Translations under genes and position numbers: made by a program
From: a bacterium
GTDB taxonomy: Bacteria; Krumholzibacteriota; Krumholzibacteriia; LZORAL124-64-63
Assembly: GCA_024223715.1 (NCBI GenBank)
Contig: JAAEOA010000352.1
Location: forward strand, 1-64,000
Direction: 5' to 3'
DNA length: 64,000 bases
Shown: positions 1 through 64,000 of the stretch, piece after piece
Position numbering within the stretch: position 1 is the first letter of the stretch
Layout of the letters: the number at the start of each line of letters is the position of its first letter
The notes under the pieces: model-generated
What the model saw: only the letters and a program-made list of their open reading frames with translations
Told to the model about the DNA's origin: nothing
The model's database searches: none

Positions 1-1194
1 AGCCACCAGCAAAGTTCCCACAAACCAAAAAGCCAGGCCCACCAGCCAATGGGATATTTCTGATACTCCGTATCCCCGGCCAATTAGGTCATGAAAAACT
101 GAGATGGCTTGGCCGGAAGGCAGGCTGTGCCCCAGTTTTTGCATAAAATCAGGCACAATTTCCAGAGGCCACCACAAACCACCGAGAGATGCCAGTACCA
201 TTGTGAAGGCCATTCCCAAGCCATCGGCCTGGGGACCACTGCGAGCCAAGCTGCCCAGCAAAACCGATGCAGCAGAGCAGAACCCGCCAAAAAGCACAAC
301 TACCAGAATTAGGCCAGCTGGGGAATCTCCGTAGTCGACGCCAAAAAAGGGCAACATATTTAGGCCCAGAAGAATGGCTGCTTGTAACAGACCCAGAATG
401 AAACCACCGAAGAAAAATCCCATGACCAGATCGGCACTGGTGGCCCGACTGACGACCAGACGAGCCAAAGTCCGGTCTTTACGTTCGGTAACCAGATCTT
501 TGGCGGACATCATCAGGAACATCATAACAAAGAAAAGAGTGTAAGACGGCCCAACATGTTGAGCTGCTTTGGTTAAAGCAAATTCCTTTTTCTCGAGGCG
601 ACCCAGGGAACTCACTTTCAGGTTCACCCGGGGTTCTGACCAATGTTTTTGGAAAACCGCTTCATCGAGAGAGGTGCTGTGGCCCACAGGAATGTTACCC
701 AAGCTATCCGGTTGAGAAACAAGAGTGTATGCGGATGTCAGGGTATTGACGGTCAACAGGCTTTCATCCAGCAGTGTGCGTACTGTTTGGCTGCTGAGTC
801 GGTTGCTGTTGTAGAAAAGCTCCAGTTCCGCCTTTTGGCCCATGGCGGCTGATTCTGAAAAGCCGGCAGGGATGAACAAGGCGGCAGTTATGTAACCGTC
901 ATCGACCCTCTGACGGGCCCGATCCACCGAAACTGTGGAATCGGCTCTTACCAGTAGAAACATTTCATGATCCAGCAAGGGCACCAGGAGACGGTCGGCG
1001 GCCACACCCCGGTCGTCATCATAAACCACAAACCTGGGTTTGGAAGTACCACTTGATCCCCAATCGCCCATGAGGTTTGCCATGAGAAATGAAAACACCA
1101 TTGGCATTACAAAGAGCCAGATCAGGTTTGATGGGTCCCGAAAAACCCGCAGTAGGCGAATGCGAATCATGGCTGCAATTACCGAAGCGTTCAT
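1..1194 (-). CDS. ABC-2 type transporter permease, truncated by the left window edge
   Basis: ATG at 1194 overlaps the TGA of the upstream permease (1191); frame read by eye: MNASVIAAMIRIRLLRVFRDPSNLIWLFVMPMVFSFLMANLMGDWGSS...; sampled triplets to position 1 show no stop in this frame. Confidence 0.8.
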   Translation of the reverse strand, partial: MNASVIAAMIRIRLLRVFRDPSNLIWLFVMPMVFSFLMANLMGDWGSSGTSKPRFVVYDDDRGVAADRLLVPLLDHEMFLLVRADSTVSVDRARQRVDDGYITAALFIPAGFSESAAMGQKAELELFYNSNRLSSQTVRTLLDESLLTVNTLTSAYTLVSQPDSLGNIPVGHSTSLDEAVFQKHWSEPRVNLKVSSLGRLEKKEFALTKAAQHVGPSYTLFFVMMFLMMSAKDLVTERKDRTLARLVVSRATSADLVMGFFFGGFILGLLQAAILLGLNMLPFFGVDYGDSPAGLILVVVLFGGFCSAASVLLGSLARSGPQADGLGMAFTMVLASLGGLWWPLEIVPDFMQKLGHSLPSGQAISVFHDLIGRGYGVSEISHWLVGLAFWFVGTLLVA

Positions 1195-2531
1195 GCCTGC
1201 ACCCCCTTGCGCATTTTGAAACGAACAAGGACCAGGTTTATAACCATAAAACCAGCGGTCATTAGCAATAAAACCAATAGAGGTTGAAGATCTTCAGAGC
1301 AACTTTTGTTTTTGCCCATAATGTTGTTAAAGCTAAGGTTGGCCCAGTAATTAAAGCCGAATTGGCCAAAAGAATGCACCCAGGCAGGCAGGGAGTCCAG
1401 AGGCATCATGTTTCCACCCACCATGGCCGAAACCAGAACCACCACCGTGCTAATGCTATCCATCATTTTTTCGGAAGTTGTGATCAAAGCGATTAGCAGG
1501 AATAAGCCCGCAGCCGAAGTACAGCATAACAGGACGGCCAATGGTAGAGACCAGAGATTTGGTCCTAAATTCACCTGAAACAGGACAGCGCCAACCAGGA
1601 ACAGAACCAAAAGCTGAAAGATTCCCTGAAATGAGGCGGATGCCCATTTGCCCAGGAGGAAATCGGCACCCGTTACAGGAGCCAGCATTTGCCGTTGGAA
1701 AGTACCGGCGGCCATTTCCCGGTGAAGATCCCGGGCGCTGGCCGAAACCGCAAACATGAGAAAGAAGACTGAAAAACCGGGCAGGAAATAATTGAAAAGA
1801 TTAACCTCTTGGGGGTTATTTTCTTCGGCAATCGGGGTCTTGTCGTGAACTGTCAAAGTCACCACAGGTTCCTGCAGAGCTTCTGACAGGGCCAGGTGTC
1901 GATCAATGGCCAAGGCCATGTTTTGCCTGGCTTCGACCCAGCGCGGGTCATCGGAGGTTTCCCGCCACCGCTGCCATAACTGTCTGGTATCTCCTGAAAA
2001 AAGACTGTCGTCGAAACTGCCATCTTCCCGGATTAGTTCAGAGTATTCCTGCTGAGGCCACAACCCCAGATATGCAGCCTCGCCAGCCTGATATTGGCGC
2101 AGAGTCCGGCTAATGATCTGTTCAACAATACCAGCCTTCAGTTCGCTGCCAGGATCTTTCCAAACTTCCAGCGTCACATTTTCGAAGCGAAAGAAGTCTT
2201 CCAAAATACCCGGAGGCAAGACAACCGCAGCGGCTGCCTGACCGGAACGCACCAAAGCATCGGCCTGAAGACTGTCAGTCCAGGTCACGGCAAACATTTC
2301 AGATTCGCGTAACCCTTCGGCCAAACGCTCCTTTAACATTTCAGGCAGGTCGCTGCCCACCAGAACCAAGGGAATTGCACTGATTCCTCCCCCCTTGCCG
2401 AACATCCCCCCCCCAAAACTGATTCCCATAATAAAAGTAAGAATCAAAGGCAGAACCAAGTTCACAACGAGAGCTCGGCGGTCACTGAAAAATCTTTGTA
2501 TATCTTTTCTTGCCAAGGCCTTGACTCTCAT
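1191..2531 (-). CDS. ABC-2 type transporter permease
   Basis: N-terminal TM, large extracytoplasmic loop, C-terminal TM block typical of ABC-2 permeases; overlaps the ATPase gene by 4 bp. Confidence 0.85.
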   Translation of the reverse strand: MRVKALARKDIQRFFSDRRALVVNLVLPLILTFIMGISFGGGMFGKGGGISAIPLVLVGSDLPEMLKERLAEGLRESEMFAVTWTDSLQADALVRSGQAAAAVVLPPGILEDFFRFENVTLEVWKDPGSELKAGIVEQIISRTLRQYQAGEAAYLGLWPQQEYSELIREDGSFDDSLFSGDTRQLWQRWRETSDDPRWVEARQNMALAIDRHLALSEALQEPVVTLTVHDKTPIAEENNPQEVNLFNYFLPGFSVFFLMFAVSASARDLHREMAAGTFQRQMLAPVTGADFLLGKWASASFQGIFQLLVLFLVGAVLFQVNLGPNLWSLPLAVLLCCTSAAGLFLLIALITTSEKMMDSISTVVVLVSAMVGGNMMPLDSLPAWVHSFGQFGFNYWANLSFNNIMGKNKSCSEDLQPLLVLLLMTAGFMVINLVLVRFKMRKGVQA

Positions 2532-3472
2532 TTCTTCACCTGCTCCCTGAGGTCACGGCCTGTCAAATTCAGGTACAAACTTTCCAGATTGGGTCGTTCA
2601 ATTTCCAGTTGGTCCAAGGGAAGGTTTTTCTCTTCCAACCAGGCTTGCAATGCCGGTAGTAGTCGGGCCCCATCGTGGGTTTCAATTTCCATTTTCCCGC
2701 GATATTCAGAAGCTTTTTGATAGCCCGGCCAGACCTTAGAATCTTCTTTGAGGGCTGGGTGCCATTGCGAATCCAATTGGAAGCGGACAAGATCGTGATG
2801 GCCGACCTGAGCAATCAGTTCTTCTTTATCACCCAGTGCCACCATACGACCCTGGTCGATCACACCGATCCGCTGACACAATTGTTCGGCTTCTTCCAGA
2901 TAGTGAGTGGTGTATATTACTGTCAAACCGCTTTGGCCCAATTGGGCAATCATTTCCAGAATTCTGGTCCGGGCCTGTGCATCGATACCCACAGTGGGTT
3001 CGTCGAGAAAAAGGACTTCCGGAGAATGAACCAAACCGACAACCATGTTCAAACGACGCTTCATTCCACCGGAAAAAGTGCTCACTTTTTGAGTTGAGTG
3101 TTCCGTCAGAGCGGCCAAGTCCAGCAATTCGGAAACACGATGATCCAGAGACTTTCCGCCCAGCCCGTACAATTCGCCCCAGAAACGCAAGTTGTCACGG
3201 GCATTCAAATCTGTATACAGGGCAATCTCCTGAGGAACCACACCCAGCAGGCGCCGGACCTTATCGGCACTGCTTGCGACATCGTGTCCACCAATACTGG
3301 CCTGACCGCCATCCGGCGGTAACAGTGTTGCCAGTGTGTTGATGGTCGTTGTTTTCCCAGCACCATTGGGTCCCAGCAAACCAAAAAGTTCACCTTTGCC
3401 CACTTCAAAACTAATGCCATCGACCGCCCTGTGGGCCCCATATTTCTTTACAAGATTCTGTACCCGGATCAA
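2528..3472 (-). CDS. ABC transporter ATP-binding protein
   Basis: Walker A GPNGAGKTT, signature FSGGMKRR, Walker B VLFLDEPT. Confidence 0.95.
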   Translation of the reverse strand: MIRVQNLVKKYGAHRAVDGISFEVGKGELFGLLGPNGAGKTTTINTLATLLPPDGGQASIGGHDVASSADKVRRLLGVVPQEIALYTDLNARDNLRFWGELYGLGGKSLDHRVSELLDLAALTEHSTQKVSTFSGGMKRRLNMVVGLVHSPEVLFLDEPTVGIDAQARTRILEMIAQLGQSGLTVIYTTHYLEEAEQLCQRIGVIDQGRMVALGDKEELIAQVGHHDLVRFQLDSQWHPALKEDSKVWPGYQKASEYRGKMEIETHDGARLLPALQAWLEEKNLPLDQLEIERPNLESLYLNLTGRDLREQVKK

Positions 3473-3547
3473 GAGAGTCTCCTCTGGAAATGAAACTGCC
3501 TACAATAACGCAAGAGAGCTACGAGAAAAAGCTGGAGAAGTTTCCTC

Positions 3548-4468
3548 CTACAATCGCCACATCGTACGGGCAAGACGGCCTCCAGGCAACCTGCGAATGA
3601 GACCAGCCAGTTCCAGAGCCATCATTCCTTCAGACCAGACCTCTTCAGTTCCCATGAACTTACGGCGCAAATCATCTCTTGCTATGCCATCAAAATCAAG
3701 ACGATCCAGTATCCAGCGAGCTGATGAACCGTCTACTGGACCTTTGACCGTTGGAGGCATGCTCTGGTCTCCTTCGTTAACTCTCTCCGGATTTCCCAAA
3801 ACCTGAGTTAAGTCATCGGCAGTTTCCAGCAAATGGGCTCCCTGGCGCAACAAGTGATGGCAACCCCGGCTGGAGTCCTGATCCACCGGTCCGGGCACCG
3901 CAAAAACTTCCCGATCATGATCGAGGGCCATTTGAGCCGTCAGCAAAGCTCCGCTTTTTCGGGGAGCTTCCACAACCACAACGGCTTTTACCATACCGGC
4001 AATCAGCCTGTTGCGTTGAGGAAAATGATACTGCCGGGGACCCGTATCATTTTGGTATTCAGACAGGCAACACCCATTGGCTTCAATGGCTTTTCGCAGG
4101 CTGCCATGAATAGCGGGATAAATCCGATTTAATCCGGTCCCCATAACAGCAACAGTGGGTCCACCGCCTTCAAGGGCGCCTTTGTGTGCAGCGGCATCAA
4201 TTCCCAGGGCCAGACCACTAACCACGCACCAGCCGCGAGATGCCAAGACAAACCCCAGAGCCCGGGCAAAGGCCATTCCTCGCAAGGTGGCCCGACGAGT
4301 CCCAACAATGGCAACTGAAGGCAACAGAAGAGACGAGGCCTGTCCCTGAATATTGACAGTCTCTGGCGCATCTGGTATTTGGGCCCACAGTTTGGGCCAG
4401 CATTCATGTTTGGGGTTCAGGGAAACAATAGGGCCAGCAGGAGAACTACTGGTATTGGAAGAGGGCAT
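3548..4468 (-). CDS. dprA: DNA-processing protein DprA
   Basis: SVAIVGTRRAT..., VVSGLALGIDAAAHKGAL, FPQRNRLIAGM, VFAVPGPVDQDSSRGCHHLLRQGAHL motifs. Confidence 0.95.
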   Translation of the reverse strand: MPSSNTSSSPAGPIVSLNPKHECWPKLWAQIPDAPETVNIQGQASSLLLPSVAIVGTRRATLRGMAFARALGFVLASRGWCVVSGLALGIDAAAHKGALEGGGPTVAVMGTGLNRIYPAIHGSLRKAIEANGCCLSEYQNDTGPRQYHFPQRNRLIAGMVKAVVVVEAPRKSGALLTAQMALDHDREVFAVPGPVDQDSSRGCHHLLRQGAHLLETADDLTQVLGNPERVNEGDQSMPPTVKGPVDGSSARWILDRLDFDGIARDDLRRKFMGTEEVWSEGMMALELAGLIRRLPGGRLARTMWRL

Positions 4469-4512
4469 AAAAATCTGCCGGTCTGGGAGGACGATGCAGC
4501 AGGGCTTCGTGG

Positions 4513-5535
4513 CTATGGGGCCACTTCACCCCCAAATTCATAATTGTACATACGCTTGATCAGAAAGCGCAGGGGCTCAATACCCATTCGGGCCACCGAA
4601 GAAATCATCAGTGTTTCGATTCCCCCGTGCTCCTTGCACCAGGCTCCCGCTTCGGCCATGACTTCATCCAGGCGTTCTGCTTCCAGAACATCCTGTTTGG
4701 TCACTACCACGGCAAAAGGCAATTCAGCCAGGCGTTTGCCGTGTTGAACCAACTCTTCGCGCAGCACATCCAGGGCCCGCTTTGGCGACTCCCAGGTGGA
4801 ATCAACAAGCAAGAGCAAGGCCCGCGTACGTTCCACATGGCGCAAAAACTCATGGCCTAGGCCTTTTCCATCGGCTGCCCCTTCAATGAGGCCAGGAATA
4901 TCGGCAATTGTACAACTGCTGAAATCGCCCAAGTCGATGATGCCCAGATTGGGAACAAGAGTGGTGAAAGGGTAATCGGCAACTTTGGGACGAGCCGCGG
5001 TAATGACCGAAAGCAGGGTGCTTTTTCCGGCATTGGGTTCTCCCACCAAACCGATATCGGCAATTAGTCTTAATTCAAGTCGAACTTTGAATTCCTGACC
5101 AGGCTTTCCTTTGGTGGCTTTCATGGGGGTTTGGTTGCGGGGATTCCGGAATTCCCAGTTGCCTTTGCCACCACGACCGCCTTTGGCAATTAGAACCTTG
5201 TCCCCGGCTTCCAGCAAGTCACCCATAAGATGATTGTCTTCGGTACTGAAAATGGAAGTACCACAAGGCACTTTCAAAACGATATCTTCTCCATCAGCTC
5301 CGGTTTTGTTCTGGCCCGACCCAGCTTGTCCGGAAGGTGCTTTATATTTTCGTTTGTAGCGAAAATCCAGAAGGGTCGATAATTCAGACGAAGCTTCCAG
5401 ATATATTGATCCACCCTGACCGCCATTGCCACCATCGGGACCACCGAAGGCAATAAATTTTTCCCGCCGGGTGGAAACACAGCCATCGCCCCCACGTCCG
5501 GATGTCAAATTGATTAAAGCAATGTCCAAAAACAC
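4513..5535 (-). CDS. obg: GTPase ObgE/CgtA
   Basis: Glycine-rich Obg domain (GGRGGKGN) and G-domain (GEPNAGKSTLL, DIPGLIEGA). Confidence 0.97.
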   Translation of the reverse strand: MFLDIALINLTSGRGGDGCVSTRREKFIAFGGPDGGNGGQGGSIYLEASSELSTLLDFRYKRKYKAPSGQAGSGQNKTGADGEDIVLKVPCGTSIFSTEDNHLMGDLLEAGDKVLIAKGGRGGKGNWEFRNPRNQTPMKATKGKPGQEFKVRLELRLIADIGLVGEPNAGKSTLLSVITAARPKVADYPFTTLVPNLGIIDLGDFSSCTIADIPGLIEGAADGKGLGHEFLRHVERTRALLLLVDSTWESPKRALDVLREELVQHGKRLAELPFAVVVTKQDVLEAERLDEVMAEAGAWCKEHGGIETLMISSVARMGIEPLRFLIKRMYNYEFGGEVAP

Positions 5536-5594
5536 GATAATATCTCCTGGTTGAAAACGGTCGCGACAAGATATCGCCTTATTCTAAATTTGTT

Positions 5595-6065
5595 CTACGG
5601 TTTGCTCAAGGCTGCAACTACGGGAGCTGGGACCAGCTTTTTGAGTGGGCCATTATGAACAATGACATCGCGCACCAGACTGCTGCTGACTGCTGCCATA
5701 TGGGGACGAGCCAGAAAATACACATATTCCACTTCAGAAGCCAGAAGAGCGTTTACACCGGCAAGAGTCCACTCGTGCTCGTAGTCTCCTGCAGTTCGGA
5801 TTCCCCTGATAACCGCAACAGCTTTTTGATCCCGAACTTCATCGACGAGCAAACCGGAAAAAGATTGAACCTCTACATTAGTTAGGTGGGTCACCGATTG
5901 TCGAAACAGCTCTACGCGCTGGTCAATGGGCAACAAACCCGCTTTTCCGGTTTCAGCCACCACAACGGTCACTTTATCGAACAAAGAACAGGCTCGTTCG
6001 AGAATATCGAGGTGACCAAGAGTTACCGGGTCAAAAGATCCTGGATAAAGCACATGTTTGAACAT
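5595..6065 (-). CDS. coaD: Phosphopantetheine adenylyltransferase
   Basis: MFKHVLYPGSFDPVTLGHLDILERA..., IRGIRTAGDYEHE; start trimmed from the ORF at 6131 to internal Met at 6065. Confidence 0.95.
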   Translation of the reverse strand: MFKHVLYPGSFDPVTLGHLDILERACSLFDKVTVVVAETGKAGLLPIDQRVELFRQSVTHLTNVEVQSFSGLLVDEVRDQKAVAVIRGIRTAGDYEHEWTLAGVNALLASEVEYVYFLARPHMAAVSSSLVRDVIVHNGPLKKLVPAPVVAALSKP

Positions 6066-6072
6066 TTTTTCC

Positions 6073-6651
6073 TCATTTTTTGATGGGCAAAAAATTTCTG
6101 GGTTTAATAACCGAAAGGCAAGTTTCGCCATACTGGCGATTGCTCACCTTCCAAAAGCCTTCTTTGCATTCCTTAATGGTTTCCGGCCGGGAATGCTCAA
6201 CAATAGCAGCCAGAAAACCCGGTAAGGGCCCCTCAGCCAGAAGTCTTTGAACCATTCTGGCAGCCATGGTTAAATCATAGGGCGGGTCACACAAGAACAT
6301 AAAATCCCTATCCAATTCAGATGTTAACCATTGAGCAAAGAAGGCTTCTGAATCGGATTTTATCAATTGATAGGATTCCGGGTCGGCACCACACATTTCC
6401 AGATTTCGTCGAGCCAGATCCAGAGATTTCTGGGAAGAATCGACCAGAATGGCTTCGCAGGCCCCTCTGCTGAGTGATTCAATGGCCAACCCACCGGCAC
6501 CACAGCATAGGTCCAGAACTAACGTATTGCGAATATCGGGCCCCAGAATGGAAAACATGGCCTCTTTGACACGGTCGGTAGTGGGACGAATTCGATCCCC
6601 CTTGGGAGACAAGAGTTTTCTTCCCCGCCATTGTCCTGCCACAACTCTCAT
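6073..6651 (-). CDS. rsmD: 16S rRNA (guanine966-N2)-methyltransferase
   Basis: MRVVAGQWRGRKLLSPKGDRIRPTTDRVKEAMFSIL, DLCCGAGGLAIESLSRG, CDPPYD. Confidence 0.93.
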   Translation of the reverse strand: MRVVAGQWRGRKLLSPKGDRIRPTTDRVKEAMFSILGPDIRNTLVLDLCCGAGGLAIESLSRGACEAILVDSSQKSLDLARRNLEMCGADPESYQLIKSDSEAFFAQWLTSELDRDFMFLCDPPYDLTMAARMVQRLLAEGPLPGFLAAIVEHSRPETIKECKEGFWKVSNRQYGETCLSVIKPRNFLPIKK

Positions 6652-7208
6652 GGTTTGCCCCCAGCAGGAGAATCCATTAAACGCTGATCGCGGTTTTGTT
6701 CCTGCCAGGCCAGACTGCGCAGCATGGCCCCCTGAGCGACATCTTTCAAATCTCTATCGGCGGGAATTCGAAAATCAGCTGCCGCAGCATACAAAGCCCG
6801 GCGTCTGCGGAACAGGACCTCCATGCCTTCCCACCCCAACTCCTCAATAAGAGGACGATCTTCGGGAGTTGCATTTTTTAACCGGGCGCGGATGGTTTTC
6901 CAAGGACAATCCAGCCATATTACACAGCCATTCGCCCTGAGAAGCGAGACAGCCGCGGGTGTTTCCACAATACCTCCACCAGTATCGATCAGCAGCATTT
7001 GCCCGGGATTGACTCCACTGAGAACCTCAAGCTCCATTTTGCGAAAAGAAGCCTGGCCCTTGGTTTTGAAAATTTCAGAAATGGAAATCCCGGCAGCTTC
7101 TTCGACCTGCTGGTCCAAACACAAACGGGCATGATAAGTCGCAGCTGACAGTTCAGCCGTAACTTTCGATTTTCCGCTGGCCATGAATCCTACAAATGAT
7201 GTCCACAT
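6648..7208 (-). CDS. aroK: Shikimate kinase
   Basis: P-loop GFMASGKS, shikimate kinase-like D/GGG motifs (DTGGGIVE), position next to pilQ. Confidence 0.85.
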   Translation of the reverse strand: MWTSFVGFMASGKSKVTAELSAATYHARLCLDQQVEEAAGISISEIFKTKGQASFRKMELEVLSGVNPGQMLLIDTGGGIVETPAAVSLLRANGCVIWLDCPWKTIRARLKNATPEDRPLIEELGWEGMEVLFRRRRALYAAAADFRIPADRDLKDVAQGAMLRSLAWQEQNRDQRLMDSPAGGKP

Positions 7209-7224
7209 AAGAATATACTAATAC

Positions 7225-7255
7225 AAAGCCCCCCCCGATGGCAATCAGGGAGGGC
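7225..7255 (-). terminator. Rho-independent terminator-like hairpin at the end of pilMNOPQ
   Basis: Minus-strand GCCCUCCCUGAU-UGCC-AUCGGGGGGGGC (12-bp stem with 2 G-U pairs) followed by UUU. Confidence 0.65.
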
Positions 7256-7280
7256 CCGTTAAGTACGATTATTCCTATTT

Positions 7281-8645
7281 TTAAAAATCACCCAGTTCAA
7301 CAGGATCCACTATTACCGTAGTTTCGGTAGTTAATGTGGGGCGGCGAATGTATTCCTCGGTGACAATATGAGGCGTTACAAAGGCCACTAATTCCCGATG
7401 ATCCTGAGTTTTGCTGGAGTGTTTAAACAGAGAACCCAGCAAAGGAATGTCCTTCAAAATAGGAACACCACTTTCAAGTTCACTTTCCACCTTGCGAATC
7501 AAACCAGCAATAATTGCAGTTTCACCGTCTTCAACCACAACCCGGGTATCGGATTCACTGGTATTGATGATCACGCCACCTTGAACGGTAGCCTGGCTGG
7601 ACAAATCACTCACTTCGTTATGAATATCGAGAGTGATGTGACGGTCGCTGTTTATGTGTGGAGTCACTTCAAGCATGATACCAATGGTAGTCATCTCGGT
7701 AATGGCATTGCCCGCTTCATCGGAAACAATGAGCGGAATTTTTTGGCCAACCAAAATTTTGGCTTCCCGGTTATCGGTTGTGGTAATTACCGGATTGCTG
7801 ATCAGGTTGGCATCATTGGAATTTTCCAGGGCCTGAACCTGTACCATTAGCTCACCCCAGTTTTGAACCGTGGCCACTTTCAGATTGGCTGCCGGATTTT
7901 GGAATGAATTGTCTATCAGGGCCGTCCCGGCCAAGTTTGCCCCTTCAGGCTTAAAATTGGCCAAACCCCAGTTGATGCCCAATTCACGAGTCGCCTTTAT
8001 GTTCATATCGACCAAACGGGCATTGATTTCAACCTGTGGAGTCTGGGAGTCCAGTTTCACAGCCATATCCCGAATAAGATCAACCCGTTCCTGGATATCG
8101 TTGATCAGCAGACTGTTGGTGCGAACATCCACATCAATATGCCCACGATCGGTTAACATATCCTTAAGGCTTTCTTTGACCTCTTCGGCATTGGCATAAT
8201 GCATGGTAACCAGGCCCAAATTCAAAAATGCCAAATCTTCGACCTGTTTACGACTGCGTTCCACCGCCAGTTTTTCTTCCCGGAGCTGTTCGGCAGAGTC
8301 AATGCGAAGCACTCCGTTTTCTTCGATATAGTCGAAACTATGAGCTCTCAGAATCACTCCGAGGGCTTCTTTCCAGGGAACTTCTTCCAGACGAACAGTT
8401 ACTTTTCCGGCAACTCGTGGCGAAGCAACAATATTGCTCCCCGAAAAGCTGGAAAGACTGCGGAGCACGGTGCCAATTTCAGCATCCTGTACATCCAGAG
8501 AAATGGGCCGTCCCATGAATTCCATTTCAGGTATGGGTAAATCTGTAGCCTGGTTTTCAACCTGAGCCAGGGCAACAGTGGTCATTCCGATGATAAGTAC
8601 TGCCACCAGAACAAACAATTGGGTCAAGCGGATCCTTCCGAACAT
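7281..8645 (-). CDS. pilQ: Type IV pilus secretin PilQ (compact form)
   Basis: STN domain, secretin N1 and secretin domains: VPILKDIPLLGSLFKHSSKTQDHRELVAFVTPHIV. Confidence 0.93.
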   Translation of the reverse strand: MFGRIRLTQLFVLVAVLIIGMTTVALAQVENQATDLPIPEMEFMGRPISLDVQDAEIGTVLRSLSSFSGSNIVASPRVAGKVTVRLEEVPWKEALGVILRAHSFDYIEENGVLRIDSAEQLREEKLAVERSRKQVEDLAFLNLGLVTMHYANAEEVKESLKDMLTDRGHIDVDVRTNSLLINDIQERVDLIRDMAVKLDSQTPQVEINARLVDMNIKATRELGINWGLANFKPEGANLAGTALIDNSFQNPAANLKVATVQNWGELMVQVQALENSNDANLISNPVITTTDNREAKILVGQKIPLIVSDEAGNAITEMTTIGIMLEVTPHINSDRHITLDIHNEVSDLSSQATVQGGVIINTSESDTRVVVEDGETAIIAGLIRKVESELESGVPILKDIPLLGSLFKHSSKTQDHRELVAFVTPHIVTEEYIRRPTLTTETTVIVDPVELGDF

Positions 8646-8648
8646 TTT

Positions 8649-9107
8649 CTAGCCCTCCGTTTTCTCAAGCTTCAGAACCACTTTGTTGGTGATTCCGTAA
8701 AGAGTAACCCGCGCGGTGAGTGAAGTTTTGCGGATGCTGACGACCCGACCAAAGCGGACGCGATCGCCCACACGCAGGATATAACCAAAACCTTCTCCAT
8801 CTTCGACCAGGGCGAAACGATCTTCCTGGCCCCACATAACACCCACCAGATGGGCGCTGTTCATGTCTACCATTTCATTGGCAACAGATTCTTTATATTT
8901 TCCATCGACCAGCCCCCGGAAAGGATCTTCCTTGCCATAGGACTGGTAGAAAAATTCATTGGCCCGCAAAGCGTTAATGCGCTGTCTGGCCTCTTGAGAT
9001 GGTGAGATCGAAGCGGGGTCATCTGAGGCCACGGCCCAGGTGCCGCACAATACTGCTGACAGAGTCACCACCATCAGGATTCTACAAAAACTCGCTAGTT
9101 TAAACAT
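8649..9107 (-). CDS. pilP: Pilus assembly protein PilP-like
   Basis: Signal peptide, HQ-like domain, position between pilO and pilQ. Confidence 0.75.
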   Translation of the reverse strand: MFKLASFCRILMVVTLSAVLCGTWAVASDDPASISPSQEARQRINALRANEFFYQSYGKEDPFRGLVDGKYKESVANEMVDMNSAHLVGVMWGQEDRFALVEDGEGFGYILRVGDRVRFGRVVSIRKTSLTARVTLYGITNKVVLKLEKTEG

Positions 9108-9116
9108 GACCTGCTC

Positions 9117-9779
9117 CTAGTGTTTGCTGCTGGCTTTTGCCGCTTTGGGGTTGGCCGCTTTGGGGTTGTTGCTTTCGACATCGGCTACAGCAGCTTTGGC
9201 CGGTTGCGATGAATCCAGTGTATAGGCTGTCAGGATGAGGTCAGTTTTCATTGTGTAAGGCTGATCTTCCTGTTTTTCGATTCCCTGCATGCGTAATTTC
9301 GATACATTCACAATGCGATTCAGGTTCGCCAAACGGCTAAGGAAGACACCGGTCTGGTGGTACCCACCTTCAATGCTGACCTCAATGGGGTTGTCTGCAT
9401 AAAATCCATGACCCAAAATACTTTGAGGACGGAAAATCTGAAATTCCACACCGGATTGCTGACCTGCGGCGCTCACCTTACGCAACAGATCTGGCATTTG
9501 GTTTTGCTCAGGCAATAGAGTTTGAGCCACTTCCCATTGGTCATGCAGGATTGCGTATTCCTGCTCCACCCGTTCCAGATTCCGCACCAGAAGCCGGGCT
9601 TTTTCAAGATCCCGGCTCAGTTCCTGATGCCGTAGTTCCAGCTGGGAAACAGTTTCCTTACCCGAGGCATATGTGAACGGGTACATCACAGAAGTGAAAT
9701 ACATGGGAACAGCCACCGCTACCACAAGAATGGCCATGGCCCATCGTAGAAATTTAGGATCCTTGACATCGATATCCAT
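9117..9779 (-). CDS. pilO: Type IV pilus inner-membrane protein PilO
   Basis: One TM plus coiled coil and ferredoxin-like domain; start trimmed to MDIDVKDPKFLRW at 9779; operon position. Confidence 0.88.
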   Translation of the reverse strand: MDIDVKDPKFLRWAMAILVVAVAVPMYFTSVMYPFTYASGKETVSQLELRHQELSRDLEKARLLVRNLERVEQEYAILHDQWEVAQTLLPEQNQMPDLLRKVSAAGQQSGVEFQIFRPQSILGHGFYADNPIEVSIEGGYHQTGVFLSRLANLNRIVNVSKLRMQGIEKQEDQPYTMKTDLILTAYTLDSSQPAKAAVADVESNNPKAANPKAAKASSKH

Positions 9780-9786
9780 TGTTGTC

Positions 9787-10365
9787 CTACCCTTCGAAGG
9801 CCGATTTGGGAGCCCGGCGCATGGCCCGGGCCCTGGCTTTAAATTTGATGACTTGAACATCTCCGATTTCACCCTTTTCGGCCACGGTCAAATCAACTGT
9901 AGCGAACCAAGGACTGTTGGAAATGGTTTGCAGAAAATCGCTGATCAGGAAGTTGCTGAAGGTCACGCCTTCAACCTGATAACTGTCTCCCCCGATATCT
10001 TCAAAACGTGTCAGCCACATATGGTCGGGCAAACTGCGGTTCAATTCGTCCATCAGGTGAACCCGGAAGTAGCGGTCACGGTCCAGGTCAGTAATCACAT
10101 CGAGGCGATCATTAAGGTCTTTGCGTTGTTTGTTCAGGCGTTTGATTTTGGCAATTTCAGGTGCCAAACGCCGACTTTCGGCTTCTTCTTCAGCAATGGT
10201 TTCTTCCAGAGCGGTAATTTGTTTCGACTGGTGAAAATGAGCACCAGAAATAACAACTGCAGCAATCAGAAGCAGGACCATCGGAGCAAAGGCTCCCACC
10301 TGAGGTACTTTTATGGAGTTCCCTTTGGGAAGTTCTTCCTGAGGCAAAAGGTTGATGCGAATCAT
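9787..10365 (-). CDS. pilN: Type IV pilus assembly protein PilN
   Basis: MIRINLLPQEE N-terminus typical of PilN, one TM, operon position. Confidence 0.92.
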   Translation of the reverse strand: MIRINLLPQEELPKGNSIKVPQVGAFAPMVLLLIAAVVISGAHFHQSKQITALEETIAEEEAESRRLAPEIAKIKRLNKQRKDLNDRLDVITDLDRDRYFRVHLMDELNRSLPDHMWLTRFEDIGGDSYQVEGVTFSNFLISDFLQTISNSPWFATVDLTVAEKGEIGDVQVIKFKARARAMRRAPKSAFEG

Positions 10366-11531
10366 GAAGCCACCCCCTCTCTCAAAGCTAAACCAATGCT
10401 AACGGTAAGCAGCGGGCTCAAGTGCTTAGCTTCGCCATCGGCAAAAAGGTCGGCGTCATAATCGAGCATGGCCAAAGGATCGGCAATCTCGCTGGGAATG
10501 GAATACACTTCGGCCAGGTATTCGCGTAATCCGGGCAGGTGAGCTCCACCTCCACTCAAAACGATGCGGTCAATACCATCGGCTTCTCCCGCCGTTTTCA
10601 AATAACTTAAACTAGGTTCAAGACCCTTATAGATTTCCGAGCCAACATTGCGAACAATATCCTGGACCAGGTCCCGGTCTACACCTTCAAGATTGCCCCG
10701 GGCAACTTGCTGGGCAGTTTCCCAGGTGAGACCCAATTGTTTTTGAAATTCTTCAGTGAAATGCGCAACACCGAGAGGAAGATCCTTGGTAAAATACGGA
10801 ACCTCTTCCCGAACGATGTGAACATTGGTAACCCCGCCACCGACATCCAACAAAGCCACAAATTCGGCGTTTGCTTCCGCAGGTTCAGGCATTTCGTCCA
10901 CTTCATCGGCAAAATCGTCAATATTGTCATTGCCTTCAGCCGCCGGAACTTCTGATTCGGGAGCTACTTCGGTTTTGCCTATTCCTTTTTGAAGGAATTC
11001 CCAGGAATTCTGGTTTGCAAAAGAGGCAACATCAATGACCCGGGGCTCAAATCCAGCTTCACGAATGAGCTCCGCCTGACCCAGAATCATATCTTTTTTG
11101 GCAGCCACTAACATGAGTTCCATTTGGTCGGCCCCCACATCTTCCTGCAGTACCTGGAAGTCCAAACTGATGTCGTCAATGTCAAAAGGAACATGTTGCT
11201 CCGCTTCCCAGTAAATGGCTTCACGGGCGTCTTCTTCGCTCATTTTATCCATGACGATTTTTTTGACGATGACCGCACGACCAGCCACCGCACTGGCCAC
11301 TGGTTCATTGGGCAGCTCCGCCTCGGCAGCGCAATCCTGGATTATCTGTATAACCAGTTCACGATCCATGATTTCGCCATCGACGATGGCTTCTGGTGGT
11401 AAGTCTTTCATGCCAAAATGAGTAACCACCGGTCGTTCTTCATTGAGGTCCAGGCGCAATACCTTTACCACATTGGAGCCGATGTCCATGGCGATGAGTG
11501 ATTTTTTCTTTTTCTTCAGGAAGCCGAACAT
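10362..11531 (-). CDS. pilM: Type IV pilus assembly ATPase PilM
   Basis: Actin-like fold motifs: MDIGSNVVKVLRL, LLDVGGGVTNVHIV, IVLSGGGAHLPGL. Confidence 0.95.
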   Translation of the reverse strand: MFGFLKKKKKSLIAMDIGSNVVKVLRLDLNEERPVVTHFGMKDLPPEAIVDGEIMDRELVIQIIQDCAAEAELPNEPVASAVAGRAVIVKKIVMDKMSEEDAREAIYWEAEQHVPFDIDDISLDFQVLQEDVGADQMELMLVAAKKDMILGQAELIREAGFEPRVIDVASFANQNSWEFLQKGIGKTEVAPESEVPAAEGNDNIDDFADEVDEMPEPAEANAEFVALLDVGGGVTNVHIVREEVPYFTKDLPLGVAHFTEEFQKQLGLTWETAQQVARGNLEGVDRDLVQDIVRNVGSEIYKGLEPSLSYLKTAGEADGIDRIVLSGGGAHLPGLREYLAEVYSIPSEIADPLAMLDYDADLFADGEAKHLSPLLTVSIGLALREGVAS

Positions 11532-11600
11532 GCCGATCCTGCCTTGATGCTAAAATTGATGGGTTTGGGCCACCATGACCCTATTCACCACAAAAGATTG

Positions 11601-11615
11601 GCAACTACTGTGCCA
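11601..11615 (-). promoter_or_regulatory. Sigma54 (-24/-12) promoter upstream of pilM
   Basis: Minus-strand TGGCAC-AGTAG-TTGC, match to TGGCAY-N5-TTGC, in the intergenic region 70 bp upstream of pilM. Confidence 0.75.
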
Positions 11616-11660
11616 TGATTTAATTCGGCTGAAAATGAGGGGACCTTAAGCCAAATTCTT

Positions 11661-11690
11661 TAAATAAAGGGCGTTTCCGCCTTTTATTTT
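11661..11690 (-). terminator. Terminator-like hairpin downstream of pilD
   Basis: Minus-strand AATAAAAGGCG-GAAA-CGCCCTTTATTT stem-loop in the intergenic region. Confidence 0.45.
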
Positions 11691-11776
11691 TGGTGTTTTT
11701 GAAAAATGAATATCTAATTTTATCTAACAAAGGAAATGTAAGGGGGAAATATTTGCCGCTTTTTCAATAGAGAAGG

Positions 11777-12556
11777 CTAAAAAAGACCCATGTAAAAAGA
11801 CCAGATCCAATCGCCGGCAAATAGAACAACAACGGCTGCGGCTGCTAAAAAGGTTCCAAAAGGAAGTTTGTTCTGGCCGGCAACCTGGCCCCTTCCTGCG
11901 GTCAAGGCATACAGAGTGCCCATGATGGCCCCTCCAAAGAGAACAGCCGGAACAGCCCATATTCCCTGATAGGCTCCGACCATTCCCATTAGCATGACAT
12001 CGCCACCTCCCATTCCGACAACCCCGCGCATCAGCTTATAGCCATAAGAAACAGCCAAAATTATTCCGGCGCCCAAAAGCATTCCCAATGCAGAGTTAAT
12101 TATTCCCAGAGGGGTGAAAATGCTGAAGGCTAAACCAGTGAGCATGCCGGTTATTGTCAGAGTGTGGGGAATAATCATGTGCTGCCAGTCGATGATGGCA
12201 ATGTTCAGAAGAAGCAAAAGGTAAAAGGCCGCAGCAGCCCCTTCAACATTGTTTCCCAGACGCCATAAAGCGACCAGAGTCAGTAAGGCTCCGGCAGCTT
12301 CGAGAATGAGATATAGGGGACTGATGGCGGTTGAACAATATCTGCATTTTCCTCTGAGCAAAAACCAACTCAGTAAAGGAATGTTGTCGTACCAGGCAAC
12401 AGTTTTTTTGCAACTCGGGCAAAAGGAACGAGGACCGACCACACTCAAATTCCTTGGAAGTCGGTACACCAAAACATTGGAGAAGCTGCCAAAACAGGCT
12501 CCCAATACCGCAGCGGCGGGGATAATGAAAGACAAGGGCAAAAGAGCGCTGTTCAT
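11777..12556 (-). CDS. pilD: Prepilin peptidase PilD
   Basis: SFSNVLVYRLPR, CPSCKKTVAWYDNIPLLSW, CRYC, GMGGGDVMLMGMVGA (GxGD-type aspartyl protease). Confidence 0.96.
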   Translation of the reverse strand: MNSALLPLSFIIPAAAVLGACFGSFSNVLVYRLPRNLSVVGPRSFCPSCKKTVAWYDNIPLLSWFLLRGKCRYCSTAISPLYLILEAAGALLTLVALWRLGNNVEGAAAAFYLLLLLNIAIIDWQHMIIPHTLTITGMLTGLAFSIFTPLGIINSALGMLLGAGIILAVSYGYKLMRGVVGMGGGDVMLMGMVGAYQGIWAVPAVLFGGAIMGTLYALTAGRGQVAGQNKLPFGTFLAAAAVVVLFAGDWIWSFYMGLF

Positions 12557-13257
12557 TAAAATCCAGTCCCAGGTTGGTGCTGTCCTTGCGGTTTCATTTT
12601 TTCTTTAATGGTATTAATCATTTTTACAGCCAGCAACTGCATTCCCGGTTGATCAGAATTCTGGTACAAATTTTCCCAAAGACTGAGAGAACCGAGTTGA
12701 TCGCCAGATTTGTATTTGCTGAAGGCGGCAAATCGTCGTTCCAGATCGGTGGCGTCAGAACAGGACGCGGCCTGATTGTACCAAAATGCCGAGCGGGCAT
12801 AATCGCCATCCACAACAAAATAAATGAGACCTATTTGAAATGGCAACCGAGCTGTGTCAGGATTATTCAAAATTCCGCGTTTGAGAATGTCGATGCTTTT
12901 GTAGGGCTTGCCCAAGTCGGACCAGGTCACCAAAGAGGCAAAGTGATAAGCTTCCACAAAATTTGGATCCAGGGTGGTTATGCCATTGACCAGCAACTCA
13001 AAATGGCGAAAATTGTTCAGTCCCTTGGCAAAAGCTCCATAATACTGAATGAAGCGGAACCACAAATAGTCTGCATGAGCTTCACGAAACCCGACACTGC
13101 TTTCGACCAGAAATTTCCCTGATGGAAAATACAAACGGTCGTATTTTTCCTCTTGGGTTCGGCTCTTATCAAAAGCCTGCAGAGACACAACCATGACCAA
13201 AACAAGAGCGCTGAATATTCCTGCACGAAGGAACCTGCCGCCAAGTCCTGACCGCAT
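12556..13257 (-). CDS. TPR-containing exported or membrane-anchored protein in the pil cluster
   Basis: N-terminal TM, TPR-like repeats (NFVEAYHFASLVTWSDLGKPYKSIDILKRG...); start at 13257 overlaps the permease stop (TAATG). Confidence 0.75.
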   Translation of the reverse strand: MRSGLGGRFLRAGIFSALVLVMVVSLQAFDKSRTQEEKYDRLYFPSGKFLVESSVGFREAHADYLWFRFIQYYGAFAKGLNNFRHFELLVNGITTLDPNFVEAYHFASLVTWSDLGKPYKSIDILKRGILNNPDTARLPFQIGLIYFVVDGDYARSAFWYNQAASCSDATDLERRFAAFSKYKSGDQLGSLSLWENLYQNSDQPGMQLLAVKMINTIKEKMKPQGQHQPGTGF

Positions 13258-14030
13258 TAGCGCAGCTCCTTTTTTGCAAAAACAGAACTGCCGATTATGA
13301 GAAGGATGCTGGAATAACACAATCCGTAAATGGTGGCAAAAAACAAATGTTCCCCACTGACGGGAGCCCCATGGACAACAGCACCTCGCACATTAAATAT
13401 CTCCAGATTAGGTATTATGTAGTATACAATCTGGGTTGTTTGGGCCTGGAATTCCGAGCCCTGCATCATGCCAAAATCACGGATGCTTTCACTGAGATGA
13501 CCCATAATAAACACACCGAGAGAAAAGACAGCAGCCAATACGGGTGAAACACAGGTGGAAAACATTACGACCACCGCAGTAATGAGAATCATCTCCAGAA
13601 AAGTGAGATAAATGGCCGACAAATATCGCAGGCTGAAATCACCAGGTGCCAAAAATGTCATCAAGAGGAACAGCACTCCCATGACCGCGATCATGGAAAC
13701 CTGAGTAAGAGAAAGACCCAGAAATTTTCCCCACAGGTACTGGCGACGGCTAACAGGCTTGGATAAAATTGTCAGAACTGTTCCTTTGTCCATTTCCTTG
13801 CGAACCATGTTGCTGCCAACAAAAACCACAACCAGAAGTCCGAATATTGACATAGCTGACAGGCCCACATCGGACATAATTTTTCCCTGGGCTCCAATTG
13901 TCAGTGGTGAAACCACGGCGGTTGAAACCAACATTACAAAACCAAAAACGGCGACCAGATAAAAAATTCTATCACGAACGGTTTCGAGGAACGTATGAGT
14001 TGCCAGGGTGCCAATGTTGGCCAGCATCAT
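13257..14030 (-). CDS. ABC-2 type permease in the pil locus (PilI-like by position)
   Basis: Six hydrophobic segments, NosY/ABC-2-like; overlaps the ATPase gene. Confidence 0.85.
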   Translation of the reverse strand: MMLANIGTLATHTFLETVRDRIFYLVAVFGFVMLVSTAVVSPLTIGAQGKIMSDVGLSAMSIFGLLVVVFVGSNMVRKEMDKGTVLTILSKPVSRRQYLWGKFLGLSLTQVSMIAVMGVLFLLMTFLAPGDFSLRYLSAIYLTFLEMILITAVVVMFSTCVSPVLAAVFSLGVFIMGHLSESIRDFGMMQGSEFQAQTTQIVYYIIPNLEIFNVRGAVVHGAPVSGEHLFFATIYGLCYSSILLIIGSSVFAKKELR

Positions 14031-15046
14031 AATTCTTTCCTTTGCTGATGAATTTGCATGAAGAGGTCTTCCAAACCGGAACGACGGGTTTCCACAGCCA
14101 TCACATCATGACCAGAGCAAGCCAGTTGTTCAAGTGTCTGAGTTAGTTTCTGCACATTTTCAACATTCATAAGGCGGTAACCGAGAGCCGATTCGGGCTC
14201 GGAAATTCGAATTTCATAACTGCTTTCACTGGCCAGTTGGGCCATGTCGCAAACTTTGGCCAAACGCCCCTCGCACATGATGCCCACTCTGTCGGCCAGC
14301 ATTTCCACATCCGGTACAATGTGTGAGGAAAGAATGATGGTTTTGCCATCGGCTTTCAATTCCTGCAAAAGTTGACGCACTTGTTTGCGACCTACGGGGT
14401 CAAGCCCGCTCATGGGCTCATCCATTACCAGCAATTCAGGATCTCCCAAAAGAGCCTGGGCCAGCCCAATGCGTTGCAACATCCCTTTGCTGTACTTGCG
14501 TAACGGGCGATCGGCATCTGCGGTCATAGTGGTTTTTTTCAGGATGGATTGTATTTGGAGGTCAAGTAGATCTGAAGGTACCTCAAGCAACTTGCCGTAA
14601 AATTTCAGCAACTCGCGGCCCGTTAAATGTTCGAAAAAGTAGGGACGCTCAGGCAAGTAACCCACTTTACTGCGAGATTGAATATTCTGGCTGGAGGCTC
14701 CAAAAATTTGAACTTCGCCCCCTTGGGGATGAACAAGATCCAGGATGCAGTTAATGGTCGTGGTTTTTCCTGCACCGTTATGACCAAGGATGGCAAAACA
14801 CTCACCCTTATTGACAGTAAAAGAAACACCATGGATGCCCCTTTGCTTTTTCCTCAGGAATCCAGACCGGAAATGTTTCCGGAGATCCAATACCCGCAGA
14901 ACTTCTTTGGCCTCGGTTCGGTCATGATTTGGGACCTCGGGTAAAACATGGTTATTTGTATAGGAAGATTGGGTAATACTGGAAACAGGCACATTGTGGA
15001 CCTTTGCCACTGGCTCATTTGTTACCACACTTTGGAAACTCAACAT
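14027..15046 (-). CDS. ABC transporter ATP-binding protein in the pil locus (PilH-like by position)
   Basis: Walker A GHNGAGKTT, signature YSKGMLQR, Walker B LLVMDEP. Confidence 0.93.
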   Translation of the reverse strand: MLSFQSVVTNEPVAKVHNVPVSSITQSSYTNNHVLPEVPNHDRTEAKEVLRVLDLRKHFRSGFLRKKQRGIHGVSFTVNKGECFAILGHNGAGKTTTINCILDLVHPQGGEVQIFGASSQNIQSRSKVGYLPERPYFFEHLTGRELLKFYGKLLEVPSDLLDLQIQSILKKTTMTADADRPLRKYSKGMLQRIGLAQALLGDPELLVMDEPMSGLDPVGRKQVRQLLQELKADGKTIILSSHIVPDVEMLADRVGIMCEGRLAKVCDMAQLASESSYEIRISEPESALGYRLMNVENVQKLTQTLEQLACSGHDVMAVETRRSGLEDLFMQIHQQRKEL

Positions 15047-15114
15047 CCACCTCCGGCCAGGAATCGTCCTTAGCTCTCGAATTCAGAGATTTAGGGCTAT
15101 TTTATTTACCAAAT

Positions 15115-15129
15115 GCAAACCAGATGCCA
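15115..15129 (-). promoter_or_regulatory. Sigma54-like (-24/-12) promoter upstream of the pil-locus ABC transporter
   Basis: Minus-strand TGGCAT-CTGGT-TTGC in the intergenic region, about 70 bp upstream of the ATG at 15046. Confidence 0.6.
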
Positions 15130-15154
15130 AAAATTTTTTCTTGTTTAATGGCAT

Positions 15155-15189
15155 AAAAAACCACCGGGTTGACCTGGGCCCCGGTGGTT
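15155..15189 (-). terminator. Rho-independent terminator downstream of pilin paralog
   Basis: Minus-strand AACCACCGGG...CCCGGTGGTT followed by TTTTT. Confidence 0.85.
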
Positions 15190-15199
15190 AAATAACTGA

Positions 15200-15616
15200 T
15201 TATTGCCCGCTTGAAAAAACGAGAATTTGTCCCTCTTTGCCCCACCCATTGACTATGTATCCGGTGTTGTTTCCACCTTGAACAACCGGTACAATTCCTA
15301 TTTGTCCGGGTGCCACAGCCGCTGCATTAAATTGGGGCTCAGTAAATACTCCGGTAAATGCATTGGCTACCAGGTCCCCATCTGGCAACAAAGGACGAAG
15401 ATCGTCCTGAGCGGCAGAATAGGCTCCTTCGTTTTGAACTGCATAATCTTCTGCAGCCAGTTGAACCGTATGAGCGTTGCTTGTGACTCGGCTTTCTTTG
15501 GCTCGGTCTTGCATATTCAAGTAGCTAGGATATGCCACAACAGTCAAGATTCCGATGATAACAATGACAATCATTAGTTCAACTAAAGTAAATCCAGTTG
15601 GTGTCCTCAATATCAT
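15200..15616 (-). CDS. Type IV prepilin (PilA paralog)
   Basis: Class III leader TPTG|FTLVELMIVIVIIGIL; co-linear with the pilA gene product. Confidence 0.9.
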   Translation of the reverse strand: MILRTPTGFTLVELMIVIVIIGILTVVAYPSYLNMQDRAKESRVTSNAHTVQLAAEDYAVQNEGAYSAAQDDLRPLLPDGDLVANAFTGVFTEPQFNAAAVAPGQIGIVPVVQGGNNTGYIVNGWGKEGQILVFSSGQ

Positions 15617-15692
15617 TCTCCTGATTGGACCATTGGTTTAATTATCTCAGGAATACATATCGGAAGGATGGGGATAAAATGTAGAATTTTCT

Positions 15693-16139
15693 TTAATTAT
15701 TTCGGGGCTGGCGCCCTTTGAGCACTATAAGGCGGCGTGCCTGCTCATCTTTGCCTGGTCCCCAGGCTTCAATAACGTAGTCCAGCCCGTTGGTTGGCGA
15801 ACGGTAGGTCAAATCTCCAGCCACATTTCGGAAGACACCATCTTTACCTGTATAGGGGTTGGCAAGAGGTTCGTCATAAGGCAGATACTCAATAAGGTCC
15901 CTGGCATCGGTTGGGTATTGACCTTGATTGGAAGAAGCATAAGTTTCCGCTGCAAGCTGTAAAGTGGCAGCGTTTCCCCTCACGGCTGTTTCATAAGCGC
16001 GCCTTTGAAGGTACTGAAAGGCAGGAATGCCCATGAGAAACAAAAATACCAGTATCATGCTGGCCGAACCAATGGCCAGGACAAGATCTGGATAATTACC
16101 GGGAGTTCCGGGACGTTTCAATTGTAATTTCAGTTTCAC
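15693..16139 (-). CDS. Pilin-like paralog without a prepilin peptidase site
   Basis: One N-terminal TM, then RGNAATLQLAAETYASSNQGQYPTDARDLIEYLP...LANPYTG, clearly pilin-homologous; no G|FTLxE. Confidence 0.8.
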   Translation of the reverse strand: MKLKLQLKRPGTPGNYPDLVLAIGSASMILVFLFLMGIPAFQYLQRRAYETAVRGNAATLQLAAETYASSNQGQYPTDARDLIEYLPYDEPLANPYTGKDGVFRNVAGDLTYRSPTNGLDYVIEAWGPGKDEQARRLIVLKGRQPRNN

Positions 16140-16156
16140 GCTTAGTTCCTAAAGTG

Positions 16157-16186
16157 AAAAAGCGGGGCCGAATACCGGCCCCGCTT
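16157..16186 (-). terminator. Rho-independent terminator directly after pilA
   Basis: Minus-strand AAGCGGGGCCG-GTATT-CGGCCCCGCTTTTT (perfect 11-bp stem plus T-run). Confidence 0.9.
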
Positions 16187-16208
16187 CAATCCTCAAGTCA
16201 GGATTTTA

Positions 16209-16619
16209 TTACTGGCCACTGGTCAGTTGTACGACTTCTGCATCTTTACCCCAGCCATTGATGGTGTAACCTACGTTAACGCCACCTTGAGCTACAGCAA
16301 CAATACCAACCTGTCCCATGGCAGCAGCAGCGCCAGCGAACTGAGGTTCGGAGTTAGCACCGGAAAAAGCGTTTTCCAGCAATGCGCCACCAGGCAACAA
16401 GGCTGTCAAATCACCAGCGGCGTCAGAATAAATACCATCGTTACGTACAGCAAAATCTTCGGCTGCCAGTTGCACAGTATGTGCGGCGCCTTTAACCTTG
16501 GCTTCTTTAGCCCGGTCCTGCATGCTGATAAAGTTTGGAATAGCGATGGCGGCCAAGATACCGATGATAACGACTACGATCATCAGCTCAATCAGAGTAA
16601 ATCCCTTACGATTAAACAC
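16209..16619 (-). CDS. pilA: Major type IV prepilin PilA
   Basis: MFNRKG|FTLIELMIVVVIIGILAAIAIPNF; GTG start at 16619 with AGGAGG 7 nt upstream (the ORF track start at 16649 is probably too early). Confidence 0.93.
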   Translation of the reverse strand: MFNRKGFTLIELMIVVVIIGILAAIAIPNFISMQDRAKEAKVKGAAHTVQLAAEDFAVRNDGIYSDAAGDLTALLPGGALLENAFSGANSEPQFAGAAAAMGQVGIVAVAQGGVNVGYTINGWGKDAEVVQLTSGQ

Positions 16620-16724
16620 TATGCGTCCTCCTTGTTTTTCCGGTCCCAACAGACCTTTTGGTGTTAGAATCCAGTCAAGAGGGACAGGATTCTCGGCTAA
16701 TCTTTCTACGACAAGTTTTCTGAT

Positions 16725-16739
16725 GCAATGCGTGTGCCA
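16725..16739 (-). promoter_or_regulatory. Sigma54 (-24/-12) promoter upstream of pilA
   Basis: Minus-strand TGGCAC-ACGCA-TTGC, full match to TGGCAY-N5-TTGC, next to pilSR. Confidence 0.85.
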
Positions 16740-16898
16740 TTCATCTGTACCTTGTCTCCTTTTTGTAAGTTGTAAATTTTCAGCAACTTACAAACCTCTG
16801 GCGAGCTGATAAAATTCCAGTCAAACAAGAAAAGAATTGCATTTTGCCCACCTGCACGAATAAATCGTGCGAATTTTTAACCACCCCAACCAAAAAAA

Positions 16899-18416
16899 CT
16901 AGACCGGTTGGGGTTCATTTTTGCCCATATCAGTTTCCAGTACATCAATCTGGTCAGCTTCCCGTAAAGCGCTATCCACTGCTTTGAGTAAATCGCTGCT
17001 GGAGACAGAGTTCTCATCTTCGTTTGTTTCAACTTCCATCTCTTCTGGATCCTGAACCCCATACTTTTTCAGTTTTCGGTACAGGGTCGATGCGTTAATG
17101 CCCAGGATTTCGCTGGTTTGTTTTCGTGCACCACTTGTCAATTCAAGAACACCCAAAATGTGGGCCTTTTCCAAGTCATCAAGGGTGATGTTTCCCCCCA
17201 CGGTCATTGCCCCAGAAGTATTTTCTGCTGTCGTTCTGTCCTGAAGATCCATGGGCAGATCATTCATCGTTATAACTGTATCATCCCGAATGATGCTTGC
17301 CCGTTCGATAACATTTTCCAGTTCCCGAACATTTCCGGGCCAGCTGTAGGTGTTTAAGGCATTAAGACAGAATTCGTTCATCATGGAACTCAAAGTCCCG
17401 TTGTATTCCTTGGGGCACAATTGGCGCAGGAAATGGTCGACCAACAGAGGTATATCTTCAGTGCGGTTGCGCAAAGGAGGCAAAACCAGCGGAATGACAT
17501 TCAATCGGTAGAATAAATCGATCCGGAAATTGCCGTCGGCCACTTCCTGTTCCAAATCACGATTGGTCGCAGCCACTACTCGAACATCTACTTTGATGGG
17601 TTTGCTGCTGCCAACAGGATAAATTTCCCGTTCCTGGAGCATGCGTAACAGTTTCACCTGAATGGCATGAGGAGTTTCGCCAATTTCATCCAGGAAAATG
17701 GTTCCCCCATTGGCCTGACGACAGAAGCCGTCATGATCACGGTCTGCACCTGTAAACGAGCCTTTAATGTGCCCAAAGAGCTGGCTTTCCAAAAGAGTTT
17801 CGGGAATGGCGCCACAGTTAATGGCCACAAAAGGTCCGTCACATCTTTCGCTGTGCTGGTGAATGGACTGGGCAATCAATTCCTTACCCGTTCCACTTTC
17901 ACCGTTAATCAGCACCGTGGCATTGGTGGCACTAATTTTTTCCACCATTTTATAGACTTCGCGCATGCGTGGACTGTTTCCCACAATTTTCTTGGCCCTG
18001 GCCCCCTTGGTCAGTTTCTTTTTCAGTTCGGTATTTTCCGTGCGGGCCTGGCGCAAGGCCAGAGCGTTGCGCACCACCATGCGAATTTCATCATTCTTGC
18101 AATGTTTTTGCAGATAGGAAAAAGCGCCAAGATTGACAGCGTCGATAGCCGATTGTTCACTGGCGTAAGCGGTCATTATGATTACGGTGGTTGTTGGATT
18201 TAGGGCCTTAATGCCCTTCAAAAGTTGAATACCATCCATTTTTGGCATCTGGATATCGGTCATAACCAGGTCTACGTCCTGCTCACCGATAAATTTAAGG
18301 GCTTCGGCTCCGCTATTAACTGTTGAAACCTGATACCCTTCCTTGCGCAAAAGAATGGAAAGGTATTGGCACATGGACTCCTCGTCGTCAACAATCAGGA
18401 TTCTGTCCTCGGCCAT
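16899..18416 (-). CDS. pilR: Sigma54-dependent response regulator PilR
   Basis: Receiver domain, AAA+ with GESGTGKE and GAFTGA variant GSFTGA, Fis-type HTH (ASTLYRKLKKYG). Confidence 0.93.
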   Translation of the reverse strand: MAEDRILIVDDEESMCQYLSILLRKEGYQVSTVNSGAEALKFIGEQDVDLVMTDIQMPKMDGIQLLKGIKALNPTTTVIIMTAYASEQSAIDAVNLGAFSYLQKHCKNDEIRMVVRNALALRQARTENTELKKKLTKGARAKKIVGNSPRMREVYKMVEKISATNATVLINGESGTGKELIAQSIHQHSERCDGPFVAINCGAIPETLLESQLFGHIKGSFTGADRDHDGFCRQANGGTIFLDEIGETPHAIQVKLLRMLQEREIYPVGSSKPIKVDVRVVAATNRDLEQEVADGNFRIDLFYRLNVIPLVLPPLRNRTEDIPLLVDHFLRQLCPKEYNGTLSSMMNEFCLNALNTYSWPGNVRELENVIERASIIRDDTVITMNDLPMDLQDRTTAENTSGAMTVGGNITLDDLEKAHILGVLELTSGARKQTSEILGINASTLYRKLKKYGVQDPEEMEVETNEDENSVSSSDLLKAVDSALREADQIDVLETDMGKNEPQPV

Positions 18417-18612
18417 GCTGGCTCCTTATGATCGAAAGTGGGCAAATTGCAGTGATAAAGCAGGTATCGGCGGCAAGGCCGGCCACCTTAACCCTAATCT
18501 TTGTATTTTTTTGATGTTTGATTAAATTTCGAGCCATGAATTTGCAGGGAAAGTCATGCAGAATGCGAGCTATCCAAGAAAGTCCATGTTTTCCCGGCTT
18601 TATTATTTAGGA

Positions 18613-20184
18613 TTATACAGAAAGGAGTTCTTTTGTTTTCCTACTGTCAACAGGGGGCTCTTTTGCCAATATTGAATCGGTATCGGCAGCTGAAGGGCTG
18701 TGCAAAAGCTCGGGAACATGAACCATTGGCCACCGAACCCGGAATGTAGAACCTCCGCCAGGAGAATCTTCATATTGAACATCTCCCCCATGAGCAATGG
18801 CGATACGCTGGACAATACTCAATCCCAGTCCCGTTCCTTTTTCCTTGTCGGTCATGAAGGGAGTAAAGAGCTCTTCGCGTATGTCTTCAGCCACACCGGG
18901 GCCATTGTCTGAAACAGCCAATTCCTGCCGTGTTCCTGCAGCCAGCAAACGCAGGCAAATTTTCAATTCACCTTCGTAATTCATAGCCTCACAGGCATTG
19001 ATCACCAAATTGAGTGCCATTTGAGTCAGTTGGCCCGGATCGGCAACAACATCCATATCGTCGGGCTGAACGCTACAGCTAAGGTGGATATTCCCATTGC
19101 GGGCGGCAATATGCTGTCTGATTTGAAGAGAAATTTCATCCCGGAATTCCTGGCCCGGGAAACGACGCCGGGTGGTGGTTCTCATGCGGGAGTAGGCAAG
19201 AAAATCATTAATGATGGTATTTACCCGGGAACTTTCTTTCAGGACAAGAGCCATCAGCTCAGCGTGTTCGCCATCGAGTTCAAGGTCATCGGCAAGCATT
19301 TCAACACTTCCGCGAATGCTCGATAAAGGATTGCGTATTTCGTGGGCAATGCTGGCGGCCAATTCACCCACGGCAGCAAGACGGTCATTTTGGCGAACCC
19401 GTTCGCTCATCTTTTTTTCACGAGTCAGATCTGTAAAAATGGAAATTGCCCCCATGATTTTGCCACTGGGAGCAATAATATGGTTCACATTTAAACCTAC
19501 GGGCATGTCACGTCCCAGACGTTTGAGACTGACTTCACCCCGATCAACTGCCGCACCACCTTCAGCCACCGGCATGATGGTTTCAGTCAGTGGCTCCATT
19601 CCTCCTCGGCAAATGTCGACCAGTTTTCGGCCCAGCAAATCTTTGTCTTCCATTTCCAAAATACGGCAGCAAGCGGGATTCACCCTCACCACCACACCAT
19701 TTTTGTCAACGGTAAGCAAGCCACTGCGAATGTTGTCAATTATGTTCCGCACTTCCCAGCGGGCTTTCTGAACTTTCAGATGATTATGGCTATCGCGGAC
19801 TTGCATTTTTAGGCTCTGATGGAAAAAACCCCAGGTCAGGCCCTGAACCAGTACAGCAAAAACGACAAGCAGGGCAATGACGGGTGGGGTTTGGTTGGCA
19901 AAAAATCCGACCAGTCCCACCGCCAGCACATCAATGACCATTTGAATGGGAAGAAGAGCTGCACTGTTCCATTTGCCGGCTTCAGCCATCCAGGCTAAAG
20001 CAATGGAAGTGCCCAGAACAGACAGTGTGCCAATCAGTCCAGCTCCAGAAGCGTAACCATTGCCATAGTGCCAGGAGATGAAGCTGGCACCGGCAAGAAC
20101 GGCAAACAATAGGCCACGACCGACAATTCGGGTATCTAGGTTGAGTTTACGGGAAAAGTTTCCCCCGGCATGCAAGAACATCAC
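18613..20184 (-). CDS. pilS: Sensor histidine kinase PilS
   Basis: N-terminal TM block, PAS domain, H-box SIAHEIRNPLSSIRG, N/G boxes NACEAMN, GTGLGLSIV. Confidence 0.93.
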   Translation of the reverse strand: MMFLHAGGNFSRKLNLDTRIVGRGLLFAVLAGASFISWHYGNGYASGAGLIGTLSVLGTSIALAWMAEAGKWNSAALLPIQMVIDVLAVGLVGFFANQTPPVIALLVVFAVLVQGLTWGFFHQSLKMQVRDSHNHLKVQKARWEVRNIIDNIRSGLLTVDKNGVVVRVNPACCRILEMEDKDLLGRKLVDICRGGMEPLTETIMPVAEGGAAVDRGEVSLKRLGRDMPVGLNVNHIIAPSGKIMGAISIFTDLTREKKMSERVRQNDRLAAVGELAASIAHEIRNPLSSIRGSVEMLADDLELDGEHAELMALVLKESSRVNTIINDFLAYSRMRTTTRRRFPGQEFRDEISLQIRQHIAARNGNIHLSCSVQPDDMDVVADPGQLTQMALNLVINACEAMNYEGELKICLRLLAAGTRQELAVSDNGPGVAEDIREELFTPFMTDKEKGTGLGLSIVQRIAIAHGGDVQYEDSPGGGSTFRVRWPMVHVPELLHSPSAADTDSILAKEPPVDSRKTKELLSV

Positions 20185-21392
20185 CCCACAATGCTGGACA
20201 TTTTAAACATGGGAAGGTACATGGCGACCAGCATACTGCCAACCATTCCCCCCATCAGGACAATCATCAATGGTTCAATGGCCGCAGTCAAAGCTTCAAC
20301 CGCCGCATCCACTTCATCGTCGTAAAAGTCAGCAATTTTGGAAAGCATTTCATCAAGAGCACCGGTTTGTTCACCAATACCGATCATTTGGGTCACCATG
20401 GGGGGAAAAACTCCGCTCGCTTTTAATGGAGCAGCGATGGTTTCACCCTGACTGATAGCTTCGGAAGTTTTGCCAATAGCTTCCTGAATGACTTTGTTGC
20501 CAGCGGTTCGACTGGTAATATCGAGCCCCTGAAGAATGGGAACACCAGATCCGATAAGAGTCCCAAGGGTCCGTGTAAAACGAGCCACAGCACTTTTTTG
20601 AAGAACGGAACCGAGGATGGGCACTTTTAATGCCCACTTGTCTGTCAGGTAAGCACCCTTTTGGGTTGCCCGGAAACGTTTGAAAGCAAAAGTAAAGAAT
20701 GTTCCACCCGCAAGCAGAGCCCACCAATAGCCCCTGATGAAGTTGGACAAGTTCATAACAATGCGTGTGGGGGCCGGCAACTCGCCGCCAAAATCGCTGA
20801 ACATCTTGGCGAAAACCGGAATCACAAACATAAGCATAAAAATGCAGGCCCCGCCGGCGACAGTAAGAACGATAGTCGGATAAGTCATGGCACCTTTGAC
20901 TTTGCGAGCCAAGGCATCGGCCTTTTCAAGAAAAACAGCCAGCCGACTGAGAATGACATCCAGGATACCACCTGCTTCACCGGCAGCAATCATGTTCACA
21001 TACAAATCGCTGAAAACCTTGGGATGTTTTTCCATGGCTTCGGCCAAAGTGGTTCCACCCTCAACATCGGCCATTACTTCCTGAACCACTTTTTTAAAAT
21101 GCGGTTTTTCCAACTGTTTTCCCAACACATCAAGACATTGGACCAGAGGCAAACCAGCGTTAACCATGGTGGCAAACTGACGTGTAAAGACCGACAGGTC
21201 TTTCACCCCCACACCTTTCTTCTGGAAAAAACTTATTTGGATGTCCTTGGGTTTTTTCTTAATAGAAGAAATTACAATGCGGCGTTGGCGCAAATATTCG
21301 CCTACTTCATTACGGTCTTTAGCTTCGTACTCGCCGGACAGGGTTTCACCCTTGGCCGTCTTTCCTTTCCATACAAACATTGTCGTGCTCAC
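20181..21392 (-). CDS. pilC: Type IV pilus inner-membrane platform protein PilC
   Basis: Two GspF repeats; FTRQFATMVNAGLPLVQCLDVL. Confidence 0.96.
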   Translation of the reverse strand: MSTTMFVWKGKTAKGETLSGEYEAKDRNEVGEYLRQRRIVISSIKKKPKDIQISFFQKKGVGVKDLSVFTRQFATMVNAGLPLVQCLDVLGKQLEKPHFKKVVQEVMADVEGGTTLAEAMEKHPKVFSDLYVNMIAAGEAGGILDVILSRLAVFLEKADALARKVKGAMTYPTIVLTVAGGACIFMLMFVIPVFAKMFSDFGGELPAPTRIVMNLSNFIRGYWWALLAGGTFFTFAFKRFRATQKGAYLTDKWALKVPILGSVLQKSAVARFTRTLGTLIGSGVPILQGLDITSRTAGNKVIQEAIGKTSEAISQGETIAAPLKASGVFPPMVTQMIGIGEQTGALDEMLSKIADFYDDEVDAAVEALTAAIEPLMIVLMGGMVGSMLVAMYLPMFKMSSIVG

Positions 21393-21406
21393 AAGCTATG
21401 CCTTTC

Positions 21407-22480
21407 TCAGGTGACCATTGCGGGATTTTCCAGCATCTGGGTCAATTCAGTGGGGTCGGAACTGCGGCCAATGGCCTGTTCTATTGATATCCATTTGTTG
21501 ATTACTGCCTGATACAAACTCTGATTCATGGTCTGCATTCCGTGTTTTTGACCGGCCTGCATAATTCCATAAATCTGATGCACTTTGTTATCACGAATCA
21601 TGGCTTTGATAGCCGGTGTGCAGACCATTATTTCCAGAGCCAAAACACGACCGCCCCCATGCAAACGGGGAACCAGTTGTTGAGTAACCACACCCGACAA
21701 ACTGAAAGCCAATTGACTGCGCACCTGATTCTGTTGTTCCGGGGGAAAGACATCAACAATGCGGTTGATGGATTCAAACGTGCTGTTGGTATGCAGAGTA
21801 GCCATAGCCAGGTGACCGGTTTCAGCCAAAGTCAAAGCTGCACCAATGGTTTCCCTGTCACGCATCTCACCGATGAGAATCACATCGGGATCCTGGCGCA
21901 GGACATACTTCAAGGCAGCTGGAAAGCTGTTGGTATCGCTATTGACTTCCCGCTGGTTAACTATGCAGTTTTTGTGTTGATGCACAAACTCAATAGGGTC
22001 TTCAATTGTGATAATGTGTCCGTGGCGATTGATATTTATTGTATCGACCATGGTGGCCAGGGTTGTGGATTTACCACTGCCCGTTGGCCCTGTAACCAGA
22101 ATCAATCCCTGGGTTTTGTTGATCAAATCCTGGCAAACCCTTGGTAAACCCAATTCCTCAAAAGTATTAATTTTATAGGGGATTTGGCGGATGGCCATGG
22201 ACGTTGCGCCCCGTTGCTGAAACACATTGGCACGAAAGCGGCTAATACCCTGAACTCCAAAACTGAAGTCGAGCTCCTTGTCGTTTTCAAAGCGTTTTTT
22301 TTGTTCGTCATTCAAAATGCTGTAAGCAAGATGCCGCGTCTCGTCTCCCGAAAGTTGTGGAAACTCACTTTTTAATACAGTCCCGTCCACTCGAAAAAGG
22401 GGTGGCAAACCCGCCGTAATGTGAAGATCACTTGCGCCTTTGCCGACCATTTCTTCTAATAATTCTCGCATTCCTACCAC
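21407..22480 (-). CDS. pilT: Pilus retraction ATPase PilT
   Basis: Walker A GPTGSGKSTTLA, DPDVILIGEMRDRETI, AIR(N)-like C-terminus, ASDLHITAG N-terminus. Confidence 0.97.
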   Translation of the reverse strand: MVGMRELLEEMVGKGASDLHITAGLPPLFRVDGTVLKSEFPQLSGDETRHLAYSILNDEQKKRFENDKELDFSFGVQGISRFRANVFQQRGATSMAIRQIPYKINTFEELGLPRVCQDLINKTQGLILVTGPTGSGKSTTLATMVDTININRHGHIITIEDPIEFVHQHKNCIVNQREVNSDTNSFPAALKYVLRQDPDVILIGEMRDRETIGAALTLAETGHLAMATLHTNSTFESINRIVDVFPPEQQNQVRSQLAFSLSGVVTQQLVPRLHGGGRVLALEIMVCTPAIKAMIRDNKVHQIYGIMQAGQKHGMQTMNQSLYQAVINKWISIEQAIGRSSDPTELTQMLENPAMVT

Positions 22481-22494
22481 GGGTAACTCTCTTT

Positions 22495-24192
22495 CTAATC
22501 CGCTACTGCGGTTTCGCGTAAGACTTCTTCGATAGTAGTGATTCCTTTTATGACCTTTTTAAGGCCATCGTCCCGCAATGTATCCATCCCCTCACTGCGA
22601 GCCTGATTTCTGATTTCCGTTGTCGATGACCGATTCAAAATATGCTCCCTGATACCAGGTGAAATGGGCATTACTTCGTACAATCCCTGACGTCCAGAAT
22701 ACCCGGTTCCGTTGCACGATTCACAACCTTTGCCTTTAAAGACGGGGGTTCCGGGTGGCAATCTCACATCCGCCAAGGCTTCATCGCTGAGTTTCAATTC
22801 TTCTTTGCAATCTTTGCAGATTCGCCTCACCAGACGCTGGGCCATGATCAGGACAGTACTGCTGGCAACAAGGAAAGGTTCAATTCCCATATCGATCATA
22901 CGGTTGATGGTTGCCGGAGCATCGTTTGTGTGCAGGGTGGATAAAACAAGGTGACCGGTCAGGGCAGCCTTGGTGGCAATACCACCGGTTTCCAAATCTC
23001 GAATTTCACCAACCATGACTATGTCAGGATCCTGCCGCAGAAATGCTTTCAGGGCCGAAGCAAAAGTCAGCCCCACCGAGTCACGAACCTGGACCTGATT
23101 AATTCCGTCAAGATTGTACTCAACAGGATCTTCGGCGGTCATAAGGTTTGTACCAGGAATATTTAGTTTTGAAAGGCAGGAATACAGAGTTGTTGTTTTA
23201 CCAGAACCGGTAGGTCCGGTTACAAGCACCATTCCAAAAGGAGAGGCGATGGCCTTATAAATTCTTTCAATGGCCTCTTCTTCCATATTAAAATCAGCCA
23301 GATCCAGATTCAAATTGCCTTTATCCAGAATACGCATCACAACTTTTTCCCCGTAAATACAGGGCAAAGTACTGACACGCAAATCTACTTTCTTAGTACC
23401 GATTTTGAGTTTGATACGCCCATCCTGAGGAATGCGGCGTTCGGCAATGTCCAACTCGGACATAATTTTTAACCGGCTGATAATTGCATTCTTCAGTTTT
23501 ACCGGCGGCTCCATTACTTCCTTGAGAACACCGTCAACACGATAACGAACCCGCATAAAACGTTCGTAGGGTTCCACATGAATATCACTGGCTCCCATTT
23601 TAACTGCTTCGGCCAAAAGCGTATTTACCAGTTTAACCACTGGAGCGTTTTGTCCATCTTCGCCCAGAATGTCGTCTTGTTCCTGTTCCTCCACTAATTC
23701 GATATCATCTTCAAGGCCTTCCATAATGGAAGCCAGGGAATCCGCGGAGGCATAATATTTATCGATGGCCCCCTTAATGGCCATTTCACCGGCAACTACC
23801 GATTGAACTTCCAAACCAGTAATAAATTTTATGTCATCAATAGCAAAAATGTTGCTGGGGTTAGCCATGGCCAGAGTGAGAACCCGGCCGGCACGACTGA
23901 TTGGCAAAACCTGAAATTTCCGGGCAACGTCGTCAGGAATACGTTCAATGCACTCAATTTCAATTTCAGTTTTTGCCAGATCAATAACCGGAATACTGAA
24001 CACCTTGCCCAGATGCTTGGTGAAGGTTACTTCATCCACAGCTCCGGTTTTCACCAAGGCTTGCCCAATGGTACCGCCATCTTTTTTCTGTAATTCCAGA
24101 GCCGCCGTTAAACTGGCATCATCTATGACGCCATTTGCCAGAAGATCCTGAGCGACTTTATCCCGAACCTGGGTTGTTGCCGATACATTCAT
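22495..24192 (-). CDS. pilB: Pilus extension ATPase PilB
   Basis: GspE/MshEN N-domain, GPTGSGKTTTLY, tetracysteine CKDC...CESC; start trimmed to MNVSATT at 24192. Confidence 0.96.
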   Translation of the reverse strand: MNVSATTQVRDKVAQDLLANGVIDDASLTAALELQKKDGGTIGQALVKTGAVDEVTFTKHLGKVFSIPVIDLAKTEIEIECIERIPDDVARKFQVLPISRAGRVLTLAMANPSNIFAIDDIKFITGLEVQSVVAGEMAIKGAIDKYYASADSLASIMEGLEDDIELVEEQEQDDILGEDGQNAPVVKLVNTLLAEAVKMGASDIHVEPYERFMRVRYRVDGVLKEVMEPPVKLKNAIISRLKIMSELDIAERRIPQDGRIKLKIGTKKVDLRVSTLPCIYGEKVVMRILDKGNLNLDLADFNMEEEAIERIYKAIASPFGMVLVTGPTGSGKTTTLYSCLSKLNIPGTNLMTAEDPVEYNLDGINQVQVRDSVGLTFASALKAFLRQDPDIVMVGEIRDLETGGIATKAALTGHLVLSTLHTNDAPATINRMIDMGIEPFLVASSTVLIMAQRLVRRICKDCKEELKLSDEALADVRLPPGTPVFKGKGCESCNGTGYSGRQGLYEVMPISPGIREHILNRSSTTEIRNQARSEGMDTLRDDGLKKVIKGITTIEEVLRETAVAD

Positions 24193-24308
24193 TGTGTGAT
24201 TCCTCGTCACTACTATGGCCCAAAGTTCCAGCATACCCTGATGCCGGTCTGCGGATTATTTTCATCCCTCAATTTTTCGGCCAGGCAGGGAGTGACTTTA
24301 ACATGTAA

Positions 24309-24761
24309 TCATGGTATTTCAGGAAACACTTGAAAACGGGCTGAATCGGCAGTTTCTGTCATTGTCTGAATATTTCGGCCATAGAGAACAAGAGTATCGA
24401 GGCGGGCGGAAAGTTTTTCACCAATTCCTTTAATTGTGCGCAAATCTTTTGCTGAGGAAAAAACCAGCCCTTGTTGGCGAGCTTCGTCGATGCGAATGGC
24501 CATGACTTGCCCCACCCCAGGCAACAGCTGCAAGCTGTCCAAACTGCAAGTATTAATTGGCAGGGGTGTAGTCAATTTTGGTTTGGATTTTTTCAGGCCG
24601 TTTTCCGAAGCCAGGGCTGAGGCTGGCATAAGAAATTCATCTAACCAAAGGCTCTCTTTCCAGTTGCCTTCATCATTCAATAGCATGGTGTGCCGCACCA
24701 TACGACCGGCCATAATCAATAAAAAAGCGAAGAGAATACCCATGGCCTGCCGACGAGGCAT
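24309..24761 (-). CDS. Membrane-anchored helix-hairpin-helix (ComEA-like) protein
   Basis: TM near N-terminus; INTCSLDSLQLLPGVGQVMAIRIDEARQQGLVFSSAKDLRTIKGIGEKLSARL; start set at 24761 to avoid the long overlap with the upstream CDS. Confidence 0.75.
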   Translation of the reverse strand: MPRRQAMGILFAFLLIMAGRMVRHTMLLNDEGNWKESLWLDEFLMPASALASENGLKKSKPKLTTPLPINTCSLDSLQLLPGVGQVMAIRIDEARQQGLVFSSAKDLRTIKGIGEKLSARLDTLVLYGRNIQTMTETADSARFQVFPEIP

Positions 24762-24775
24762 AAGTGGCAATTTAT

Positions 24776-27361
24776 TTAGTAGAGAAAAACCCAGTGCAGA
24801 CGCATGTCCATTTCCATTCCCGGACTCAGAGTGGCCGAGCTCAACCTTATCCTCTGATTCGTCACATTGCGGAAATTCAGCGACAGATGAGCCCCCACCA
24901 ACCGGAACCCCACCAGCAGATCCAGAGTATTGCCCGAAGGCAGAGTCACTGTTCGGGTAACATCCCAGGGGTCGGTCATGGCTCCCCGATGAGTTCCGAA
25001 CATCGCCAGTTGGAGAATGCCGTCCTCCTGGAAAAAATGTTCCTCCCACATCAGTTCCATCCGCAGGTATTTTTCCGGAGGCAGGAAAGCTGCCTGATTT
25101 TTCTTCTCGTCGAAATTCTGCCATGTCCCCTCCAGACGGGCCCGCCCCCAGCCCAGGAAACGCCCCTGACGAGCCATTGAAACAGTCAGCCGGGTGCTGT
25201 CCATTTCCAGGTCGTTACCCCAGGTACCGGTTCGGGATTCGGGGCCAATGGCCATCCAGGTTATGCCCTGGCGTAATTGCCGGGCACTGGCATCAAAGGC
25301 AAAATCAAGGCCAAGAATGTGTTTTTGGAAGAGGAGGCCTGCTCGCAAGGTTTTTTCGTGTTCCAGGTCTGCATTGGGCAAGAGGTAGAGACTCTCCGAG
25401 GTGACAACATGCCTTAAAGGTGTCAACAATTCGTCACTTCGTGGTGCCCGGCCGCCAAGTTCGATAGCCATTTTCCACCAAGGCTGATATTGATTGGCTT
25501 GCCAAGCGACAAAACCACCGGGATTAATACCTGCCCGGTCCTGGTAATCTCCCGACAGACCAAAATTCAATCGGGTGACACCCAGATCCAACCCGGTACG
25601 AGCAACCAATCGAGCCTCAAGGCCATCGCCACTGATCGCAGTGTCCGAGTCATAACTCCAAGAGGGGCCGTCGTCATGAACATCCCAATGGTTGACCATC
25701 AGCCTCAAACCACTGTCCGGACCATTCAAGCTTTCTTCCCTCAGGCCACTGTCCGTTTGGAATTCACTCATCAATAAAACTGAATCGACAGGGGCATGGA
25801 TGAAGTCGACAATAATGCCCTCCCGGCCGGTTTCCAGTTTGCGCAAATTGCTGGCTGAAATCCCTCCAAGGGGTCGGTCTCCCCATTCAACAGTGCGACT
25901 GTCCCAATGCAGAACTGAACGCATAGCCCAGCTTCCAGCCCTCGTGCGGGCTGTAAGAGCGGCTCCATTGACCCAGATTTCCTGATGTTGGGCTCCAATT
26001 GTGGGTAAATCGTCTTTGGTTTTTCGGGAGGCCGTATACTGAAGTTCCAGACTGTTTTGATCGTCCAAATGCCTTATCAAACGAGTCCGACTGCGACGGA
26101 TGCTTGAATGCCCCCGGAACTCATTTCCACTATAGAAATTTTCATCAGGTAATTCAGTGTAGTTGTAGCCTTCATCGTCAATATTCTCGTCAAACTCAAA
26201 ACCCAAACGCCAGGCCGCTTTCGGGGTTAATAGGCTAATTCCCCGGGAATATGTTTCATGGGGTCCTTTGATGCCTTTGTAATACGAAACCGCTTTGCTT
26301 TGGTCTTTTTCATCGGTCTTCAGATTCAGGACACCATCGGTTCCACCAGCCCAGTCGCGGCCCATTTTCTGTTGGATAAGAACCAGTCCCTGATTGGAGA
26401 CAAGCCATGGATCGTCGGCCAATTTGTGCCCCGTGCCCTGGGGAATGCCGTCGTGAAGGAATAGTGGGCTGATTGATGTATTGCCTTCCCCCAGAATGAC
26501 AGTCATGCCTCCCAGGCCGCCATCAGTGATAGGGACCCATTGAGTTCGGGTGTTTAACCAGGCCACCGTGGATGCCGAAAATGGATTCCACAGAGGACGC
26601 TTCCAACCATTGATTCCCGGTTTCGTTTCAGGTGCCAAGGGTAAGGCCGGATTAAGAACAGAATCTTCATGAGCAGCCGACATGCTATCAGTTTGAGCTG
26701 GGAATTCCTGAGCATGGACTTGAAGACTAAAAAACGAAGTTGTCAGAATGAGAAAACCCAGAACAACAGGCGTTGAATTTCTGGCAACCAGAGCCGATTG
26801 GCCCAAAAAGCCCAAACGACGAACAAGAGAAGGAAAAAACAGAAAAAAGATGATGGAATTTACCCCTATATGAACAAGAGCGAAATAGGCCATACCAGCA
26901 ACAATGGCCATGGCGGAGACATCAGGAGTCATCACCACAATAGCAAGGTTTGTAAGGATTTGATAAAATAAAGTTCCCATAAAGCCAGCAGCAACAGCCA
27001 GAATATGAGCTCGAAGATTGGTTCGATTACCGGACAGAGCCCTGATTCGGGTGCCCAGAAACCACCCCAAAAATCCATTCAAACCGTGCCCTAGCATTTG
27101 CGCAACCAGAAGTACCGGAGGTGGGGGCCCATAAGGATTGCCCAGGGAATAGATGGTTCCCGCCAAAACTCCACACAAAGGACCCAGAGCCGGCCCCAGG
27201 ACAACACCTGACAAGGCAATAATCAGGGTCATTAATTCAACATTTGGCACACCCGAAAGCAAATACCCCGTACCCACAGCAGTGCCTGCAAAAAGGCCCA
27301 GCAAAACAGGTTGCCGGACCGAAGGTTTTTTTCTTTCTGGAAGTTCATTTTTCATGCCCAC
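24776..27361 (-). CDS. Fusion: N-terminal polytopic ECF S-component-like domain, internal signal-peptide-like segment, TonB-dependent receptor-like beta barrel
   Basis: Residues about 15-180 polytopic with ECF-S-like pattern; residues 197-217 STPVVLGFLILTTSFFSLQVHA|QE; then plug-like and barrel sequence ending FRNVTNQRIRL...MRLHWVFLY; one uninterrupted frame. Confidence 0.7.
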   Translation of the reverse strand: MGMKNELPERKKPSVRQPVLLGLFAGTAVGTGYLLSGVPNVELMTLIIALSGVVLGPALGPLCGVLAGTIYSLGNPYGPPPPVLLVAQMLGHGLNGFLGWFLGTRIRALSGNRTNLRAHILAVAAGFMGTLFYQILTNLAIVVMTPDVSAMAIVAGMAYFALVHIGVNSIIFFLFFPSLVRRLGFLGQSALVARNSTPVVLGFLILTTSFFSLQVHAQEFPAQTDSMSAAHEDSVLNPALPLAPETKPGINGWKRPLWNPFSASTVAWLNTRTQWVPITDGGLGGMTVILGEGNTSISPLFLHDGIPQGTGHKLADDPWLVSNQGLVLIQQKMGRDWAGGTDGVLNLKTDEKDQSKAVSYYKGIKGPHETYSRGISLLTPKAAWRLGFEFDENIDDEGYNYTELPDENFYSGNEFRGHSSIRRSRTRLIRHLDDQNSLELQYTASRKTKDDLPTIGAQHQEIWVNGAALTARTRAGSWAMRSVLHWDSRTVEWGDRPLGGISASNLRKLETGREGIIVDFIHAPVDSVLLMSEFQTDSGLREESLNGPDSGLRLMVNHWDVHDDGPSWSYDSDTAISGDGLEARLVARTGLDLGVTRLNFGLSGDYQDRAGINPGGFVAWQANQYQPWWKMAIELGGRAPRSDELLTPLRHVVTSESLYLLPNADLEHEKTLRAGLLFQKHILGLDFAFDASARQLRQGITWMAIGPESRTGTWGNDLEMDSTRLTVSMARQGRFLGWGRARLEGTWQNFDEKKNQAAFLPPEKYLRMELMWEEHFFQEDGILQLAMFGTHRGAMTDPWDVTRTVTLPSGNTLDLLVGFRLVGAHLSLNFRNVTNQRIRLSSATLSPGMEMDMRLHWVFLY

Positions 27362-27428
27362 AATTTACTGTATCGCAAAAACCAAAGCAACCAGAGTGTT
27401 TGCCTCATGTCAAATGAATGGCTGATAG

Positions 27429-29162
27429 TTAACTCTGGAGTGTCAGTTTGGCCAGGCGACGTCCAACATCAAGAAAACCGGATTCCGATTCGTTGATCAT
27501 TTCGAACAACCTGAGGGCTTCGTCTTCGCGATGAGCTTGCTCGTGGGCTCGGGCAATGTGATAAAGCAAACCAAAATATTCTCGGCTGCCTTCATCAGGA
27601 ACATCCAAACCATCGGTTAGTATGGCAATAGCTTCTTCAACCTGGCCATTGCGCAGCAGGGAGATTCCCCACATCTCATACGCCCGAACGGAAAACTCCG
27701 GGTGGCAGGATGCTTTTTGGAAACTGTCAGAAGCTTTATCGTGCATTCCCATTTCCAGGTATACCATTCCCATTTCGTACAGGCTGGCCGGATCATCTTC
27801 GGCCGATTCGCCCCCGAGCTGGGAGCCAATTTCATCGCTGATGGTTTCCACTTCTTTTACAGGAGCCTGATAAGATGATTCGCTGTCATCGGATAGTATT
27901 TCATCCAACAAATTGATTTTTGGTTTTTCTTCTGTCGGTTCCGTGGAGAAATCTGTGGGGAATGAATCAACACCGGCAGGAACTGCCTCGGAAGATTCTT
28001 CCGTTTCCGTTTCGCCCTGGTTTTCAACTTGGGAGGTGGCCTGAGCAATCAAGTCATCAAAATTGGTCCCGGAATCGGCATCCAGATTGAAACATCCACT
28101 ATCGTCAACCTGTGAATCGGTCTCGGGGACACTCTTTTCAAAATCATGATCAACCGGTTCTGGAGTAGCAGGTGTTGAAACATCCTGAATTGATTTATCC
28201 TGAACAATGGACAGTTCGTTTGGTTCATCAAGATTAATTCCACCAAAATCGGTCTCAGCCGCTGGCGAACCACCGATTGTTTCCGGATCTGGATCCGGAG
28301 TGCTGTCCACAGGAATGATAACTTCTTTTTCCGCAACTGGATCGGCAGTTGCTTCAGAAGTTGTTTCAGAAGAAAAATCGGCAAATGGATCAACGGAAGC
28401 TGGTTCTTCCGGGATTTCAATAACCTCCAGAACCTCATCTTCAACTTTTTCTTCTGCAGAGGTATCAAAGCTCATTGAATCGAAGTCCACAGTGGCTTGG
28501 GCAGTGTTGTCAACACCACCATCACGTTTTTGCCAACGTGTGTATTCGGGATAGTTAGCCAGTCCAGGAATCTGGTTTATGACCTCTTCGACCATTTTAC
28601 TCGCAGGTTCCCGTTCGCCAGCGGCCCATTTAAGCACACCCATCTGAATTTGAATTCGGCCTGATTCCTGAGTCATATTCCACATCCGGAAAACTTTCAG
28701 CAGGCTATCCAGAATTTCGGTATGATCAGGATATAGTTCAAAAAGTTTGACGCACCGTTTCAGAAAAATTTCCTTAATATCACTGCTGAGCTCCTCGTTA
28801 TTTTCCAGGAAAATCAGCGCGTGATTGGCCCCTTCCATTAAGAGGCCCTGTATGGCGCGACTTTCAGCCAGGAACCAATGTGCGTTGATATTTTTGGCAT
28901 CGTGACGAAGAATTTTTTTATAAATGGCCACCGCATTGTTGAACAGCCCGGTTTTTCGGTACTTTGAAGCAGCACTGAGGAAGTGGCTGACACCCCGTGG
29001 GGTTTGCCCTGCTTTGAGACAAAGATCACCCAATTCATTAATTAAGGTAGGATTGCTTTTGTCCAGTTCCAGAATCTGTTCATATAAAGAGACAGCCTGT
29101 TCCCAGTCACGCTTTTTCCCAGCCTGATAGGCATCTTGTTTTAATTGGCTTAACTTCGACAA
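27429..29162 (-). CDS. TPR protein with long acidic low-complexity linker
   Basis: N- and C-terminal TPR blocks (YEQILELDKSNPTLINELGDL; YLEMGMHDKASDSFQKA) separated by a D/E/S/T/P-rich region of about 230 aa. Confidence 0.85.
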   Translation of the reverse strand: MSKLSQLKQDAYQAGKKRDWEQAVSLYEQILELDKSNPTLINELGDLCLKAGQTPRGVSHFLSAASKYRKTGLFNNAVAIYKKILRHDAKNINAHWFLAESRAIQGLLMEGANHALIFLENNEELSSDIKEIFLKRCVKLFELYPDHTEILDSLLKVFRMWNMTQESGRIQIQMGVLKWAAGEREPASKMVEEVINQIPGLANYPEYTRWQKRDGGVDNTAQATVDFDSMSFDTSAEEKVEDEVLEVIEIPEEPASVDPFADFSSETTSEATADPVAEKEVIIPVDSTPDPDPETIGGSPAAETDFGGINLDEPNELSIVQDKSIQDVSTPATPEPVDHDFEKSVPETDSQVDDSGCFNLDADSGTNFDDLIAQATSQVENQGETETEESSEAVPAGVDSFPTDFSTEPTEEKPKINLLDEILSDDSESSYQAPVKEVETISDEIGSQLGGESAEDDPASLYEMGMVYLEMGMHDKASDSFQKASCHPEFSVRAYEMWGISLLRNGQVEEAIAILTDGLDVPDEGSREYFGLLYHIARAHEQAHREDEALRLFEMINESESGFLDVGRRLAKLTLQS

Positions 29163-29304
29163 GTGGTAAACCCCGCAGACAATGTTAGTTGGTCATCTGC
29201 CCTGTTGGTTTCACCGGCCCATTCCGATGAGTCCTTGAAGTTTTATCGCCAGAAACACCCGGTGGTTTAGGGCTTTTTTTTCACATGGCATAAAAATATA
29301 AAAA

Positions 29305-30633
29305 TCAGTTATTCAGAACCCTTTGCCCACCAAGAAAAACTGTTTTGACCGGATTATGCCCGGCCCTATAAGGAATGATTCGATAGTCAGAATCATCAAG
29401 AATAAGAAAATCGGCCTTTTTACCAGGTGCCAGAGAACCCACCTCATGGCCTCGACCCAAAGCCCAAGCAGCATTCAGAGTGGAAGCAACCAGGGTTTCT
29501 GCAGGCAGCAAACGCATTTGAGTGCACGCTAGAGCCATTATCAGCGGCATGGACATGACGTTGCAACTGCCTGGGTTATAATCGCTTGCCAGAGCCAGGA
29601 TACAGCCCTGATCAATCATTTCTCTGCCAGGAGGATAGTTTTTAATTCCCAGGGAAAAGACGGTGCCGGGCAGCATGACCGCCACGGTATCGGATTGAGC
29701 CAGAGCTTGCCTTCCCTGGGAATCGATTTTTATCAGATGATCGGCCGATTGAGCCCCCAGTCTGGCAGCCAATTGAGCCCCTCCAAAAGTGGCCAGTTCA
29801 TCGGCATGAACCGTCAGTTCCATGCCCAGATCCCGGGCACGGCTGAGAATGATCAGGCTTTCTTCCAGGTCAAAAACCGTAGGCTCACAGAATACATCGC
29901 AGCGTTCCGCTAGATTTTCAGCTTTCACCCGAACCAGGATTTCGTCAGTCACCAGATCAACATAAGCTCGTCGGTTGTCTTTGTATTCTTTGGGGATTTC
30001 GTGAGCAGCGAGACAGGTTCGGACCAGGCGAATGCCAACATTTTCAGCCGCTCTGCCAGCAGCTCTCAGCATTTTCAGTTCATCTTCAAGAGTGAGGCCA
30101 TAACCACTTTTTATTTCAACTGTTGTGGTTCCATAGGAAAGCATTTCCTGCAACCGGCCGGTGGTCAGATCGACCAATTCTTCTTCGCTGCGTTGCCGCA
30201 GATCGCTCACAGATGAGTGAATTCCACCCCCGGCAGCAGCAATTTCCAAATAAGTTTCGCCCTTGATGCGGCGTTCGTATTCATCCTGACGGGTTTTTCC
30301 AAAAACACTATGAGTATGAGGGTCCACGAACCCGGGAATAACCGCAAAGCCGTCCGCATCAACAACCTCAAGCTCAACCGGGAGGTTTCCGAGGGATTCA
30401 CATTGTAAAACGTCTTTTAGTAATTCCGGTTCCGGCCCCACGGCTGCAATTTTATCTTCGCATATCAAAAGAGCGGCATTTTCAATCATGCCCAGTTCAG
30501 ACATTTCAGTCCGCCGTCGGGGACCCGCTTCGTTTCCCGTATCCAGAGAGCATAGTTGACCAATATTGCGAACCAATAGGCTCGGCCTATGTTTCTTTAA
30601 AAGATCAGAGTCCACTCGCAGCAGGTTACTCAT
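29305..30633 (-). CDS. hutI: Imidazolonepropionase
   Basis: VIPGFVDPHTHSVFGKTRQDEYERRIKGETYLEIAAAGGGIHSS...; start trimmed to MSNLLRV. Confidence 0.95.
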   Translation of the reverse strand: MSNLLRVDSDLLKKHRPSLLVRNIGQLCSLDTGNEAGPRRRTEMSELGMIENAALLICEDKIAAVGPEPELLKDVLQCESLGNLPVELEVVDADGFAVIPGFVDPHTHSVFGKTRQDEYERRIKGETYLEIAAAGGGIHSSVSDLRQRSEEELVDLTTGRLQEMLSYGTTTVEIKSGYGLTLEDELKMLRAAGRAAENVGIRLVRTCLAAHEIPKEYKDNRRAYVDLVTDEILVRVKAENLAERCDVFCEPTVFDLEESLIILSRARDLGMELTVHADELATFGGAQLAARLGAQSADHLIKIDSQGRQALAQSDTVAVMLPGTVFSLGIKNYPPGREMIDQGCILALASDYNPGSCNVMSMPLIMALACTQMRLLPAETLVASTLNAAWALGRGHEVGSLAPGKKADFLILDDSDYRIIPYRAGHNPVKTVFLGGQRVLNN

Positions 30634-30671
30634 TAATATCTCCCGTTTTAGCAAACGTTTAATGGAACAGG

Positions 30672-32252
30672 TCAGGCAATAGGATCCAGACATTTCAACG
30701 TTGCAGCAGGAATTTCACCCTGTCGCATCCATGCAGTGATAATTTCCAGGTCTTCTGTTAAAGGCCGGTCGGCAGGGCCCAGATCAATGCGTTTGTCCAT
30801 GGCCTTAATCAAATCATTCAAGGGAGTTGATAGTTGAAGTTGAGACCGATTACCGGAATCAGCCAAATCCTGGCGGGTGATAAACTGAAGGGCCCTCGCG
30901 GCAGTGATCAGTTCCACAGCAATGACCGTACGGGTTCTCGCAAGAACTCCGGCCAGTTTAACTGCCGAGACGCTACCCATGCTGACATGATCTTCCTGGC
31001 CATCACTAGTGGGAACAGAATCCACAGCAGCGGGAAAAGCTTTGGATTTATTTTCCGTCACCAGAGCAGCCGTCAAATACTGAGCAATCATGAGACCGGA
31101 TTCCAGGCCTGGCTGGCCGGCCAAAAAGCGGGGCAGCCGTCCCCCATTTCCCCCGAGCAACAGATTAACCCGACGGTCGCTGATATTAGCCAACTCGCTA
31201 GTGGCCTGATACAAAAAATCCAGCTGAAAGGCCAAAGGCTGGCCGTGGAAATGGCCTCCGGTAACCACTTCCTTTTCTTCGGGCAATAGCACCGGGTTAT
31301 CGGTTACTGATCCAGCTTCACGCACAAAAACTTCCGTGACTTGCCGCACCACTCCCAGAGTTGAGCCCAAAACCTGAGGACTGCAACGAACTGAATAAGG
31401 ATCCTGAACACGGGGACAATCGTAGTGGCCAGCCAGAACCTGACTGCCCTGGAGTAAATTTCGGAAACTGTGAGCGATGTCACCAATTTCCTTATGTGGC
31501 CGAACACTGTGGTACTTTTCTCCGAAAGGAAGAGCGCTTCCTTCCAGAGCCTCCAGAGACAGCGCTGCAGCCAAGGTGGCCCAACGGACCAATTGTTTGC
31601 TTTGACCGGCGGCAAGCAACCCCAGACTGTTCATCAGCTGAGTTCCATTGATCAGGGCTAAACCTTCTTTGGCTTCCAGAACCAGTGGCTGACGTCCTCT
31701 GGACTCCAAATCAGGACCAGCAGGTCGACGCCGGCCTTGATTGTCCAGCAAATGCCCCTCACCCATCAGCACTAAAGCTAAATGCGAGAGGGGAGCCAAA
31801 TCGCCCGAAGCTCCTACCGAGCCACGGCTGGGAATGAACGGGTGAAGGTTTTCTTCCAATAACCACAGCAATTGCTCAATGACTTCAACCCGAGCGCCAG
31901 AAAAACCGTGAGAAAGACTCATGGCCCGTAAAAAGATCATCCCCCTGGCCTGACTCAGAGAAAGAGGCTCGCCCCATCCCACAGCGTGGCTCCGGATTAA
32001 ATTCCTCTGCAAAGCAGTTTGTTGTTCCAGAGGAATAACAGTGTCGGCTAAACGACCGAACCCGGTATTCACTCCATAAATCCGTTTGGAAGATGAAGCA
32101 AGACTCTGCCTAAACTGGTCGCACCGTTCCACTTTTTGCCGGGATGATTCAGAAAGAATCACCGATATTTGCCCGTGACATATGTTTTCAAAAACTTCCA
32201 GATCCAAAGGTGATTCACCAATGACAAACAAATCCTTTTGAGCAGATTTCAA
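30672..32252 (-). CDS. hutH: Histidine ammonia-lyase
   Basis: MIO motif GSVGASGDLAPLSHLAL, VNTGFGRLAD. Confidence 0.96.
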   Translation of the reverse strand: MKSAQKDLFVIGESPLDLEVFENICHGQISVILSESSRQKVERCDQFRQSLASSSKRIYGVNTGFGRLADTVIPLEQQTALQRNLIRSHAVGWGEPLSLSQARGMIFLRAMSLSHGFSGARVEVIEQLLWLLEENLHPFIPSRGSVGASGDLAPLSHLALVLMGEGHLLDNQGRRRPAGPDLESRGRQPLVLEAKEGLALINGTQLMNSLGLLAAGQSKQLVRWATLAAALSLEALEGSALPFGEKYHSVRPHKEIGDIAHSFRNLLQGSQVLAGHYDCPRVQDPYSVRCSPQVLGSTLGVVRQVTEVFVREAGSVTDNPVLLPEEKEVVTGGHFHGQPLAFQLDFLYQATSELANISDRRVNLLLGGNGGRLPRFLAGQPGLESGLMIAQYLTAALVTENKSKAFPAAVDSVPTSDGQEDHVSMGSVSAVKLAGVLARTRTVIAVELITAARALQFITRQDLADSGNRSQLQLSTPLNDLIKAMDKRIDLGPADRPLTEDLEIITAWMRQGEIPAATLKCLDPIA

Positions 32253-32276
32253 AACAATATCTCCGTGGTCAGTGTC

Positions 32277-37102
<4,826 letters not shown>

Positions 37103-38968
37103 TTAAAATGATTCCTGAAGAGCGACGTGCAATTTGGCTTGATCAAAATCCACTGTACCGGGAAATCCGATGGCCAAATTGATGTCTCCGGCTCCGGTAC
37201 GGGCCAGAATGCCCAAACCGTAACCTCGGGGCCAGCCCTGCACCAGCAAGCGATGAGTTTCATCATCAGGCAAGGGATCAGACTGGGAAAACTCAAAGTA
37301 CCCCAGGTCGTAGAAAGTGTAAAGGCGTGACCCCTGAGCCCTGCCAATTCGCAATTCCAGTGCCCCCCAGGCAGCCCTGGAACCGTGGAACTCATCTTCC
37401 CGGTATCCCCGCAAGGTTGCCGCTCCACCAAAGCGAAATTGCTCAGACAAGGGCACATCATCGCTGCCGCCGGTAAGCTGGCGGTAACTGCTTCGGCCAA
37501 AAATCCCCACCGTCTCAGTTAGCCACCATTCGGCACTGAGGTCCCCAGAATAAATTCGCTGGGTGACCGCTTCACCCAGTTGTAAATTGGGTGAACTTTG
37601 GTTCTCATCGTCCGGATCGTCGGCTCGAAGGCCAGAAGATCGGTAGGCAGTTTCCAAAGCAAAAAGTCCGCTCCAACCGCTTTTGGTTCGATCACCCCGA
37701 TTGTGCAGGAGGGCTCCTCGTCCACGCAACCTCTGGGTATTTACCAATGATCCAGTGGGGAAAGTGGAACGGTCCCAGCCAATACCCAACTCCACTCCCC
37801 ACAACGCCACCACCGACATACGCCAACGGTTGTCGAGCCGGAATCGGGTATAGGATTCTTTTTGAACTTCGTTGTCGAGAATCCATTCCATATCCAGGGG
37901 TGTACCAAAAGCCAGGGGCTCCAGATAGGAAAAACCAAACCAGGATTTACTATTGCCATCGTCTCGCCAACCCAAGCCCAGACTTCTGCCGGTTCCGGCC
38001 ATATTAGGCAATTTCAGGTCCACTTCACCACTTAGACGGCTGCCTTCTTCACCATCTTTACGGCTGAGGCCGAGCATGACCTGAAAACGGTTCACTTTAT
38101 TTTTTTCAACCACCGGGAAATGAATACCTACCGTGTCTCTGCTGGTTGTCAAATAGACCTCTGGTTTGCCCACCTGGGCATACAAGTCCCGGGCTAAAAG
38201 ACGGTCTGCAGCCCTTTGGAGGTCGGAATGGCGCAGAATTTCACCATGGCGCAACCCCGTGGTCCGGGTCAGGAAGTGAGAAGCCCGCTGGGAAGCCAAC
38301 GTGCTGCTGATTGGCCCAATAATGGCCACCCTTCCGGGAATGAGTTTTACCTGAAGAGTGACTTGAGCTTTCTGCAAATCCAACTGGGTTTTGCTGGTGA
38401 CCCATCGAGCGAATGGATAACCCTGTTCTCCCACCCCAAGCAGAATCCGGTCAATTCCACGGCGCATGACCTGGGAGTCATAATAATCTCCCGGCCTGGG
38501 AAGCCATAAATCCAATAAGTGTTTTTTTCCGGGGAAATCGTCCCCTTTCACTTCTATCTGTGCCCATTTGAAACGAGGACCAACATTCAGACGAAGAGTG
38601 TCCTGGCCGAAAATCTCCGCAGCCAGGAAACCTCTCTGGTTCCAACGTTCCTGAATAAGCGAAGCGGCAGACCGACGACGGGACATGGAGTCTTCCTGAG
38701 CGGCGCCCCCCACCCACCGGCGCAATATGGCCAGACTGTCGGACGAGGTGGTAAAAGCAGTGGGTAGTTCAGAAAAAGTCAGATTCGGGTCCTGCCCGGA
38801 CAGCCATTTCCTGTCTTCGGCTAACCACATTTTTTCTTGTACCGATTCTGATGAATCATCGACCCGAACAATGACTCTGGCGAAGACCGTGGTACCGGTG
38901 GCAAACAGGACCCACAAAATCAGCATCTGCTGGAATCTAGAAACGTGCCGTTGATTCAAGCCGAACAT
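37103..38968 (-). CDS. Omp85-superfamily outer-membrane protein (BamA/TamA/TpsB-like)
   Basis: POTRA-like repeats; FRFGGAATLRGYREDEFHG barrel motif; C-terminal phenylalanine LHVALQESF; start trimmed to MFGLNQRHV. Confidence 0.85.
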   Translation of the reverse strand: MFGLNQRHVSRFQQMLILWVLFATGTTVFARVIVRVDDSSESVQEKMWLAEDRKWLSGQDPNLTFSELPTAFTTSSDSLAILRRWVGGAAQEDSMSRRRSAASLIQERWNQRGFLAAEIFGQDTLRLNVGPRFKWAQIEVKGDDFPGKKHLLDLWLPRPGDYYDSQVMRRGIDRILLGVGEQGYPFARWVTSKTQLDLQKAQVTLQVKLIPGRVAIIGPISSTLASQRASHFLTRTTGLRHGEILRHSDLQRAADRLLARDLYAQVGKPEVYLTTSRDTVGIHFPVVEKNKVNRFQVMLGLSRKDGEEGSRLSGEVDLKLPNMAGTGRSLGLGWRDDGNSKSWFGFSYLEPLAFGTPLDMEWILDNEVQKESYTRFRLDNRWRMSVVALWGVELGIGWDRSTFPTGSLVNTQRLRGRGALLHNRGDRTKSGWSGLFALETAYRSSGLRADDPDDENQSSPNLQLGEAVTQRIYSGDLSAEWWLTETVGIFGRSSYRQLTGGSDDVPLSEQFRFGGAATLRGYREDEFHGSRAAWGALELRIGRAQGSRLYTFYDLGYFEFSQSDPLPDDETHRLLVQGWPRGYGLGILARTGAGDINLAIGFPGTVDFDQAKLHVALQESF

Positions 38969-41900
38969 CGTGATGCCACCCCCTGTCTCCCTGTTTCCGG
39001 GCAAAATAACTCAATCCCATATCCAAATACCGGGAGGGCTCCCACCCCAGCCTAAGAGAACTTTCCACATTGCGGCCCGGTTCGGGGTAAAACCAAGGTC
39101 GCTGAGACAAATCCGGCTCGTCGCTGTTCACGCTGGAAACCCGAAGATCGGCCTGAACAGTCCATTGCTGTTTAAACTTGTGACGAATATTGGGTTTCAA
39201 GGCGTATTCCTGCTGAGAGACTCCAGAGACCTGGTCATCACGAGTGAGGTAACCAGCAGCCAGGGTCAGGCGCAAATCGGAAGAGGGTCGGTAAGTATAA
39301 CCCAACTCGGCTTCGCGGCTGAGGCTTTCGTAACTTCGCCGGCTGCTGCTGGCACTTTCCTGCGAAGCACGACGCTCGTCTCGTTGAAGAATCTTGGCCA
39401 CAACCGAACTGCGACGGCCAATATTTACCGTTGATTTAACCTGGTACCCCCGAAGTAAGCGGTCTTCGGGATGATCGGCAAACTGACGATCCATGGTCTC
39501 CCGGTAATCAAATTTTCCTCTTAAGTCCACCGTTCGAATGTGCTGCAGAAAAGTCAGTTCTTCCGAGAAATTAAAATCTCCCAACACCGTTTCGTCCGGA
39601 TTAAAAATTGACTTTGGATGCAATTTCAACAATGACGCCACATCGTCTGTGGTGCTGCGTCCTTCCACAGAAACTTGAGTATTGGAAGTCCAGGCACCGT
39701 ACAACTTGTCTTTGCCCAGAAACTGAAATCCCTGTCGCCAGTTCATATCCACAACGACGGCTGTTGTGGCAACCAGACTGTCTGTGGCAGCCTGAACCAA
39801 ATTATATTCACCAAGACCCGGCCCAAGATAGTCACCATTCTCGTTATAATCTCCGTTGCCTTCTCCAACAAAAACAATCTGACGGTCCAGGACCCGGGAA
39901 CGGCTATTATCCAATCGATAACCAAAGGACCAGTCGCTGACCGTTCGGTCCCATTGACCGGAAACATTCAAACGACCCAGCCGGGTGCTCTGATCAGGCC
40001 CTTCATTGTGTTTGATTTCCCGCAAAGTTCCTTCCCCCACAACTCGCATGCCGCCGATGAGCGAGGAAATCAATCCGGCCTGATACGTCCGGCTATCTCT
40101 TTCGGTTTTCCAGCTGCCGGTGACAAGAGAATCTGCCAGTCCACGGTTGAAGTTCAAATGCCAATCAAAGCTTTGCCCTGAAGTTGATTTAAGGCCAAAA
40201 CCAGTTTCTTCAAGACTAAAACCCGCCGCCCGGTTGCTGCCAATGGTTGCATCCTGCCAGGATTGCATTTTATAGCGGACATCGGGTTCCACCGGCCCCA
40301 GCTTCCAGCGTATTTGATGCAAACGGCTGGTCCTTTGAATATCCAGAGGGTCAATTCCATCGGCCGCGGTGGCACCTTGCTCACGATGAAGACCCGATCC
40401 GCCAGCAAGGGCCCAAACAGCCTGACCCATTAGCTGATCTGCTTCCAGACTCTGGCCGTGTCGCAAACTTCCCCAGTTTCCTTTTAGCTCAATTTTTTTA
40501 TTGTCCTGGCCCATGGTCCAGGAAGCGGTAGCTCCGGATTCCTGATCTTTTTGGTCGAGAAACCCAATACGCCGAGCCCGGTCGGACAGCCCCCACCGAT
40601 CGTAATCGAATACAGTTTTGTGCACCTGGAAAGGTTTAAAACCCTCTTCACTCATTTCCCAAAAGCCATCAAATTCAACTAGCCCCAAGGAGGTATTTCC
40701 AAGGTTCAAATTTGTTGGTGCCACATGTCCGGAAAATCGACCAGCCATGGATTGATTGTCCTCATTATCAATTTCAGATAACTGGTTCAAATCAAGATTC
40801 CCAAAATTCCATTCACCCAAAAAATGGGTGCCACTGGTATCGCCCAAGCTGCTGGTTAAACTGGCCACACTCTGCATTTGCGGACGGGACAAAGGTCGGC
40901 CAATTCGGTAATTCCCCTGCTCATCGCCTTGATGTACAAAGACCTTCTGCCCCGTCTCGGTTAAAAAATCGAGAGTATAGTCACCATTGTCAGTACCCAC
41001 ATGAAAGAGGGAGAGGTTGAAATTGCCACCGTTGGGGTTATAAACATAGATGGTTTTACCGCCAACATCGGCCTGATCGTACAAGCCGGCACCCGGTTCC
41101 GCCTCGGAAACACCGGAAGCGACAGCCAGAAGAGGGTCGTCCCCGGCAGCAGCCAGAGTGGCTTCGTCATCAGCGGTCAACTCACCTGTGCGCAACCGGT
41201 GTGGGTCGTCTTTTTCACGAATGATTCTGGCATGAAATTGTCCGGGCAAATCAAGGCCGGCAATGGTGAAAGCCGTACCCGCACCGCCTCCCATGACGGT
41301 GCGGCCATAAGGGCCTTCACCTTGCTCATATTCAACAACAATAGTTGATTCTGCGGTGATGAGTTTTCGGTAAGTAAAAGTGATGCTTCCACGAACATAA
41401 TCGATTGTGTAATCACGGTCTGCACCTCGGGTCAGAACAGTTCCATCGAGGGTTACTTTTTCACTGCCAGCCACCAGAAATAAATTTTGTCCACCCCCGG
41501 CCCCAGCCAGAAAATACGGTCCCTGATTTGACTCCTGACCTCGAATTTGCAATGTTCGATAGAGCCCTCGGGGCGATCCTGCCAAAGCTTCAAAATTTGC
41601 TTGTCCCGGGTGAGCTTCCAGAGAAAATCCCTGCAATTTTCGACGGTAGTTCCCATAAGTGGAACCGGACCGTCGAGCAATAAAATCACCCAGAGTCGCA
41701 CTCCAGTTTTCAGCAATCATTTCCACAAGGACTTTGTCAATATCGCGTAACTCTTCCGTATTGCCTTCAGGTATTACCGGCAGGTTGTCGTCGGAAAGAA
41801 AAGCCCGCACTGCAATATCGTCTGTCAATTGGCCCATAATTGTAAGACGCAGATTTTGGTCGACCGTCATTTCCCTGCGGTTCCCGGAACTTACCTGAAC

Positions 41901-42368
41901 AGTTTTACTACCACTGACTTCCAGGTTGCCGGCGCTCCACATATTGTCGGAAAAGGTGGGTGTGCTGGATGACTCCAGCCGGCCGGTAGCCGGATTCAAG
42001 GTGGGCGGTTTGGCGACAGGACGCAGGTCCAGTCTTGGGGGTACGGCTACCGGCAGATAACTGTACTGAACAACCACCAGGGCTTTTTCTTCCGAGACAG
42101 ACCACAAACGCAGAGGAATGATCAGCCCACTTCGCGAACGGACCTGAAAATCCTCACCCTGAATCCAGGGATGCCCATCGACATAAATTTTAACTGAATT
42201 TCGGTCCAGAAAAGTGTGTTCCAATTGCAACGGGTTGTCGCGCACCGGACCCAGAATGAATTCTGTTTCCTGTCGATAGCTGGTATCATCGGAAAAGGCA
42301 ATCAGGGGCAGCAAACCCGGCAGGAGGCACAGCAGAGCCCACATCGTGAACCTGCGTGCAAAAATCAT
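38937..42368 (-). CDS. Large putative outer-membrane beta-barrel or cell-surface protein, weakly SprA-reminiscent N-terminal repeats
   Basis: Signal peptide; repeats of the form NSVKIYVDGHPWIQGEDFQVRSRSGLI and VTLDGTVLTRGADRDYTIDYVRGSITF; alternating amphipathic strands; C-terminal RLESTARF. Confidence 0.65.
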   Translation of the reverse strand: MIFARRFTMWALLCLLPGLLPLIAFSDDTSYRQETEFILGPVRDNPLQLEHTFLDRNSVKIYVDGHPWIQGEDFQVRSRSGLIIPLRLWSVSEEKALVVVQYSYLPVAVPPRLDLRPVAKPPTLNPATGRLESSSTPTFSDNMWSAGNLEVSGSKTVQVSSGNRREMTVDQNLRLTIMGQLTDDIAVRAFLSDDNLPVIPEGNTEELRDIDKVLVEMIAENWSATLGDFIARRSGSTYGNYRRKLQGFSLEAHPGQANFEALAGSPRGLYRTLQIRGQESNQGPYFLAGAGGGQNLFLVAGSEKVTLDGTVLTRGADRDYTIDYVRGSITFTYRKLITAESTIVVEYEQGEGPYGRTVMGGGAGTAFTIAGLDLPGQFHARIIREKDDPHRLRTGELTADDEATLAAAGDDPLLAVASGVSEAEPGAGLYDQADVGGKTIYVYNPNGGNFNLSLFHVGTDNGDYTLDFLTETGQKVFVHQGDEQGNYRIGRPLSRPQMQSVASLTSSLGDTSGTHFLGEWNFGNLDLNQLSEIDNEDNQSMAGRFSGHVAPTNLNLGNTSLGLVEFDGFWEMSEEGFKPFQVHKTVFDYDRWGLSDRARRIGFLDQKDQESGATASWTMGQDNKKIELKGNWGSLRHGQSLEADQLMGQAVWALAGGSGLHREQGATAADGIDPLDIQRTSRLHQIRWKLGPVEPDVRYKMQSWQDATIGSNRAAGFSLEETGFGLKSTSGQSFDWHLNFNRGLADSLVTGSWKTERDSRTYQAGLISSLIGGMRVVGEGTLREIKHNEGPDQSTRLGRLNVSGQWDRTVSDWSFGYRLDNSRSRVLDRQIVFVGEGNGDYNENGDYLGPGLGEYNLVQAATDSLVATTAVVVDMNWRQGFQFLGKDKLYGAWTSNTQVSVEGRSTTDDVASLLKLHPKSIFNPDETVLGDFNFSEELTFLQHIRTVDLRGKFDYRETMDRQFADHPEDRLLRGYQVKSTVNIGRRSSVVAKILQRDERRASQESASSSRRSYESLSREAELGYTYRPSSDLRLTLAAGYLTRDDQVSGVSQQEYALKPNIRHKFKQQWTVQADLRVSSVNSDEPDLSQRPWFYPEPGRNVESSLRLGWEPSRYLDMGLSYFARKQGDRGWHHDVRLESTARF

Positions 42369-43345
42369 TCGTAAATGATCCGGTAAATCAGGATGGCCTG
42401 TCGGGAACGATCCATTACCGCCAGCTGTCCGGAGGGTCCCACGGCAAGATCCACAGGCATTTCTGGAATACCACGGACCGGCAAGTCAGAGCCGCTGGCA
42501 AAGAGGAATCGGAAATTCCGATCCAGGGTTGTGATACTGCCACTACCCAGATCGGCAACAAAAACATTTCCATGACGGTCTGAGTCAATTCCCCCGGGAG
42601 CAAGAAAAGGATTGTTGGCATCGTAAGTACCACCAACAATGCTTTCAAAAAAACCGGTCCGACTATAAATGCACAAACGTGAATTTCCGGTGTCAGCCAC
42701 AATAATTCTGCCATCAGGTAAAAAATCAATGCCATTGGGATTGGTGAACTGGTCATCCTGAACACCTGGTTCACCAAGTCGACTTTTCAGATTTAGAAAA
42801 GAATCCAGCTGCAAAACCTGTTGCTCGGAAACATCAGTCACGACCATACTACCGTCGCGGTCAACGGCAAAAGCCCCCACCCGGGTCATAACCGAAGGAT
42901 CAATGCGCCTCATGTTAAGCAATTGGTCCTGGTGGGCTCCGGACAAGTCAAAACGTTGAATGCTGTCAGAACCATTTTCCAGAATGAGGATTTTGAACCC
43001 ATCCACCGCAGCATCGACCGGGCGATATGGCCGAACCATGGGGCGGTCAAATTCATACCACCGGCCATTTCCGGAATCGAGCCCAAATACCTTGCCCCGT
43101 TTTTCATCGCAAATAATGAGAGAACCATCGCTGGTATATTCACAACCGGCAAGACCTTCGAGAGGGAAATATACTGCCGCAGCTTCATTTTCATAGGCTT
43201 GAACAAATTCAAGAGCTACTGGTGTCGAGCCTGATGACGCAACAGCGGATGAATTTCGTGAAGTGGAATTTCCAGCATAATCAACACTGCCGGCACAACC
43301 GGTCAGAACAGCCAGTAACAATAAAAACAGGGAGCGAAAAACCAT
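42365..43345 (-). CDS. NHL-repeat lipoprotein
   Basis: Lipobox LTGC; repeated FTNPNGIDFLPDGRIIVADTGNSRLCIYS-type NHL repeats; start trimmed to MVFRSLF (TAATG overlap with upstream gene). Confidence 0.85.
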   Translation of the reverse strand: MVFRSLFLLLLAVLTGCAGSVDYAGNSTSRNSSAVASSGSTPVALEFVQAYENEAAAVYFPLEGLAGCEYTSDGSLIICDEKRGKVFGLDSGNGRWYEFDRPMVRPYRPVDAAVDGFKILILENGSDSIQRFDLSGAHQDQLLNMRRIDPSVMTRVGAFAVDRDGSMVVTDVSEQQVLQLDSFLNLKSRLGEPGVQDDQFTNPNGIDFLPDGRIIVADTGNSRLCIYSRTGFFESIVGGTYDANNPFLAPGGIDSDRHGNVFVADLGSGSITTLDRNFRFLFASGSDLPVRGIPEMPVDLAVGPSGQLAVMDRSRQAILIYRIIYE

Positions 43346-44208
43346 TAGAAGCTCCGGGAAACAACACACTGAGCGCCAGGGTCCCGCCAGGACGGTAAAA
43401 GACCCAATTCCATATTCATTCCCAGAACTTCGGTTTCAAGGGTGCCGGGTTTGTGGCCATCTTTATTTCCTACCCCAATAACCGCATCGACAACGGATAT
43501 GGCGCGGTTAACCACGGAGAAAAGAATCATAAAGTCGCGATGGTCGTAGGCGGTGTTTCCGTCGGCTCGCATTTTCGTAAAATCCGTTCGCCGGGTATCG
43601 TTCACCCATTGCCAGGTATCGGCACCGGTAACCAAACCGCTGACTTCCTCCTGCAGAGCCCGTGCTTCCCGTCGGCGGGAATCGTTATAAGAATCACTGT
43701 CCATATACCGACCAACACTTTGCCAATAAGATTCGGCATGGTCGCCGTTGGCGCCGGAATAAATATCGGCGTATTCACGGGCCGATTCCATACGGGCATC
43801 GCCCTGAGCATCGAATACAAAATAGGAAATCCAGATAGCCCCTTCGACACCAGCCATAAGGTAGGCTTTTTTCTTATCCCCGTTGAAATACTGACCCGCA
43901 CCTGGCAGCAAAGCGGAAAAAACACCCGCTTTAATCTTGGGTCCCAGATCTGATGGTGTTCCATCGTCTATTTTCTTTTCTTCTTCAGCAGGTATACCCC
44001 CACCGAACTCATCAGGCTGCTGACCACCAATTTGGTCAAAAGCATAACCCGATGCACCGGATTGCCATAAAGCAGATGAAGATTGCCCCGTAACCGAAAT
44101 TTCCGTTTTCAGGAAAGAAGTATTCGATGGCAACTCCCAGGCTATGGCCATGGTGGCACAACAAACTATCATCAGGCCAACAGAGGCGGAAAAAATTTTA
44201 ATGGACAT
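43345..44208 (-). CDS. DUF5683-like membrane-associated protein
   Basis: Signal peptide; VFSALLPGAGQYFNGDKKKAYLMAGVEGAIWISYFVFD. Confidence 0.7.
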   Translation of the reverse strand: MSIKIFSASVGLMIVCCATMAIAWELPSNTSFLKTEISVTGQSSSALWQSGASGYAFDQIGGQQPDEFGGGIPAEEEKKIDDGTPSDLGPKIKAGVFSALLPGAGQYFNGDKKKAYLMAGVEGAIWISYFVFDAQGDARMESAREYADIYSGANGDHAESYWQSVGRYMDSDSYNDSRRREARALQEEVSGLVTGADTWQWVNDTRRTDFTKMRADGNTAYDHRDFMILFSVVNRAISVVDAVIGVGNKDGHKPGTLETEVLGMNMELGLLPSWRDPGAQCVVSRSF

Positions 44209-44266
44209 ATCGGGTCAGTCTCCTCAGATCAGACTTTTCAAAAAATTTCAGGGGCCATGATTTACT

Positions 44267-45268
44267 TTAGAAGGACACCTTGGTCATCAAAACACCCTTG
44301 GTCATTCCCATCGGTTGTGCAATGAATTCTACCGGATGTCCAGCCACTTCAAATTTGTTTTCCGGGCCACCACCGAGCATTCCCTGCAAATAAGCCACCT
44401 GCAGAACACTAAAAACCCTCATGCCGATGTTGACGTACATCCAACGATCCCGTTTTTTGAACGAATCGTTGCTTTCGACTCGCATGGAGCGATAAGTTTC
44501 ACGATTTTGGCTGACCCAAGGTTGGCGCAGATCACTAATGGTGTTTGTAGGTTCGTAGTCGTATTCGGGACGATCAACGCTGGCACGCTGGTAATCATCC
44601 CAGCCAAAAATGAATTGGTCCCACTTACCCAGGTTTTCATAGTACTCACGAAAATCTTCATCGGGAGTGACGTACAAGGGAAGGTTGTGCAATTCAGAAA
44701 CATCGGTTACTGGTTCGATGCCCGGAAAATACAAAGCCCCTTCACCAGATCTTTCCTGGTCTGTACTGGCCGGGTTGTAACCTTCGACCAGCCTTTCATC
44801 AGTATAATGAGCGTCTGCAAAAGCGTAATAATCGTCTCGCAGGTCTTCACCGTCCTGATGAGCTCCATAAGCTTGGGTCATGGCGAAAATATCTACGGCC
44901 ATCATCAGATAGCCTCGTTTGTGCCCCATGACAGCTTCACCAAGACCTGGCAGAACCGCTGAAGCCAGCATGCTCAAGCCCGCACTGGCACCACCGGAAT
45001 TGTATTCGCTTTCCGATTCCATTTCGTAACCTGCACCACCGCTAGTGCCAATTTCACCCTGGTCAAAATTCAAACCCGTCAGGGCCTGAGTTTCCAGGCT
45101 GTCGTGACGCAGCAACCATGATGCCCGAGCTTGTCCCCGATCGGACTCTTCAGTCAGCAAATGAAAATCCTGTCCAGCCAGAGACATTCCAGTCAGAGAC
45201 ATCAGGATCATCAGCATCAAACAGCCGATTATCACCAGTTTATTTTTGAATTGATTTGGCAGCGACAT
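44267..45268 (-). CDS. DUF5683-like paralog of the preceding gene
   Basis: LASAVLPGLGEAVMGHKRGYLMMAVDIFAMTQAYG; start trimmed to MSLPNQF with GGAGG 5 nt upstream. Confidence 0.65.
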   Translation of the reverse strand: MSLPNQFKNKLVIIGCLMLMILMSLTGMSLAGQDFHLLTEESDRGQARASWLLRHDSLETQALTGLNFDQGEIGTSGGAGYEMESESEYNSGGASAGLSMLASAVLPGLGEAVMGHKRGYLMMAVDIFAMTQAYGAHQDGEDLRDDYYAFADAHYTDERLVEGYNPASTDQERSGEGALYFPGIEPVTDVSELHNLPLYVTPDEDFREYYENLGKWDQFIFGWDDYQRASVDRPEYDYEPTNTISDLRQPWVSQNRETYRSMRVESNDSFKKRDRWMYVNIGMRVFSVLQVAYLQGMLGGGPENKFEVAGHPVEFIAQPMGMTKGVLMTKVSF

Positions 45269-45294
45269 ATTTTCCTCCCTCTGAAAGATGGGCA

Positions 45295-48200
45295 TCATCG
45301 CTCCACCGCCAGAGTCATGGTTTTGGTTTCGGTTCCATTTTCCCCAGGGAAAACCAGACGCCCAAGATACAGGCCACTGACTAATCCCGATACATCCAAT
45401 TGATTTTCGTTGATGGCTTGTGCCGTAGTAGCGAATTCACCACGGGTAATTTCTTCACCCTGCAGGTTATAAAGAACAATCAGAGCAGTTCCTTCGCTGT
45501 AAGCGTAATACCGAACCGTAAGATCGCTTTCATGAACTGGGTTCGGATACAGAGTTACTTTTTTCATTTCCGCAGAAATGGGTGCTATTGAATCCAGATT
45601 TTGAGCTTCACCAAAAGCCCCCAGCCGTTCACTGGAGCCCATGGTTCCGAGCCACTGGCTGGTCGTATTGGTGGCACCAAAATCAGAAGTCAAGCCGTAG
45701 GTCACAAGACGTCCGTTAGCATGACTGCGGCCCACCGAGAACTCCGCTGTACCACCACTGGAAACCATGTAAAGTTGGTTTCGGATAGTTGGGCCAGCAC
45801 TCATGGCAAGACCAGCAGATCCGGTATCGCCCCATTTGAAAGGAAGCTGAGGCAGCAACTCACCGGTGGCATTCAGGCCCACCAGGTGGCCACCATCAGT
45901 ATTGAAGTAAATTTCATTGACTCCATCTCCAGTACCATCAACCACAACCAGCGGGCCGGAAATGCGGGTAAAATCGGGCAGAGGGAACAGGTCATAAAGT
46001 TTTCGGGGAAAACCTCGGACAAACGTTCCATCGGTGTGGTAAACAAAGATCCGTTCACTGGTAGCCAGCACGACATCTGAGCGACCATCGGCATCGACAT
46101 CAGCAACGGCCGGTTCACAAACCAAAGGTGAATTTAAACCATCAAAGAAGACCTGAACATTACCTTCCAGTCCCACGGTGGGAACAACGCCCAGATCATC
46201 CAGGGCAATATACCATTGGTCGGATGAATCATCGTTGGGAACAACTGTATGCACAGGTCCGGCAATCTCCCTGGCCCATTCATGAACAGCAGTGCCTTCC
46301 CAATGATGAAAAGTATTAACCTGAAGACCATCAGTCAGAGGCAATAACAAAGTATCGTAAGGGCGATCTTCATTGGAACGCATGACCGCAGGCTGGCCAA
46401 TGACTTCATGAGGAAGGTTGGCCGAAAAGGTAATGCTTCCATCGCTGACCTGGCTGGCTGTCATGGAATCAGGTGCGGTAACACAGACTACAAAACCAGC
46501 ACCGTTGTCGTCACGTCCAATGACCGGAGCATAAAGCATGGAATCGCCAACCGAAAGACTCCATAAAGGAACCGGCTCACCCGAAGCAGGAAACTCAATG
46601 CAGCCCAGAGTTCCCTGGCGGGTGCCATAAACCACTTGGGGGGAATCGGATGATGCGTCCAGAACCAGTGGAGCACCTGCCAGAGGTGAATCCAGGGTCA
46701 GGATGGCACCTTCTGGTTTGTTGGCAGGAGCAGAATAGGGTGAAGATCCATCAGCCCGTATAGCCATCAAAGAAGCGGGAAAATCATCTCCAGACCAATC
46801 GTGACCAGGAGCATCGGCAAAGACCAGAAGAGACTGTCCACCCACTTGAACAGGTGTTAAAGAAGCTGAGTCCAGCTGTCGTGATCCGGCCTGCCCCCCT
46901 GCGGCGGAAGCCTCATCTTCAGTGACCGAAGACACCTGCCAGGGGAAACCGGGATTAACCGGCACCACCTGGGCGCCAAAACGCATGACACTGGATGAGC
47001 GGTGATTATCGGGCCGGATATCGGTCAGAGAAGCACCGGACCAGCTGCGGTCAAAATTCCGACTGGAAGGCACACCATCGACAAATAGTTCTTTTGATTC
47101 GTTATTATTGCCAAACGGGTCGCGGTCTGAACCGTACCAACCCAGAACGTAGGCATCAAGAACACCGATATCCTGAATACCGTCCGACTCCACCAGACGC
47201 AAACCATCACCAAAACCATTGATGGTATTGTCGGCCAGATTCGAGGCGATGCGGTCCATGTTCACGTGCCAGACCAGCACCCCACCATTTGGCATGAAAT
47301 AATCGTACATGCCGCTGTTGGAATAATAGCCAACCGGACGTTCACCGGACAAATACTGAATAACCCCTGTAGCATCATCTTTTTCAAAGAAAAGACCAAA
47401 ATAAGGAGTGTAGGTTCCGCCCACGACATCGGGTGCAGGAGGAACATAGCGATTTTCCAGCAGGAAAAATTCACGGGGTGAAGACCCTATACGAATTGCC
47501 TGGGGATAACTCTCGTTAAAGTCGCCAAAACCGGCATCCCACATGGGATATTGACTGTAAGGAACCTGAACGGCCGGAAGCATATAGTCGCTGGATCGGC
47601 CATCAACTTCCTCCATTTCAACCCAACCAAGGAACCACTTATTCCAGACTGAAAGAGAAGGTGGCAGGACACCCGTGGCAGCCTTAATAATTGTATCATT
47701 TTCCGCCGTGATATGGCCCAGAGTTACAGGCAAATTGGTACCGGAATCCATCAGGTCCCAAATGCCAACTGAAGGATACCCGGTTGTTGTGTTGTAAACA
47801 TCGGGCAAACCAAGGGCGTGACCAAACTCATGATAAAAAGCGGCGGCAATACTGCCAAGACGCCCGTCAGTACTGGTTGTCTCCGGAATAATGGAACACT
47901 CACTCAATGAACCACCGGAAACCAGATTCTGCGGCTCACCAAGAGCCACAAAGAAAGTGGGAATGTCGTTTGGAGAATCTCCATTAATATCACTTTGCCA
48001 ATCGCTTCCCGCGTGAACAAAAATGATATAAGTAAGGGGGTCATCGTCGTCAAAATCACTGAAATCATAATCACTGCCGGCTGTCCCGGCATCCCCAACC
48101 TGAATAACGTCGCGCACCAGGGCTTCAAGGCTTTCCATGCTCCAGAAGGCTCCTGCCCCTGGGCCATAGTCGGCAATGTCGGTCAGCTTGTAGCTGCCGT

Positions 48201-48828
48201 TTTGTTCTTCAGGAAGAACGGTTCCTTCAATGTGAAGGCGACCACCTGATTGGTAGTTGTAGTACTCGGAAAGTCCAACAAGATGGCTCTCGTAAAAATC
48301 GCGGTTTCGTGGCGGAGGATCCACCAACAGGTCATCCAGATTTTCCGGAAGTTCCAGAACAAAATCACCTGAAGGGTCAACTGTGGTCAGGGCAGTATCA
48401 CGGTTGGTTTCAAATCCGATGCGTACAATAAGTACTTTCAGGGTATCGGTTCCGTCAAAAGCTTTATCAGCCTGCTGGCTGCTCTTATCAAACAGGGCTG
48501 TCCCCAGGCCCCTGTTTTTCAGTAGCTGACGGCTCAGTCGCGAAGTATGTTGATGGCCAACAAGTTCGTGGACTGCTTGCCAGCGACGAAAATATTCACC
48601 CTGACGTTCCTGTTCCCGAACAATCTTTTCCTGACCACCGGGAGTGTCCCGAATTTCAGTCCAGTCTTTGAACATTATTGGCTGACGACTGTAGGTACCC
48701 GGAGGATTACCTTCGGTTGCCGCTGTTCCGACCTGAGGCAAGGCTCCAAGAGCCCAGCCACAAGTCAGAATCAAAACGAACAAAGAGTTCCGGAGTTTCC
48801 CTTGGTTTTTTCTTTCAATGGGCCGCAA
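45295..48828 (-). CDS. M6-family secreted metalloprotease with C-terminal T9SS type A-like sorting domain
   Basis: HEFGHALGLPDVYN zinc motif; signal peptide; C-terminus LYPNPVHESDLTVRYY...LIVLYNLQGEEI...LDVSGLVSGLYLGRLV...ETKTMTLAVER. Confidence 0.88.
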   Translation of the reverse strand: MRPIERKNQGKLRNSLFVLILTCGWALGALPQVGTAATEGNPPGTYSRQPIMFKDWTEIRDTPGGQEKIVREQERQGEYFRRWQAVHELVGHQHTSRLSRQLLKNRGLGTALFDKSSQQADKAFDGTDTLKVLIVRIGFETNRDTALTTVDPSGDFVLELPENLDDLLVDPPPRNRDFYESHLVGLSEYYNYQSGGRLHIEGTVLPEEQNGSYKLTDIADYGPGAGAFWSMESLEALVRDVIQVGDAGTAGSDYDFSDFDDDDPLTYIIFVHAGSDWQSDINGDSPNDIPTFFVALGEPQNLVSGGSLSECSIIPETTSTDGRLGSIAAAFYHEFGHALGLPDVYNTTTGYPSVGIWDLMDSGTNLPVTLGHITAENDTIIKAATGVLPPSLSVWNKWFLGWVEMEEVDGRSSDYMLPAVQVPYSQYPMWDAGFGDFNESYPQAIRIGSSPREFFLLENRYVPPAPDVVGGTYTPYFGLFFEKDDATGVIQYLSGERPVGYYSNSGMYDYFMPNGGVLVWHVNMDRIASNLADNTINGFGDGLRLVESDGIQDIGVLDAYVLGWYGSDRDPFGNNNESKELFVDGVPSSRNFDRSWSGASLTDIRPDNHRSSSVMRFGAQVVPVNPGFPWQVSSVTEDEASAAGGQAGSRQLDSASLTPVQVGGQSLLVFADAPGHDWSGDDFPASLMAIRADGSSPYSAPANKPEGAILTLDSPLAGAPLVLDASSDSPQVVYGTRQGTLGCIEFPASGEPVPLWSLSVGDSMLYAPVIGRDDNGAGFVVCVTAPDSMTASQVSDGSITFSANLPHEVIGQPAVMRSNEDRPYDTLLLPLTDGLQVNTFHHWEGTAVHEWAREIAGPVHTVVPNDDSSDQWYIALDDLGVVPTVGLEGNVQVFFDGLNSPLVCEPAVADVDADGRSDVVLATSERIFVYHTDGTFVRGFPRKLYDLFPLPDFTRISGPLVVVDGTGDGVNEIYFNTDGGHLVGLNATGELLPQLPFKWGDTGSAGLAMSAGPTIRNQLYMVSSGGTAEFSVGRSHANGRLVTYGLTSDFGATNTTSQWLGTMGSSERLGAFGEAQNLDSIAPISAEMKKVTLYPNPVHESDLTVRYYAYSEGTALIVLYNLQGEEITRGEFATTAQAINENQLDVSGLVSGLYLGRLVFPGENGTETKTMTLAVER

Positions 48829-48875
48829 AAGCAGCTCTCCTTAATCAGGGGGGACAATGAGTAACGGCTTCCAAA

Positions 48876-49901
48876 TTAGAAGCGGTACCCCAGGGACAAA
48901 CGAGTCACTCGGTCCAAGCCTTCTGCCTGGGGTACGGAAGCAAAATCGAAAGTGATGGCTTGGCCAACCCATTCGTTCATATCCACACCAAATCCAAAAG
49001 TGGTATCGCTGATGTCACCGTAGTCGGCACTTTTATAACCAAAACGGACAAAAAGGCTTCGCATGTAATTCCACTCAATGCCAGCGCCGTATTCTTCCTG
49101 GTCCATCTCCAGACCAAATCCGTAATCGTCATCTTTCCATTTGTACAAAGGCACCAGGTAATCGGCAACCAGGAGCAGGCCCATAAATTCACTGTGATAA
49201 GCGCTGAAAGCAATACCCAGAGTGACTTTGCGAGGCATCGGATCACTCTGGTCGGCATCAACGTGTTTGATGTCCGGCCCCAGGTTGGCTACAGCCAAAC
49301 CAATGTTGGATCGTATCGATGGAACTTTCCAAAGCATACCCAGGTCAACACCAAAGCTGTCACCACTTCCACCGGCACCATCCTGCAGAGATGTGTCTGG
49401 GGCCAGTTTATCGCGGAAATATTTCACGCCAATACCCACACCCAGGGTGCGGCTCAGTCGAACACCATAAGTGGTGGTGAAGGCAAACATATAAGAACGG
49501 AAAAGTCCCGTTTCGTTTTCGTTTTCATCCACGCCCATCTGCTCACCCATATCCAGGTAATTGATGGCAAAACCCAATGCACCGTGCTTGCCCATGGGCA
49601 TGGCATAACCACCCCAGTAAAGAGCAATGTCATCGGCCAGGCCGGCAGCCAGGCTCGATTGCATAATATGAACGTCATGTTGTTTGGGGCGCTGGGGCAA
49701 GAAACCCAGTCCACCAGGATTCCACCATATAGAAGTTACATCCTGGGAAAGAGCGGTCCCCGATTCGCCCAAGGCGTTGTACCGACCGCCGATTGGAAAA
49801 GTCAGGTTGATGGCGCCGGCTCCACTGCCAGCCAAGGCGCTGCCGGCAAAGCCAGCAAGCAAGATGACTCCCAGGATAGCTGCTATAGTTATTCGTCTCA
49901 T
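48876..49901 (-). CDS. PorV/PorQ-family outer-membrane protein
   Basis: Signal peptide; NLTFPIGGRYNALGESGTALSQDVTSIWWNPGGLGFL (PorV-type N-terminus); terminal RLSLGYRF. Confidence 0.88.
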   Translation of the reverse strand: MRRITIAAILGVILLAGFAGSALAGSGAGAINLTFPIGGRYNALGESGTALSQDVTSIWWNPGGLGFLPQRPKQHDVHIMQSSLAAGLADDIALYWGGYAMPMGKHGALGFAINYLDMGEQMGVDENENETGLFRSYMFAFTTTYGVRLSRTLGVGIGVKYFRDKLAPDTSLQDGAGGSGDSFGVDLGMLWKVPSIRSNIGLAVANLGPDIKHVDADQSDPMPRKVTLGIAFSAYHSEFMGLLLVADYLVPLYKWKDDDYGFGLEMDQEEYGAGIEWNYMRSLFVRFGYKSADYGDISDTTFGFGVDMNEWVGQAITFDFASVPQAEGLDRVTRLSLGYRF

Positions 49902-49965
49902 TCAATTAACCTCCGGTTTTTTGGTTCTTTTGGTGACGTTAGCCGCCACCACTTCTATCATCGAA

Positions 49966-52900
49966 TTAGCGCATGATGACGAGTTTCCCCGTCTCAGTAA
50001 TGTCACGTTCCGAGCTGCTTGCCACGGTTCCACGCAGGACATACAAATACGTCCCATTGGCAATTTCGTCACCCTGGTCGTCCCGGCCATCCCAGTTTAT
50101 AATCTGGGGTCCCGCCGAAAGTTCCTCACGATGTGTTTTTATACGCAATCCACTTAGGGTGTAAATATCCCATTTCACCGTCATCGGATCACTCAAGTCA
50201 AATACAAGTCGGCAGGGACCGGGCGTGGGATTAGGAAAAAGAGTGATCGATTCCATACCCACAACGCTGGCCGGTACAATTTCAAAACTGATGGTATCGT
50301 TGCCCACGTTGCCCAGTACATCACTGGCGTGCAGAGCGGCAAGGTGTTTGCCCATCGGAAGATCGCCAGGTAAAGGCAAGGAAATTTGTCCGCTTGTATA
50401 GCTGTCGGCATCGAAAGAAAAATTCGAAGTTACATCGCTCATAAAGCCGGAATCGTCAAACTCGAGCAACAGGCTATTACCCGGAGTGGTACCAAGTATG
50501 GAAATACTGCTGGAATCCTGAAGAGTTGCAGTCAGGACATCGCCCACCCTGACTCGGGTTCTATTGTCTTCAAAAGCAAGGTTGATTACCGGTCCCACGA
50601 TGTCATTACTCGGGCCCGTTGCAGAGCGAACGGCCGATACTGGAGCATTAGCCACATGGTCGCCATCGAGGCCGGAAAGAACCATACGCAACCGGGCCTC
50701 ATTTCCATAGCGCAATTGCAGAGGCACTTTGAAAGGAACCCTCAACTCATCGGAGGTCATGGTTCCGTGGCCGTTAAAAACAGCCGAGCCACTGGCTTTG
50801 TAGGTGTTCCAACGTGGAACCCTAACCGAACCACCACCAGCAACAGTACTGTCGACCATGGATTTAATATAACCGGCGTTATAACCAGATTCTTCCACAA
50901 GCAGAGAGTAAGTATCGCCGGCTCCAAGCATTAGGCCACGCGATTCCTCAAGAACAGCAACCTGTCGGGCACCGGCCCGAATGGTATCGAGGCTGGCCGA
51001 TGAAAACTCAAGATTGTCCTCAGGATGTGGCAAGCTGGTGGCTGGATCACTCAAAAGGTTGTACCGCTGGGAGTTATGCCTGCGGAACTCACTGGTAATT
51101 GCTGCCTTGGCTTGTAAAAGAGCTTGGGAAAGGGTTTGATCCGGGTCGACATGAGTATCTGGAAAGAGATTCTCGTAAAACAACGTGGACAGTTCATCGT
51201 TGGAAGAAATCCAGCTGACCTGACTGGCGCATATCGAAGCAATGGCCCCACCCCCATCAGGAATGACAAACAGCTCGGCCATGGACCGGCGAATGGGACT
51301 ATCGTAAACACCCACATCACAACTGAAGGCGATGAAGGCAAAACGTTCCATGCCGTTAGTCAGGTTGGCAATATCCACCGATTGAAAAATCTGCTCATCG
51401 GCCAGGTTGTTTTCAGCGCCGTGACCAATATAATGGTAAATGGTGGTTCCATTATTCAGACTGGCGTTTATGTCGGAACGAACCTGAGGCTTGATGCTAC
51501 TGCCAGGGGGAAACTCATAAGTGTTTGCATAAACCTTCTGAATATCCAAGCTGGCAGGCATGCTGAAATTGGTCAGTCTTTCCGCTTGAAGAATGTGTTT
51601 CTCTTCCAGGGAAACCGGCTCCGGGTAGGAAGATGGTTTCACACCGTCATCAGTCACCATCATGACTTTATTCACCCACATTCCAGGTTCCGTATTGGCG
51701 GAATACTCAATCATGCGGTTGACCATATCAGTGGCTTCGGCATAACTGGTTGCCGGTAGACGTCCGATGGCCACATCGGGAAAGTCCACATCAAAATCGT
51801 CATTGGGAGTGATGGGATCATCATAAGGAGTGTCGAAAGAGACCACCGTATCGTCTGATCCATAAGGGTGGTAATTGTTTAAAGCGTGTGGGTTTCTTGG
51901 ATAAAAATTCCGATGCTCACTAGGTAATAGATCCAGCAGATCACCACTTGAACTTTGGTTGCGATAATTCCGGTGGTCGTGGGTGCCGTTACCCAAAAGA
52001 CAGACAAATTTCAGATTTCCCCCACCGGCATCAAAAACCGATTTCAGATAATTACGAATGGCACGCAAATCTTTCTGTCCACCGGAAAAGTTGTTGTAGA
52101 TGTCGTGAGCGGAAACAGCCATGGCTTCGGGGTTGGAGAAACCCGGCAAAACAGAAGATCGGAAGTCCGCCAGATTTTGTGCCGGGGTGCCAAAGCCTTC
52201 TCCATATACCACGATGTAATTCAAATTTGTAGATTCAGCCCTTAAGTCCAAAGGCTGAACTCGCTGTCCGGAAGCCACACTGTGCAATTGCCCTTCCGTT
52301 GTTGCCAAAAAGTGACGATCGCCTGTTGTATTCACAGTAAGGCCACAAGTCAACTGAGATCCAGCTAAGTCTCCATTGAGAATACTGGCATTCTGTAAGC
52401 CACCAACTTCCCAGAAAATGACTTCGTCACCTTGAGGAATAGTCAGTTGCAAATCCACATCCCGGCCATCGGACTGGGCATGCTCCCGCCAAAGAGCAAA
52501 ATTCATTTGCCCACCCATTTGGGCCAGATCCAGAGCGGTCCAGTAGAAGATATCAAAACTGTCCAAAGCCATGGGATGGTCCCGATCAGGGTTGGTGCTC
52601 TGGAAAGAAATAGAATTATTGCCAGCCACCAATTGGTCGGAAGCCCCCACATGCCGCATGCGCAGACTGTCTTGCTGAGCCGAGGCAATAAAATTGGTTT
52701 CCACGGCTGTATCGGTATCGTCGTTAACCCAGCTGCGAGCCCCAAATACGTATGAATTAGCCCAGATTCCCGGGTCACCACGATAATCGACCACAAAAGT
52801 TGCCAGAGAATCTGCAACAGGTTCCTGAATATAGAAGCTGAGAGTTTTGGTAAAATAAACGCTGTTGTCCCAGGCCCAGTTGTCCGGAAGGACTCCTTGC

Positions 52901-54462
52901 GAATCCTGTTTTTGCTCCTCCATATGCAGGCGCAGCTTGGCGGTATTCACAACATCGCCCCCATTGGCAGGAGTGCTGGTTTCAGCAACCCGCAATGCAG
53001 CCCCATCGATGGGAGAACTGGTGGATGTATTTTCCCAGGTCAGCCAATAAACACCCTCATTTTGATAAGGATGGTTGTAGAACTCAAGATGGCCTGCCTC
53101 AGTATCCACACGGTCATTCCAGAAATCGGTACCAAAGGCGTGAAAACGTATTTCATCGTCCAAATTCCATTCACCGTCACCGGCACCAATAACCTGAATG
53201 GGGATTTCGGTCATGCCAACGCGGTCTGGCTGGTCCGATTCAACAACATCCGGATCTTTGGCCAGGGCAAATGAACCACCCCGGAACAAACGCAGTTTGG
53301 CAGGGTCCACATCGTCAGTGCTGACTCCCATGCTTGATAATTCCTGACCGGAAAGATGATGCAGCCCCACTTCATCAATACTCAAGCGAACCCAGTGATC
53401 AGTCAGATCAAAATGGCTGTACAAACCTTTGTTGGCATTATTCTTTTCGGACACAAGAAGGCCGCGTTCTCCTTTGGCCAAAATCGAGAACAATTCAGGG
53501 TTTAGCAGTGAAGCAGGAGCCTCGTCCAGAATTCCGGAATTTTTTGAAGGAGCCTCTGTCTTGGAAGAAAACTGTATCTGATGGGAATAGCGCCCCATTG
53601 GTTGGTGTCTGACTTCCACAATCATACTTCGCAAAATGCCACCATCAAGACTAACGGGCAATTCAAAACCGGAAATGGGAACACCACGATAAACCGAAGG
53701 CCGTTCCATTTTAACAAGCTCAGAAGTCACAATAGAATCTGAAGGACGTTTCCACCATTGAATTCCCGAAACACTGGCTTCAGGGATGTTTGAAGTGGGA
53801 ACCGCCAGGGAAACACTTAATCGTGGAGCCATTTGAAGGGTTCCCCCCTGCCGGCTTTGGTCATAATAATAAGGCAAAGCCCATTTCACGTTTTCCAGTC
53901 GGACTTCATCCCAGGAAAAAGATTTGAGTTCGGCAGGAAACTCAATGGAAATTCTTGTGACTTGAGCATTGCTGGACAACACACGCACCACCGGATCACC
54001 CATGACCGGCTGCGCGTGCGTGTCCGAAGCTGCCATGGCCTTACCGGGGTTTATTAATCCCAGTAAAGCAAAGCAGCAAACAAAAATAACGGCCTGCCAC
54101 AGCAAAGTGCGCGGGCCTAAAGATTTACCATGTGGAATGAGGCCAGTATGAGACGGAAAAATGAATTGATCTCTACGCATTTTGCCCAGCTTTTGAAAAA
54201 GATTCTCCAGATCCGGCACCATGCCGAAAATCCCTCCAACCACAGCCGATGCAGTAGCAAACGGCATCAACAACAACAAGATAAGACTGATCACTCCTCC
54301 TGCCAGTTCCAGGCGCCAATCGGGGTGGTCATAGTGAGGAATCGCATCAAGGACCGCATGACTGGCAGCACCGGCAACGGCACCAAGTACCAGATTTCCG
54401 GTCAATCCTCCCACAATTCCCCCCGTGAGGGCTCCCGCAGCAAAATGAGTGAACAAGCACAT
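49966..54462 (-). CDS. Fusion: N-terminal YdjM/DUF457-like membrane domain, internal signal-peptide-like segment, PorU-like C25 (gingipain-family) peptidase with FlgD-like C-terminal domain
   Basis: THFAAGALTGG...HAVLDAIPHYDH...PDLENL...FPSHTGLIPHGK; LLWQAVIFVCCFALLGLINPGKAMA|AS; C25 His/Cys motifs TTIYHYIGHGAE and FIAFSCDVGVYDSPIRRS; C-terminal FPNPTPGP...WDGRDDQGDEIANGTYLYVLRG. Confidence 0.78.
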   Translation of the reverse strand: MCLFTHFAAGALTGGIVGGLTGNLVLGAVAGAASHAVLDAIPHYDHPDWRLELAGGVISLILLLLMPFATASAVVGGIFGMVPDLENLFQKLGKMRRDQFIFPSHTGLIPHGKSLGPRTLLWQAVIFVCCFALLGLINPGKAMAASDTHAQPVMGDPVVRVLSSNAQVTRISIEFPAELKSFSWDEVRLENVKWALPYYYDQSRQGGTLQMAPRLSVSLAVPTSNIPEASVSGIQWWKRPSDSIVTSELVKMERPSVYRGVPISGFELPVSLDGGILRSMIVEVRHQPMGRYSHQIQFSSKTEAPSKNSGILDEAPASLLNPELFSILAKGERGLLVSEKNNANKGLYSHFDLTDHWVRLSIDEVGLHHLSGQELSSMGVSTDDVDPAKLRLFRGGSFALAKDPDVVESDQPDRVGMTEIPIQVIGAGDGEWNLDDEIRFHAFGTDFWNDRVDTEAGHLEFYNHPYQNEGVYWLTWENTSTSSPIDGAALRVAETSTPANGGDVVNTAKLRLHMEEQKQDSQGVLPDNWAWDNSVYFTKTLSFYIQEPVADSLATFVVDYRGDPGIWANSYVFGARSWVNDDTDTAVETNFIASAQQDSLRMRHVGASDQLVAGNNSISFQSTNPDRDHPMALDSFDIFYWTALDLAQMGGQMNFALWREHAQSDGRDVDLQLTIPQGDEVIFWEVGGLQNASILNGDLAGSQLTCGLTVNTTGDRHFLATTEGQLHSVASGQRVQPLDLRAESTNLNYIVVYGEGFGTPAQNLADFRSSVLPGFSNPEAMAVSAHDIYNNFSGGQKDLRAIRNYLKSVFDAGGGNLKFVCLLGNGTHDHRNYRNQSSSGDLLDLLPSEHRNFYPRNPHALNNYHPYGSDDTVVSFDTPYDDPITPNDDFDVDFPDVAIGRLPATSYAEATDMVNRMIEYSANTEPGMWVNKVMMVTDDGVKPSSYPEPVSLEEKHILQAERLTNFSMPASLDIQKVYANTYEFPPGSSIKPQVRSDINASLNNGTTIYHYIGHGAENNLADEQIFQSVDIANLTNGMERFAFIAFSCDVGVYDSPIRRSMAELFVIPDGGGAIASICASQVSWISSNDELSTLFYENLFPDTHVDPDQTLSQALLQAKAAITSEFRRHNSQRYNLLSDPATSLPHPEDNLEFSSASLDTIRAGARQVAVLEESRGLMLGAGDTYSLLVEESGYNAGYIKSMVDSTVAGGGSVRVPRWNTYKASGSAVFNGHGTMTSDELRVPFKVPLQLRYGNEARLRMVLSGLDGDHVANAPVSAVRSATGPSNDIVGPVINLAFEDNRTRVRVGDVLTATLQDSSSISILGTTPGNSLLLEFDDSGFMSDVTSNFSFDADSYTSGQISLPLPGDLPMGKHLAALHASDVLGNVGNDTISFEIVPASVVGMESITLFPNPTPGPCRLVFDLSDPMTVKWDIYTLSGLRIKTHREELSAGPQIINWDGRDDQGDEIANGTYLYVLRGTVASSSERDITETGKLVIMR

Positions 54463-54470
54463 TAATTCAA

Positions 54471-54671
54471 TCAGCCTTCCGCTGGAGTTTCACCCGTACC
54501 AGGTACTTTTTCAGCTTCGTCGGGAAGCATTATGGGAATATCACCTTCAACCCGAAAACGCACCTGACACTGGTTGCAATACAACCATTGGTGGTTTTCA
54601 TCGGGAACCACAGCTTTTCGGCACTGCGGACAGGCCAGAATTTCCAGAAGTTTTGGGTCCAGCATGGACAA
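54471..54671 (-). CDS. Trm112/UPF0434 family zinc-ribbon-like protein
   Basis: MSMLDPKLLEILACPQCRKAVV...LYCNQCQVRFRVEGDIPIMLPDEA. Confidence 0.9.
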   Translation of the reverse strand: MSMLDPKLLEILACPQCRKAVVPDENHQWLYCNQCQVRFRVEGDIPIMLPDEAEKVPGTGETPAEG

Positions 54672-54886
54672 ATCCTTTCAGCCCAGACGACTCTCACGTG
54701 TAATACACGAAAATACATCACTCTGGTGCATTCTAGTACGTTTGCCCATAGAGGCAATACATCAATTTTCAGGGAAGAAGGGTCAGCGATTGACCGCAAG
54801 GTGCACAAATACCGGCACCCCCATGACATTAAAACGCCTGGAGCGACCGATGAAGAGACTAGATTCTTTAAGAGGTTGGCAAAAGG

Positions 54887-54915
54887 ATAATACAATAATC
54901 CGACCATGCCGTCAA
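54887..54915 (-). promoter_or_regulatory. Sigma70-type promoter upstream of Trm112-porU-porV
   Basis: Minus-strand TTGACG-N17-TATTAT; predicted start about 210 nt before the ATG at 54671. Confidence 0.6.
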
Positions 54916-55004
54916 CCCCTCCGTGGGAAAGACTGGGTGTTTTTTGCGAATTATATCGTTATTTGAACAGAATGACTTAAAAAGAAAACCTGGTCTTTTT
55001 CGGA

Positions 55005-55991
55005 TCAAGCTTTCCCCGCCTCATCAAAAATGCCCATATCGAGAAACTTTTGCAAGCGTTGGTCCAGAAGTTTCTGAGTGGGAATTATTTCAAGTTCAGC
55101 CAACGAATCCTGAATTTTTCCTTTGATGGAAAGGGCCATGGCTTTGTGATCGCGATGGGCTCCCCCGGTTGGTTCGGCAATGATGCCATCAATTACACCC
55201 AACCTTTTGGCGTCATCGCTGGTCAGTTTCATGGCTTTGGCTGCTTCTTTACTTTTGGCACCGTCACGCCACAAAATAGCCGCACAGCCTTCGGGACTAA
55301 TTACCGAATAAATGCTGTTTTGAAGCATAAATACACGATCACCAACTCCAAGAGCTAAAGCTCCACCACTGCCACCTTCACCAGTGACAATGCAAATGAT
55401 GGGTACCCCCATATCGGACATTTCACGCAAATTGCGGGCAATCGCTTCGGCCTGGCCGCGTTCTTCGGCCCCCAAACCAGGATAAGCACCGGGAGTATCA
55501 ATAAAAGTCACGATGGGCCGTTGAAAACGAACAGCCATCTCCATAAGGCGCAAAGCCTTGCGGTAACCTTCAGGATGAGCCATACCAAAATTTCTTCTGA
55601 TATTGCTTTTGGTATCGCGACCTTTCTGGTGGCCCAGAAGCATGATTTTCCGGTCACCCATAGTGGCCATACCCGCCACGATGGCTTCGTCGTCCCGGTA
55701 CATGCGATCGCCATGCAACTCCACAAAGTCACTGAAGATATGGTCGATGTAATCATTAGTTGTCGGACGCATGGGATGCCGTGCCAATTGTACCCTCTGC
55801 CAGGGCTCCAATTTAGCAAAAATTTCATGTCCCAGCTTTTCGGCCTTGCTTTGCAGGCCTTTGACTTCGTCATCTACATTCATTCCCCGCACCGATGCAG
55901 ATTCCTGCAGGGAAGTAATTTGCTCATGTATTTCAACCAATGGCATTTCAAAATCGAGCCAGAGTGCTTTTTTCTTCCAGTCCATGGCCAT
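55005..55991 (-). CDS. accA: Acetyl-CoA carboxylase carboxyltransferase subunit alpha
   Basis: LHGDRMYRDDEAIVAGMATMGDRKIMLLGHQKGRDTKSN, GGSGGALALGVGDRV, FIDTPGAYPGLGAEERGQ. Confidence 0.97.
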   Translation of the reverse strand: MAMDWKKKALWLDFEMPLVEIHEQITSLQESASVRGMNVDDEVKGLQSKAEKLGHEIFAKLEPWQRVQLARHPMRPTTNDYIDHIFSDFVELHGDRMYRDDEAIVAGMATMGDRKIMLLGHQKGRDTKSNIRRNFGMAHPEGYRKALRLMEMAVRFQRPIVTFIDTPGAYPGLGAEERGQAEAIARNLREMSDMGVPIICIVTGEGGSGGALALGVGDRVFMLQNSIYSVISPEGCAAILWRDGAKSKEAAKAMKLTSDDAKRLGVIDGIIAEPTGGAHRDHKAMALSIKGKIQDSLAELEIIPTQKLLDQRLQKFLDMGIFDEAGKA

Positions 55992-56043
55992 CCTTCGCTG
56001 GTTACCGTAAAAACTTCAAACGGGTCCAGCCAATACGGAAAGT

Positions 56044-56066
56044 AGGCCTCCCTGGTTGAGAGGCCT
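56044..56066 (-). terminator. Weak terminator-like hairpin downstream of dnaE
   Basis: AGGCCTC...GAGGCCT inverted repeat with poor T-tract. Confidence 0.3.
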
Positions 56067-56122
56067 GTGATTTCTAGGGTGATTTAGGCACTTGAAGGGG
56101 CCAGTGTCAAGGTTTTCCAGCA

Positions 56123-59100
56123 CTACCCTCTGCCAAAAAATCTCTTTTTTCGTTCAATGGCACCAGGCAAATTGGCTCGCAAATGAATTTTGCCAATTCC
56201 CGGCAGTTGACGCAATTGTCGCAGGCTATCCAGAGTGAGAGCCAAATTGCGTCCTCCCGACTTCAAAAGCCAGGTTCGCTCCTGCCGCTTAACTTCGATC
56301 ACAAGGGGAACCGGCCGGGCCAATACCGGGTCAGGCATTAACTCCGGATCCTGACTCGGGTCCATGGTCATTTCGGAAGCAAATTCTTCCGGGGGCGCTT
56401 CCTTATCTGTGGTTTTTGAAGGATCGATTGGGACCGGGCCAGCACTTTGCGGAGCCGAGGCCGTGCCACCACCTATATCGCCCCCCAGAGCCCCCTGAAC
56501 CGAGCAACCATCGTGGCTGACCCGTTCCATTTCTTTTTTGGCCTCTTCCTCTTCAGCTTCAACAGCTAACTCGCCCCCCAGGATTCGCATTTCACAGGGA
56601 TCGCCATATTCATCGAAGAGTTCCCCAAGCTGAGCCACTCCCGCACTACCGGCTTTTTCCAGGTCCATTTCGACCAAAATATCCACAACCCAGGTTCCCA
56701 GAACTTCGTCGATGCGGGTGATGCGGTCCACAACCACTTCACGTTGTTCGTCACCGCGAACCTGCACACGGCCACCAATGACCAGAATGCTGTCACTTTC
56801 CACCAGTTCGGTATATTGATCGTAGGCTTTGTTATAAATTACCAGCCCCATGACTCCTGTTTTGTCTTCAAAGTTACCCCGGGCATAAACCCGTTTGTGA
56901 CGGTCACGGTGCTTGGTATGAGAGGTGAGAACACCCACCAGATTGACCCAGGTATTTTCTCCCCGCCGGTGGGCCCCGGCAGTGGTTCCGGTTTCCAGGG
57001 ATCCAATCAATTCACGATACTCTTCAAAGGGGTGACCGGAAAGAAAGAACCCTACAGATGCCCGCTCTTTGCTCAACCGTGTCAAAGGGTCGAACGGCTC
57101 GCATTTATCGAGAGAGGGTTTCAGCATTTCAGCTGCCGCACCGCCCCCAAAAAGACTGGCCTGTCCTCCGGCTTTATCCCGAGCCGCTTTCTGGCCAAAA
57201 GCCAGAGCTTTGCCAATGTTTTGCAATAACTGATGTCGATGCCCGGGCAAGCTATCCATTGCCCCTGCGTTGATCAGGCCTTCGAGCACCTTGCGGTTAA
57301 CCTTTTTCAGATCCACGTTTTCACAAAGATCAAACAAATCAGTAAAAGGCCGTCCCAGCTCCTGCCAGCAGTCACGAATGACGTCAATAGCAGCCGAGCC
57401 CACACCTTTGACCGCACCCATCCCAAAAAGGATTTCCCCGTCTTGAACACCAAATTCTTTACTCGGTTTGTTGATATCCGGCGGATTGATCTTGATATCG
57501 AGCGCTTTCACTGCATCAATAAGTTGGGTTATTCGATCAGATTTGCGCATTTCCGTGCTCATGGTTGCGGCCATAAATTCAGCTGGATGGTGAGCCTTTA
57601 ACCATGCAGTCTGAATGGAAAGCAGCGCATAGGCAGCACTGTGACTTTTATTGAAACCATACTGGGCGAAGAATTCCATTTCTTCATAAATGTCGGCAGC
57701 GTTTTGTAAATTATAGCCGCCCTTTTTCGCCCCCTCCATGAATTCGATTTTCATCTCGGCCATCATGTCGAGTTTCTTTTTACCCATGGCCTTTCGCAGA
57801 GAATCGGCCATGCCCATGGTGAAGCCACCCATTTTGGATGCAATTTGCATCACCTGTTCCTGATATAGAATCACCCCGTAGGTATCTTTCAGGATGGGCT
57901 CAAGACAGTCGTCCTTGTAAGTTACTTTTTCCCGGCCATGCTTACGCTCCACATAAACCTTGTCCATATCGGCCCCCAGGGGACCTGGACGATACAAAGC
58001 ACAAATAGCCGTGATATCATCGTAGCAGGTAGGCGCCATTTTCCGTACCAGCTCCTGCATACCACTGCTTTCGAGCTGGAAGATACCAACGGTCCGACCT
58101 TCCTGAAATAGCTTGAAGGTAATAGGATCGTCAGTGGGAATTTCTTCGGCTTTGATCAGCTTTCCAGTGGAATCGGCAATCAGTTTGAGAGCCTTGTCGA
58201 TGACCGTCAAGGTGCGCAGCCCCAGAAAGTCCATCTTTAGCAGGCCCAGTTCTTCCGAACGGTTCATGTCGAATTGAACCGTGATATCGCCCTTATTGTT
58301 TTTATACATGGGCGCATGTTCGATCAGGGGACTCGGTGTGATCAGCACTCCGGCTGCGTGAATACCCGTATTGCGGTTCATGCCTTCCAATACTAAAGCA
58401 TTGCGTAATAACAGAGCATGATCGTCAGACTCTTTGGGTAAATCTTTCAGGCCCGGAGCTTCGTCGATGGCCTTTTTCAGGGTAATGCCCACTTCTTCGG
58501 GCACCAGTTTGCTGATGCGATCACTTTCGGCGAAGCTGAAATCCAACGTACGTGCCACATCTTTTAGAACAGCCCTTGCGGCCATGGTCCCAAAGGTAAT
58601 GATCTGGCTCACGTTTTCCTGACCGTACTTTTTGGCGACATATTCAATAACATCGCTGCGTCGTTCATAGCAGAAATCCACGTCAATATCCGGCATGCTG
58701 ACACGTTCAGGATTCAGAAACCTCTCAAAAAGCAGCTGATGCCTGATGGGATCGATGTCGGTAATGCCCATGCCATAACAAACCAAAGAGCCGGCGGCAC
58801 TGCCTCGACCTGGTCCCACAGGAATATTCATATTCCGGGCGGCATCAATAAAATCCCAAACGATAAGGAAGTAACCCGCGTAACCAGTGGTTTTAATGAT
58901 ACCCAGCTCATATTGCAGACGGGTTTCCAACTCTTCGGTCATGGCTGGATAACGTTCATTGATGCCCTGGCGAGCAATGTGCTCCACGTATTCATCGGCC
59001 GTTTTGAAAGGCTCCGGCAATTCAAAAATAGGAAGTAAGAGGTTGCCCAGTTGCATCTCAAAGTCCACCATGTCGGCAATGCGCAGGGTATTTTCCACTG

Positions 59101-59914
59101 CCTGGGGCCAATCCTGGAATAGCTGGAGCATCTCCTGTGTATCTTTAAAATAAATTTCAGGCGTATTGCTGCGCCACCGGTTAGGGTCATTCAGAAGATT
59201 TCCCGTTTGAATGGCCATCAGGATGTCATGGGCTTCGTGGTGGGAACGATCGAGAAAGTGGCAATCATTGGTGGCCACAATTCCCAAACCGGTGTTTTTT
59301 GCCACCTGAGGCATGAGTTCTCGAATGCGGGTTTCTTCTTCTATGCCGTGGTTCTGAATTTCCAGAAAGTAGTTGTCGGCCCCAAGAATTTCTTTGTATT
59401 GGTTGGCCACATCCGTAGCTTTTTTTACATTCCCGCTGCGAAGATGGAAATTGGGTTCACCGCTCATGCAGGCCGATAGTCCGATAATACCTTCGGAGTG
59501 TTCACTCAAAAGCTCATGATCAATGCGTGGACGATAATAAAAACCCTCCATGTATCCTTTGGAGGAAAGCTTGCAAAGGTTTCGATAACCCACTTCGTTT
59601 TTGGCCAGCAAAACAAGGTGGTAGGCCTTGTTATTAACTTTATCGGCTTTGCGGTTAAACCGGTCGGCCGTTATGTATGCTTCCGTCCCAATGATGGGCT
59701 TAATCTTATTCTTTCGACAAGCCTGATAAAATTCCACAGCCCCGAACATATTGCCATGATCGGTCAGAGCCAGAGCCTTCTGCCCCAGGTCGGCAGCCCG
59801 CTTGGCCATGACACTGGCCTTCATGGCTCCGTCGAGCAGGCTGTAATCGGAGTGGTTATGCAGATGCACAAAATCATCGGGGAGAGTTTTCGTGCCGGAA
59901 CTGGATAGACTCAA
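56123..59914 (-). CDS. dnaE: DNA polymerase III subunit alpha
   Basis: PHP domain HLHNHSDYSLLDG, palm PDIDVDFCYERR, GPGRGSAAGSLVCY, YQEQVMQIA; OB-fold and C-terminal extension. Confidence 0.97.
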   Translation of the reverse strand: MSLSSSGTKTLPDDFVHLHNHSDYSLLDGAMKASVMAKRAADLGQKALALTDHGNMFGAVEFYQACRKNKIKPIIGTEAYITADRFNRKADKVNNKAYHLVLLAKNEVGYRNLCKLSSKGYMEGFYYRPRIDHELLSEHSEGIIGLSACMSGEPNFHLRSGNVKKATDVANQYKEILGADNYFLEIQNHGIEEETRIRELMPQVAKNTGLGIVATNDCHFLDRSHHEAHDILMAIQTGNLLNDPNRWRSNTPEIYFKDTQEMLQLFQDWPQAVENTLRIADMVDFEMQLGNLLLPIFELPEPFKTADEYVEHIARQGINERYPAMTEELETRLQYELGIIKTTGYAGYFLIVWDFIDAARNMNIPVGPGRGSAAGSLVCYGMGITDIDPIRHQLLFERFLNPERVSMPDIDVDFCYERRSDVIEYVAKKYGQENVSQIITFGTMAARAVLKDVARTLDFSFAESDRISKLVPEEVGITLKKAIDEAPGLKDLPKESDDHALLLRNALVLEGMNRNTGIHAAGVLITPSPLIEHAPMYKNNKGDITVQFDMNRSEELGLLKMDFLGLRTLTVIDKALKLIADSTGKLIKAEEIPTDDPITFKLFQEGRTVGIFQLESSGMQELVRKMAPTCYDDITAICALYRPGPLGADMDKVYVERKHGREKVTYKDDCLEPILKDTYGVILYQEQVMQIASKMGGFTMGMADSLRKAMGKKKLDMMAEMKIEFMEGAKKGGYNLQNAADIYEEMEFFAQYGFNKSHSAAYALLSIQTAWLKAHHPAEFMAATMSTEMRKSDRITQLIDAVKALDIKINPPDINKPSKEFGVQDGEILFGMGAVKGVGSAAIDVIRDCWQELGRPFTDLFDLCENVDLKKVNRKVLEGLINAGAMDSLPGHRHQLLQNIGKALAFGQKAARDKAGGQASLFGGGAAAEMLKPSLDKCEPFDPLTRLSKERASVGFFLSGHPFEEYRELIGSLETGTTAGAHRRGENTWVNLVGVLTSHTKHRDRHKRVYARGNFEDKTGVMGLVIYNKAYDQYTELVESDSILVIGGRVQVRGDEQREVVVDRITRIDEVLGTWVVDILVEMDLEKAGSAGVAQLGELFDEYGDPCEMRILGGELAVEAEEEEAKKEMERVSHDGCSVQGALGGDIGGGTASAPQSAGPVPIDPSKTTDKEAPPEEFASEMTMDPSQDPELMPDPVLARPVPLVIEVKRQERTWLLKSGGRNLALTLDSLRQLRQLPGIGKIHLRANLPGAIERKKRFFGRG

Positions 59915-60104
59915 TGTGTTTTATCCCTGCTGCTTGCTGGATCAACTTGAAGTAAATTTTCATGCAAAAAAAAACACACCAGATTGGCGGTAGTGTCCTG
60001 CATACCTGTCCGTACAATAGCAGAATATTTAGCTCTTGGCAGGATAATAATTTTCCTGAATGGATCTTTCTTCTCTGAGGGTCACCCGAGGTTCCCCATA
60101 AAGT

Positions 60105-62027
60105 TTATTCTGCCAAAACCTCATAGTGAATTTGTGCCGTATTTCCTGCCTTATCTTCTGCCTGAAGCCATAGCATATGCTTACCCGCCTGAAGCTGATC
60201 GGGCCAGTGCACCAGAATCCTATCTCTCGGCGGATCCGGCTCCACAATCAGTAGCTGGTCGTTCAAACGAGCCATTATGGTTCCGGTATTAATCCCGGAA
60301 CCCCAATCGATCAGCGAAACAGAAGTCATTTGCCAAACTGGCAGAGTGACGTCTTCCACCCCGGAGACTGTCCCTTTTTTGACCTGAAGGCCATCACCAT
60401 TGTTTTGAAACTCCGGTCCCTGAGTGTCTTCAAAAAGGGCGTGGCGGCCTGGCTCCTGCAAAAGGAATTCATGGCTAAGAGAGAAATTGAACGACGAGAC
60501 AAGCGTCCACTCCTTCTCCTTTTTCAGGCGATAAATACCCAGTTTTTCCGCTTGAGAGAAATCAGCATTTTCAGTTAGAGACATTTCTATCGGAACGGAA
60601 CTTTCAATGGGCCAATCGGCGGTTAAAATCCGGGTTGCCCAAGGAAGGCTCTTCAATCCCTGGTTTTCAGCCAGTCGAAGTTCTTCAGCATTCAGGGAGT
60701 CCTGCTGACTCCAAAGAGTGACCTCTTCGTATACAGAGGAAGTTTTCCCCGGACCCACCCTATGGGCATTCAAATGCCCCCGATCAAGGTTTCCGGTGGA
60801 AAAGAATGGAGTCAGACGCAGAGAATGCCCAACTTTCGGGTCCAATTCGGGAAAATCCAGGCCAGAGACTCCGAGAACTTCAGGATACCAACGGCCAGTA
60901 CCTGAGATCTTTCCGTCCTTGGGGTCAACTAACATCTGCCAGGATATTTCACTGCTATTCCCATTATAGTCGCTCACACGCAGCGCTAGTTTGTGGCTGC
61001 CCGCAGACAAACCTTCACCATTATTTCCCAAATACCACAAAGAACCTTCTCTGCCGTTCAAAGAATTGGCTGAACGCCGGTGCAGCCAGTGTTCCCTGGG
61101 CACTCCGTTTTCGGTCCAATCGGCCCAGTCTGTCCACTCCAGACGCTGCAGTCCATTTTCTGAAAAATCAAAACGATCATTCCTGCACTGGTAAACGACC
61201 TTCGAATCCAATTCCAGTTCAATGAAGTAGGGCTCCAGCTTGTGGCCTCTAATGTCCGAGGCATCGATCATACGAGCACTAAAAGCCACAGGCCCGGTCA
61301 CTCTGACCACTCCCTGATCACCCTGCAAGCCATGGCTGCTTGAGCCTTGAATGGCCCATTCACCTGCCGTTGAAAAGATTCGTGATTGGGCATTCACTGG
61401 CCAGATGCGCAACGAATGAATCACTGGTGGAAATGTATCCGGCACAGCAAAACCATGTTGCAAAGGATTGAGCGGTCGCTGGTTTCGGTCGCGAACCTCA
61501 AAATGAAGGTGCGGGCCGTTGGTTCCGCTTTGGCCACTTAATCCCAGCACCTGACCCTTTTTAACCCTGATTTGATTCGGTTTAAAGTTCAAACGGGCTC
61601 GATAATTGCTATTCTGCAACTGTACCTGTTGCACACGGGCCTGCAAATCATCGTTGAAACGAGACAAGTGAGCAAAAACGTAGGTCAGTCCGGAATCAGC
61701 CCGCAGGTAAATAACCCGGCCGTAGGCTGTTGGTGTGCAACGAACCCGGCTGATGTAACCGTCTTCGACGGCTCGGACGACATAACCCTGACGGGTTTCC
61801 GTTTTTAAATCCAGCCCCGCGTGGAAACGCCCGCTGCGATATTCCATGAAGTTACTGGTCAAAAAACGGGTTGTCAGGTCAAGTGGCCACAAGGGATCAG
61901 CATTTGATGCCTTGTCGTCTTCATCGCCAGCCAAGGCAGTCAAGGCAGTCAAGGCAGTCAAGGCAGTCAAGGCCAAAAGCAGGACCATCGAAAGTGAAAT
62001 CAAAAATGTTTTTTCCATTGTGCTCAT
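60105..62027 (-). CDS. M23-family peptidase (LytM domain), secreted
   Basis: RSGRFHAGLDLKTE (HxxxD) and GTNGPHLHFEVRD (HxH) zinc motifs; signal peptide with ALTALTALTALTALA core; start trimmed from 62105. Confidence 0.85.
   Translation of the reverse strand: MSTMEKTFLISLSMVLLLALTALTALTALTALAGDEDDKASNADPLWPLDLTTRFLTSNFMEYRSGRFHAGLDLKTETRQGYVVRAVEDGYISRVRCTPTAYGRVIYLRADSGLTYVFAHLSRFNDDLQARVQQVQLQNSNYRARLNFKPNQIRVKKGQVLGLSGQSGTNGPHLHFEVRDRNQRPLNPLQHGFAVPDTFPPVIHSLRIWPVNAQSRIFSTAGEWAIQGSSSHGLQGDQGVVRVTGPVAFSARMIDASDIRGHKLEPYFIELELDSKVVYQCRNDRFDFSENGLQRLEWTDWADWTENGVPREHWLHRRSANSLNGREGSLWYLGNNGEGLSAGSHKLALRVSDYNGNSSEISWQMLVDPKDGKISGTGRWYPEVLGVSGLDFPELDPKVGHSLRLTPFFSTGNLDRGHLNAHRVGPGKTSSVYEEVTLWSQQDSLNAEELRLAENQGLKSLPWATRILTADWPIESSVPIEMSLTENADFSQAEKLGIYRLKKEKEWTLVSSFNFSLSHEFLLQEPGRHALFEDTQGPEFQNNGDGLQVKKGTVSGVEDVTLPVWQMTSVSLIDWGSGINTGTIMARLNDQLLIVEPDPPRDRILVHWPDQLQAGKHMLWLQAEDKAGNTAQIHYEVLAE
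61932..61973. repeat. 9-bp tandem repeat (CAAGGCAGT)x4 plus partial copy
   Basis: Perfect copies at 61932-61940, 61941-61949, 61950-61958, 61959-61967, then CAAGGC. Confidence 0.98.
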
Positions 62028-62170
62028 CAATTTATCTCCAGGCTTCCGAATGAAAAACGATTCGAAAATAAAATACTTCACGACCTTTTGCGGGACAACC
62101 CCCACTTCAAAGTGTACACTAATAGTTAGTGGATGGATCCACCAAACCCGAACCCAACCGGAGGGCTGAC

Positions 62171-63523
62171 ATGGAAAACAACTCAGGTCACTGGATCGAC
62201 GACAAAGACAGCATACCTGTTCCTGAAGGACGCTGCTTCCTGCTCGATACCAACGTATTGCTTCACGATGCTGAAAGCCTGACTTCTTTTGAAGATAACC
62301 ACGTCATTCTCACTGTAGAAGTCCTTGAAGAACTGGACAAGTTTAAAAGAGGAAACGACGAAAAAGGCCGTAACGCCCGCCATGTTATTCGCACAATCGA
62401 TGGCCTGCGTGATGGCAAGCCCCTGAGCAAGGGTGTGGACCTTCCCGGTGGCGGTATGCTTTACATCACTGTAAAAAGTTATGTGGATTACCTGCCCAAG
62501 GGAATGGATCGCTCCATTATGGACAACCGCATTTTGTCCGTAGCCTGTGCTCTGGACAAAGCCGGCGGCGACGTGGTCTTCATTACCAAAGATATTAACG
62601 CCCGTGTAAAAGCCGATGCCCTGGGCATTAAAGCCAACGATTTTCTGACCCGCAAAGTTAATTTTGATGAGCTGTACACAGGCGTCAGTACCATTGAAGT
62701 GCCCGAAGAATCCATCGATGCTTTTTATCAGGGCGAAACCGTAACTGTGGAAAAGGAATTGATGCCCAACGAAGGTGTTTTGCTTCAGGGCATCAGCAAC
62801 CCCAAACACACTGCCCGCGGTATTTTCCGGGCCGACTCCGGCATCATTGAACCCCTTCAGCACGCCGACAGCCATCCCTGGGGATTGTCTGCCAGGAATC
62901 TGCATCAGCAATTTGCCCTGGAGTTGCTCTTGCGTCCTGACATCAAATTGGTGACCATGCTGGGCCAGGCCGGAACCGGCAAGACCCTGCTGGCACTTGC
63001 CGTGGGACTGCAAATGGTGGCCGAAGAAAAACGCTACCGTCGCATTATGGTTTCCCGTCCCATTATGCCACTGGGCAAAGACATCGGTTATTTGCCGGGC
63101 ACCAAAGAAGAAAAACTGAGCAGCTGGATGGAACCGGTTTCTGACAATCTGCAATACCTTGTGGATCCAAAACTGGAAAATACTTCGGACAAAGTTCAGT
63201 ACCTGTACGACACTGGTGTGGTTGAAGTGGAAGCTGTCACCTACATTCGTGGTCGCAGTCTGCCCAAACTGTTCATCATAATTGATGAAGCCCAAAACCT
63301 GACTCCACATGAAGTAAAAACCGTGGTCAGTCGGGCCGGTGAAGACGCAAAAGTCATTCTCACGGGCGATGCCTACCAAATTGACAATCCTTATCTCGAT
63401 GCTTCCTCCAATGGGCTGACCTATGTGGTGGAACGCTTCAAGGATCATCCTATTCACGGCCACATCACTTTGGCCAAGAGCGAGCGCAGTGAGTTGGCCA
63501 GCCTGGCTGCAAGTCTGTTGTAA
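62171..63523 (+). CDS. PIN domain-PhoH family ATPase
   Basis: PIN CFLLDTNVLLHD and PhoH Walker A MLGQAGTGKTLLAL, IIIDEAQNLTPHEVKTVVSR; start trimmed to MENNSG at 62171. Confidence 0.93.
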   Translation: MENNSGHWIDDKDSIPVPEGRCFLLDTNVLLHDAESLTSFEDNHVILTVEVLEELDKFKRGNDEKGRNARHVIRTIDGLRDGKPLSKGVDLPGGGMLYITVKSYVDYLPKGMDRSIMDNRILSVACALDKAGGDVVFITKDINARVKADALGIKANDFLTRKVNFDELYTGVSTIEVPEESIDAFYQGETVTVEKELMPNEGVLLQGISNPKHTARGIFRADSGIIEPLQHADSHPWGLSARNLHQQFALELLLRPDIKLVTMLGQAGTGKTLLALAVGLQMVAEEKRYRRIMVSRPIMPLGKDIGYLPGTKEEKLSSWMEPVSDNLQYLVDPKLENTSDKVQYLYDTGVVEVEAVTYIRGRSLPKLFIIIDEAQNLTPHEVKTVVSRAGEDAKVILTGDAYQIDNPYLDASSNGLTYVVERFKDHPIHGHITLAKSERSELASLAASLL

Positions 63524-63536
63524 AATAAGGAATTAA

Positions 63537-63866
63537 ATGTCCAGCAGTAATAAAAAAGTCTGGTCCAGTGATGATGGGCGTCAGAATAATCAGTCCACAA
63601 ACAACCGACAGCCCCAGCCTGCCGGTGACGGTGTGGTCAGGGTTTCACGACAAACCAAAGGCCGAAAAGGTAAAGGAGTAACTCTGGTCACCGGTGTGCC
63701 CCTCGAGGGACCCGACCTGAAAGATTTGGCCAAAACCCTGAAGCAGCGTTGCGGCTCTGGCGGGACGGTAAAAAACGGAGTCATTGAAATTCAGGGAGAT
63801 CACCGCGATACCGTAGTGATGGCATTAGCCAAGCATGATTGGGTCGTAAAAAAATCTGGCGGGTGA
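63537..63866 (+). CDS. SUI1/YciH translation initiation factor-like protein
   Basis: RQTKGRKGKGVTLVTGVPLEGPDLKDLAKTLKQRCGSGGTVKNGVIEIQGDHRDTVVMAL. Confidence 0.93.
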   Translation: MSSSNKKVWSSDDGRQNNQSTNNRQPQPAGDGVVRVSRQTKGRKGKGVTLVTGVPLEGPDLKDLAKTLKQRCGSGGTVKNGVIEIQGDHRDTVVMALAKHDWVVKKSGG

Positions 63867-63870
63867 AGCT

Positions 63871-64000
63871 CTAACCCTCTGACCCTATTTCCAAAAGTTT
63901 TTGCCTCATCTGACCAAGCAGGCAGGCGTTGCAACGCTTAATGGCCTTAGTCAAAAACTCATCCACATATTCCTGATCCTGACGGGCAGTTGCCCCGGCG
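63871..64000 (-). CDS. C-terminal fragment of an uncharacterised protein, truncated by the right window edge
   Basis: Open frame to the edge ...AGATARQDQEYVDEFLTKAIKRCNACLLGQMRQKLLEIGSEG*. Confidence 0.5.
   Translation of the reverse strand, partial: AGATARQDQEYVDEFLTKAIKRCNACLLGQMRQKLLEIGSEG

Follow-up and report, generated by a model that had tools for sequence, protein, structure and literature searches.

An ECF S-component fused to a TonB-dependent receptor in one family of Krumholzibacteriia: a probable two-membrane polyprotein for corrinoid import

In the 64,000-nucleotide stretch of Krumholzibacteriia DNA that was analysed here (the window), a single gene encodes an ECF S-component domain that is followed, in frame, by a signal-peptide-like segment and a TonB-dependent receptor, and this fusion is conserved across most of one bacterial family. 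The product is, in our judgement, probably a natural two-membrane polyprotein, cut by signal peptidase I (SPase I), that serves the import of cobalamin or another corrinoid together with a solitary EcfT and replaces BtuCDF. The fusion and its conservation, the folds of both halves, the signal-peptide features, the BtuB-like character of the unfused relatives and the alternation of the S-component with BtuC-type permeases were all established by computation.

The fused gene and its two domains

Positions 27361-24776 of the window, read on the minus strand, form a single open frame of 861 codons without any internal stop codon (Table 1). The original prediction had described this unbroken frame, leaving its strand unstated, and had read in its translation a polytopic N-terminus, a signal-peptide-like stretch, a plug-like stretch and a C-terminal barrel, all of which are present. 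Only the length needs amendment: relatives align to the ATG at 27355-27353 as the start position, and hence the product is probably 859 rather than 861 amino acids long. The genome from which the gene comes is an incomplete draft of 4.6 Mb.

Table 1. Features of the fused gene, with positions in the window.
Feature	Residues	Position	Strand	Basis or remark
Fused gene (ECF S-component + internal signal peptide + TonB-dependent receptor)		24776..27361	minus	861 codons from GTG 27361
ECF S-component domain	~16-185	26807..27316	minus	Fold and family profile
Internal signal peptide / seventh hydrophobic segment	~194-217	26711..26782	minus	Predicted SPase I cut after Ala217 (QVHA↓QEFPA)
Reduced plug domain	~265-349	26315..26569	minus	AF2 elements before barrel; profile alignment to unfused plug-containing receptors starts here
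~22-stranded beta-barrel	~358-861	24779..26290	minus	AF2 and Foldseek

The six-helix S-component fold is present in the N-terminal half, as judged by AF2 and Foldseek. The AF2 model of residues 1-217 has a mean pLDDT of 88.3, and when these residues were compared with the PDB using Foldseek the best 19 matches were all ECF S-components (BioY, PanT, FolT, RibU, ThiT and others), with modest E-values (0.015 upward) and probabilities that were mostly about 1.0. The Pfam model PF12822 gives the window protein alone 21 bits, for a cut-off of 30.7, and matches 31 of the 33 family members at E<1, the best of them at 8.9e-9; taken by itself the window protein thus has only weak support from sequence, whereas its family has good support. 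A profile of the S family searched against the PDB matched 6FNP best, over the whole domain (E 5.1e-4), with PanT behind it at 6.7; 6FNP is ECF-CbrT, the vitamin B12 ECF transporter of Lactobacillus delbrueckii (PMC5997447). The sequence match to CbrT is weak. A further match, 5WUF, was disregarded because it spans the domain only partially. The predicted identity of the N-terminus as an ECF S-component is thereby upheld both by fold (the top 19 Foldseek matches) and by family profile (PF12822 and 6FNP).

The C-terminal half was modelled as a plugged barrel of about 22 strands (AF2, residues 218-861; mean pLDDT 82.6). The PDB entry that it matches best in Foldseek is 1NQG, calcium-bound BtuB (E 6.7e-22, TM 0.77 of target); siderophore receptors and more BtuB structures come next, and all of the best 50 matches are TonB-dependent transporters. 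The barrel thus has the TonB-dependent-receptor fold that had been proposed for it, and is closest to BtuB. Identity between the fused barrel and BtuB is only about 10%. As BtuB is small, and size may favour it in a fold search, the sequence result from the unfused relatives is more telling: a profile of the unfused receptors searched against the PDB also placed BtuB first (E 3.8e-13), and among siderophore receptors the best reached 1.7e-9. Homology between the fused and the unfused receptors extends over 527 columns of a profile alignment (E 5.5e-10). The unfused receptors match Pfam Plug, down to 7.1e-16; a Pfam search of those fused barrels that were scanned, and an NCBIfam search of the window barrel, returned no match, Pfam Plug included, and by this measure the recognisable plug signature is lost in the fused receptors. 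No clear TonB box could be found by eye in the fused form, in which the mature N-terminus is variable and modelled with low confidence.

Distribution and origin of the fusion

When 58 related genomes were searched, the fusion was found without an intervening stop codon both within the genus, where five more genomes carry it at 51-70% identity, and in eight additional genera of the family, where identity of the parts falls to about 31-45%. The fused genera number nine in total, all in one Krumholzibacteriia family, and the open frame of the fusion has been maintained over deep divergence. Recurrence of the identical unbroken fusion in so many separately assembled genomes rules out chance, and a frameshift or assembly error, as its source. 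The original prediction had called for a search for the same fusion in relatives and was to be refuted if homologues were always encoded as two genes; it survives, with the parts fused in one family and encoded by separate genes in others.

In the other families of the class, the S gene and the receptor gene are unfused and adjacent, in the equivalent genomic place, and the gene order is a TPR gene, sometimes one more gene, the S gene, the receptor gene and pilus ATPase genes. The junction between S and receptor is an overlapping ATGA in four loci (L034, L035, L042 and L043), and in another (L036) the two are parted by one in-frame TGA only. The simplest origin that can be inferred for the fusion is loss of the stop between two translationally coupled genes. 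In a tree of the barrels, the unfused receptors from other families form one group (support 100/100), and the receptors that lack an S-component form another (95/99), which lies beside some of the fused receptors. The tree allows, but does not prove, a history of one fusion and one later loss of S, the decisive fork having support of 80/70. Among relatives the two parts occur separately, fused and with S lost, which makes the family a natural experiment.

Some genera of the family (L049:3639-5390, L051, L052 and L053) are without both the S domain and EcfT and have kept the receptor with its own signal peptide; they carry FecCD permeases, and in L049 the receptor lies directly 3' of hutI. The neighbourhood of the S/receptor pair is conserved in the window (16899-32252) and class-wide: histidine-degradation genes and the TPR gene lie on one side, and a ComEA-like helix-hairpin-helix gene with the pilus genes PilB/PilT/PilC on the other.

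The junction and its predicted processing

In the 23 fused proteins the six-helix domain is followed by basic residues and a hydrophobic run, and in nearly all of them by a small-x-small site as well, so that the n-region, h-region and cleavage site of the signal-peptide-like linker that had been predicted are kept in nearly all of the fused relatives. The features of an SPase I substrate (charged n-region, hydrophobic core, small residues at -3 and -1) are present in the window protein too, where the predicted cleavage motif is AxA↓Q. Six helices leave the chain inside, and the seventh segment consequently runs in-to-out, as is required of a signal peptide.

In the mechanism proposed here, the six-helix S-component would insert first into the cytoplasmic membrane with its C-terminus inside, and the hydrophobic segment that comes next, positively charged at its inner end, would serve as a signal sequence within the chain. 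A cut by signal peptidase I after Ala217 would then free the barrel into the periplasm for assembly in the outer membrane, whilst the S-component would remain in the inner membrane. Both the cleavage and the localisation are inferred. The term 'self-cleaving', which had been applied to the product, is wrong, because the inferred cut is made by signal peptidase I.

Direct cleavage data are lacking and such a precursor is unusual in nature, and it could be argued that the fusion remains uncut, as a single chain that bridges the two membranes or is mis-sorted between them. We regard this as very improbable, given that the linker diverges apart from its conserved cleavage motif, after which Gln is frequent, that the S-lacking receptors retain an N-terminal signal peptide of their own, and that the short, variable linker after the cleavage site seems, by inference, unsuited to spanning the periplasm.

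The receptor might also be made mainly from an internal translation start, the fusion being no more than a harmless read-through of two coupled genes. The overlapping ATGA junctions of the unfused relatives would fit such an arrangement, as would the in-frame GTG or TTG codons that precede the signal segment in some fused frames. However, four of the 23 fused frames (L018, L020, L024 and L026) offer no potential start codon (ATG, GTG or TTG) ahead of the hydrophobic segment, and the receptor must there derive from the precursor; a Shine-Dalgarno-like match before such codons was found in just one of the 23 (L005), and the frame stays open over deep divergence. The internal start is accordingly given hardly any credence. 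Since internal initiation cannot serve as a general explanation for the receptor, SPase I cleavage after Ala217 to yield two products is the best inference that the sequences allow, without proteomics or biochemistry and without cleavage itself having been shown.

A glutamine occupies position +1 of the predicted cleavage site in 16 of the 23 fused proteins by our own count (window 26708-26713), which resembles the Q-rule of Bacteroidetes; this rule has been reported not to extend to the entire FCB group (PMC5837995).

The case for cobalamin as substrate

The substrate had been considered unknown. Cobalamin is now indicated by the similarity of the two halves to CbrT and BtuB, by the alternation with BtuC-type permeases and by the lack of CbiC; it is the most likely substrate, although transport and substrate are both inferred and the evidence is indirect. 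The corrin synthesis gene cbiC (precorrin-8X methylmutase) is absent from all 58 genomes examined, and the genome of the window encodes the B12-dependent methionine synthase MetH and methylmalonyl-CoA mutase; it follows that this organism very likely imports corrinoids. Its genome has no strong FecCD/BtuC permease, one distant match reaching 37 bits.

Across the 58 genomes, a strong FecCD permease was found in 3 of the 39 that have the S-component and in 16 of the 18 that do not; one genome (G013) is undetermined and was left out of the S-positive count because its contig breaks inside the gene. The exclusion between S and FecCD gives a Fisher p of ~2e-9 with G013 counted as S-positive, a value that overstates the association, as the alternation is phylogenetically clustered. 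The contrast is carried by about three lineages, namely the S-less clade of the fusion-bearing family, family f3 and family f5. The FecCD permeases match both B12 and siderophore models, in every case below the equivalog cut-offs; some adjoin BtuF-like genes, and one adjoins a cobalamin adenosyltransferase. In G044 the FecCD gene adjoins a ferrichrome-type binding protein, and this genome may therefore not be a true double of S and permease.

Neither a cobalamin riboswitch nor any other Rfam match was found at the window locus. The one cobalamin riboswitch of the genome lies ahead of two other genes, one for a different TonB-dependent receptor, whose match to a B12-receptor model falls below cut-off, and one for a second secreted protein; the fused system is thus either not riboswitch-controlled or serves a different corrinoid. 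It is also possible, if unlikely, that the polyprotein is made and processed as proposed but carries a vitamin other than cobalamin, such as riboflavin, folate or a queuosine precursor. This would accord with the match of the S domain to the riboflavin S-component model PF07155 (5.4e-4, below cut-off) and with the presence in the genome of that separate riboswitch-controlled B12-type receptor. It sits less well with the best solved relatives of both halves, CbrT and BtuB, being B12 proteins, and with the usual absence of the S-component where a BtuC-type permease is present; moreover, with all 58 genomes lacking CbiC, most of the S-positive ones would, minus S, be left without a recognised inner-membrane B12 importer.

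The riboswitch locus itself (G000:C425; L074:4045-7737) consists of the riboswitch, the TonB-dependent receptor and a secreted gene that ends in a FlgD_ig / secretion-tail domain. By eye the product of this second gene is repeat-propeller-like, and it is possibly an analogue of BtuG, which is a beta-propeller (PMC10404256). The riboswitch-linked pair of receptor and secreted gene recurs in other families of the class.

Proposed partners of the S-component

For cobalamin or another corrinoid, the receptor would provide the outer step of import and the S-component the inner step; the S-component would work with a solitary EcfT encoded elsewhere, and the route would replace BtuCDF. That the substrate is cobalamin, and that EcfT and an ATPase yet to be identified are the partners, remains inferred. 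It had been noted that the window holds no EcfA or EcfT genes; EcfT does exist elsewhere in the same genome (28.8 bits, cut-off 25), but a dedicated EcfA was not found there either. In the fusion-bearing family, EcfT is present in 23 of 25 S-positive genomes vs none of nine S-negative ones. No dedicated EcfA or EcfA' scored above the strict cut-off in this (incomplete) genome or in seven relatives. The best EcfA candidates of the genome are, by eye, ATPases of the MacB/LolD, Mla, sugar-importer and export types. A B12 importer whose two subunits come from one SPase I-cut precursor, and whose S-component acts with EcfT and no dedicated EcfA, another ATPase being borrowed or none used, is offered only as a tentative picture that may well prove incorrect in full.

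The solitary EcfT gene (G000:C158:33881-34654; L055:4882-5655) is flanked by asd and truA and has no EcfA gene as a neighbour. The asd-EcfT-truA cluster is also found in family f6, and hence in two families of the class.

Comparison with known systems

The nearest precedent for the processing of the window polyprotein is FbcH, the cytochrome b/c1 polyprotein of Bradyrhizobium, in which a polytopic membrane protein is continued by a cleavable signal sequence within the chain and then by a partner that is exported. The products of FbcH both remain in one inner-membrane complex, whereas those of the window polyprotein would reach different membranes. A limited literature search yielded no description of a single bacterial gene whose product is bound for both membranes, inner and outer, of one uptake route, and nothing usable on receptor fusions or FbcH-type polyproteins. 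The parts are known and their combination, a natural polyprotein for two membranes, is new. If the proposal is true, an internal signal peptide can function behind a polytopic protein and supply a product for assembly in the outer membrane, and these uncultured, apparently corrinoid-requiring bacteria gain an inner-membrane B12 importer, the lack of which is a known gap for many Gram-negatives (PMC6072759).

The proposed system would act in the manner of BtuB combined with an S-component importer. ECF-CbrT (6FNP) shares the S-component fold with the window protein and is the best solved profile match of the S family (PMC5997447). It differs in that CbrT is a separate Gram-positive protein working with an ECF module, whereas the window S-component is joined to a receptor of the outer membrane and has no identified EcfA. 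BtuB is likewise the best fold match of the fused barrel and the best sequence match of its unfused relatives, and the window receptor departs from it in its identity of about 10%, its reduced plug without a Pfam Plug match and the S-component in front. The nearest published idea is BtuM, a solitary B12 S-component-like inner-membrane transporter of Gram-negatives that have BtuB but not BtuCDF, whose role in B12 import was predicted partly from co-localisation with btuB (PMC6072759). Like the window S-component as proposed here, BtuM is a small inner-membrane protein of S-component type for B12 import; unlike it, BtuM has a gene of its own and comes from an organism that lacks EcfT, whereas the S-component of the window is fused to its receptor and co-occurs with EcfT.
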